Positions 1 to 33,732 of a stretch of DNA of 33,732 nucleotides are shown here, piece after piece (the first letter of the stretch is position 1; each line of letters begins with the position of its first letter). The notes under the pieces are model-generated. The model did not search any database and was not told the origin of the DNA. It saw only the letters and a program-made list of their open reading frames with translations. The stretch is from a virus: IMG/VR virus record IMGVR_UViG_3300035698_013211, positions 1 through 33,732 of that record; one strand, given 5' to 3'. A program made the translations under genes and the position numbers.

Positions 1-2604
1 GAGTCTCAGATCATACACCCTCACCAGCGCTGTTTTGCCTGGGAAAAAATGGTGATTATAGCCGGAATAGCCGATCCGTACGTCCTCTGCTGTGTTTGCC
101 AGTGCTTCGCTATAGGTCGTTCCCGAATCCCCCACCTCGGAGCCATTCACATAAACCTTAAAGGTTTTGCCATAACACCACGTCATTACCACGTGATTCC
201 AGGCTCCCAGCGTTAGGGCGTTCGAACATGATTTAGTTCGTCGCCCTGATGCGCTGAATACTAGATTAGCCATCAGTGTCGGAGCGGGATTATTGAGATC
301 AGCGTGTCCAGAATACCAATAGAACGCCCACTGGCTGTCATATCGACCCTTAGCCGCTATAGCCCTCAGCGATCCTACGCTCTGAGGGAGTGTTGTGTCT
401 GGACATATCCACGCCTCAACGGTGATATTATGCAGACAGTCAAGGGAGCTATCATCACTCACTGTTAAATATTGAGTCGTTCCGTTTAGGTGAAGAGATT
501 TATATAGTTCTATGGATTCCCGATCATCACCTATCCTGTATAGCGCCTTATTAGCCAGCGTTTCTACGTCTGATAGGTTCTTAACGTAGATCACATCATC
601 AGAACTGGGAACCGCTTTATTTGTAAGGTTTAGCCGTGTATCATAGTTTTTATTTAGATCACAGCTTATATAATAACTCCTGAGTGTCAGCGCTCCAGAA
701 CTAGACTTGATCGCCCTGCTTCTGATTAGCACCCGAACCTCACCGTTAGTCGTGTCTACAAATTGCCTAGCCTGATCCGGATCGGTGACAGAGAATTTAA
801 CCGTTTCCTGATCCTCTGTGATTGCCTCACCCATCCTGATCCATCTGGTTCCATCCCATAGAAACACCCTAAAGCCGTGGTTTCCCGTGTCGCCTGAGTC
901 TATACAAGCGCCCTTGTAAACCAGATCAAAAGCCTTAACCTCTGATATGGCGCTTATATCAGAACTGGACACCGAAAATATAAACTTGTGGTAAACATAC
1001 TCCTTGACATTGCTAGCGCTGGTTTCTGCATAGTTTGTATCATCACCATCTACGGCTTGATAGTTTCCAGTTGTAAATTCATTAGTCTCAAAGTCGTTCC
1101 GGTTCGCCTGTGTGCTGGTGCTAGCATCATAGCGAGCTAGATCGGTGGAGCTGGGATTAGTGATCCCCGTAAAATCATAGTTTACCTCAGTATATAGCCG
1201 CCCAGAATCCACATTAGCCGGAACATACTGAGTGTCAAACAGCAAGGGATCATCAGATAGCGCCGCCTGGAGTAGCCGCTCCCACTGGCTGTGAGTGAGG
1301 TTCTCAAATTGTAAAGTCGGGTTATAATAGCGTCCCACCCTGTCCACCACCATAGAACCATCAGCCGTTCTGTTAGAATTGCTCACCTCTTTCCACGCCA
1401 CCGAAAGATTAGGCTCTCTGGCTATGGCGTTTCCCTCTACTACTATATCATCTATGTAAAATGCCACAGATTTCCAGTCGCCACTTGCTCTGAGGTATAG
1501 CCGGATCGTGGTGCATCCAGCCGGTGTGGTCACTTTGGTGTTAAAATTGCTCCACTCAGTGTTCATAAGCGTTCCGGTGGATATGTTAGCCCCGTTGGTC
1601 TGATCATATATAACATAGGTGATCTGCTGTGGAGCCTCGCATTTATAGGCGAACTCCACCCAGTAGTCAGTTTCCGGTTCTATATCCTCTATGTCTCTAT
1701 AGACCCCAGCCGCTGTAAAATCTACCCACCTGGAATGATCGCCAAAACTGGTAGTATCACCGCCGGATAGCGTGAAATCATAGGTTCCGTCTACAGTCTC
1801 GGTTAAATCTGTGTCGGTGTCGCCATCATCCAGTTTCCACAAACCTTTCCATGATGCCCCCGCCGGTGTCCACGAACTAGCCGTGTTATCTGCCGGATTA
1901 GCCGCCATAAATGCCACCTGTCCGGCTGTTGGCATGGTTCCCCCGACTTGGAGCCTCACGTTTCGCACACAGCCTCTAAATGGCATGCCACCGTCAGACT
2001 CAGCGCCGATAGTGAGGATTTCTGCGTTATTTTCAGCCCCCACAGCCAACAGCGCCGCCTCTCCGTTGGTGGTTCCATTATCTTCCACGCCGTCTATATA
2101 AGCGGCGCATCCAGCAAAACTGTTTCTATCGAAAAAGAACGCCACATGATGCCATGTATCATCATTAATAGCAGAACCGCCCGACTGATAAAAGGCATTT
2201 AGACTGGCATCCACTATGTACGCCCGGGGGGTGCCTGAGTTGATTATATAAGCACCCCACCCCTCAGCACCGCTGATACTGGTTGTTTTTGCTATCACTA
2301 CAGCGTGCAAGGGAGTATCTGGCTTTTTGATCTCGAAAGCCACAAACAGATCGCCAGACCCTAAGTCCATCCTGTCAGCGGCTTGTTTATACTGAGCCAC
2401 TTCGTCTAGCTTGCCATAAGTGCTGGTCAACGTGGGATCGCTTACCACCACCTTTAGACATGATTCATGATCGGGATCGTCCGTGTCTCTGGTGGTGGTG
2501 ACAGTGGCTCCAGCTTCTGGGTTCCACTCTGTCACCTCGTAATCATAGTCAAAAGAACAGCGATAGCCACCACCGCTGTTCTGGAGAAAAAAGCGTGTAC
2601 TCAT
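1..2604 (-). CDS. LamG/carbohydrate-binding tail protein (partial, runs off left edge)
   Basis: I translated this frame directly: it is open for exactly 868 codons from ATG at 2604 to base 1, so the C-terminus is missing. The start has AGGTG 5 nt upstream and lies 11 nt after the tape measure stop. Three parts are recognisable. A LamG/concanavalin-like jellyroll spans about residues 60-215 (DTWHHVAFFFD near 150, AAYIDG after it). A carbohydrate-binding-module-like jellyroll spans about 285-390, ending AFYIDDIVVEG. A second LamG spans about 705-868 (WNHVVMTWCYGKTFKVYVNG near 800, then ALVRVYD). Such domains bind glycans and are common in phage tail-tip or fibre proteins. The position just after the tape measure is where distal tail and host-recognition proteins are usually encoded. 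The role in host-surface binding is inferred; no enzymatic motif is visible. Confidence 0.8.
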   Translation of the reverse strand, partial: MSTRFFLQNSGGGYRCSFDYDYEVTEWNPEAGATVTTTRDTDDPDHESCLKVVVSDPTLTSTYGKLDEVAQYKQAADRMDLGSGDLFVAFEIKKPDTPLHAVVIAKTTSISGAEGWGAYIINSGTPRAYIVDASLNAFYQSGGSAINDDTWHHVAFFFDRNSFAGCAAYIDGVEDNGTTNGEAALLAVGAENNAEILTIGAESDGGMPFRGCVRNVRLQVGGTMPTAGQVAFMAANPADNTASSWTPAGASWKGLWKLDDGDTDTDLTETVDGTYDFTLSGGDTTSFGDHSRWVDFTAAGVYRDIEDIEPETDYWVEFAYKCEAPQQITYVIYDQTNGANISTGTLMNTEWSNFNTKVTTPAGCTTIRLYLRASGDWKSVAFYIDDIVVEGNAIAREPNLSVAWKEVSNSNRTADGSMVVDRVGRYYNPTLQFENLTHSQWERLLQAALSDDPLLFDTQYVPANVDSGRLYTEVNYDFTGITNPSSTDLARYDASTSTQANRNDFETNEFTTGNYQAVDGDDTNYAETSASNVKEYVYHKFIFSVSSSDISAISEVKAFDLVYKGACIDSGDTGNHGFRVFLWDGTRWIRMGEAITEDQETVKFSVTDPDQARQFVDTTNGEVRVLIRSRAIKSSSGALTLRSYYISCDLNKNYDTRLNLTNKAVPSSDDVIYVKNLSDVETLANKALYRIGDDRESIELYKSLHLNGTTQYLTVSDDSSLDCLHNITVEAWICPDTTLPQSVGSLRAIAAKGRYDSQWAFYWYSGHADLNNPAPTLMANLVFSASGRRTKSCSNALTLGAWNHVVMTWCYGKTFKVYVNGSEVGDSGTTYSEALANTAEDVRIGYSGYNHHFFPGKTALVRVYDLRL

Positions 2605-2614
2605 ATTTCACCTT

Positions 2615-5600
2615 TTAGGTATAGCCCATCAGTTTAGCTTGCCTGAATATTTCCTCTATAAATGAATTGAAATTCCCGTTGCCCTGAACATTCAAAGCGA
2701 TCGGGCGTTCCTGCTGGTTCTGGATCGCTGTAAGTAGCTGGCTTAATTGAGCTTCTGTGGCGCTGTTGTTTGGAACTAGTGCTGTTTGCCCACCCATGCC
2801 CATATCATAAGTCCCCCCGTTGCCAAACCATTTATCATATTCCCCTCGGCTCTGAGTGTTTAACATAGAGGTTAATCTACCAAATTTCAACCCAGTCGGA
2901 GTGTGTGTCTCCTGTTTCCAGTTTTGCCCTAGCCCGTGAGCGTCAAAAAACTCATTCCAGTCTGGTTCCCACCGTCCATAATTACTATGCCCATATTCCC
3001 CAAGAGCGCCCGATCTAAGCGTGTCGGGATTTAGTTGTGTTACGTCTGCTCCTGGCAGTAATCGTAGATTCTGATCCGCTCCGAATTCATGAGAAATCCA
3101 GCCATACTCTCCGTTTTTTGTAACCTCTGGTGCGTAATCCTGAAAGAACGTTCTCGGATCGCTCCCTGTTTTGCTATACGAATTCATAACGTCCTGTATC
3201 ATGCTAGCGTTAAACCACTCTAGAGCGGTATTTCCCACCCCCACAGCGTCAGTAAACCCCACAATAGCCTGAGTTGCCAACCACATCATCTCTGTTGTGG
3301 TGGGCATCCGATCATTTACTTCGTCCAGTCCAGTGGTGAGGGAATGTCCAGCAAGTGCGTCATATAGGAAATTCGTGGCTGACGTAGCTTTGTCCTGAGT
3401 AGTTACCATCTTAACCATCATGGAATTCATCAACTCAGTTTTTTTTGCCACGCCCATCTGTCCACCGCTGATCAAATCCAACAGGTTGCCGTAAGCCTTT
3501 AGGTCATCTATATCTACACTGGTTAAGCCTAGCCGTGTGGCTGATTGCATCTGCTGATCATAGCGCTGGTTTACTGCCCGGGTTCCTGCTTTATCAAAAA
3601 CCTTATTTGACAGAGAGTTAGCCGATCCATATAATCCCTGTTTGGTTCCCGTAGGATTTATGAAACTTTGCCACATGGATTCCATAGTGGTGTTTCTCTG
3701 GCTGGTAGCTGTTTTGTAGTTTGATGCCGGTTCCTTACGGTTCGTGATACTTTGCGTCCAGTCGTAGCCCTTGTCACTCCTGTTGGTATTTGATAAATTA
3801 GTGCCAAACAGCTTATCTATTCCCAGCATCGCTGGTTCCTTGAACGCTTTATAATAGATAGCCGCCGCCACTATGGGAGCCGCTATTCCCGCCGCCGTGC
3901 TTGCTATCGCTCCCCAGTTTGCACCGCCCACCGCTCCAGCCGCTGAACTAGCCCCAGCCTTAGCCTTGCCACCGATTGATCTTAGTGTTCCCCAGATTCC
4001 AGCACCGCCACCCGCTCCAGCGCCGGTCCCCAGAATAGAACCCATCCCAGAGCCGCCACCGGAACCACCTGAGCCTAGCAAGGTTCCCAGCACCGATCCG
4101 CCACCGGAACCACCTGAGCCGCCACCCAGCAAGTCGTTTATTTTGTGAATGATTCCACTCACATCATTCCAGAGCGTGCTAAGGTTATGGAGTAGTGTGG
4201 CTTGTTTATCTATCCATGTTGCCATGTTACTGAGCCATGTATCGTGGAAATCATCCTCATCACCCAGTATATCGTTAAACAGCCCCCTGATCCCGTAATA
4301 TGTCTCAGAAAGCGTGTTGATCCCATCCGCTGTGTTATCCACATAGCCTAGCCAGTGATCTGCCTGGAGTTGTCGGAGTTCTTTATTTCGCCATTCTTCT
4401 AGGGCGATCAGGTCGCCGCCAAATTCCTCAGCAAAAGCATACTGTTCCGCATATTCCATATTGAGTAGTGTCGTTTGGGCATCAAGGCTGTTTAACTCGC
4501 TAGCATGAAAGCGGAGCGTGTTTTCATACATGCGTTTGTCAATCTTTTCTTTCTTATCAGCCCTTTTGTTCTGTCCTTTTTCCCATTTTCCGAAAAATGT
4601 CTCTGTAGCGTCTATTTCCGCTTGCTGTTGCTCTGCGTGCTGTTGCATGGCTTTCTCGGTGCGCTGTTGATCTTTCTCATGCAATGCGTTAATTCGTATG
4701 GTGAAATCTTCCTCTACTTTATACATGGCTTGCCGCTCAGTATATACCCATTCCGCAAGGAAGTTTTTAGCATCCTCTAGCTCTTGGCGTTCCAATTCTC
4801 TGAAAGCCTCGCCACGTTTTTTGATTTCGGCTTCCTCTTTGGCAAAACTTTTTTGATAATCATGCAAATGGCTTTCCAACTCTGTGTTGCGTACAAAGCC
4901 TCTAGCCTTGCTACCAGCCTCGGTAATCTCTGTCTGTTTATCCTGCGAATCCTTAACGGTTGCCTGTACTTTCACTTCCGAGGTTTCAATGGTTTTCGCT
5001 ATCTGCTCAGTGGTGTTCTGTATAGCCCCTGTAGCTTTCTGGAGCGCTTCTCCAGGAGCCGTTGCCATATCCGCTATAGTGGTAGTTATATCCGCTAGAG
5101 CGGCTTCTGTGATAACTTTTTGCCTAGCAACGAAAACATCATAACGCTCATTCTGATCCTCAGCAAATCGCTGATTTCGGGCGTTGATCTTTTCGTCCAG
5201 TTCGGGATCATCCCATTTATATATTCGCTGGAGCCAGTTTGTTGCCTCAAGCGCCGCCGTTCTCCACCCCTCTGTCCATTCTTGCCAGTACCATTCCCAT
5301 GCGGGTAGAGCCGATGCCCTTAATATCTCTCCAGTTCCGCTAGCGAATTTCCCCACCAGCGTTAAACCCGTTTGGGCTAAATCGCCTATAAGGGCGATCA
5401 CCACATTCCTGTGATCTTGCCAGAGTCCAGTTAAGCCGCCGCCGGTGCTGATCAGTTTGCTGGTGGAATCCACAAACTGTTTGATAGAATCCAGCGCCGA
5501 TCCAGCCGCTTCCTGTAGCCCCTCGCCTATGGAAAGTTTTAACTCAGTGAAAGAGTTTTTTAGAACATTCCACTTATTAACCAGCGTGTTTTCCAGCTTC

Positions 5601-6607
5601 TTATAAGCCTCACCAGCCGCTCCAGCGGAATCTCCCACCTCGCCCACTACTCGCTTAAACTGATCGAGGTTTTCTGTCATGGTTATGATCGCCCTAGCCG
5701 CCCGTTTATCAAATCCTAGTTCGTCAAAAATCTTTACTTTGGCGGCGTCAGTCATGCCCACAATGACACCGGCTAGCTGTTCCATGACGCTCACTAGCCC
5801 TACATACTGCCCTTCTTCACCAAATACCTTAACGCCTATGTTTTCCAGTTCGTCTGATTTTTCGCCCAGGGCGTCTAACGCTCTAGCCAGTGATACACTA
5901 GCCATGTCAGCGCTGAAAGCGTTTTGTGTGAGAAATGCTATCGATCCATAAACTTCCTGGATAGAGCTACCCATCTTATTTGCCGAAGGCAAAACTTGAC
6001 CCATAGAACCTGCTAGCTCCGAAAACGTCACTTTTCCGGATCGGACTGTAGCAAAAGCCGTGTCAAAAACCTTGTCAACATCCGCAAACTCCAACCCCAG
6101 AGCGTTAATGGTTCCCGTGGCTAAATTAGCCGCCGTTTTTACATCTGAAACACCAGCCACAGCCGCCTTGCCCGAACTCTCCAAAGTATACAAGGATTCC
6201 GAAAGCGGAACGCTAGCCGATAGCACATCATACAAAGCCTCGCTTAATATGCTGGTGTTGTGTGGCATATCAAGCGCCATCTGTCTCACTCCAGCGGATA
6301 GCGCCTGAGTGTTCCGTTCTACGTCAGTTCGGATCATGGTGGAAACGTTAGCCATCTCATGCCCAAATTTTCCGTATTCCTTCACGCCCTGAACGCTTAT
6401 GGTGGTTATAGCCGCCGCCGCCGCCACCACTCCTGCTGTCAGCCCCAGTAGAGCGATCCCCACGGGCTTTAAGATAGCTGGAGCGGCTAAAGCAAAAGAC
6501 TTAAGCCCACCAGTGGCTTTATTTATCCCCCCAGTGAATCCAGCGTGATCGGCGTCCAGCTTGACCCTCGCTGCTCCCAGATCGGCGGCGTCTATTCCAC
6601 TAAACAT
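2615..6607 (-). CDS. Tail tape measure protein (TP901 family)
   Basis: This protein of about 1330 residues sets tail length and is threaded through the tail tube. The N-terminal third matches the TP901/PhageMin_Tail core: residues about 70-330 contain segments such as MANVSTMIR, GKVTFSELAGSMGQVLPSA and the run around SADMASVSLARALDAL. A hydrophobic stretch lies near residues 45-75. Long charged helical segments follow (about 560-760), then a Gly/Ser-rich linker (about 810-880) and a second hydrophobic stretch (near 905-925), as expected for a protein that may insert into membrane during DNA ejection. I prefer ATG at 6607, with GTGAGG 6 nt upstream, over the in-frame GTG at 6619. It directly follows the tail chaperone reading frames, the standard siphovirus order. 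Confidence 0.92.
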   Translation of the reverse strand: MFSGIDAADLGAARVKLDADHAGFTGGINKATGGLKSFALAAPAILKPVGIALLGLTAGVVAAAAAITTISVQGVKEYGKFGHEMANVSTMIRTDVERNTQALSAGVRQMALDMPHNTSILSEALYDVLSASVPLSESLYTLESSGKAAVAGVSDVKTAANLATGTINALGLEFADVDKVFDTAFATVRSGKVTFSELAGSMGQVLPSANKMGSSIQEVYGSIAFLTQNAFSADMASVSLARALDALGEKSDELENIGVKVFGEEGQYVGLVSVMEQLAGVIVGMTDAAKVKIFDELGFDKRAARAIITMTENLDQFKRVVGEVGDSAGAAGEAYKKLENTLVNKWNVLKNSFTELKLSIGEGLQEAAGSALDSIKQFVDSTSKLISTGGGLTGLWQDHRNVVIALIGDLAQTGLTLVGKFASGTGEILRASALPAWEWYWQEWTEGWRTAALEATNWLQRIYKWDDPELDEKINARNQRFAEDQNERYDVFVARQKVITEAALADITTTIADMATAPGEALQKATGAIQNTTEQIAKTIETSEVKVQATVKDSQDKQTEITEAGSKARGFVRNTELESHLHDYQKSFAKEEAEIKKRGEAFRELERQELEDAKNFLAEWVYTERQAMYKVEEDFTIRINALHEKDQQRTEKAMQQHAEQQQAEIDATETFFGKWEKGQNKRADKKEKIDKRMYENTLRFHASELNSLDAQTTLLNMEYAEQYAFAEEFGGDLIALEEWRNKELRQLQADHWLGYVDNTADGINTLSETYYGIRGLFNDILGDEDDFHDTWLSNMATWIDKQATLLHNLSTLWNDVSGIIHKINDLLGGGSGGSGGGSVLGTLLGSGGSGGGSGMGSILGTGAGAGGGAGIWGTLRSIGGKAKAGASSAAGAVGGANWGAIASTAAGIAAPIVAAAIYYKAFKEPAMLGIDKLFGTNLSNTNRSDKGYDWTQSITNRKEPASNYKTATSQRNTTMESMWQSFINPTGTKQGLYGSANSLSNKVFDKAGTRAVNQRYDQQMQSATRLGLTSVDIDDLKAYGNLLDLISGGQMGVAKKTELMNSMMVKMVTTQDKATSATNFLYDALAGHSLTTGLDEVNDRMPTTTEMMWLATQAIVGFTDAVGVGNTALEWFNASMIQDVMNSYSKTGSDPRTFFQDYAPEVTKNGEYGWISHEFGADQNLRLLPGADVTQLNPDTLRSGALGEYGHSNYGRWEPDWNEFFDAHGLGQNWKQETHTPTGLKFGRLTSMLNTQSRGEYDKWFGNGGTYDMGMGGQTALVPNNSATEAQLSQLLTAIQNQQERPIALNVQGNGNFNSFIEEIFRQAKLMGYT

Positions 6608-6621
6608 ATTAAACCTCACTT

Positions 6622-6927
6622 TCAGGGCTTAAGCCCGTTAATAAACAAGGCATACTTGCCCAGATCACCCATTCCGATCCGTGTATGATCAACTGAGTGG
6701 AGTTTATCTATTGATTCTGTCCAGTTTTCTGTCTTGTGTTTTTGTTGTGTTTGGTGTGAGCGCTCGTCTGGAGCGCTGTTTCCGTAGATTTTCGCTATAC
6801 TTTCATATAGGCTATAGATCACATTGATCGGCTTTTTGGCTACCACCGCGGGATCAATGTGGAACTCCCTGGCAATTAGCAAGCATATATTAGCCAGAGC
6901 CTCTATTTGCTCTCTGGCTGTTTGTCG
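6622..6927 (-). CDS. Tail assembly chaperone extension (GT-type), reached by -1 frameshift
   Basis: This frame lacks a convincing start of its own; the first candidate is TTG at 6882 without a proper ribosome site. It stays open upstream to the slippery sequence at 6927-6936 in the preceding gene. Reading from 6927 gives about 101 residues beginning RQTAREQIEALANICLLIAR, then a helical region and a polar Gln/Lys/His-rich stretch, ending INGLKP. In lambda and many siphoviruses the gene before the tape measure makes a short protein (G) and a frameshifted longer one (GT) that recruits tail tube subunits to the tape measure. Position, size and signal all fit that arrangement. Domain family was not recognised by sequence alone. 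Confidence 0.72.
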   Translation of the reverse strand, partial: RQTAREQIEALANICLLIAREFHIDPAVVAKKPINVIYSLYESIAKIYGNSAPDERSHQTQQKHKTENWTESIDKLHSVDHTRIGMGDLGKYALFINGLKP

Positions 6928-6936
6928 TTTTTTCCC
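6892..6936 (-). promoter_or_regulatory. Programmed -1 ribosomal frameshift signal
   Basis: On the minus strand the coding frame reads GAG GGA AAA AAC. It contains two overlapping canonical slippery heptamers in the correct phase, G GGA AAA (6936-6930) and A AAA AAC (6933-6927). Seven bases later (6919) a perfect 8-bp stem begins, AGCCAGAG pairing with CTCTGGCT (6899-6892) around a 12-nt loop that includes the zero-frame stop. Spacing of 5-9 nt between slip site and structure is typical of efficient -1 frameshift signals. Confidence 0.8.
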
Positions 6937-7292
6937 TCAGCCGGTTCCTCTGGTTCCTGATCGTCTGGTTCCGGTGGATTAAACAGCTTTTCTATTTCCT
7001 CTCTGTTTTTGCTGGAGTAGAAATATAAAACCTCTTTCATAGCTTGCCCTATATTCTCAGGCTTTACCATCCGCTTAACCCCTTCCACGGTGATCGCCGG
7101 ATCGTCTCTTTTCATTCTGACATAGATCATGGGGATCGCCTTGCTATATATAAAAGTACCATCTGGGCGAATAGCACACCCTGGGATCGCATCCGATCCT
7201 TCGTCCAGCAACAGTTCCACCTCACCGAATTCCCCGCTGTGTGCCTTATCATCTATTATCGCTTCAGCCATTTCCGTGATAAAATTACTCAT
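6903..7292 (-). CDS. Tail assembly chaperone (G-type), zero-frame product
   Basis: A 129-residue acidic protein. ATG at 7292 is preceded by AGGGAG at good spacing. The N-terminal 95 residues look globular (SNFITEMAEAIIDD..., then IYVRMKRDDPAITVEGVKRMV) and resemble tail assembly chaperones in size and position between the tail tube and tape measure genes. The C-terminal 30 residues are low-complexity Pro/Glu (PPEPDDQEPEEPAEG). The slippery sequence lies 7 codons before the stop, so a minority of ribosomes should continue into the 6622-6927 frame. The chaperone role is inferred from position and the frameshift signal. Confidence 0.68.
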   Translation of the reverse strand: MSNFITEMAEAIIDDKAHSGEFGEVELLLDEGSDAIPGCAIRPDGTFIYSKAIPMIYVRMKRDDPAITVEGVKRMVKPENIGQAMKEVLYFYSSKNREEIEKLFNPPEPDDQEPEEPAEGKNDKQPESK

Positions 7293-7307
7293 ATTTCTCC
7301 CTTGTTG

Positions 7308-7718
7308 TTATAACTTCCTAAACTCTAGCCCGTGGGCTATTTTCATATTCTTAAATAATTTCCCGATCTCGTTTCTTTTTTCCATCAGCGCTGGGTATAA
7401 AAATGCGTATGCTTGCCCGTTCCCTAGCTCCACGAAAAGCGCATACATCATGCCAGCGTAGACATAGCCCACCACAGCATTATTGTCCTTGTCTCTGAAA
7501 ACCTTATGCTTAATGCTGTTCTGTAGATTATGTGTTCGGCTGGTAAAACCTTTTCCGTGAGCCGCCCGATTTTCGCTATATTCCTCTTTAATGAAATCCA
7601 CTAACATTCTACAGATATAATCCATCTGAGCCGCTAGTCGATCAAGCTGTTTGGAGTGGAACCGCTCCAGGTTTCTTACGATTGCATTAACACCGATCAC
7701 TTTACAACTAAAATGCAC
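7308..7718 (-). CDS. HK97 gp10-like tail/neck protein
   Basis: A 136-residue protein. The start is GTG at 7718 with AAGGGGG 6 nt upstream. The segment YALFVELGNGQAYAFLYPALMEKRNEI (about residues 91-118) matches the conserved C-terminal signature of the HK97-gp10-like family (aromatic/acidic-Gly followed by PFLxPAL), whose members act at the head-tail interface as tail completion proteins. Its place is unusual: it lies after the tail tube gene and its terminator rather than between head closure and tail completion genes. Any further role is not visible. Confidence 0.65.
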   Translation of the reverse strand: MHFSCKVIGVNAIVRNLERFHSKQLDRLAAQMDYICRMLVDFIKEEYSENRAAHGKGFTSRTHNLQNSIKHKVFRDKDNNAVVGYVYAGMMYALFVELGNGQAYAFLYPALMEKRNEIGKLFKNMKIAHGLEFRKL

Positions 7719-7749
7719 ACTTAACCCCCTTCGTCACCTCTCAGAAATA

Positions 7750-7780
7750 CAAAAGGGCTAGCACGTCGCTAGCCCTTTTG
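7750..7780 (-). terminator. Strong terminator after the tail tube gene
   Basis: A perfect 13-bp inverted repeat (CAAAAGGGCTAGC with GCTAGCCCTTTTG) around a 5-nt loop, ending in a T-run on either strand. It lies 15 nt after the putative tail tube gene in the direction of transcription and probably trims or attenuates mRNA so that tube protein is made in excess. Confidence 0.8.
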
Positions 7781-7794
7781 TCTGATCTTTGGTT

Positions 7795-8322
7795 CTAATC
7801 CTCTATCAGAACCCTGAGAAATTGTCCGCTAGAATCCCCGTAACAGTCAATAGTCAAATCCAAAACAGTGCTATCTGTCTTGACATAGGTTAGGTTAGGG
7901 AGTCCTGGCATAGCTCCAGCCGCCACCCACAGTTGGTGGTTTTTGGAGTCTGTACTTTGTACCGTGTTTAACAGCCACTCCAGAGCCAGAATTTTGCTTA
8001 TGTCCGTTTCGTTAATGTCGTAGATCGTAGCCGTACCAGAGCCAGAGCCTAGCAATGTTCCGCTTGCGCTAGCCGTAAGCCCCATAGTAGTAGCTATCAT
8101 TTCCTCATTAAACGCTAGAGCAGACACTTGCAACTGAGCCGCCATTCCTACCACCGTGGGATTTCGTGGTACAATGTATTGACCCTCCCACGTCTGGATC
8201 GTTCTGGATAGGTTAAGACTAGCCCCGCCTCTGTAATCACCGATCTTATCAGCGCTTGTCGCTGTTACAGCGGCGCTTTTGGCATATATAGCGCCACTAA
8301 GCGCCACGTCACCTGCGTCCAT
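7795..8322 (-). CDS. Putative major tail (tube) protein
   Basis: A 175-residue protein with the size, beta-rich Ser/Thr/Gly/Ala composition and position (after tail completion, before chaperones) of a siphovirus tail tube protein. The N-terminus (MDAGDVALSGAIYAKS) and a later segment DISKILALEWLLNTVQST fit short tube proteins. The ATG at 8322 has GTGAGG about 10 nt upstream. A strong terminator-like hairpin follows at once, as is common for this abundantly made protein. No specific Pfam signature was recognised, so the call rests mainly on order and composition. Confidence 0.62.
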   Translation of the reverse strand: MDAGDVALSGAIYAKSAAVTATSADKIGDYRGGASLNLSRTIQTWEGQYIVPRNPTVVGMAAQLQVSALAFNEEMIATTMGLTASASGTLLGSGSGTATIYDINETDISKILALEWLLNTVQSTDSKNHQLWVAAGAMPGLPNLTYVKTDSTVLDLTIDCYGDSSGQFLRVLIED

Positions 8323-8334
8323 TTATATTAAGCC

Positions 8335-8763
8335 TCACTTTCTTTCCGCTATATAATAATAGCGGAGTGTTTGTGATCGGGTGTCTACAGGCTCATCTAT
8401 CTCACTAATTACCGGCGATAGATATGTTTCCTGCATTACGCCAACAGACACCGAACCGTTAGAAATGTTTGTTTCTTGCTCATGTAACAGGGCGCTGATC
8501 TGATAACAGATAGCGTCCAGCGCCGCCGCTGGTTGACTTGACGCCTGAGTGTAGACCTGGATCGTTAGATAGCCGCTCATAACGTTGGCAAAATTGCCAC
8601 CTCTGGAACCATCCAGATCGAGGGTTATACAAGGATAGCCCACCTCTTGTGGGCGTTGTGCTATGTGAATATTAGCCGCCGCCACTAGCGCTATCAGCGT
8701 TGCGTTTCCTGTCAGCCTCGTTCTCACAGCCGCTAGCGTTAGCCTCTTGATACTGCTTGCCAT
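8335..8763 (-). CDS. Tail completion protein (DUF3168-like)
   Basis: A 142-residue protein resembling DUF3168/SPP1 gp17-type proteins that cap the tail where it joins the head. Features include an N-terminal helix (AAVRTRLTGNATLIALV), the segment RPQEVGYPCITLDLDG with the typical Pro-x-Ile strand, a central YLTIQVYTQ strand followed by an Ala-rich helix, and the late EIDEPVDTRSQTLRYYYIAERK where the family has its Arg-rich final strands. ATG at 8763 has GAGG about 10 nt upstream. The first 92 bases overlap the previous gene in another frame. Confidence 0.7.
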   Translation of the reverse strand: MASSIKRLTLAAVRTRLTGNATLIALVAAANIHIAQRPQEVGYPCITLDLDGSRGGNFANVMSGYLTIQVYTQASSQPAAALDAICYQISALLHEQETNISNGSVSVGVMQETYLSPVISEIDEPVDTRSQTLRYYYIAERK

Positions 8764-8929
8764 CTTTCGGAGCCTCTATCGCCCTTTCCTGCTGTTGAAT
8801 TACCACCTCAGCATCCTGTAGCCTCTTTGTGAGGTTCTCATTCTGTGCCGTGAGGTTAAGTATATCCTGTCTCAGAGCCAACACACCAACGATCAGAGTG
8901 TTGGCTGTGCTTTCGGTCGTTCTGCTCAT
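8672..8929 (-). CDS. Small coiled-coil protein overlapping the tail completion gene
   Basis: An 85-residue protein. The ATG at 8927-8929 overlaps the stop of the preceding gene as ATGA, which indicates translational coupling. Residues about 17-50 form a predicted coiled coil (LRQDILNLTAQNENLTKRL, then EVVIQQQERAIEA) and the tail is polar and Gly-rich. The last 92 bases are read in a second frame by the DUF3168-like gene, so one of the two C-/N-terminal regions may be secondary. Function is unknown; a minor neck or scaffolding-type role is only a guess. The longer upstream extension of this frame (to 9028) lies inside the previous gene and was rejected. Confidence 0.5.
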   Translation of the reverse strand: MSRTTESTANTLIVGVLALRQDILNLTAQNENLTKRLQDAEVVIQQQERAIEAPKDGKQYQEANASGCENEADRKRNADSASGGG

Positions 8930-9291
8930 GCTTTGCCCTCTATGGTTAAAATTGATTCCTTGTGGGAACCGTGATCCTGGACGGAATCCACGGTAAAAGT
9001 ATTTCCATCCGCATCTACCACTTGACACCCAGAGCTAATGGTAACAGCCCCCGAAAACATTAAGTGGGAGCTAAGTTTAGCCTTACCCTGGTTTAGCTGT
9101 TGTAGAGCGTTTTGAGTCTGTAAGGATAGCGGCTGTATATCGGCTCCGATAGCCGTTGAAACAGTCGCCCAGGTCGCCACCTGTTCCCCCAGATCGTTAG
9201 TCGTTCCCCATGATACCTGTAAAACATCCACCGTTTGCGGTAGTCCGCTGGTGGGCATCGTCTGACCCACTGAGCGGCTAGTCAGCGCCAT
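8926..9291 (-). CDS. Head closure (stopper) protein, SPP1 gp16-like
   Basis: A 121-residue beta-rich protein typical of head closure/head-tail joining proteins. It has the signature DVLQVSWGTTNDLGEQVATW (in this family a variable strand then N/D-x-x-G-x-x-x-x-x-W), and later CQVVDADGNTFTVDSV followed by HKESILTIEG, which fits the final beta hairpin. It sits between the adaptor-side genes and the tail completion gene, as expected. The ATG directly follows the methyltransferase stop (TAA ATG) with GTGAGG upstream. The glycosyltransferase and methyltransferase genes separate it from the adaptor gene. Confidence 0.68.
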   Translation of the reverse strand: MALTSRSVGQTMPTSGLPQTVDVLQVSWGTTNDLGEQVATWATVSTAIGADIQPLSLQTQNALQQLNQGKAKLSSHLMFSGAVTISSGCQVVDADGNTFTVDSVQDHGSHKESILTIEGKA

Positions 9292-9888
9292 TTATTTCCT
9301 CACTTCCTTACATATCGCTAGCATCTGGACGCCCAGGAACTCCACCACCTTAACCCGCTGGGCGTATGCGTTCATAAATTGACTAAATATATAGCGGCTA
9401 AACCACCGGATATGAGTTTCTGCCATATTGAATCCCACAGGAACGCTAGCCAGTATTTTCCCCTCTGGCTTGCATATCCTCACAGCCTCAGCCATGACCC
9501 GCTTAGGATCGTAAACATGCTCTAGAATTTCCCCTAAAATAACGGTGTCATAGCTATTGTCAGCCACCGGAATAGTCTCAGCCTCTCCTAAAATAAACGT
9601 TAGCCGCTCCTGGGTGTCTTCTGGGAGCGTTTCCTTGATCTTGTTAGCTTCTTCCAAATGTTCTCTCAGCATATCCACACCTACCACCGTCAGTCCCTTG
9701 ACGGCACACAGAATAGCGATCACGCCGCCACTACAGCCAATGTCTATCACAGAACCGCTAGCCTCAGCCACGATCCGATCCACCCGATCCTTGTTGGCTT
9801 TCATTCCTATAGTGGTGGTGTTGCCTCCGTAAACCTCATTGATCTTGTCCGGGTGTTGCCTTTCCTGATCTCTGATCTCGTTTAGCAT
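9292..9888 (-). CDS. Class I SAM-dependent methyltransferase (UbiE/UbiG-like)
   Basis: A 198-residue Rossmann methyltransferase. SAM-binding motif I is VIDIGCSGG (about residues 47-55), an acidic residue ends the second strand (VVGVDM), motif III is the ILGEAETIP region, and DTVILGEILEHVYDP marks the fourth strand with the usual xEHV signature of methyltransferase 11-type enzymes. I chose ATG at 9888, with AGGTG 6 nt upstream, over GTG at 9897. It overlaps the end of the glycosyltransferase gene by 53 nt, so the two are probably translated together. The likely substrate is a small molecule or sugar, for example O-methylation of a glycan; the substrate cannot be read from sequence. Confidence 0.85.
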   Translation of the reverse strand: MLNEIRDQERQHPDKINEVYGGNTTTIGMKANKDRVDRIVAEASGSVIDIGCSGGVIAILCAVKGLTVVGVDMLREHLEEANKIKETLPEDTQERLTFILGEAETIPVADNSYDTVILGEILEHVYDPKRVMAEAVRICKPEGKILASVPVGFNMAETHIRWFSRYIFSQFMNAYAQRVKVVEFLGVQMLAICKEVRK

Positions 9889-12070
9889 TATAATCACCTA
9901 TCACTGAGCGATAAAACCCCACCAGTTTAGCTATGTGATCCTCCATAACCACCCTGTGATCCTCGGTGATTTTCACAGCCTTTAGTGTGTCTAGCTGATC
10001 CTTTATGTCTTGCGCTGTCTCAAAAATTATTCCACACTGGTATTGATCTATCAGTGAGTGTAGCGTTTTCAAATCTTTTGAGATCACCGGCAAACCCGCC
10101 GCCATATATTCAAATAACTTGTTGGGAACAGCCAGATCAACCGCTGGGCGTTGCCTTTCGTGTAAGATATTGAAACAGATGATCCCAGCGTCAAACTGGG
10201 TTAGCTGTGTCAATAGCTCATCAGGTCTGGTTTTTTCGTGATAGTGGATATATTTGTTGTGCCTGTCCAGTTGCTGGTATTCTGCACACTCAAAAACTGG
10301 ATAGATGTGGATATGGAGTTTTAACGCCGCTATCTGCTGGAATAGCTCCCTGTAGTCTCTGTGGGAGCCGTTGGCGCTGATCCCGCCCTGGTAGACTATA
10401 TGGAACCCGCCGTGAGTCTCTGATAGCTTAGGGAGCCGTTTATCTGGGAGATCGTCCTGTGATGTGAAATTCATCAGCACCAGACTAGCCGCCGTGTCGA
10501 TCCGGTATTGCTGGAGCGCATAAATTAACTGCCCTGCCGTGGCGTATACCCTACCATCGCTATAGGCGTTTGCCTTGTGTTCCATGTATAGCGCATAAGG
10601 CATTAAAATAGCGTTTCCGCTGTTCTTGTGTGTCATAAGGTCGTGGGTGTCATGTACAAGAGGAACCGCTCTAGCCGGATTCTCTAGCGCCTGAACTGTC
10701 TGAATGTCTGGCTCGTTGTGAATGTGGAGTAAATCATAATCATTCATGATCTCCCAGAGATTATATGGCGAGGGAACCTTGACGGTGGCGCTGTATACCT
10801 CATCATCTGGGATTCCGTAAACTTGCTCTAGTGTTGCCACGCTATAGGCTAACGTCACCCTGTGTCCTTTATGCCTGAGCGCCGCCGCCTGTTTCCTGTT
10901 TCGGATGCATGGAGACGGCTGATAGAATAGAATATTGAGCGGTTCTCCACCCTCGCCCAGCTTTTGCCATGTCGTCTCCAGGTTCCGGTGTGCTAGCGAA
11001 AAATCAGGATTTTCTCTGAGCGCCTGTTTGTAGTAGCCCTCAGCCGCCGCCTTGTCGCCACGTCTGGACATTAGAGCGCCCAGGTTATTATACGCCACCG
11101 CCTCGGAACCGTAGGAATCCATTATCAAACTTGTCGGCTTAGGGTTCTTTCGCTGTTCCTCTACTAACTCAAAATAGCGATCATAGTAGGGTTTAGCGTT
11201 TTCTAGATCGTTCTGTTCCGTGAGTGCCATAGCTAGATATATGGTGGCGTCCATATTGGTTCCCACCCGCTCCAGCAAGTCTGAACAGATTTCCTGTGTT
11301 TTCTGGTAGTTTTTCGCCTGTAAATAGGCATAAGCTAGATCGTTTCCGCTCTGCTGATAGGCGTGTTCCGTGGATTCCATCTCTCCACTCCGAACTCTGG
11401 AGAAAAAGTTTTCCGCTAGCCGGATCAGATCATCCCATTTATCTTGAACCCTGAAAATCCTGAATAGGTTACACCATGCGAATGAGTTGTGATCATCAGC
11501 TTCTATCTGTTTCCAGATCAGGGTTTCGGTTCTATGGTATTTTTTCGCCATAGTTTCCGGATCAAGGTTATAGCCTAAGTGGTGAATTTGGAGCGCCACA
11601 CTGACCGGCTTAGTCTCACTAACCACCTGGTTATGCACGATCCCCTCATAGTGGGCTTTGTTACGTTTCAGGAACCGCTCAGAGTGGATCAAGGTCTGTC
11701 CATCTGGCTTATAATTGACCACCTGAACACCAACGGTGTCAGAGTCCACACCGCCCAGGAACTCCTTGAGCGCCTGAACGTCGATCCGCTGATCCATCCG
11801 CTCATCTGCGTCTATAATCAGCGCCCAGTCACACTCTATCTGTTCCAGAGCGTAGTTTCTGGCTGCGGAAAAATCATCACACCACTTAAAATAGAACACT
11901 CTAGCGCCGCTCTGTTCCGCTATATCCACAGTTTTGTCAGTGGAGCCGGTGTCTACTATAACGATCTCATCCACTACGTTTATAACGCTGTCTATACAGC
12001 CCTGGAGTAGCTTTTCCTCATCCTTAACAATCATACATGCTGAAATAGTCGCTTGCTGTTTTTTTTCCAT
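9836..12070 (-). CDS. Three-part glycosyltransferase: GT2 - TPR - GT-B
   Basis: A 744-residue protein with two glycosyltransferase modules. Residues about 8-230 are a GT2 (GT-A fold) domain, with ACMIVKDEE, VDTGSTDKT (40-43 DTGS) and the metal-binding DAD at 87-89, like SunS/WaaE-type transferases. Residues about 235-365 are TPR repeats (AVAYNNLGALMSRRGDKAAA, AHRNLETTWQKLGE). Residues about 375-735 are a GT-B domain of the GT4 type, with the donor-binding PNKLFEYMAAGLPVIS from about 649. ATG at 12070 has AAGGGAG upstream. TPR-containing glycosyltransferases often modify proteins. Located between neck genes in the structural operon, it may glycosylate a virion protein or alter a host glycan; both are inference. 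Confidence 0.88.
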   Translation of the reverse strand: MEKKQQATISACMIVKDEEKLLQGCIDSVINVVDEIVIVDTGSTDKTVDIAEQSGARVFYFKWCDDFSAARNYALEQIECDWALIIDADERMDQRIDVQALKEFLGGVDSDTVGVQVVNYKPDGQTLIHSERFLKRNKAHYEGIVHNQVVSETKPVSVALQIHHLGYNLDPETMAKKYHRTETLIWKQIEADDHNSFAWCNLFRIFRVQDKWDDLIRLAENFFSRVRSGEMESTEHAYQQSGNDLAYAYLQAKNYQKTQEICSDLLERVGTNMDATIYLAMALTEQNDLENAKPYYDRYFELVEEQRKNPKPTSLIMDSYGSEAVAYNNLGALMSRRGDKAAAEGYYKQALRENPDFSLAHRNLETTWQKLGEGGEPLNILFYQPSPCIRNRKQAAALRHKGHRVTLAYSVATLEQVYGIPDDEVYSATVKVPSPYNLWEIMNDYDLLHIHNEPDIQTVQALENPARAVPLVHDTHDLMTHKNSGNAILMPYALYMEHKANAYSDGRVYATAGQLIYALQQYRIDTAASLVLMNFTSQDDLPDKRLPKLSETHGGFHIVYQGGISANGSHRDYRELFQQIAALKLHIHIYPVFECAEYQQLDRHNKYIHYHEKTRPDELLTQLTQFDAGIICFNILHERQRPAVDLAVPNKLFEYMAAGLPVISKDLKTLHSLIDQYQCGIIFETAQDIKDQLDTLKAVKITEDHRVVMEDHIAKLVGFYRSVIGDYNAKRDQRSGKATPGQDQ

Positions 12071-12090
12071 AGTCTCCCTTTTATGTTCTG

Positions 12091-12648
12091 CTATATCTTG
12101 TAATCCCTGCTTACCTGAACCACCGTGGGTGGCATTTTAGATCGGTAGTATTTGGAAATATCCATAAAATCATAATGTTCCAGTTTCACGTTCCCCCTCG
12201 CCCATGTCTTAGCCTGATCCGGATTCATAGCTAATTGAGCCATACAGTCAGCCACAGCCCCGTTAATGTCGTAGGCTACAGCGTCCAGATAATACTCATC
12301 ATCCTGATCGCTATCGAACTTAAACCAGCCATCGATCAGGTTATAATCATCCGGTGTGATCTCCGTAGCCGCTGATCCGTCGCCATCCCACAGCGCTATG
12401 GTAGGATCGCCGCTCCATTCCGTATCTCCACTAGCGCTGGTGGTGGCTGACGTAGCCCCCTCGAAAAATCCTATCTGGGATAGATAAACCTGATCCCCCA
12501 CGTCCTCTGTCAATAGTTCCCGCCGGATATGGGATCGGTAGCTGTCTAAATAGTTCTGTAGCTGATCATCAGTCCACACCCCGCTAGCCGTATCATTCAC
12601 CAGCGTTCTGAGGTGGTAGATCAGCCACGCCATAGACGTTCTAGCCAT
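12091..12648 (-). CDS. Head-tail adaptor (neck) protein
   Basis: A 185-residue protein whose N-terminus (MAWLIYHLRTLVNDTASGVWTDDQLQNYLDSYR) is the typical first helical pair of gp6/gp15-type connector proteins, which form the ring beneath the portal. A beta insertion (residues about 60-115) and a C-terminal helical part follow (AVAYDINGAVADCMAQLAMNPDQAKTW). The C-terminal segment LEHYDFMDISKYYRSK also resembles the final helix seen in adaptors. ATG at 12648 has a strong GAGGGGGAAAC site and overlaps the preceding stop by 8 nt. The position downstream of capsid genes fits. Confidence 0.7.
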   Translation of the reverse strand: MARTSMAWLIYHLRTLVNDTASGVWTDDQLQNYLDSYRSHIRRELLTEDVGDQVYLSQIGFFEGATSATTSASGDTEWSGDPTIALWDGDGSAATEITPDDYNLIDGWFKFDSDQDDEYYLDAVAYDINGAVADCMAQLAMNPDQAKTWARGNVKLEHYDFMDISKYYRSKMPPTVVQVSRDYKI

Positions 12649-12937
12649 GTTTCCCCCTCATCTGAGCCTTTAGGATGTCCTGGGCTAGTTCCTCTTTTGA
12701 TTTAGAGCTACTGTAAACCCCCAGCTGTCCTGCTAACGCTCTAAGTTTGTGCCAGTCGTCCGGTATATCCACACCTGGTTCTATCTCTGGTTCCGGTGGT
12801 GTTTTCCTGCTTATCGGTGGCAATCTCACAGCATAGCCCGATTTAACCAAATTCTCAAAAACCGCCGTTTCCTCTGGTGTTTTCGTCTCAAAAACCCCTA
12901 GCCTCTGATTCCATTTCCACAGCTTATAGCGTGCCAC
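12641..12937 (-). CDS. Small protein with Pro/Glu linker and possible SAP/Rho-N-like end
   Basis: A 98-residue protein starting at GTG 12937, chosen because GAGGGGGAAC sits just upstream; the longer frame (to 13018) would start inside the terminator of the preceding gene. The N-terminal part (ARYKLWKWNQRLGVFETKTPEE) is followed by a Pro/Glu linker (PPEPEIEPG). The C-terminal part, WHKLRALAGQLGVYSSSKSKEELAQDILKA, resembles SAP/Rho-N or HeH motifs, which bind nucleic acid and are often found in small phage head-region proteins. Function in the virion is unknown. Confidence 0.6.
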   Translation of the reverse strand: MARYKLWKWNQRLGVFETKTPEETAVFENLVKSGYAVRLPPISRKTPPEPEIEPGVDIPDDWHKLRALAGQLGVYSSSKSKEELAQDILKAQMRGKHG

Positions 12938-12965
12938 GTTCCCCCTCGCTCTCCCCTGTAGGCAT

Positions 12966-13000
12966 AAAAAAAGGGCGTGGAAAGGGAGAAAACCACGCCC
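12966..13000 (-). terminator. Rho-independent terminator after the 13027 structural gene
   Basis: On the minus strand GGGCGTGG pairs with CCACGCCC (8 bp, GC-rich) around a 12-nt loop and is followed directly by seven T residues. It lies 26 nt after the stop of the 13027-14271 gene and before the 12641-12937 gene, so part of the transcripts must read through. Confidence 0.85.
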
Positions 13001-13026
13001 TCTAGAGCGCTCAGTCACCAGTAATT

Positions 13027-14271
13027 CTATGCTGCCATAGTATTGCTGATCGCTGTTGCGCTTATTGCCGTTGGAGCGGTGTTTGATAGTGTAACCGCTC
13101 CGCTGTTAGCCACAGCCGCCGGAATAGCTGCTCCGTCTGTGTTGGTTGTTGCGTATACACCAGAAGCATCAGCCGGTGTCAGCGTAGCTGTTAGACAGTC
13201 CGATCCATCCGTTAGATCGTCCGTTCCTGCTACCCAGTCAGCCCCCGCCGTAGCTGTTACCACGATCCGCCCGACTACTGCGTAAACAGCCCCTACCTGT
13301 GCCTTTATGGTGCTTTTCAGTGTATCTAACGCCACTCCTGCTGATGCGGCGCTTGAGTAAGTCTGATCACTAGCTGGAGCCAGGGTGTAAACTGATCCCC
13401 CTGAACTCTCCAGAATCAGCCACCCACCAGAATAGCTAGCCTGAGCCGTTGCCGTGCCTGTATTGATCGTGTCGGCTGTGGTAAATGTGTTTCCTGTTCC
13501 TGCTGAAATCGTATATTCCAGCCCACCGATCTTGATCGTGAGCGCCGTTAGATCAAACTGCTCATCCGTGGCGTTCACACTGATAGTTCCAGGAGCGCCG
13601 ATCAAGGCTCCCGAATCCTGCCCTACGTTGTCATATATATTCTGAGCGGCTACATGGGCATCAGCCGTTTTCCAGTCGTCTGTACCAGCCGTAAACATGG
13701 TGCTACTGGCTGATTGCATACTCGTCACACTTATCACCATATCGCCCACGGTTAGTGTCGGTTGTGCTGTCAGCGCCGCAAATTCGCTCGCATAGTCCAT
13801 AGTAGCCGCCGCCGCTCCTGTGACAGTCACAGAGCCAGCCTCGTCAATAGTGAACCACCACGCACCCCACATTTGCCCAGTGTGTGTGGAGTTAATTACA
13901 TGCGTTCCCACTTCGATCCCAGCGGCTAGTGGCTTATAGTGGAGCCTGTTACTCAGATAGTAGTTAAAAGCCCCGAAAATTTCAGCTTTCGTGGCTGTGC
14001 CATCGTCCACAGCCAACAGCGGCGATCCGCCCACTATACCATCTCTAGTGAGCCACCCCCTGTGATCGTTATGCCTTGCCTTTATCTCGTCTATAACGGC
14101 TTTATTAGTTCCGTGATCGGTTACTAGCTCCGCTATGGTGGCTCTGTTTTCCACCTGTCTAGCTGTCATGTCCACGGTCCATGTTCTGATAGAGTTAAGC
14201 CACACTCTCAGAACCTCGCCCAGTTGCGAGGGAATTCCCCTCGCTAGTCTACGCCCTAGAGAATCAGCCAT
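13027..14271 (-). CDS. Ser/Thr/Ala-rich structural protein next to the major capsid gene
   Basis: A 414-residue protein of unknown family. The first 100 residues are helical and charged (RRLARGIPSQLGEVLRVWL, then ENRATIAELV). From about residue 110 it is beta-prone and rich in Ala, Thr, Ser and Gly (for example GTISVNATDEQFDLTALTIK, SYSGGWLILESS), with almost no Cys, like phage decoration, fibre or head-fibre proteins. ATG at 14271 has AAAGGGGG upstream. It lies directly after the putative major capsid gene and is bracketed by a hairpin and a strong terminator, which suggests high expression. A capsid decoration or head fibre role is inferred. The Ser/Thr-rich region would suit O-glycosylation. 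Confidence 0.6.
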   Translation of the reverse strand: MADSLGRRLARGIPSQLGEVLRVWLNSIRTWTVDMTARQVENRATIAELVTDHGTNKAVIDEIKARHNDHRGWLTRDGIVGGSPLLAVDDGTATKAEIFGAFNYYLSNRLHYKPLAAGIEVGTHVINSTHTGQMWGAWWFTIDEAGSVTVTGAAAATMDYASEFAALTAQPTLTVGDMVISVTSMQSASSTMFTAGTDDWKTADAHVAAQNIYDNVGQDSGALIGAPGTISVNATDEQFDLTALTIKIGGLEYTISAGTGNTFTTADTINTGTATAQASYSGGWLILESSGGSVYTLAPASDQTYSSAASAGVALDTLKSTIKAQVGAVYAVVGRIVVTATAGADWVAGTDDLTDGSDCLTATLTPADASGVYATTNTDGAAIPAAVANSGAVTLSNTAPTAISATAISNTMAA

Positions 14272-14300
14272 TTATTAAAACCCCCTTTGATAATAAGGTT

Positions 14301-14322
14301 AGAGCGCCGCTGTGGGCGCTCT
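14301..14322 (-). terminator. Hairpin after the major capsid gene (attenuator or processing site)
   Basis: A perfect 8-bp inverted repeat (AGAGCGCC with GGCGCTCT, 6-nt loop) lies 27 nt after the stop of the capsid gene. On the minus strand it is followed by AACCTTATTATC rather than a clean T-run, so it may be a weak terminator or an RNA-stabilising 3' end. Confidence 0.5.
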
Positions 14323-14349
14323 GTAGTGTTACATAATTGCTGGCTGATT

Positions 14350-15471
14350 TCAGTTCAAGCCGTATCTATAGGCGTGTGCTTCTTCATTCATGAGTTCAAG
14401 CGTGTAGTCGCCGCCGATCCACCGTTTATGGGTGTCGCCATCCTCAGCCAAATCCTTCTCAAAGAACGGACGCAGATAGCCCAAGGCTACCTTTGTCGTG
14501 TCCAGCATGAAATATTCACCAGCCGCCATAAGCCTATGAGGTAGGACGATTATGAGACCAGGAGCCAACGGGTTCACTATAGCGTTTATGTTAGCCCCGC
14601 CGATCCTCACCTTCTCATCTATTCTGATCCTGTCTGTGTAAAGGTTACAGATTCCCTGAGCCATCGAACCATCACAGACGATCAGGTTAGGAACTCCACC
14701 AGCCGCCCAGATTGTCTGTATATCAGCCTCTATCGCGGTTGTGTCCACATCTCCGCTATCTTCCTCTCTGTTGGTGGAGACCATAGCCCACAAGCCACCC
14801 ATAGTTCGGAAAGTGCTGGAGCCGTTTCCAGCCTGAGCCGCCACGCCCATGAGTAGTGTTTTCTCCAGTTCTTTGCCCAGTTGTCTATAAGTCTGGAGAA
14901 CCTGGTGATTTAGCTCAAAACTCACGCCGCCCAGATGTTCCACGGCTCCCTGAACCCCCGCCACCTCGACTGTTCGGCTGAACGTCTGGAGATAATTACT
15001 CTCCTTAGAACGCCCTCTGGCTCTGGCTACCTTTCCATCATCGCCCTCGTCTTCCAAAACACTCACTATGTGGACGACTGACAAAGTATCATGCGGAGCG
15101 CCCGTGGTGGAGCCATAGCCTCTGGTTACTGTCAGGGCGTCTGTGGACGTAGCTGTAACCAGCATGTATTCTTGATCTACCCTGATCACCACATTATAAG
15201 TGGCTACGTCAGACGGCAATTTGTCAGCGCCATCTCCAGCATATACGTCAATGCTGGTTGCTGTGGTAGTTATAGCACCATCAAGCGCTGAGGTGGTTCC
15301 CTGTAGTTCGTCCTCTATCCATTTTGGCTGTGTAGACTTGACCTGGATTTTCGGCAACAGCATCTGGAGCGGTGTGTCGTAAGGGCTTATCATGTGAACT
15401 CCCTCAGCCACAAACTCCCTGTTTCCGTCGCTCTGGTCGTAAGTCTGCATCAAATCAGTTATAACAGCCAT
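14350..15471 (-). CDS. Major capsid protein (DUF5309/SU10-like, HK97 fold)
   Basis: A 373-residue protein. The N-terminal region has the family pattern of SU10-type major head proteins: AEGVHMISPYDTPLQMLLPKI and later PKWIEDELQG, where the family has a P-x-x-TP-x-x and a W-x-x-D-x-L. An inserted domain (about residues 60-135) carries a beta motif ending ALTVTRGYGSTTGAPH, then VVHIV, which looks like an insertion in the E-loop region. A helical spine (VLQTYRQLGKELEKTLLMG) and a P-domain follow, with the C-terminus TLELMNEEAHAYRYGL. GGAGGACT lies upstream of ATG 15471. Scaffold upstream and abundant expression signals support the call. Confidence 0.82.
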   Translation of the reverse strand: MAVITDLMQTYDQSDGNREFVAEGVHMISPYDTPLQMLLPKIQVKSTQPKWIEDELQGTTSALDGAITTTATSIDVYAGDGADKLPSDVATYNVVIRVDQEYMLVTATSTDALTVTRGYGSTTGAPHDTLSVVHIVSVLEDEGDDGKVARARGRSKESNYLQTFSRTVEVAGVQGAVEHLGGVSFELNHQVLQTYRQLGKELEKTLLMGVAAQAGNGSSTFRTMGGLWAMVSTNREEDSGDVDTTAIEADIQTIWAAGGVPNLIVCDGSMAQGICNLYTDRIRIDEKVRIGGANINAIVNPLAPGLIIVLPHRLMAAGEYFMLDTTKVALGYLRPFFEKDLAEDGDTHKRWIGGDYTLELMNEEAHAYRYGLN

Positions 15472-15477
15472 TTAGTT

Positions 15478-16194
15478 TTAGTCCTCCCGTTCTTTCCCCA
15501 GGTTAGCCCAACGGGATGTATATCCCGCTCCGTGTAGAGCGCTAGTCAACTTGGTGGCTTCTGCAAAATTCCCCGCCGCCTGAGCCGCCACGATCTGTTC
15601 CTGGAGTGCCGCTATATCGCTAGCGCTCCCCGTTATTTTGGCTTTAGGCGCTGATCCTGGTGCTGGATTAGTAGCCCCAAAACCCCCGCCCACTGGAGTA
15701 GTAATTTGCTTGATCAAATATGGTTTAGTCTCTGCCAGTTGCGCCACCAGCGTTCCGATCTGTGCCGTATCTACAGCACCACCCTCGCCGGTGTTAATTG
15801 AATCTAGCGGAATAGAAAACGCCGCATCGCTGGGATCGTTGAATCCGGCGGCGCTAGCGGCGCTGATTATAGCCGCCTTTTTTGCTGTGGCTATATTCTG
15901 AGCGCCTAGCTGGACGATCTGAGCCTGTAAGTCTGCGTTTTCTGCCTTAGCACGCTCCACCTCGTCCATTTTCGCCCTGTCAGCGGCTTTCTTTGCCTCA
16001 GTCTGTTCCTGCTGTATCGTGGTTATCTGAGCCTGTAAAGTCTCGTTTTCCTTTCGCCTTTCAGCCGCCTCAGCCCGAACTTTCCGCAGATCGTCTATAG
16101 GAACCATGGTGGAATCATCTGATCCCAGGTTCGGTGTCGAGGTATCTACCTCTAGTGTCTGGGCATCTTGCCCTGTTTCCTGCTTTTCTGCCAT
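15478..16194 (-). CDS. Capsid scaffolding protein
   Basis: A 238-residue, highly charged protein made mostly of a long coiled coil (residues about 30-105: DDLRKVRAEAAERRKENETL through EVERAKAENADLQAQIVQLG). An Ala-rich segment (AAIISAASAAGFNDPSDAA) follows, then a Gly/Pro-rich linker and a C-terminal basic/helical tail (ATKLTSALHGAGYTSRW). This organisation and the position immediately before the major capsid gene are typical of phage scaffolds. The segment with GFNDPSDAA resembles the conserved part of DUF4355/DUF6582-type scaffolds. AAGGGGAAAAG precedes the ATG. Confidence 0.82.
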   Translation of the reverse strand: MAEKQETGQDAQTLEVDTSTPNLGSDDSTMVPIDDLRKVRAEAAERRKENETLQAQITTIQQEQTEAKKAADRAKMDEVERAKAENADLQAQIVQLGAQNIATAKKAAIISAASAAGFNDPSDAAFSIPLDSINTGEGGAVDTAQIGTLVAQLAETKPYLIKQITTPVGGGFGATNPAPGSAPKAKITGSASDIAALQEQIVAAQAAGNFAEATKLTSALHGAGYTSRWANLGKERED

Positions 16195-16233
16195 CTTTTC
16201 CCCTTTTGCTTATCTGTGTAAGTAATCGAAAGA

Positions 16234-17241
16234 TTAAATAGAAAACTCTGGCTGTATTTTTAGCCGATCACTCACGATCCGGCTAATGTCTCCAGCCGTC
16301 TCCCCTTTACTAAATCGTTTCAAAACGTCGCCCATCATGGACGGTGGGATCAGCGAATCCGTGAGCCAACACCAGCCGTTAGGGTGATCAATGGGCGTTT
16401 CCCCTGGTGGAAATACTCCCCGCCCTAGCCCATAGTGGTTCTGGCTTGCCCACTGATCGCAAATATCATAGACTATATGGGAGCTACCCAGATTCCACCT
16501 TACACCAGCCACCCAGGGCGCTATATCAGCGCTGATTATACTAGCCTCATGGTGGGCGTGGTTTATCTCTGTTTTTGCCAGCCTCATGGCGTTATACTTA
16601 GCCGAACCCACACCCCGCCCTGGATGATCCAGCACCCGATCCACCTGTTTCCACTCATCCTGGCTGGTGATCAAATAGGGCGCCACATCCTTAGCCGTTT
16701 CCCTAGCCGATTTTCCTAGCGCTATATCTTTAGCCACGATCCGGCTTAGTGTTCCCTCTGTGTGTTCCTTAAGCGCCCATATCCTATCAGAAAACAGCTT
16801 GCCATCACTTAGCCGCCTTGTAGCTACCACCTTAACCGCATCAGCGGAAACGGTGGAGAATATTTTAAGATTCTGTCCATAGAACAGATTTAACAGGTCT
16901 GCTGTGGAGCCGCTAGCCAGAGCGCCACCAGCCTTAACCTTACCGTCAACGGCTACCTGAGCGGCTAGTGTCATTCCGTCCACCACTATATCATCTATGT
17001 TCTGTGCTAGCTCTCCAGTGAGCCGCCCTATGTCTTTTTGTAATAGCCGCCACTTTTCACGCCTGATCCCTGCCTCGGCTTTCCCCTCTAGACTTAAGAG
17101 TATATCCTCAATCTCAAAATAGGCGTCTCTGAGCGCCTGGTTAGTCTTGGCTGTCACCACTATATCGAGATCAAGGAATCGCTCCCTTGCTTCCATTAGG
17201 GCTAGCTCATAGCGTGTAAGGGATTCTCTAGGATTTCTCAT
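16234..17241 (-). CDS. Minor head protein, Mu gpF/SPP1 gp7-like
   Basis: A 335-residue protein of the phage head morphogenesis family. The signature is in the second half: GSAKYNAMRLAKTEINHAHH (the R-x-x-T-E motif), then VRWNLGSSHIVYDICDQWA and a late IDHPNGWCW, a variant of the metal/zinc-type H-P-x-C-x-C motif at the C-terminal end of these proteins. The first 200 residues are helical. Such proteins sit in the procapsid near the portal and are injected or aid assembly. The ribosome site is modest (GGAACAG). It lies two genes after the portal in transcription order, with a small coiled-coil gene between them. Confidence 0.83.
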   Translation of the reverse strand: MRNPRESLTRYELALMEARERFLDLDIVVTAKTNQALRDAYFEIEDILLSLEGKAEAGIRREKWRLLQKDIGRLTGELAQNIDDIVVDGMTLAAQVAVDGKVKAGGALASGSTADLLNLFYGQNLKIFSTVSADAVKVVATRRLSDGKLFSDRIWALKEHTEGTLSRIVAKDIALGKSARETAKDVAPYLITSQDEWKQVDRVLDHPGRGVGSAKYNAMRLAKTEINHAHHEASIISADIAPWVAGVRWNLGSSHIVYDICDQWASQNHYGLGRGVFPPGETPIDHPNGWCWLTDSLIPPSMMGDVLKRFSKGETAGDISRIVSDRLKIQPEFSI

Positions 17242-17242
17242 G

Positions 17243-17617
17243 TTATATCTGTTCCGGTGGTGGTTCCGGCTCTATCTCTGGTTCTGGCTCCAGCGGTGGT
17301 GGATTCCATATTGATTCCCTCACGCTGACATAGAACGCCATAACCTTAGCCGGAACCTCGTTAGTTACAACAGCGAATCTGACAAAACGCTCCAGCGGTT
17401 CTGGCTCCATTTTTATATCAGCCAGTGTTTTCCACTGATCGACCAGTTGTTCCTTAGCTGTCCGTAGCTGGTCTTTCAGAACGTATAACTGCCCGATCTG
17501 AACCTCTAAATCAGCGATCCGCTGTTTGGTGCGCTCTAATTCCTTATATGCCCTGCTGACCTTGATATATTGATCTTGAGCGTATTGATCCTGCTGTTCA
17601 ATCGTCCATTCATCCAT
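17243..17617 (-). CDS. Small coiled-coil protein between portal and minor head genes
   Basis: A 124-residue protein. Residues about 15-65 form a coiled coil (YIKVSRAYKELERTKQRIAD through KDQLRTAKEQLVDQW). A short globular part follows (ERFVRFAVVTNEVPAKVMAFYVSV) and the C-terminus is a Pro/Glu tail (PPPLEPEPEIEPEPPPEQ). AGAGGGC precedes the ATG and it ends one base before the next start. No family recognised; a structural or assembly role is likely from its place. Confidence 0.65.
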   Translation of the reverse strand: MDEWTIEQQDQYAQDQYIKVSRAYKELERTKQRIADLEVQIGQLYVLKDQLRTAKEQLVDQWKTLADIKMEPEPLERFVRFAVVTNEVPAKVMAFYVSVRESIWNPPPLEPEPEIEPEPPPEQI

Positions 17618-17618
17618 T

Positions 17619-19070
17619 TTAGCCCTCTGGTGGCTCCAGCGGTTCCCTCGTCAGCCGTTGCCGGTATTCTGCCAGCGCCTGTTCCACCGTTACCCCTTCC
17701 TGCTGTGACCTGATCCCCCGATCATAAGTACCGGAGTCCTCAGTCTCTATCTGTTCCATTTCCTTGTCTACGTCCTCTACGCCCATTTTTTGCATAGCAG
17801 ATCGGCGGCTGATAAAACCCGCTGTGTTCTGCTGGATCAATGTTTCGGTCTGTTCTTTCTCGTCTAGAGGGAGCGCATCCCCAAAGTGGAGTTTAGACGA
17901 TAGCCCCGCTCCAGTGTAGTCAACAATTCCCAGAAGCGCCGCCGCTTTGAACAGTAGCCGATCCAGTTCCCGAAAACGGTTCTTTACTATCGCCCGTTTC
18001 TTGGAACATTTCCGTTCTAGTGGCATATAGTGAACCCTGAGCGCATAGCCGCTGATTACGCCGCTTTCCCCACGCCCTAGCGCCTGTTTAGGCGTGCTGG
18101 TTACAGCGTGAATCTGATCAATGATTTCTTTTAACGCCGCTATAAACGGCTCTATACTAGCCGCCTCTATAACATCCAGATGCCCCTCTGGATCGGGAAT
18201 CTCTAGCACGCTCCCGGGCATCAGGCTTAAAGTGGTTCCTTTGGGAGCCTGAGCGCCAAACACAGCCGCCCTCTGAAAGCTCTGTTGATCCATCGTCAAT
18301 AACATATCAGTGATCGTTTTGTTTAGGGCGTCCTGTAGTGGTGTCATAACCTGCAGATCGCTAACACCGAACTCCAGATCGTCCGCTGTGTTTTTTATGT
18401 GGACGATTGGGATCACTCCGAATGGGTTAGGCTCTGTGGCTATTAGCTTCCACTGTGAAAACTGAGTTTCCACAGACTCCCCTAGCTCATAATACTCCAC
18501 CACGTCTGATCGGAAAACCTGGGCTTTCCATGCTTTCCGTTTAGATTCCTCTGATTCCTCAAACCACTTGATCGCCACATATAATAGGTGGCTATAATCA
18601 TCATTAGAATATCTGGGAAAAACGATCTCTGGACGTAGAACCTTAACCCTGATCCGCTCTACGGGTGCTAGTGTCTCATCCTGATCAAGATACACTTTCA
18701 GGAATACATCACCCTTTTTTCCCATGATCGTTAAGGTTTTTATGAGTTCCTCATCTAGCAGATTATTAGCCTCATATATGTCATAGAGTAGTTTTTCCGC
18801 TTCCTTAGCTACAGCCTCAGCCTCGCCCGTAACCTCGATCCCTGGTTCCCCACTGGATAGATGATCAACGGCTACGTCCACCACAGCCCTTGAAAAATTA
18901 CTCACTGTTCCCAGTTCGGAATCAAGCGCCGCCTTAATCTTTTTCGGTATTTGAACATCCTGATCGCCATTGTAGTAGCTATCATAGGCTTTATAATTAC
19001 TTAGCCGCTGGTGGTTGTGCTGTTGGTGAATCCACTCCAGAAAACTATTTTGAACTAAATTTCCCATCAT
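17619..19070 (-). CDS. Portal protein (SPP1 gp6-like)
   Basis: A 483-residue protein with features of the SPP1-type portal family: early YDSYYNGDQ, then GTVSNFSRAVVDVAVDHLSS, where the family has N-x-x-x-x-I/V-V-x-x-x-x-x-Y. EPNPFGVIPIVHIKN and FGVSDLQVMTPLQDALNKTITDML follow, with SGVISGYALRVHYMPLERK and a long helix after them. These match wing, clip and stem segments. The C-terminal end (EQALAEYRQRLTREP) is charged. The start overlaps the preceding stop as ATGA. The portal forms the dodecameric channel for DNA packaging with the terminase encoded upstream. Confidence 0.9.
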   Translation of the reverse strand: MMGNLVQNSFLEWIHQQHNHQRLSNYKAYDSYYNGDQDVQIPKKIKAALDSELGTVSNFSRAVVDVAVDHLSSGEPGIEVTGEAEAVAKEAEKLLYDIYEANNLLDEELIKTLTIMGKKGDVFLKVYLDQDETLAPVERIRVKVLRPEIVFPRYSNDDYSHLLYVAIKWFEESEESKRKAWKAQVFRSDVVEYYELGESVETQFSQWKLIATEPNPFGVIPIVHIKNTADDLEFGVSDLQVMTPLQDALNKTITDMLLTMDQQSFQRAAVFGAQAPKGTTLSLMPGSVLEIPDPEGHLDVIEAASIEPFIAALKEIIDQIHAVTSTPKQALGRGESGVISGYALRVHYMPLERKCSKKRAIVKNRFRELDRLLFKAAALLGIVDYTGAGLSSKLHFGDALPLDEKEQTETLIQQNTAGFISRRSAMQKMGVEDVDKEMEQIETEDSGTYDRGIRSQQEGVTVEQALAEYRQRLTREPLEPPEG

Positions 19071-19492
19071 TTATCCGTTTTTGTGCTAGTCACTTTGTAG
19101 CCAGTCAACCCCGCCGCTTGTCTATTATCATAGAACTGCTTAACCTGCTCAAATCGGCTAGCATCTCGCTCATTATACTCATCATTATCACAGTTACAGC
19201 CCTTTGCTAGCGGGTTATACATAACCGGAACTAATATTCCACAATCCCAGTAGCACCCATAGCCTCGCTCATATCTGTGATGCCCTGGCTTAGTCACCTG
19301 ATCCTCTGAAACGTGAGCGCCACAGGTCATACATACATAACCACCTGGAACGTTCTGCTGAATGTAGCCCCGTTTTATCCATTCTTTTATCTGCTGATCT
19401 TCTTCTTCTTCTTTTGCCATATAAAACATCATCAGCCCCGACGATCCAGCACTAGCCACCATTCCAGCAAACGTTTCCGTTGCTATATCCAT
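19067..19492 (-). CDS. Putative zinc-binding small protein upstream of portal
   Basis: A 141-residue protein starting at ATG 19492 (AAGGGG 7 nt upstream), preferred over an upstream in-frame start at 19513. It has a Gly/Met-rich N-terminus (ASAGSSGLMMFYM), a very acidic run, then a metal-site-like pattern: YVCMTCGAHVSEDQ, a His pair (PGHHRYERG), CYWDCGI and CNCD. These Cys and His residues could bind one or two zinc ions. Its stop overlaps the portal start. Family and function not recognised. Confidence 0.6.
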   Translation of the reverse strand: MDIATETFAGMVASAGSSGLMMFYMAKEEEEDQQIKEWIKRGYIQQNVPGGYVCMTCGAHVSEDQVTKPGHHRYERGYGCYWDCGILVPVMYNPLAKGCNCDNDEYNERDASRFEQVKQFYDNRQAAGLTGYKVTSTKTDK

Positions 19493-19527
19493 ACACACCC
19501 CTTTAGTTCGCATTTTGATTTAGTGGT

Positions 19528-19597
19528 AGTGAGTGGCTGGACTTGAACCAGCAAGGCTAGCCAGTGGCTAGCGCTCTACCTTTTGAGCTACACCCAC
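19528..19597 (-). tRNA. Degenerate tRNA-like element
   Basis: On the minus strand an acceptor stem (GTGGGTG with CACTCAC, one G-T pair), TA, a D stem (GCTC/GAGC) and a perfect T arm (GCTGG TTCAAGT CCAGC) are present. The anticodon arm is odd: position 26 is missing, the arm GCTAG-CCACTGG-CTAGC has C instead of U at position 33, and it can fold further into a 7-bp hairpin with a 3-nt loop. The nominal anticodon would be ACU. The variable loop has only 3 nt and the CCA is shifted one base (T-ACCA). It is probably a decayed or repurposed tRNA. Confidence 0.55.
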
Positions 19598-19609
19598 GCT
19601 ATTATTAAC

Positions 19610-19685
19610 TGGAGCCGGTGTCAGGAATCGAACCCGAAATAAGGAGATTACAAATCGCCCGCTCTGCCTATTGAGCTACACCGGC
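19610..19685 (-). tRNA. tRNA-Thr (UGU)
   Basis: A complete cloverleaf on the minus strand. The acceptor stem GCCGGTG/CACCGGC is perfect, the D stem is GCTC/GAGC, the anticodon loop is TTTGTAA (anticodon UGU, reads ACA) on a stem with one C-U mismatch, and the T arm is TCGGG TTCGATT CCTGA. The discriminator base is U and CCA is encoded. It may supplement threonine ACA decoding during late expression. Confidence 0.9.
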
Positions 19686-19911
19686 TCATTTAGTTCTTGT
19701 TTAACTATGAAATGTGAAACAACCCCACCTGTTCCGGTTCTTTTCGTCCATACACTAACCCCCTCACAAAACCGATCATAGGTAGCGATTCGATACACTA
19801 CAGGTAGCGATTCGATACACTACAGGTAGCGATTCGATACACTACAGGTAGCGATTCGATACAATATTGCCATTTTACAGGTAGCGATTCGATACACCTT
19901 ATATTAGACTA
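19686..19911. other. Noncoding stretch holding phased repeats
   Basis: About 226 bases without a convincing gene. The main content is the five-copy repeat array (19781-19897). On the minus strand a 16-codon frame from ATG at about 19749 follows a GAGGGGG site, but it is too short to call as a gene. No clear sigma70 promoter was seen. Confidence 0.6.
19781..19897. repeat. Five helically phased 18-bp direct repeats
   Basis: Copies of ggtagcgattcgatacac start at 19781, 19803, 19825, 19847 (last base changed) and 19880. The start-to-start distances are 22, 22, 22 and 33 bp, all multiples of 11, so every copy faces the same side of the helix. The first four are separated by TACA only, which excludes a CRISPR array. 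The array lies between the terminase-side genes and the tRNA/portal genes. Possible roles are packaging-site (pac) recognition, late-promoter activation or a second origin; an encoded DNA-binding protein, such as the winged-helix protein at 20095, is the first candidate to bind it. Confidence 0.9.
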
Positions 19912-19995
19912 TTACCAGGCATAGTCAATTTTATCGCTCCAACTTAATATAGCCATCCAGCCCAGAGCCAACATAGCCATTAACACTATATCCAT
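19912..19995 (-). CDS. Tiny membrane peptide (27 aa)
   Basis: ATG at 19995 overlaps the end of the preceding 33-residue frame, so translation may be coupled. The peptide has one hydrophobic segment (MDIVLMAMLALGWMAILSW) followed by a short charged tail SDKIDYAW. It is too short for family assignment; a small holin-like or antiholin-like role is possible but unsupported. Confidence 0.4.
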   Translation of the reverse strand: MDIVLMAMLALGWMAILSWSDKIDYAW

Positions 19996-20087
19996 ATATG
20001 CTTTGTTTCCTTTCCCCCCATAGCCCACGCCACGCTCACGCCTAGTAGCAAAACAAGTACCATCAGGATTCCATACATTACGTCCAT
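19986..20087 (-). CDS. Tiny membrane peptide (33 aa)
   Basis: ATG at 20087 has GAGGG 6 nt upstream, and that site overlaps the stop of the winged-helix gene. One transmembrane helix is obvious (YGILMVLVLLLGVSVAWAM) with a short basic tail GGKETKH. The good ribosome site and placement in a tightly packed operon support translation. Function is unknown. Confidence 0.5.
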   Translation of the reverse strand: MDVMYGILMVLVLLLGVSVAWAMGGKETKHIWI

Positions 20088-20094
20088 ATATCCC

Positions 20095-20427
20095 TCAGTA
20101 TAAGTGTTCTGGGTTTAGCCGGTATTCACTGGGATTCCTCAGTAGTCCACCCTGTTCCACCGTTTCCACTACTCCAGTTTTCTCCAACGACTTGATCGCC
20201 CTCACCACCGTGGAGTGAGCTAAACCCGTTATGTCCTCAATCTGTTTCTGCGTGATCTTCACTTTGTGATCTGGGTTAAGCGTTCCATCTCTGACATATT
20301 TTGTGAGCATTGCCATATATACAAAACAACTTGAAGAATTAAACAGGGTTCCGTTTACGGTTCTGTGAGGTAGTAAAGAAAAACCGCCTTTAACCTTTGT
20401 TCCCTTGCCTCGTCTGTTCCTGCTCAC
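20095..20427 (-). CDS. Winged-helix DNA-binding protein
   Basis: A 110-residue protein; GTG at 20427 with GAGG 6-7 nt upstream is preferred to the in-frame start at 20445. A basic N-terminus (VSRNRRGKGTKVKGG) precedes a winged helix at about residues 35-105: FVYMAMLTKYV, then ITQKQIEDITGLAHSTVVRAIKSLEKTGVVETV, where the second helix-turn-helix helix is AHSTVVRAIKSL and the wing follows. It resembles MarR/replication-protein-type HTH domains. It lies directly after the large terminase gene and about 200 bp from the phased repeats, so it is the leading candidate to bind them. This link is inference. Confidence 0.75.
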   Translation of the reverse strand: MSRNRRGKGTKVKGGFSLLPHRTVNGTLFNSSSCFVYMAMLTKYVRDGTLNPDHKVKITQKQIEDITGLAHSTVVRAIKSLEKTGVVETVEQGGLLRNPSEYRLNPEHLY

Positions 20428-20474
20428 ACGCCACCTCAATGACACCTTTCATGCTACCAGGTATCATGCTTTCA

Positions 20475-21710
20475 TTAGTTGTATTTTCCCGTCGTCTGTA
20501 CCACGCAACCACGCCGCCACTGTACTATGAAATAACGAAGCGCATCCATACTGTGATCGTGTTCCTTAACGGGTTCCTCTTTATCGCTTTTTTCGTCATA
20601 GCTGTAGAGGTTAAATTCCTTGATCGTCTCTGTGCAGTTACCCAGAACGTATAGCCCGGGCTTTTGATCTTCCCGAATCCTTAGCTGTTGTCGCACAGCC
20701 TCTAAGCCTTTTAGAACGTTAGTTTGAACAGCCAGTGTGGGTATTCCGTTTTCCAGCAGTGTCGCTCTAGCGGATGCCCCCGAAGGATCGCAAGTGGTGT
20801 ATTCGTAGGAACCGCCCATGGCGTTAAGGTTTTCGGCGTGTCGCTCCACTGTTTTGTGGCGCTCGTAGTATTCCCGATAGATATACACCCGATCATCTGG
20901 ATCAACAGCCATGTATAAACATGCAAAGGGATTCTCATATCCAAAGTCAATAGACCGGAACCGCTCCCACCCAGGATCAATCTGGAATGTGCTGGGTAGA
21001 ACGTGGATCGTCTCATCAAAGTCGCTGTAGACCTGTCCAGCCGCTAGCGTGAAGTCAGCGCCATATTCCTGCTGGAACGCCGCCTGGCTCATGGTACGCT
21101 TTGCTTCTGCTATGTCCTCTGGTGACAGCTTAGGGTTTTTCCATGACGGAGACTTAAAGCGCTCCCATTCAGGATATTCTGGATCGTTCCCTCGTTTCCA
21201 AAGATCATAAACCCAGTTATAGCCCTTGGGAGTGCTAATAAACAGCGCCCACCCTAGACGATCTGATAATGTTGGTCTGAGGTATAGCTCCCAGATCGAC
21301 TGTTTACAGCTTGCACACTCATCAAATATAAGCCAGTCCAGCCCCTCACCCAACAGTGATTCTGGGTGTTCCGCTGATTTAGCCTCTATGGTAGAACCCC
21401 ACGGAAACTCTAGTTTGAGCGGTTGCATCTGCTTTCTGGTGGGTGTAAGCCCCGCTTTCTTTATCATATCAAAGTATATTTCCCGTGCCACTTTCGTAGC
21501 TAGATCATAAGTCTTTGATACAACCCACCCCCGCGTGTTTGGGAGTAGCAGTGGAACCTCAGCTTCTTTACTGGCTGATAGCGATTTCCCCCACCGCCGC
21601 CCAGCCACCACCACCCTAAAGCGTGCTGTGGAGTCGTGGATCGGCTGTTGCCCTGTGTGTGGTTCGTAGCCTAGCCGCCGGAACCATGCCTTTTTTGAGA
21701 TTCTATACAT
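20475..21710 (-). CDS. terL: Terminase large subunit
   Basis: A 411-residue packaging motor and nuclease. Walker A is GRRWGKS at residues 37-43. Walker B is LIFDECA, with D130 and E131. The coupling motif is FISTPKGYN (S159, T160). The RNase H-like nuclease acidic residues are D255 (SIDFGY), D308 (CDPSG) and D385/D389 (EHDHSMDALRY). The start overlaps the SGNH-like gene by 40 nt and its ribosome site is weak (AAGTGA), so translation may depend on the upstream gene. It works with the portal and the putative small subunit at 22535. Confidence 0.95.
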   Translation of the reverse strand: MYRISKKAWFRRLGYEPHTGQQPIHDSTARFRVVVAGRRWGKSLSASKEAEVPLLLPNTRGWVVSKTYDLATKVAREIYFDMIKKAGLTPTRKQMQPLKLEFPWGSTIEAKSAEHPESLLGEGLDWLIFDECASCKQSIWELYLRPTLSDRLGWALFISTPKGYNWVYDLWKRGNDPEYPEWERFKSPSWKNPKLSPEDIAEAKRTMSQAAFQQEYGADFTLAAGQVYSDFDETIHVLPSTFQIDPGWERFRSIDFGYENPFACLYMAVDPDDRVYIYREYYERHKTVERHAENLNAMGGSYEYTTCDPSGASARATLLENGIPTLAVQTNVLKGLEAVRQQLRIREDQKPGLYVLGNCTETIKEFNLYSYDEKSDKEEPVKEHDHSMDALRYFIVQWRRGCVVQTTGKYN

Positions 21711-22312
21711 TCACTTAGCCCGATCTGTTTTCCGTCTGGAATCTTAACCCTTACCTCGCCGGTTATATCACGCCATATCTTTTCTGCTATCAGTTCGTTT
21801 CCTCTGGGCATCATGTGGCGCCCGTCGTTTTGTAAGCAATACTCAGGAATCCCCAAAACGATAGTGGAGTAAACATCTATCACCGTGATCCGGAACCGTT
21901 CCATTATCCCACGTGCTACTTTATTATATTCCTTAACGGCTGTGTTCATACCAGCCCGATCCTCGTCTATCCGGATCGGCGTGCTAGCTATCCAAAATAG
22001 CGGCGCTCTGGTTCCCGTTCTAAGCCTGTTGGCTATTTTCCCCAGGTTTAACTCATAGTCCGCTAAGGAAACACGATCCTTAATGTCGTAGTGTCCACAG
22101 TTCCACGCTATATAGTTCGCTGGACGTTCTACCAGCCACTTTTCCACATTAACCAGAATCCTGTGGCTGGAGCCGCCATTCATAGAAAGCCGCCCAGTTT
22201 GGAACTTAAATGGTGGAACGCCCTGGAGTTCTATACTTTTCGGAACCACATCTCTGAGATATGGCAGATACCCCAGGGCTATATCATCGCCAATTATGCT
22301 AAAACGCTCCAT
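21671..22312 (-). CDS. SGNH/GDSL-hydrolase-like protein with altered nucleophile
   Basis: A 213-residue protein with the SGNH fold pattern. The block I position reads IGDDIALGY, where the usual catalytic Ser of GDS is Asp10. A glycine-rich GGSSHRILVNVEKWL follows, then NCGHYDI, a GxxD in place of GxND. Block V is complete: NDGRHMMPRGNELIAE (D163, H166). With Ser replaced, classic esterase activity is doubtful; it may bind a carbohydrate or use another mechanism. ATG at 22312 has GAGGGAGG upstream. It is inserted between the small membrane protein and the large terminase gene, an unusual place, and overlaps both neighbours. Confidence 0.7.
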   Translation of the reverse strand: MERFSIIGDDIALGYLPYLRDVVPKSIELQGVPPFKFQTGRLSMNGGSSHRILVNVEKWLVERPANYIAWNCGHYDIKDRVSLADYELNLGKIANRLRTGTRAPLFWIASTPIRIDEDRAGMNTAVKEYNKVARGIMERFRITVIDVYSTIVLGIPEYCLQNDGRHMMPRGNELIAEKIWRDITGEVRVKIPDGKQIGLSECIESQKRHGSGG

Positions 22313-22542
22313 ACCTCCCTCATTATCATGTAGATTCCAGCGGCTACTCCGATCCCCCAGAGCCAGCCTTTTACGTCTATATAAGAATGATCCACGATCC
22401 GCCAGTCCTCTAAGATTTCATAAGCCAAAAACCCACTAACCAACGCCCACCCTAGCCACGGGCTACTTACTAGCAGGATCGCCGTATATACGCCCAGTGG
22501 GAAGTGGATCAGCCAACGGTATACTCTTTTCCAGTTAATCAT
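22294..22542 (-). CDS. Small membrane protein, holin-like
   Basis: An 82-residue protein with two hydrophobic segments (about residues 15-42, GVYTAILLVSSPWLGWALVS; and 60-80, GWLWGIGVAAGIYMIM) joined by a polar loop EILEDWRIVDHSYIDVKG. GGAG is 8 nt before the ATG, and it overlaps the preceding stop by 8 nt. Size and topology suit a class II holin or another small phage membrane protein, but no lysis enzyme lies next to it, so the holin call is tentative. Confidence 0.5.
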   Translation of the reverse strand: MINWKRVYRWLIHFPLGVYTAILLVSSPWLGWALVSGFLAYEILEDWRIVDHSYIDVKGWLWGIGVAAGIYMIMREVWSVLA

Positions 22543-22996
22543 CTATCTGCTCCAAACAGTCAGTCCAGATTTTCTCTATTGGTGATAGCGCCGGATCGCT
22601 CACACCGTGTACGATTTCACCCACACCGTCAATATATTTCATGATTTCCAGGGCATCTCTGGCTGTGAACTTAACCACTCCATCCCTTAGCTGTTCCTTG
22701 AACACCTCTAGGGAGTCTTTAGCCAGAGCGTAGTTTTGCCGCCTGATCTCGGTCAACGCCTCAATCTCAAATTCCTTTAGCTTTTCTTTCGCTCCAGCGT
22801 CCACCTCGGCTAAGTATTCCCGCCGCTCTGTTGTCCATTTCTCCTGAGCCGCCGTTTTCTTAACATGCCCTGTGGTGATTCCGTAGTGAGCCGCTATTTC
22901 CGCTAGCGTCACCTCTCCAGGCTTTCCGGTGGCTTTACTCCGTTTTCCATTCAGAGCGCCGGTAACATACCACCGTTTAGCCTCAGCCTTATTCAT
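22535..22996 (-). CDS. terS: Putative terminase small subunit
   Basis: A 153-residue protein from ATG 22996 (AGAGGGAACG upstream), preferred to GTG at 23017. The N-terminal half holds a helix-turn-helix: KRWYVTGALNGKRS, then VTLAEIAAHYGITTGHVKKTAAQEKWTTER, which fits the YfeC/phBC6A51-type DNA-binding domain of small terminases (W-x-x-R region). Residues about 75-125 are a charged oligomerisation helix region (KEKLKEFEIEALTEIRRQNY). Its position three genes upstream of the large terminase fits. It would recognise the packaging site. Confidence 0.72.
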   Translation of the reverse strand: MNKAEAKRWYVTGALNGKRSKATGKPGEVTLAEIAAHYGITTGHVKKTAAQEKWTTERREYLAEVDAGAKEKLKEFEIEALTEIRRQNYALAKDSLEVFKEQLRDGVVKFTARDALEIMKYIDGVGEIVHGVSDPALSPIEKIWTDCLEQIDD

Positions 22997-23009
22997 TTTA
23001 ACGTTCCCT

Positions 23010-23285
23010 CTAGCCACCTGTTTCCACTTCCCTCAGTTCCGCCCTGAGCCTTGCCACCCGTTCCTGTTTGTACGCCTCGGTTATCATGACAACCCCTTGT
23101 GTTAGCCCTAGAGCCTGCATCCTAAGCCGTGAAACTATTTTTTGAGTTGCCGATAGTGTATTTATAGCTTCCTCAATGGCTTTATTGACTGCAAAATACT
23201 CATCACCGTCTACAGGTTTAGCCGGGGTCCATTCTAGCTCTGCTATGTTTGGTTCCTGTTCTGGTTTAACCTTATCCTCTGGCAT
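23010..23285 (-). CDS. Small helical protein, first late gene
   Basis: A 91-residue protein with AAGGGGGAAAC before ATG 23285. It has an acidic N-terminus, then two helices (EYFAVNKAIEEAINTLSAT and a C-terminal basic/acidic helix EAYKQERVARLRAELREVET). It is the first gene after the strong terminator at 23311. Family unknown. Confidence 0.6.
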   Translation of the reverse strand: MPEDKVKPEQEPNIAELEWTPAKPVDGDEYFAVNKAIEEAINTLSATQKIVSRLRMQALGLTQGVVMITEAYKQERVARLRAELREVETGG

Positions 23286-23310
23286 GTTTCCCCCTTGTTG
23301 TGTTTTCAGA

Positions 23311-23363
23311 ATAAAAAGAGGGGAACAGAGCCGGTTTTTTATCCCCGGTTCCGTTCCCCTCTT
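23311..23363 (-). terminator. Strong terminator between regulators and late genes
   Basis: On the minus strand a long stem (AGAGGGGAACGG... with ...CCGGCTCTGTTCCCCTCT, about 17 pairs with one mismatch, 10-nt loop) ends in five T residues. It separates the sigma-like genes from the late genes and lies only 26 nt before the first late start codon. A late promoter would have to be upstream of it, or late transcription reads through by antitermination. Confidence 0.85.
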
Positions 23364-23437
23364 CTGAGGTAGTGTATGATCGTAACATCTACCAGCCCCG
23401 CCCTGCCCAACCGAACTCTGTGGAGTCCTGCAAATCT

Positions 23438-23683
23438 TTAGAGTTTGTCTGGCTGATATTCTGTGTGCGTGTCACGCTCGATCCGTCTACCATAAGCCCT
23501 TGAGTTTAGATATTGAGCCGCTTTGTTCCTTGCTAGTTGCAAATACCACGATCTTGTGTGTCCTAGTTCCGCTTTCAGGATCGCCACACACATTTCTTGT
23601 TTTGCTTCTTCTCTTTCGTGGAAATCATCACTTACTCCATAAGCTACCCTCTCAATGTCGGTCAAAAAGTTTTCAACGTCCAT
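23438..23683 (-). CDS. Sigma70 region 2-like protein
   Basis: An 81-residue protein starting at ATG 23683 (GAGGGGAAAA upstream), not the in-frame start at 23707. It is almost entirely a region-2-like helical unit: DFHEREEAKQEMCVAILKAE matches the conserved D/E-x-x-Q-E-x-x-x-x-I pattern of sigma region 2.2, which contacts the RNA polymerase clamp. SWYLQLARNKAAQYLNSRAYGRRI matches the region 2.3/2.4 helix (W-x-x-x-x-A-R-N-x-x-x-x-x-x-R), which melts and reads the -10 element. No region 4 is present; that lies on the preceding gene. The pair resembles the SigO-RsoA two-subunit sigma of Bacillus in division of domains. Confidence 0.62.
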   Translation of the reverse strand: MDVENFLTDIERVAYGVSDDFHEREEAKQEMCVAILKAELGHTRSWYLQLARNKAAQYLNSRAYGRRIERDTHTEYQPDKL

Positions 23684-23721
23684 TTTTCCCCTCATGTATA
23701 CGATCAAATAACTGGGCGTTT

Positions 23722-24129
23722 TTAGCCCCCCCCTGTTAGATATTTTTCCAGTTTTTCTATGGCTGTTTCAATACGATCACAAACTCGCCGTTGACCTATC
23801 CCGAAATATCCCCCTATTTCCCACTGAGTATAACCAGCCACATATAGCAGGAAACAGCGACGCTGTTTGTCTGTGTGCGTTTTAACCCCCTCCTGGACAT
23901 CCATCATGGCGTCTAAGTTTGGGTATGGGTTCGTCATTCTAACCCCGCCACTGGGCATCTGGGAGCGTGATCCAGCGTCTCTGGCGTCACAGCACACCTC
24001 AACCACAGGCTCCCAGGGAGTCTCACGAATGATTAGATCGTCCGTGAGAATTTCCATATTATCTCTGGCTATGTTGGCTGGTGTTTGTTCCGCTCCAGCC
24101 GTGAGCATAATCGTCTCAGTCTGTTCCAT
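23722..24129 (-). CDS. Sigma70 region 4-like protein
   Basis: A 135-residue protein starting at ATG 24129 with AGGAGGGCGC upstream; the longer frame to 24198 lies inside the previous gene. The first 70 residues are polar with no recognised domain. Residues about 72-131 are a region-4-like HTH: VQEGVKTHTDKQRRCFLLYV (sigma region 4.1, L/H-T-x-x-Q-R-x-x-F), AGYTQWEIGGYFGIGQRRVCDRI (region 4.2 HTH that reads a -35 element), then AIEKLEKYL. It overlaps the preceding regulator gene by 14 nt and is followed by the region-2-like gene. It probably provides promoter recognition for late transcription. Confidence 0.72.
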   Translation of the reverse strand: MEQTETIMLTAGAEQTPANIARDNMEILTDDLIIRETPWEPVVEVCCDARDAGSRSQMPSGGVRMTNPYPNLDAMMDVQEGVKTHTDKQRRCFLLYVAGYTQWEIGGYFGIGQRRVCDRIETAIEKLEKYLTGGG

Positions 24130-24964
24130 GCGCCCTCCTGTAGTCTGCCCTTTGTTTTTCAAACAGCTTTTGTTCTGTCTTAGCCCTCGTAGACACAAAC
24201 CCCAGCGGTTTTTGTTTTTCCATTAGCTCCACTGGGTTTAGCTTTCTTTTATAATACTGCGGGTTCGGTATGTAGCCCTTGCCCTCTTTCTGGATCACGC
24301 CAGCCGCCACAGCCTCAGCGATCCAGCGGTAAGCCGCGTTTATAACTACCCCGTTTTCTAATGCTACCTGGTTAAGCAATTCTTTCCTTTCCGCTCTCCC
24401 GTATGGCTGGTAGAACATAATCACAGCGCTCAGAACGTAGCCTAGCCGCTGTTCCTTTGTGTGAGAGCCAGCACGTCTGTTTGCTATGCCCAGTGTCCGT
24501 ATAGCCCTTTGCACACAGAACTCACTAACCCCTAATCGTTTGGCTATGTCCTTACAGGGAGTTTTAAGCATATATAACGATTTAACCCTCTGCTGTAGCC
24601 GCTTCTGATCCTCCCCTATTATACGCCTCTGCGGAACCCCCGCCGCTTTTGCCATTGCACGCGCAATTGAAGCGTTTACATGAAATCGTCGCGCGATCTC
24701 TTTTACAGCCACCCCCTCTTTATAGGCGTTTACTATCTTATTTTCTCTGCTTTCCTCTGGTGGTGGTGGAGTAGGAACCGGCGGTGGTTCCGGTTCGGGT
24801 GCTGGTTCCGGTAGTGGATCAAACATTATGGTTCCCACACCAACTCCCCTAACGTTTTCCACTCTATGTTCACTGACGGATTTCATGCTAGAACCTGGAG
24901 CGCTGTTAATCTCTGTGGTGGCGTTTCCCCTTGTAAATAGCCCCTTTAGCCATTCCCTGATCAT
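24116..24964 (-). CDS. DNA-binding regulator with two HTH motifs and Pro-rich linker
   Basis: A 282-residue protein from ATG 24964 (GGGAG 8 nt upstream). After a polar N-terminus, a Pro/Glu stretch (PLPEPAPEPEPPPVPTPPPP, about residues 50-70) leads to two consecutive HTHs: IVNAYKEGVAVKEIARRFHV (about 77-96) and SLYMLKTPCKDIAKRLGVSE (about 128-147). A winged-helix-like C-terminal half follows (GYVLSAVIMFYQPYGRAERK, then AYRWIAEAVAAGVIQKEGKGY). The first HTHs resemble resolvase/HTH_23-type motifs. It heads the cluster with the two sigma-like genes, and an inverted repeat lies just upstream at 24985. A role as late-gene activator or repressor is inferred. Confidence 0.7.
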   Translation of the reverse strand: MIREWLKGLFTRGNATTEINSAPGSSMKSVSEHRVENVRGVGVGTIMFDPLPEPAPEPEPPPVPTPPPPEESRENKIVNAYKEGVAVKEIARRFHVNASIARAMAKAAGVPQRRIIGEDQKRLQQRVKSLYMLKTPCKDIAKRLGVSEFCVQRAIRTLGIANRRAGSHTKEQRLGYVLSAVIMFYQPYGRAERKELLNQVALENGVVINAAYRWIAEAVAAGVIQKEGKGYIPNPQYYKRKLNPVELMEKQKPLGFVSTRAKTEQKLFEKQRADYRRAHGTD

Positions 24965-24984
24965 GATCAAAACTCCCTTTTTTG

Positions 24985-24998
24985 CTTACATAAGTAAG
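24985..24998. promoter_or_regulatory. Operator-like inverted repeat upstream of the two-HTH gene
   Basis: CTTAC-ATAA-GTAAG lies about 20 bp before the ATG at 24964. It shares the CTTA/TAAG words with the sites at 31762-31783, 32148-32169 and 32329-32340, though with different spacing. Binding by the 32425 repressor is a hypothesis. Confidence 0.4.
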
Positions 24999-25010
24999 TA
25001 GCCATGTTTT

Positions 25011-25035
25011 CAAATAAAAACGACTAATTTAGTCG
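25011..25035 (-). terminator. Terminator overlapping a stop codon
   Basis: On the minus strand CGACT-AAATT-AGTCG is followed by TTTTTATTTG. The stop codon of the 25024-25215 gene lies inside the hairpin. Stem only 5 bp, so probably weak. Confidence 0.5.
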
Positions 25036-25215
25036 GTGTTTCGCCCTCATCGTAAGCGCCTGAGCCTGAATAGCACCATCGATCAGCCGCTCATTTTCTG
25101 CCTTTTTCCGATCCACCCTAGACGCTCCACCGGCTAGCAAAAGCACCAAACACACCGAACCAATAACCGACACCCCGCCGATCCATGCCAATATATCCCT
25201 AATTATGTTATACAT
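25024..25215 (-). CDS. Small single-pass membrane protein
   Basis: A 63-residue protein with one transmembrane helix near residues 11-29 (AWIGGVSVIGSVCLVLLLAG) followed by a charged helix (RVDRKKAENERLIDGAI). GGGGGAAAG precedes ATG 25215, and the start overlaps the preceding stop. It resembles small phage membrane proteins such as Rz- or i-spanin-like types in topology, but nothing specific was recognised. Confidence 0.55.
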   Translation of the reverse strand: MYNIIRDILAWIGGVSVIGSVCLVLLLAGGASRVDRKKAENERLIDGAIQAQALTMRAKHRLN

Positions 25216-25498
25216 CTTTCCCCCTGGGCGTTTGATACTCCGAAAAGCTATCCTTTACTAAACGCTCTTTTGTCTCTTTGGTATTCACAGACAAATTATG
25301 GGCTAGTTGGGTTATAAAAGTATCTATCCCTATAAAGCAACCAACCCCATCATCGCATTTTTTATGCACAAACCGACAGTCGTCTGCTTTATCGACTACA
25401 ACGCTTCCGTCCTCATGACCCATTATTTGCTTGCCACAAACATCACAGATCATCAACGGGCACCTCAAACCACCAACAGCCAAAATCTTTACAGCCAT
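25208..25498 (-). CDS. Putative zinc-ribbon protein
   Basis: A 96-residue protein starting at ATG 25498 with AGGGGGAAAT upstream. Near the N-terminus ICDVCGKQIMGHED and further on DCRFVHKKCDD give a C-x2-C ... H-x2-C pattern typical of a small zinc finger or LIM-like knuckle. The C-terminal half is polar (TKETKERLVKDSFSEYQ). Function unknown; early operon. Confidence 0.55.
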   Translation of the reverse strand: MAVKILAVGGLRCPLMICDVCGKQIMGHEDGSVVVDKADDCRFVHKKCDDGVGCFIGIDTFITQLAHNLSVNTKETKERLVKDSFSEYQTPRGKDV

Positions 25499-25509
25499 AT
25501 TTCCCCCTA

Positions 25510-25884
25510 TCATGCAAAATCATCTTGGATCGCCTGATCAGCAAACCTCTCCAGCCATTGAAAAACAAGGTTTGTGTTATAGCCCCTAAGAGGGAATTTT
25601 CGTTCGCCCTGTTTCTCAGAGAACAACCTAATGTTGCCCTCGTCGCCACTTGTCGCTGGAAAGTCTATATTTAGAGCCGGGGATGCCAAGTCTAAAACAA
25701 AACCCGAATAACCACTAATCCACGCCGCCAAAATTTTCACCGCTGAGGGCGTGCTTATGTGTTTGTCCAGACCACCGTCAATATTTATTCCAATCCCAGC
25801 ATCATAGTCCACCCACAAACCCAATCGCCGTGGTTTAACGCCGCTTCTCATCTCGCTTTCTGTGATTAGTTCTTCAAGCACCAT
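25510..25884 (-). CDS. Hypothetical protein of the early operon
   Basis: A 124-residue acidic protein without a recognised family. ATG at 25884 is favoured, with GGGGGA 9 nt upstream; TTG at 25893 is an alternative. Features are VKPRRLGLWVDYDAGIGINIDGG, a central helix (SAVKILAAWISGYSGFVLDL) and FPLRGYNTNLVFQWLERF. It lies just after an endolysin remnant. Confidence 0.5.
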   Translation of the reverse strand: MVLEELITESEMRSGVKPRRLGLWVDYDAGIGINIDGGLDKHISTPSAVKILAAWISGYSGFVLDLASPALNIDFPATSGDEGNIRLFSEKQGERKFPLRGYNTNLVFQWLERFADQAIQDDFA

Positions 25885-25899
25885 ACCTTCCAATCCCCC

Positions 25900-26022
25900 T
25901 CAGTAAGTCCACATAGCATCTGACTTTTCCGGATCGTCGTCTACGTGGATAAAAGAGCCAGCAATTCCAAAACGCCAGAATCCAGCCTTGTATAGAGCCT
26001 CGAATAGCGCCAGTGGTGTTTT
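25900..26022 (-). pseudogene. C-terminal remnant of an M15-type peptidase
   Basis: This frame is open between a stop at 26023-26025 and TGA at 25900-25902 and has no usable start. It translates to about 40 residues including ALFEALYKAGFWRFGIAGSF, then IHVDDDPEKSDAMWTY. The SFIHVD plus terminal W-x-Y is the distinctive end of peptidase M15 (D-Ala-D-Ala carboxypeptidase-like endolysins), where the His and Asp bind zinc. The rest of the enzyme is absent here. It is either a decayed endolysin or a displaced gene end. Confidence 0.6.
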
Positions 26023-26053
26023 TCATATTGGTTCGCTTTCTTGTGTGCGCCCG

Positions 26054-26383
26054 TTAAAAAGGTATATCATCAAAATCATCATCGAAACCTACCTCGCCAT
26101 CATCCCGCTTTGGTTCGGGTCTACTCTCTCCACCATAAGCCACCTCAACCAATGATTCCACCTGAGCTTGGAGCGCATCCGGCAAAACAACCTGTTTTGT
26201 ATAGTTCGTTTTTCCGTCCTTATCATCCCACGCCCTAGTGGGTGGAGCCAGGAAAAACCCCTGGTAGCCTTCCACCCACTTAAAATCTCTGAATAGAATG
26301 TCATTAACCGTAAACTCTACAAAAGCCTTAACCTTACCATCTCCCTTTAATGGCGTAACCCGCTTAATCACTATCTTGTCCAT
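26054..26383 (-). CDS. SpoVG-like protein with SSB-type acidic C-terminal tail
   Basis: A 109-residue protein. Residues 1-80 follow the SpoVG pattern: IVIKRVTPLKGDGKVKAFVE (compare the first strand and G-K-x-K-A of SpoVG), VNDILFRDFKWVEGYQGFFL (compare F-V-V-x-x-I-K-V-I-E-G-x-x-G-x-F), the APPTR corresponding to MPSR, and a late AYGG helix end. SpoVG binds nucleic acid in other bacteria. Residues 95-109 end in DDDFDDIPF, essentially the C-terminal tip of bacterial SSB, which recruits repair and replication proteins. Together with the nearby ERF annealase it may act as the phage ssDNA-binding protein. AGGGGGAAC precedes ATG 26383. Confidence 0.72.
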   Translation of the reverse strand: MDKIVIKRVTPLKGDGKVKAFVEFTVNDILFRDFKWVEGYQGFFLAPPTRAWDDKDGKTNYTKQVVLPDALQAQVESLVEVAYGGESRPEPKRDDGEVGFDDDFDDIPF

Positions 26384-26595
26384 TTGTTCCCCCTAAATAT
26401 TATCTTTCTAAGTTCATACAAGCAATGCTTACAGGCTCCAGGTGGCATTCCCTCGCCGGTGTAGTGCTGGAAGCCCTCACGCTGTATCTTTTCCGGTGAT
26501 ATTTCTTGGAATCCACACAGCGAAAGAACCTCGCCGCCCTCATATAGATGCCACTTTCCACCTGGAACCTTTAGCCAGTCCAGATAGCTTTCCAT
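26371..26595 (-). CDS. Small putative zinc-finger protein
   Basis: A 74-residue protein beginning MESYLDWLKVPGGKWHLYEG, with Cys27 and a later C-K-H-C pair (ACKHCLYELRKII) that with nearby His could bind zinc. GAGG lies about 7 nt before ATG 26595, and it overlaps the SpoVG-like gene by 13 nt. Small phage proteins of this kind are common; function unknown. Confidence 0.5.
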   Translation of the reverse strand: MESYLDWLKVPGGKWHLYEGGEVLSLCGFQEISPEKIQREGFQHYTGEGMPPGACKHCLYELRKIIFRGNKWTR

Positions 26596-26602
26596 GTCTA
26601 CC

Positions 26603-26713
26603 TCAGAACGGAAAGCGCCATAGTTTCCTCAGCCGCTTTCCTATCCACTTATTTTTCCCACGTCTAGCCCACTTAACCGGATTCCCCGAACCCAGCACCT
26701 CTAGATCACGCAT
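26603..26713 (-). CDS. Small basic protein (36 aa)
   Basis: ATG at 26713 overlaps the stop of the preceding gene, suggesting coupled translation; GAGG is close (3-4 nt). The peptide ends in a very basic run (VKWARRGKNKWIGKRLRKLW), which would suit nucleic-acid or membrane binding. It fills what would otherwise be a gap. Coding status is moderate. Confidence 0.4.
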   Translation of the reverse strand: MRDLEVLGSGNPVKWARRGKNKWIGKRLRKLWRFPF

Positions 26714-27062
26714 CAACCTCGCTAGTCTGTAGAATATCCGGCTGATCATTTAGTTCCCCCTTCGCGCATGAGTAACAACCCCCACACTGTGTGGCTTTAT
26801 AACCCTCTGGAATAGTGAGCGCCAAATCTAAAAAACTAGGCAAATCAGGATCGGGAAACTGCGCCCACCCCACTAACGAAACCCAGCATAAACGCTGAGG
26901 TTCCCGATCCCGTAGAATTATAACATATTTCATGCGCTGGCTATTAGTAGCGTTCTCTTTGAATGTTTTGCCTAAGTCTTTATATATCCCCCATTTCATG
27001 GTGTGATATATGCCATACAGCCAACACCTGATCCACACACAGAGCCAGTATAGCCTTTTCAT
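26706..27062 (-). CDS. Hypothetical protein with Cys cluster
   Basis: A 118-residue protein from ATG 27062 (GAGG 7 nt upstream), preferred to GTG at 27074. The N-terminus is aromatic and basic (YWLCVWIRCWLYGIYHTMKW). A globular part follows (MKYVIILRDREPQRLCWVSL) and the C-terminal third holds CGGCYSC, a metal-site-like cluster. No family recognised. Confidence 0.5.
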   Translation of the reverse strand: MKRLYWLCVWIRCWLYGIYHTMKWGIYKDLGKTFKENATNSQRMKYVIILRDREPQRLCWVSLVGWAQFPDPDLPSFLDLALTIPEGYKATQCGGCYSCAKGELNDQPDILQTSEVDA

Positions 27063-27070
27063 TCCACGCC

Positions 27071-27397
27071 TCACACTGGGATCGCTGTTGCATCCCCGTT
27101 TTCACGCTCCCATGCGCCCAGGAGCGCCTTAAAAGCCTTATCATCCATAACTACCAGCCTCAGCCGTTCCCCTTTCGTCCTAAGCGTTAATAGCGGCGTT
27201 TTCCCCTCTGTCTTAGCGGCTGGCAGTAATGCCTTAAACCACTTTTTCACACACCACTTATTCTGGAGCTTGGAATCCACCAGCCATACTGGGTGTATTA
27301 TATCGTTTTTCTCGTCAGTTCCTTTCATAAGCGCCCTGGTGGTTCCAAAAATCTTAGCCACCGCCCGTTCCTCAGCTTTCCACGCTTGACTAGCCAT
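27071..27397 (-). CDS. Putative Holliday-junction-resolvase-like PDDEXK nuclease
   Basis: A 108-residue protein. SQAWKAEERAVAKIFGTTRA (residues 3-22) with E9/E10, then NDIIHPVWLVDSK with D32, D41 and K43, fits a small PD-(D/E)xK nuclease in which the motif is D ... DSK. It resembles archaeal Hjc-type or phage resolvase-like proteins. The C-terminal part (KGERLRLVVMDDKAFKALL) fits the last strand and helix. AGAGGGGGAAC precedes ATG 27397. In the recombination-rich early operon a junction-resolving role is plausible; activity is not proven by sequence. Confidence 0.6.
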   Translation of the reverse strand: MASQAWKAEERAVAKIFGTTRALMKGTDEKNDIIHPVWLVDSKLQNKWCVKKWFKALLPAAKTEGKTPLLTLRTKGERLRLVVMDDKAFKALLGAWERENGDATAIPV

Positions 27398-27408
27398 GTT
27401 CCCCCTCT

Positions 27409-28176
27409 CTAAAGCGGCAACAGAGACTGGGCGTTCCGCTCTCTTATTTCGCGCCCCAGCCGTTCCTCTGACATTTCTATATATTCTGGGTTTTGCTCTA
27501 TTCCTATATAATCCCTGTGGTTCCGGATCGCACCAGCGCCGGTGGAGCCGGAACCGAAAAACGGATCAAGGATCACGCTTTCCGGTGGAGCGTGCCTGAT
27601 CACTAGCGGTTCTATCATCCAGAGGTATTTTTCCGTAGGGTGATCCGTGGCTTTAAGCCCCACAGAACCGATAGCGCCATAAAAAACATTAACCATGCCC
27701 TCTTGACTGGTAAAATCGAGGTAATAATCATCTGAAACAGTAAACCATGAACACACCTCAAACCCGCTCCTGTAGTTTGTTTTCCGGTAGTGTGGGATCG
27801 GGTTCTTTTTAATAAACATTAGCACATTTCGGAGTATAAAACGCTGGTGGAAACCCTGGAGCGCTCCACAGGGATCGCTCCGATCATGGAAAATTAACAG
27901 CGATCCACCTGGTGTGAGAATCCGCTTGAACTGGATCGCTAGCTCCGTCATAAACACCCTATATTCGTTGGGTGTCATAACATCATTCATCTTATTTCCC
28001 CATGCATCAAGGGTGGACATCAGCCGCCCACCCTGTTTGGTAAACTTTTCCTTATCCCCTATGTTATACGGCGGGTCGGTTATAACTGTTGGTATAGAGT
28101 GATCGGGAATCGCCCTCAGCCTATTCAGTGCATCGCCAGAAATCACGCTGTTTTTGTGCTGTTCCACCCAGTCCAT
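27409..28176 (-). CDS. DNA N6-adenine/N4-cytosine methyltransferase (beta class)
   Basis: A 255-residue methyltransferase. Motif IV DPPY lies at 34-37 (TDPPYNIGDKEKF), after ISGDALNRLRAIPDHSI, the start typical of this class. Motif I lies near the C-terminus (ILDPFFGSGSTGAGA, 204-210 DPFFGSG), preceded by DHPTEKYLWMIEPLV, another landmark of beta-class enzymes such as CcrM, RsrI and HinfI methylases. No restriction enzyme is adjacent, so it is probably a solitary protective methylase. Target sequence unknown; GATC words are unusually common in the window. It starts directly after the previous stop. Confidence 0.9.
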   Translation of the reverse strand: MDWVEQHKNSVISGDALNRLRAIPDHSIPTVITDPPYNIGDKEKFTKQGGRLMSTLDAWGNKMNDVMTPNEYRVFMTELAIQFKRILTPGGSLLIFHDRSDPCGALQGFHQRFILRNVLMFIKKNPIPHYRKTNYRSGFEVCSWFTVSDDYYLDFTSQEGMVNVFYGAIGSVGLKATDHPTEKYLWMIEPLVIRHAPPESVILDPFFGSGSTGAGAIRNHRDYIGIEQNPEYIEMSEERLGREIRERNAQSLLPL

Positions 28177-28689
28177 CTAAAAGCCCCCATCTGCTATAGG
28201 GTTCCGATCCGGAACCGCTGTGGCTGGAGCGTTTAACCCGCTTAAAAAATCGTCCACATTCGCTAGAGAGCGCTGGATCAGATCGTCACTCCAGCGGCTT
28301 AACATCCCCGCTTTTGCGTCTTTCTCGATCTTCTCTCTAAGCCATTCCGGTGTTATATCCACAGTGGCTACGCCCTTTGCCATATCACTGTATTTTTGCT
28401 GATCCTGATCCATCATAGCCTCTCTAACGATTCGCCGCTTGACGCCCTCAGCGTGTTCGTTGACTAAGTCCTTGAACCGCTTATAAGCCCACCCAGAACC
28501 AGAGTTTTGTTTTTTTTCTTTTCGTGCTATCTGTTCTGCCTGAACCGCAAACAGGATTTCTTTAACGGTTCCATAGCCATGCATTTTGGTTAGTTCTACC
28601 ATATAGCCCAGGGCGCTAGCCCCTGTGATGCCCAGCTTGCCACAGAAATCCCTCAAGTATTTTTTATCATCATAGCTAACCTCTGGCAT
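28177..28689 (-). CDS. Hypothetical helical protein (possible replication accessory)
   Basis: A 170-residue, mostly helical charged protein. It has KKYLRDFCGKLGITGASALGYM and a central KRFKDLVNEHAEGVKRRIVR; the C-terminal part (DDLIQRSLANVDDFLSGL) is followed by a Pro-rich tail. GAGGTGAC precedes ATG 28689. It lies between the metallophosphoesterase and the methyltransferase. I do not recognise the family; a nucleic-acid accessory role is only contextual. Confidence 0.55.
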   Translation of the reverse strand: MPEVSYDDKKYLRDFCGKLGITGASALGYMVELTKMHGYGTVKEILFAVQAEQIARKEKKQNSGSGWAYKRFKDLVNEHAEGVKRRIVREAMMDQDQQKYSDMAKGVATVDITPEWLREKIEKDAKAGMLSRWSDDLIQRSLANVDDFLSGLNAPATAVPDRNPIADGGF

Positions 28690-29781
28690 TTAGTCACCTC
28701 TTAAGCCCTTTAGCACCCATGACGCTATTTCTATATCATCCACCCAGAACGCCTGTTCTTTATTGCCCGATCCGTGCGCTATCAAAACCGGCACGCCCAT
28801 ATTCTCACGCCGCCCAAACTCCCCTATAGTAGCCCCGTAACCATCCATCAGTTTCCGGCTGGATGTTCTAGCGAAAAACCTAGTTTTTCCAGCGATCCGC
28901 TGTCTTGCTGTGGCTATAATGTGCTGGTGTCCTACAGCCACTATGTCAGCGCCGTTATATTCTTCTCTAACCAGCTTGACACAGCAATAGCAGTCGTTAT
29001 GATTACTGTTTCCCTTCGCCTTGTGGATCGTGATTGTTTCCCACGTAATTCCTGGAGTTTTCAGGAACCATAAGCCGCCGCCGCCCAGATATGGACACCC
29101 AGAAAGCCTAGCTAAAAACTTGACATAGTCAACGTCAGCCGTTTCGATAGCCCAGACATCATGACACCCGCTAACCATTATGAGTGTTTTCGGAGCCATG
29201 ATTTCTGCTAGCGTGTAAGCGTGAGACTTAGCCCCTCTGGACGTGTCTGATCGCTCATTAGCAATCTGTGTGTGCTTAGTGTTCCCCGCCGCTCCGTCCT
29301 CTAGATCGCCCAAAAAGGCATAATATAGCGCTTTTGTGTCTCTGATTATATAAGCCTCGCTCAGTATCGTATCTAGATCGCTGTGAACACTTCCAACATG
29401 CCAGTCACCGCCAAACACGATCCCGAACCATCCAGCCTCGTCTAGTTCTACCACAGGACGCCGATCCGGTGTATATAGTTTTCGCTCCAGGTGTTGCTTT
29501 TCTATTGCCATCATCAGTAGCTCCACCCGCTGTTTTTTATCTAGTTCCGGCTGATAGTTCCCTGCTATTTCCTGATCCTCTGGGCTACTGATTGTCTCTG
29601 GCTCTGGAGTCTCCACCACAGGAACCGGCTGTGGTTCCGGTGGCGTTGCTGTCAGCCGGTTATAACGCTGTCTCACAGCATCACCAGATCGCCCTAGTTT
29701 TTGCCCTATCTCTGGAAATGATATACCCTGAACCCGTAACACGATCAGGGTGTGCTTTTCCCCTTCGCTCCAGTGTGACAT
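28690..29781 (-). CDS. SANT/Myb-like DNA-binding domain fused to a metallophosphoesterase
   Basis: A 363-residue fusion. Residues 3-43 (HWSEGEKHTLIVLRVQGISF then PEIGQKLGRSGDAVRQRYNR) match a SANT/Myb or GcrA-type motif. A Pro/Glu linker (45-80) follows. Residues about 118-350 form a calcineurin-like phosphoesterase with the full metal set: GGDWHVGS (D126, H128), LGDLED (D159), SGCHDV (H207, D208; Cys in place of the usual Asn), H253 (TIHKAKG) and VGHQHI (H285, H287). The family includes Mre11/SbcD nucleases. Targeting a phosphoesterase to DNA suggests a nuclease or DNA-end function in replication or recombination; this is inferred. Confidence 0.78.
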   Translation of the reverse strand: MSHWSEGEKHTLIVLRVQGISFPEIGQKLGRSGDAVRQRYNRLTATPPEPQPVPVVETPEPETISSPEDQEIAGNYQPELDKKQRVELLMMAIEKQHLERKLYTPDRRPVVELDEAGWFGIVFGGDWHVGSVHSDLDTILSEAYIIRDTKALYYAFLGDLEDGAAGNTKHTQIANERSDTSRGAKSHAYTLAEIMAPKTLIMVSGCHDVWAIETADVDYVKFLARLSGCPYLGGGGLWFLKTPGITWETITIHKAKGNSNHNDCYCCVKLVREEYNGADIVAVGHQHIIATARQRIAGKTRFFARTSSRKLMDGYGATIGEFGRRENMGVPVLIAHGSGNKEQAFWVDDIEIASWVLKGLRGD

Positions 29782-29800
29782 ACTGCCTCACTTTCCTCAT

Positions 29801-29832
29801 AGAGATAGCCCAGGAGTTCCCGGGCTATCTCT
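29801..29832 (-). terminator. Hairpin between ERF and phosphoesterase genes
   Basis: A perfect 11-bp stem (AGAGATAGCCC with GGGCTATCTCT, 10-nt loop). No T-run follows on the minus strand, so it is likely an mRNA-stability or partial attenuation element rather than a full terminator. Confidence 0.45.
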
Positions 29833-29846
29833 GATCGGTTTTGCGC

Positions 29847-31079
29847 TTAATAATCCTCTGCTGGATCAACAGATTCCGCTGGTTCCGCAGGTTCCCATGA
29901 TGCCCCCGCATCACTAGCCGCATCTTTGAGTGCCAGTTCCCATGTGCCACCATTAACCGCAGTGGGTGACATTTCCCAGATGCGCTCTACACCCATTCTG
30001 TCATAAAAGCCCCGCATGATCTGGACGTTATCCCTAAACAGGCTAAGGGCGTCCACGATTACCCGCGCCTTCGTGACACCCACAGAATCATCAGCCGCCC
30101 AGTCACACGCCTTTCTCACAGCGATCCTAAAGTTTTCTTTAGCTTCTTTGGAATCCTGGAGCCGCTTGAACATATTTAGCCATGTTTGATCCGCATCCAG
30201 TGGCTCCATTTTTTCTGGCTGAACTATAAACCGCATTGACAGATATTGCTTTATCTGATCCGCCGTAACCTCTTTGCTGATTAGGGTGGTAATCTGATCG
30301 TCTATGCCACTAACCTCGATCTTGGTTAAGTTTTCCACCACCGTGTCATATTGCGGTTTAGTTAAATCATTCGTAGATTCAAGGCTAAACCAGTCCTTTA
30401 TCATGGTTTTCAGCGTATCAGGGTTTATCGCCCGTGATTTAGCTAAACCAAAAATATGCTTTCTCTGTGTTTCTGTCAGTTTACCGTCTCCATTCCCGTT
30501 TCCGCTGGTTCCAGGAGCGCCACCTGTGGTGGTGTCGGTCTGCGCTTTCCCGCTCCCCTTTCCCTTTGCTGGTTCCGGACCAGCCTCGTTTCCGTCCACA
30601 TCTTCCTCACCAGCCACACCCAGCATGGCGGCTAGTTCATAGCGGCGTTTATATGTTCGTACAATCCCCTCACGCTGGAGAGTATTGATCGCTCGATTAT
30701 CCGGCGCGCTGTTTACGATTATAGCTGTTTCGCTGTATAAAGATTCTCCGCTAGTGTGCCAGAGCGTGGTAATTAACAGTTCGCCATCTGGAGTCTGATC
30801 AGTGGTCTGAGCCACTACCAGCCCATGCCTTGCTAGCGCTGGAGCCGTAGCCTTGATTATATCTTCCAGTTTGGCATATTTGTTGCCAAACGTGGGATTT
30901 TTCCCACTCATCTTGATCTGCTCAAACTCTAGCCTAGCCGCCGCCAGCGCCGTTATTAACACACCCCGACCAAACCCCCGTGGAGTGCCGTTATTCGCCT
31001 CAACATTTTCGCCCTGCTGGTCTTGGTTTATAGTTTCCTGCTGGTTTTCTGCTGTGTCGATCGTTGTTGTAGCTCCCAT
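29847..31079 (-). CDS. erf: ERF-family single-strand annealing recombinase
   Basis: A 410-residue protein. Residues about 35-170 match ERF: ARLEFEQIKMSGKNPTFGNKYAKLEDIIKA, HGLVVAQTTDQTPDG, TTLWHTSGESL and EGIVRTYKRRYELAAMLGVA with DVDGNE after it, the family's Y-x-R-R-Y-x-L end. A Gly/Thr-rich linker (about 180-215) follows, then a C-terminal part with helical repeats and a Pro/Glu/Asp tail (EPAEPAESVDPAEDY). Such proteins anneal complementary single strands during recombination and repair. GGGGGAACG precedes ATG 31079. Neighbours suggest an annealase, ssDNA-binding protein and nuclease working together. Confidence 0.88.
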   Translation of the reverse strand: MGATTTIDTAENQQETINQDQQGENVEANNGTPRGFGRGVLITALAAARLEFEQIKMSGKNPTFGNKYAKLEDIIKATAPALARHGLVVAQTTDQTPDGELLITTLWHTSGESLYSETAIIVNSAPDNRAINTLQREGIVRTYKRRYELAAMLGVAGEEDVDGNEAGPEPAKGKGSGKAQTDTTTGGAPGTSGNGNGDGKLTETQRKHIFGLAKSRAINPDTLKTMIKDWFSLESTNDLTKPQYDTVVENLTKIEVSGIDDQITTLISKEVTADQIKQYLSMRFIVQPEKMEPLDADQTWLNMFKRLQDSKEAKENFRIAVRKACDWAADDSVGVTKARVIVDALSLFRDNVQIMRGFYDRMGVERIWEMSPTAVNGGTWELALKDAASDAGASWEPAEPAESVDPAEDY

Positions 31080-31131
31080 TTTTTACGTTCCCCCAGTGTT
31101 TAGGATCAAAATATATCCTCAGTCCGTGTTC

Positions 31132-31341
31132 CTATCTATGCGCCATAGCCACTAGCTGATCGTTTGCCCTAGCCAGTCTAGCCACACCCCCAGTAAGCGT
31201 GGCGACTCTCTTTTGCAGTTCCCGTTTTTCCGTCTCTGTCTCGCTTAACCGTTCCTGAGCCGTTGCAAGACTGATTTTCAGATTTATAACTTTTTCCCCC
31301 AGGGCGTTTTTTGCGTTCTGTAACCTCTGTTCTCTGCTCAT
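31132..31341 (-). CDS. Small coiled-coil protein
   Basis: A 69-residue protein, almost wholly a coiled coil (LGEKVINLKISLATAQERLS through EKRELQKRVATLTGGVARLA). GGGGGAG precedes ATG 31341, and it starts directly after the previous gene. It resembles small early phage proteins of unknown function; a partner-binding role is likely from structure only. Confidence 0.55.
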   Translation of the reverse strand: MSREQRLQNAKNALGEKVINLKISLATAQERLSETETEKRELQKRVATLTGGVARLARANDQLVAMAHR

Positions 31342-31342
31342 A

Positions 31343-31747
31343 TCACTCCCCCATTAGAAATCTTATGTCCTGAACGTCTCCAAGGCTAACCGGAACAGCG
31401 TGGATAACTTTAGCCGTTTCGGGTTCTGGTTCCGGATCAGGAATCAGCGCCCATTTAGTAACATTTTCTATTCGCTCTACTACACTATCAGCCCATCCCG
31501 TATAGACTAGGTCATACTCGCTAGCCGCTTGAATTTCCCTAGCGCTGATCCAGCGCTCCAGATATTCTATAGCTTCTATATAATCCCAGTGGGCATCAAA
31601 TTTTTCATAGGTTCCCTCTATTCCATCCCACTTCCAGGAACAACAAATCTTGTTTTTTGCGTTTGTAGATACCTCAGCGGAAAACCCCTCATCAGTTTCA
31701 TTGATCGCCCTTGCCAGTTTGTCTAAATCTGTCGTATACCGTCTCAT
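31343..31747 (-). CDS. Early hypothetical protein, first leftward gene
   Basis: A 134-residue acidic protein with a strong site (AAGGAGGTAG) before ATG 31747. It contains SWKWDGIEGTYEKFDAHWDY and YLERWISAREIQAASEYDLV, and a Pro/Glu stretch (PDPEPEPETAK) before the C-terminus. No family recognised. As first gene of the leftward operon, just after a terminator and operator-like site, it may be a regulator or host-takeover factor, but the sequence does not show this. Confidence 0.6.
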   Translation of the reverse strand: MRRYTTDLDKLARAINETDEGFSAEVSTNAKNKICCSWKWDGIEGTYEKFDAHWDYIEAIEYLERWISAREIQAASEYDLVYTGWADSVVERIENVTKWALIPDPEPEPETAKVIHAVPVSLGDVQDIRFLMGE

Positions 31748-31761
31748 TTACTACCTCCTTA

Positions 31762-31783
31762 CTTACTTAACATCATAAGTAAG
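31762..31783. promoter_or_regulatory. Operator-like inverted repeat at head of leftward operon
   Basis: CTTACTTA-acatca-TAAGTAAG, a perfect 8-bp inverted repeat with a 6-bp spacer, lies immediately upstream of the ribosome site of the 31343-31747 gene. The site at 32148-32169 has the same half-site length and spacing. Confidence 0.6.
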
Positions 31784-31791
31784 CATAGTAT

Positions 31792-31822
31792 GAAAAAAGA
31801 GTGGCGCCGCTCATAGCGCCAC
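31792..31822 (-). terminator. tL1-like terminator in leftward leader
   Basis: GTGGCGC-TATGAGCG-GCGCCAC on the minus strand, then TC and six T residues. It lies about 340 nt downstream of the leftward promoter and before the first leftward gene, so early genes can be expressed only by read-through. Confidence 0.75.
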
Positions 31823-32158
31823 CCTAAGAGAAAAAGAACACTACCATATTTGGTCAAACCCCTGTTCCTGTTCTGGAACTTACACCCACGCCGCCAGGGT
31901 TTAACCATGTGGGCGTTATTTATCCGATTTAACTGAGTTCTGTTTTTGGTTAGTCGCTGGAACCTCATGGCGTGGATCGTGTCGCTCATTCCAGCGATCC
32001 GCTAGCGCCTGTCACCAGGTCGTTTTCTAGCAGATCAGAACCTTCCCGTTTTTCCTCGCCGGTACTAGAAATCCTCAATTTCTTTCGGGCTAGCACCAGA
32101 GAGCGCCGAACCAGGAGCGGCGCTTTGTTCCCCCGTTGGGAACGCCTTACTTGATTAC
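31823..32158 (-). other. Leftward leader, about 340 nt, structured
   Basis: Between the putative leftward start site and the terminator there is no convincing large gene. It holds two hairpins near its 5' end: GTTCCC/GGGAAC at about 32124-32141 and AGCGCCG/CGGCGCT near 32101-32123. Two weak small frames exist on the minus strand: one ending with TGA at 31986 (including EEKREGSDLLENDLVTG), and one starting ATG 31989 that overlaps it as ATGA and is basic (RFQRLTKNRTQLNR, then PWRRGCKFQNRNR). An N-like antiterminator or cis-acting antitermination RNA would suit the context; neither is proven. Confidence 0.4.
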
Positions 32159-32169
32159 GTTATTAAGTA
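32148..32169. promoter_or_regulatory. Operator-like site overlapping the leftward promoter
   Basis: TACTTGAT-tacgtt-ATTAAGTA: half-sites match at 7 of 8 positions with a 6-bp spacer, the same geometry as the site at 31762. It covers most of the -10 element and the start region of the leftward promoter, so a bound repressor would block it. Confidence 0.6.
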
Positions 32170-32194
32170 TACCATGAGTCATAACCTTTGTCAA
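32166..32194 (-). promoter_or_regulatory. Leftward early promoter (PL-like)
   Basis: On the minus strand TTGACA (32194-32189), 17 bp, TATACT (32171-32166): a near-consensus sigma70 promoter firing toward the early genes. Confidence 0.88.
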
Positions 32195-32237
32195 GGAAAA
32201 TATAATACTGTAAACCCGCATAAACACTGGGTTTATA

Positions 32238-32275
32238 AAAAAAAGACACTAACGCCGCCGCCGATGTCTTTTTTT
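32238..32275. terminator. Bidirectional terminator-like hairpin between the divergent promoters
   Basis: AAAAAAAGACA pairs with TGTCTTTTTTT (11 bp) around a 16-nt GC-rich loop, giving a T-run on either strand. A second 7-bp inverted repeat (TAAACCC/GGGTTTA) lies just to the left (about 32211-32235). They may insulate the two promoters from stray transcription. Confidence 0.6.
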
Positions 32276-32302
32276 GTCAGGCCTTACAAGGGCAATAACA
32301 GC

Positions 32303-32331
32303 TTGACATTCACTTTTTGACATGATATACT
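32303..32331 (+). promoter_or_regulatory. Rightward promoter (PR-like)
   Basis: TTGACA (32303-32308), 17 bp, TATACT (32326-32331) on the plus strand. A second TTGACA lies at 32317. It drives the HTH and replication genes. Confidence 0.88.
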
Positions 32332-32340
32332 TAATTAAGT
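32329..32340. promoter_or_regulatory. Operator-like palindrome overlapping the rightward promoter
   Basis: ACTTAATTAAGT is a perfect 12-bp palindrome that begins in the -10 element and covers the expected start site. It shares the ACTTA/TAAGT half-sites of the leftward operator, without its 6-bp spacer. Confidence 0.55.
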
Positions 32341-32424
32341 TTGTAAAAGCGTGTTTTTACTTCTTCTACGGAATCCAGAAAGCGGGGAAATACGGTAGTA
32401 CAATAAACATGAGAGGGTAGAATA

Positions 32425-32811
32425 ATGGACCACAGGGCAGGAAACGTAATAATAGCGGCTAGAAATAAAAAAGGGTGGGATCAGCAAAAACTCGCTAGAG
32501 AAACAGGGCTAAAGGGAACTACTATTTCCAGATACGAAAACAACAAAGCCCCCATCACGTGGGAAAAAGCGGAGCTACTGGCTCAAACACTCGGAATAAA
32601 TATGGAATATATGGTCATGTTATCTTTTTGCGATTGGGGAATCAATGACAAACTCCGTGGAGTATATGAGAAATACCCCCGAATTAAACGGCTGATCAAT
32701 ATGTTTGATAGTGTGGTGGGTGATTGTCTGGACGATATGGAACAGGAAAACAGAGAAAACCAGCGGAATCACTTAAGCGTGGTAAATATTGACAAAAAAG
32801 GCAAAACATGA
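32425..32811 (+). CDS. XRE-family HTH regulator (Cro/CI-type)
   Basis: A 128-residue protein. The HTH occupies residues about 8-62: NVIIAARNKKGWDQQKLARE, TGLKGTTISRYENNKAPITW (recognition helix GTTISRYEN) and AELLAQTLGINMEYMV. The C-terminal half is helical (KYPRIKRLINMFDSVVGDCL) and polar, without a LexA-type peptidase domain, so it is Cro-like or a short repressor. AGAGGG precedes ATG 32425. It is the first gene from the rightward promoter, whose start region holds a palindrome, so autoregulation and control of both divergent promoters are likely. Confidence 0.88.
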   Translation: MDHRAGNVIIAARNKKGWDQQKLARETGLKGTTISRYENNKAPITWEKAELLAQTLGINMEYMVMLSFCDWGINDKLRGVYEKYPRIKRLINMFDSVVGDCLDDMEQENRENQRNHLSVVNIDKKGKT

Positions 32812-32834
32812 TAGACTAAAATTACTGAAATCAG

Positions 32835-32868
32835 GAAAGCGGAATAGGCATATTCCGGCTTTCTTCTT
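32835..32868 (+). terminator. Terminator after the HTH gene (tR1-like position)
   Basis: GAAAGC-GGAATA pairs with TATTCC-(G)-GCTTTC around GGCA, 12 bp with one bulged G, followed by TTCTT. It lies between the HTH gene and the replication gene, as tR1 lies between cro and O in lambda. Confidence 0.65.
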
Positions 32869-32877
32869 AACTTACCT

Positions 32878-32928
32878 AATTTAGCTCCTATGTTCTGTTG
32901 TTCGTGGGAGCTAAATTTACAACAGAGG
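32878..32928 (+). promoter_or_regulatory. Structured leader that can mask the ribosome site of the replication gene
   Basis: Stem 1 pairs AATTTAGCTCC (32878-32888) with GGAGCTAAATT (32907-32917). Its loop contains TCTGTTGT (32894-32901), which is exactly complementary to ACAACAGA (32919-32926), and that segment includes the Shine-Dalgarno AGAGG (32924-32928) of the next gene. It can therefore form either a pseudoknot or a competing hairpin that hides the ribosome site. Confidence 0.6.
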
Positions 32929-32935
32929 TAAAAAA

Positions 32936-33664
32936 ATGGAAAACATTATGGACACCCATTTTGATATAATGCCCAGGGATTTAAGAAAAGCGCTAGCAGA
33001 ACGAAAGCCCTCAGAATTTGCTATATTATATTTTATTACAGAAAAAACCCTCGGCTATGGGAAAGTTTGGGATAAAATACCCCTCAGTCAATACGAAACA
33101 GGAACAGGACTAGATCGCAAAACTATCACGAAAGGGCTAAACGCCCTGGAGCTAAATGGCTGGATCAGAATAGACAAAACCGATCAGACATTCTCATATT
33201 CCCTTGCCATGTCTCCAGAAGTGGGGGAAAAATTCCCCCGAACTCTAAAGACTACTGGGGGAAAAATTCCCCCGAACTCGGTGGAAAAATTCCCCCAAGA
33301 TCGAAAAAACTCGGGGGAAAATTTCCCCCCTCAAGAAGAGATCAAGAAAGAAAAGAAAAGAAAAGAAGAAGATCAAGTAAGCGTAAGTATACAAGATAAG
33401 ATAGAGCCTCGAAGCAAAAAAAACGCCTCAAGTCCTCTAATTGTTTTTAGTGGGTATGAACTCAGAAACAGAGCCTGGGAGCCAAAAGGTAGAACGAAAA
33501 CGATCAACGTTCAAATACGTAATGGCTTAAAACCAGATAAAGAATTAACAGCCTATTGGATGCAAAACAACTATACCGAACTCCTGGACTATTACAGAAC
33601 GTACGACAGAACGCACGAAAAAGGCCCAAACAGCGCCTTTAAGGTTCTCTCTAGTACAGAGTAG
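32936..33664 (+). CDS. Replication initiator, lambda O-like organisation
   Basis: A 242-residue protein. The N-terminal 85 residues form a winged helix: FDIMPRDLRKALAERKPSEF, TEKTLGYGKVWDKIPLSQYE and TGLDRKTITKGLNALELNGW, then IRIDKTD, the pattern of phage replication protein O-type domains that bind origin iterons. A low-complexity middle (about 95-145) is encoded by iterons and an A-rich tract and ends in a Lys/Glu-rich run. The C-terminal part (TKTINVQIRNGLKPDKELTA then YWMQNNYTELLDYY) could recruit the helicase or loader. AGAGG precedes ATG 32936. The window ends 68 bases after the stop. Confidence 0.75.
   Translation: MENIMDTHFDIMPRDLRKALAERKPSEFAILYFITEKTLGYGKVWDKIPLSQYETGTGLDRKTITKGLNALELNGWIRIDKTDQTFSYSLAMSPEVGEKFPRTLKTTGGKIPPNSVEKFPQDRKNSGENFPPQEEIKKEKKRKEEDQVSVSIQDKIEPRSKKNASSPLIVFSGYELRNRAWEPKGRTKTINVQIRNGLKPDKELTAYWMQNNYTELLDYYRTYDRTHEKGPNSAFKVLSSTE
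33223..33329 (+). repeat. Four palindromic iterons inside the replication gene (origin)
   Basis: GGGGGAAAAATTCCCCC at 33223-33239 and 33257-33273, GGTGGAAAAATTCCCCC at 33280-33296 and GGGGGAAAATTTCCCCC at 33313-33329. Starts are 34, 23 and 33 bp apart, near whole helical turns. In lambda four iterons lie in the middle of the O gene beside an A-rich tract; the layout here is the same. Confidence 0.85.
33333..33378 (+). other. A-rich purine tract next to iterons (likely unwinding element)
   Basis: Directly after the fourth iteron comes a stretch almost free of pyrimidines on the plus strand (mostly AAG and AAAG repeats with two ATC interruptions). It encodes the Lys/Glu-rich run of the O-like protein. 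Placed as the A-rich asymmetric region that melts first in lambda ori. Confidence 0.6.
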
Positions 33665-33732
33665 CATTTCTTTCCTGAAAGTCGCCTGTGGGCAAACCTC
33701 GTGCGTTTTAGAGCCTGTTTGATAATTACTGC

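Follow-up and report, generated by a model that had tools for sequence, protein, structure and literature searches.

The division of a sigma70-type factor between separate proteins is already known from SigO-RsoA of Bacillus subtilis and, among phages, from T4 gp55-gp33 and SPO1 gp33-gp34. In B. subtilis, sigma region 4 is carried by SigO and region 2 by RsoA (PMC8103513), the target promoter requires both proteins (PMC8103513, PMC10028694), and the small subunit of the pair has a mass of 9.0 kDa (PMC10141391). T4 gp55 together with gp33 has been termed a split sigma, in which a region-2-only protein and its flap-binding partner serve late transcription (PMC2988020). These divided sigma factors have come to light as individual cases, each investigated separately. 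A survey of Streptococcus phages describes ArpU-like late regulators whose genes sit immediately ahead of the small terminase gene (PMC5601072).

The locus analysed here, the adjacent genes P0001 and P0002, belongs to the uncultured phage IMGVR_UViG_3300035698_013211; the whole stretch of 33,732 bases, classed as linear and without end repeats, is hereafter called the window. On balance, we lean towards reading this locus as the source of a divided sigma70-type factor, by which host RNA polymerase is switched to the phage late genes. SigO-RsoA had been named as a precedent in the original prediction, which overlooked the two phage precedents as well as a run of eight G residues (G8) at the end of P0001.

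Layout of the locus

All genes discussed lie on the minus strand and are read from right to left: the tandem-HTH gene, P0001, P0002, and a terminator, with the genes for packaging and structure beyond it. P0001 and P0002 are the last genes of the early operon, and a strong terminator separates them from the packaging genes.

32166..32194, minus strand: candidate early promoter for the host sigma, preceding the early operon, TTGACA-17-TATACT with an extended -10 (consensus scan only, 11/12 positions)
24116..24964, minus strand: tandem-HTH DNA-binding protein of 282 aa, Pro-rich in an N-terminal stretch (HTH_23, E=7e-7, and HTH_28, in two stretches; PHROG DNA-binding proteins)
23722..24129, minus strand: P0001, sigma region-4-like protein of 135 aa (Sigma70_r4, TIGR02937; SD aggagg)
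23726..23733, minus strand: G8 run directly before the P0001 stop codon (run scan)
23438..23683, minus strand: P0002, stand-alone sigma region-2-like protein of 81 aa (Sigma70_r2, predicted fold; SD gagggg)
23316..23363, minus strand: strong intrinsic terminator separating the sigma pair from the late operon (hairpin and fold energy)
23010..23285, minus strand: gene that opens the packaging/late operon, 91 aa, function unassigned (SD aaggggg; no Pfam family)
22535..23017, minus strand: probable small terminase subunit with an N-terminal HTH (from its position and a weak HTH match)
20475..21710, minus strand: large terminase subunit, TerL (Terminase_6N, E=8e-12; Terminase_6C, E=4e-7)

The coordinates, lengths, and peptides of both genes agreed exactly with those first proposed, and the surroundings claimed for the pair were confirmed. 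The upstream two-HTH gene is co-directional with P0001 and overlaps it by 14 nt; the terminator consists of 19-nt arms (89% complementary) around a 10-nt loop with a T-rich tract thereafter, its region folding at -56.6 kcal/mol for 161 nt (z=-4.0); and the packaging/structural operon follows, with TerL and an SU10-type capsid gene at 14350-15471. Both P0001 and P0002 look like real genes, judging from their sequence features: the annotated frames score highest by the codon use of the phage itself, and the Shine-Dalgarno energies (-10.8 kcal/mol for P0001, equalled at only 1.4% of all ATGs, and -8.5 kcal/mol for P0002, with only 3.9% of all ATGs as good) are similar to those of its other genes.

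Several further features of the window were recorded. In NCBIfam, the tandem-HTH protein comes closest to Cbp1, an archaeal CRISPR-repeat-binding protein (E=6e-6, well short of the cut-off), which probably reflects just a common tandem-HTH layout. A weakly matching GDSL-lipase-like protein at 21671-22312 overlaps the large terminase gene. A set of five direct repeats, each about 22 bp long (TAGTGTATCGAATCGCTACCTG on the minus strand; spacing 22, 22, 22, 33), at 19779-19894 adjoins a winged-HTH gene (20095-20445, MarR/RepL-like) and looks like iterons or an operator array, and a gap within the late operon holds two phage tRNA genes at 19528-19685, tRNA-Ser (anticodon ACT) and tRNA-Thr (TGT). 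Within the structural operon, 9836-12070 encodes a 744-aa protein that combines a family-2 glycosyltransferase with TPR repeats and a part resembling group-1 glycosyltransferases, after which comes a methyltransferase-like ORF (9292-9897).

Region 4 and region 2 signatures

The region-4-like HTH that had been claimed for the 23722-24129 product was recovered by several profile collections, at about residues 85-131 of P0001. Pfam Sigma70_r4 matched with E=6.4e-5 (22.8 bits, cut-off 24.1), the C-terminal part of the sigma70-ECF model TIGR02937 (positions 110-165 of 165) with E=1.5e-5, and the PHROG sigma families with about 1e-5; in a region-4 scan of the whole window, P0001 gave the best of three matches (E=8.8e-7, 24.3 bits), over the family cut-off. 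Domain searches placed no region 2 in this 15.1-kDa protein, and its acidic N-terminal 80 residues matched nothing. Its closest PDB sequence was a UPF0122 HTH protein at a non-significant E=0.57, and its structure model was poor (pLDDT 41) and left unused.

P0002 (9.6 kDa) had been described as a region-2-like unit only. Pfam Sigma70_r2 matched it with E=0.0019 and 18.4 bits (cut-off 24) over positions 3-68 of 71, and the region-2 scan of the whole window returned P0002 as its only match (E=1.5e-4), next to the best region-4 match. Ten scrambled or reversed versions of P0002 gave a best Pfam E-value of 0.0054, none of them to a sigma family; since the true match is only about threefold better, the profile score alone is modest and not decisive. 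It does fall between the Sigma70_r2 scores of two known phage sigmas, the proven T4 gp55 (13.1 bits) and SPO1 gp34 (23.8 bits).

The assignment of P0002 to region 2 is instead carried, at moderate strength, by its predicted fold and by the phage relatives described below. Structure prediction, proposed at the outset as a check, pointed the same way: the AlphaFold2 model comprises three helices (pLDDT 81, pTM 0.65), the first seven PDB fold matches are all sigma region 2 (probability 0.75-0.97, TM 0.53-0.60, E 0.2-1.2), and the first three matches in a viral structure library are annotated phage sigma factors. The 81-residue protein thus resembles sigma factors both in its Sigma70_r2 match and in its region-2 fold matches, contrary to the refuting outcome named in the original prediction. 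By our own reading, P0002 has the characteristic QE and RN positions of region 2; its acidic first half and basic second half are as expected of a unit that would bind both core polymerase and DNA. Also by our reading, helices 2 and 3 are linked by a shorter stretch than in an ordinary region 2, so that -10 specificity could be reduced. Designed TIM barrels matched in the A2 profile search were regarded as noise.

The late-regulator slot in related phages

No close relative of this phage was present in the collections searched, and direct relatives of P0001 and P0002 were absent from phages and viral contigs, those of P0002 also from plasmids. Searches with the small terminase and capsid proteins returned no relatives, nor did the tandem-HTH protein have any in viral contigs, and the portal gave a single distant one lacking region 2; relatives were therefore gathered through the large terminase. 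One of them, L042 (IMGVR_UViG_3300004481_000117), with about 28% terminase identity to the window phage, carries two sigma-like genes:

L042:2573-2881: region-2-only protein of 102 aa (Sigma70_r2, 48.8 bits, E=6e-13)
L042:2878-3132: region-4-only protein of 84 aa (Sigma70_r4, 41.3 bits, E=1e-10)

The two genes overlap by ATGA and match positions 7-72 (region 2) and 115-164 (region 4) of the 165-position TIGR02937. Judged by these profiles, L042:2573-3132 reads as an unambiguous split sigma pair, the strongest example found here. A simple frameshift artefact is unlikely, for by our reading a TAA some six codons ahead of the ATG closes the region-4 frame, which also has an SD-like GGGAG. The L042 pair precedes a ParB-like gene and the terminase genes and so has the same slot as the window pair; the order is region 2 then region 4 in L042 and the opposite in the window. 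No pairwise similarity was detected between P0001 or P0002 and the L042 proteins, so the two pairs are likened by their split and slot, not by homology as such.

Other terminase relatives fill this slot in different ways. In L008/L009, a 110-aa region-2-only protein (L008:1827-2159; 27.6 bits, above cut-off) is encoded directly before the small terminase gene, and a search of these partial contigs for region 4 detected none. The L003 group has a 103-aa region-4-like protein in that position. Among 21 further terminase relatives (L042 included), 11 had an ArpU-like match and L042 was the only one with region 2; an ArpU-type match without region 2 was seen in 10 of the 21, which indicates that a region-2 partner is not needed for the late-regulator role and weighs against the divided-sigma reading. 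Taken with the Streptococcus survey (PMC5601072), these contents point to a late-regulator slot filled by a region-4-like protein, a region-2-like protein, or both. P0001 and P0002, just upstream of the terminase genes, occupy the position of the ArpU-type activators of Gram-positive phages. Of the remaining candidates, the phage records L078 and L079 matched region 2 in full-length single sigmas of 251-257 aa and were rejected as split cases, as were L077 and L080, which carry only region-4-like ORFs.

Late transcription, rival readings, and known divided sigma factors

Of the two-subunit sigma proposed as a late switch, the division of regions 2 and 4 over two genes is supported by sequence profiles, the predicted fold of P0002, and comparative evidence such as the L042 pair in the same slot; the late role is supported only by the position of the pair. 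We infer that P0001 and P0002 bind each other and core RNA polymerase, recognise promoters, and act late. Both subunits would be products of the distal part of the early operon, after the tandem-HTH protein; P0002 would dock on the beta' clamp and open or read the -10 element, P0001 would sit on the beta flap and read an upstream element, and the two together would initiate transcription of the packaging/structural operon on the far side of the terminator. Only about 30 nt separate the end of the terminator hairpin from the first late gene, such that the late promoter would either overlap the hairpin or lie upstream and be read through. A consensus scan found no promoter directly before the late operon, few matches being expected in so short a stretch; a host-type promoter at the early but not the late operon may weakly favour a divided sigma for the late genes. 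The motif search proposed upstream of the late genes yielded no common motif, and a resemblance to the 22-bp repeats at 19779-19894 was not significant (20/200 shuffles); that no late promoter motif was found in the window is ascribed to the presence of a single main late operon and the lack of a close relative.

The chief competing explanation, which we regard as possible though tentative, holds that P0001 is an ordinary region-4-like activator of the ArpU/RinA/Ltr type working with the host holoenzyme, and that P0002 modulates core polymerase separately by binding to it, for example as a gp55-like region 2 acting alone or as a region-2 mimic that displaces the host factor. Many terminase relatives do fill the slot with ArpU or region-4-like regulators in phages lacking a region-2 gene, late regulators of Gram-positive phages do precede the small terminase gene (PMC5601072), and L008/L009 has its region-2-only gene with region 4 undetected in partial contigs. 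P0001, however, matched neither the ArpU nor the RinA model (TIGR01637, TIGR01636), L021 by contrast matching ArpU with E=2.5e-24, and the side-by-side occurrence of region-2 and region-4 genes in two phages, the window and L042, counts against this rival. Far less probable is that P0002 is an unrelated small three-helix protein with a coincidental region-2 match, beside a P0001 that is a plain HTH regulator. The modest E-value of P0002 and the scrambled control, which reached 0.0054 with another family, would allow this, yet the match spans nearly the full Sigma70_r2 model, is the only one of its kind in the window and adjoins the best region-4 match, and is joined by the fold search results and the parallels in L042 and L008.

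A further reading, which we consider unlikely, takes G8 as the place where P0001 and P0002 are joined into a single sigma with swapped domains, region 4 preceding region 2, either through a one-base assembly error or through slippage (a ribosomal -1 shift at G_GGG_GGC, polymerase slippage, or phase variation). G8 is the only G or C run of at least seven on either strand of the 33.7 kb and falls at the P0001 stop; one added G yields a single open frame P0001-linker-P0002, and the 43-nt stretch at the P0001 end where a shift would fuse the frames is of a type of overlap that makes up only 2.4% of the contig. Set against this, P0002 has an ATG and a good Shine-Dalgarno sequence of its own, no structured stimulator was found near G8 (fold z=+0.8), and the observation was made post hoc, with no close relative in which conservation could be seen. 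It is correspondingly improbable that G8 is a working slippage or phase-variation site giving both separate subunits and a fused region 4-then-2 sigma, their ratio setting late-gene output. The possibility that a single frameshift had interrupted an ordinary sigma gene was rejected, given the domain order of 4 then 2 and the different frames.

Two distantly related phages with region-2 and region-4 genes in opposite orders, in a slot that holds region-4-like activators in other phages, suggest that some late activators act as half of a divided sigma, and whether region-4-like late regulators recruit a region-2 partner, from phage or host, becomes a testable question.

Compared with the known systems, P0001 shares with the ArpU, RinA, and Ltr regulators of Gram-positive phages the slot before the small terminase gene and a region-4-like HTH, whereas it lies outside the ArpU and RinA models and the ArpU phages examined here lack a region-2 gene. 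Tn916 orf7/orf8, tried as a precedent, are described as regulatory genes, and no evidence for region 2 was found in them. SPO1 gp33 and gp34 likewise come from a pair of neighbouring genes that overlap, and both take part in late transcription; gp34, however, itself has region 2 and a weak region 4, and gp33 forms its own family (Phage_Gene33) that is not sigma-like, neither P0001 nor P0002 matching this family in the Pfam search and hhalign of A1 with gp34 giving nothing meaningful. T4 gp55 is a phage region-2-only protein as P0002 appears to be (Sigma70_r2, 13.1 against 18.4 bits), but hhalign of A1 found no meaningful match between gp55 and the region-2 protein; gp33 is a coactivator (Trans_coact, PF16805) lacking region-4 sequence, a family matched by neither P0001 nor P0002 in the Pfam search, the T4 genes are unlinked, and activation involves the sliding clamp. 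SigO-RsoA differs in being a chromosomal acid-stress system and in the size of SigO (22.5 kDa against 15.1 kDa for P0001). Its domain layout is nonetheless that of the present locus, with regions 4 and 2 on separate proteins of one operon and region-2 subunits of near-equal size (9.0 and 9.6 kDa), and pairs of the P0001/P0002 type could likewise be used in AND gates as small, naturally occurring sigma factors in two parts, a use to which SigO-RsoA has already been put.
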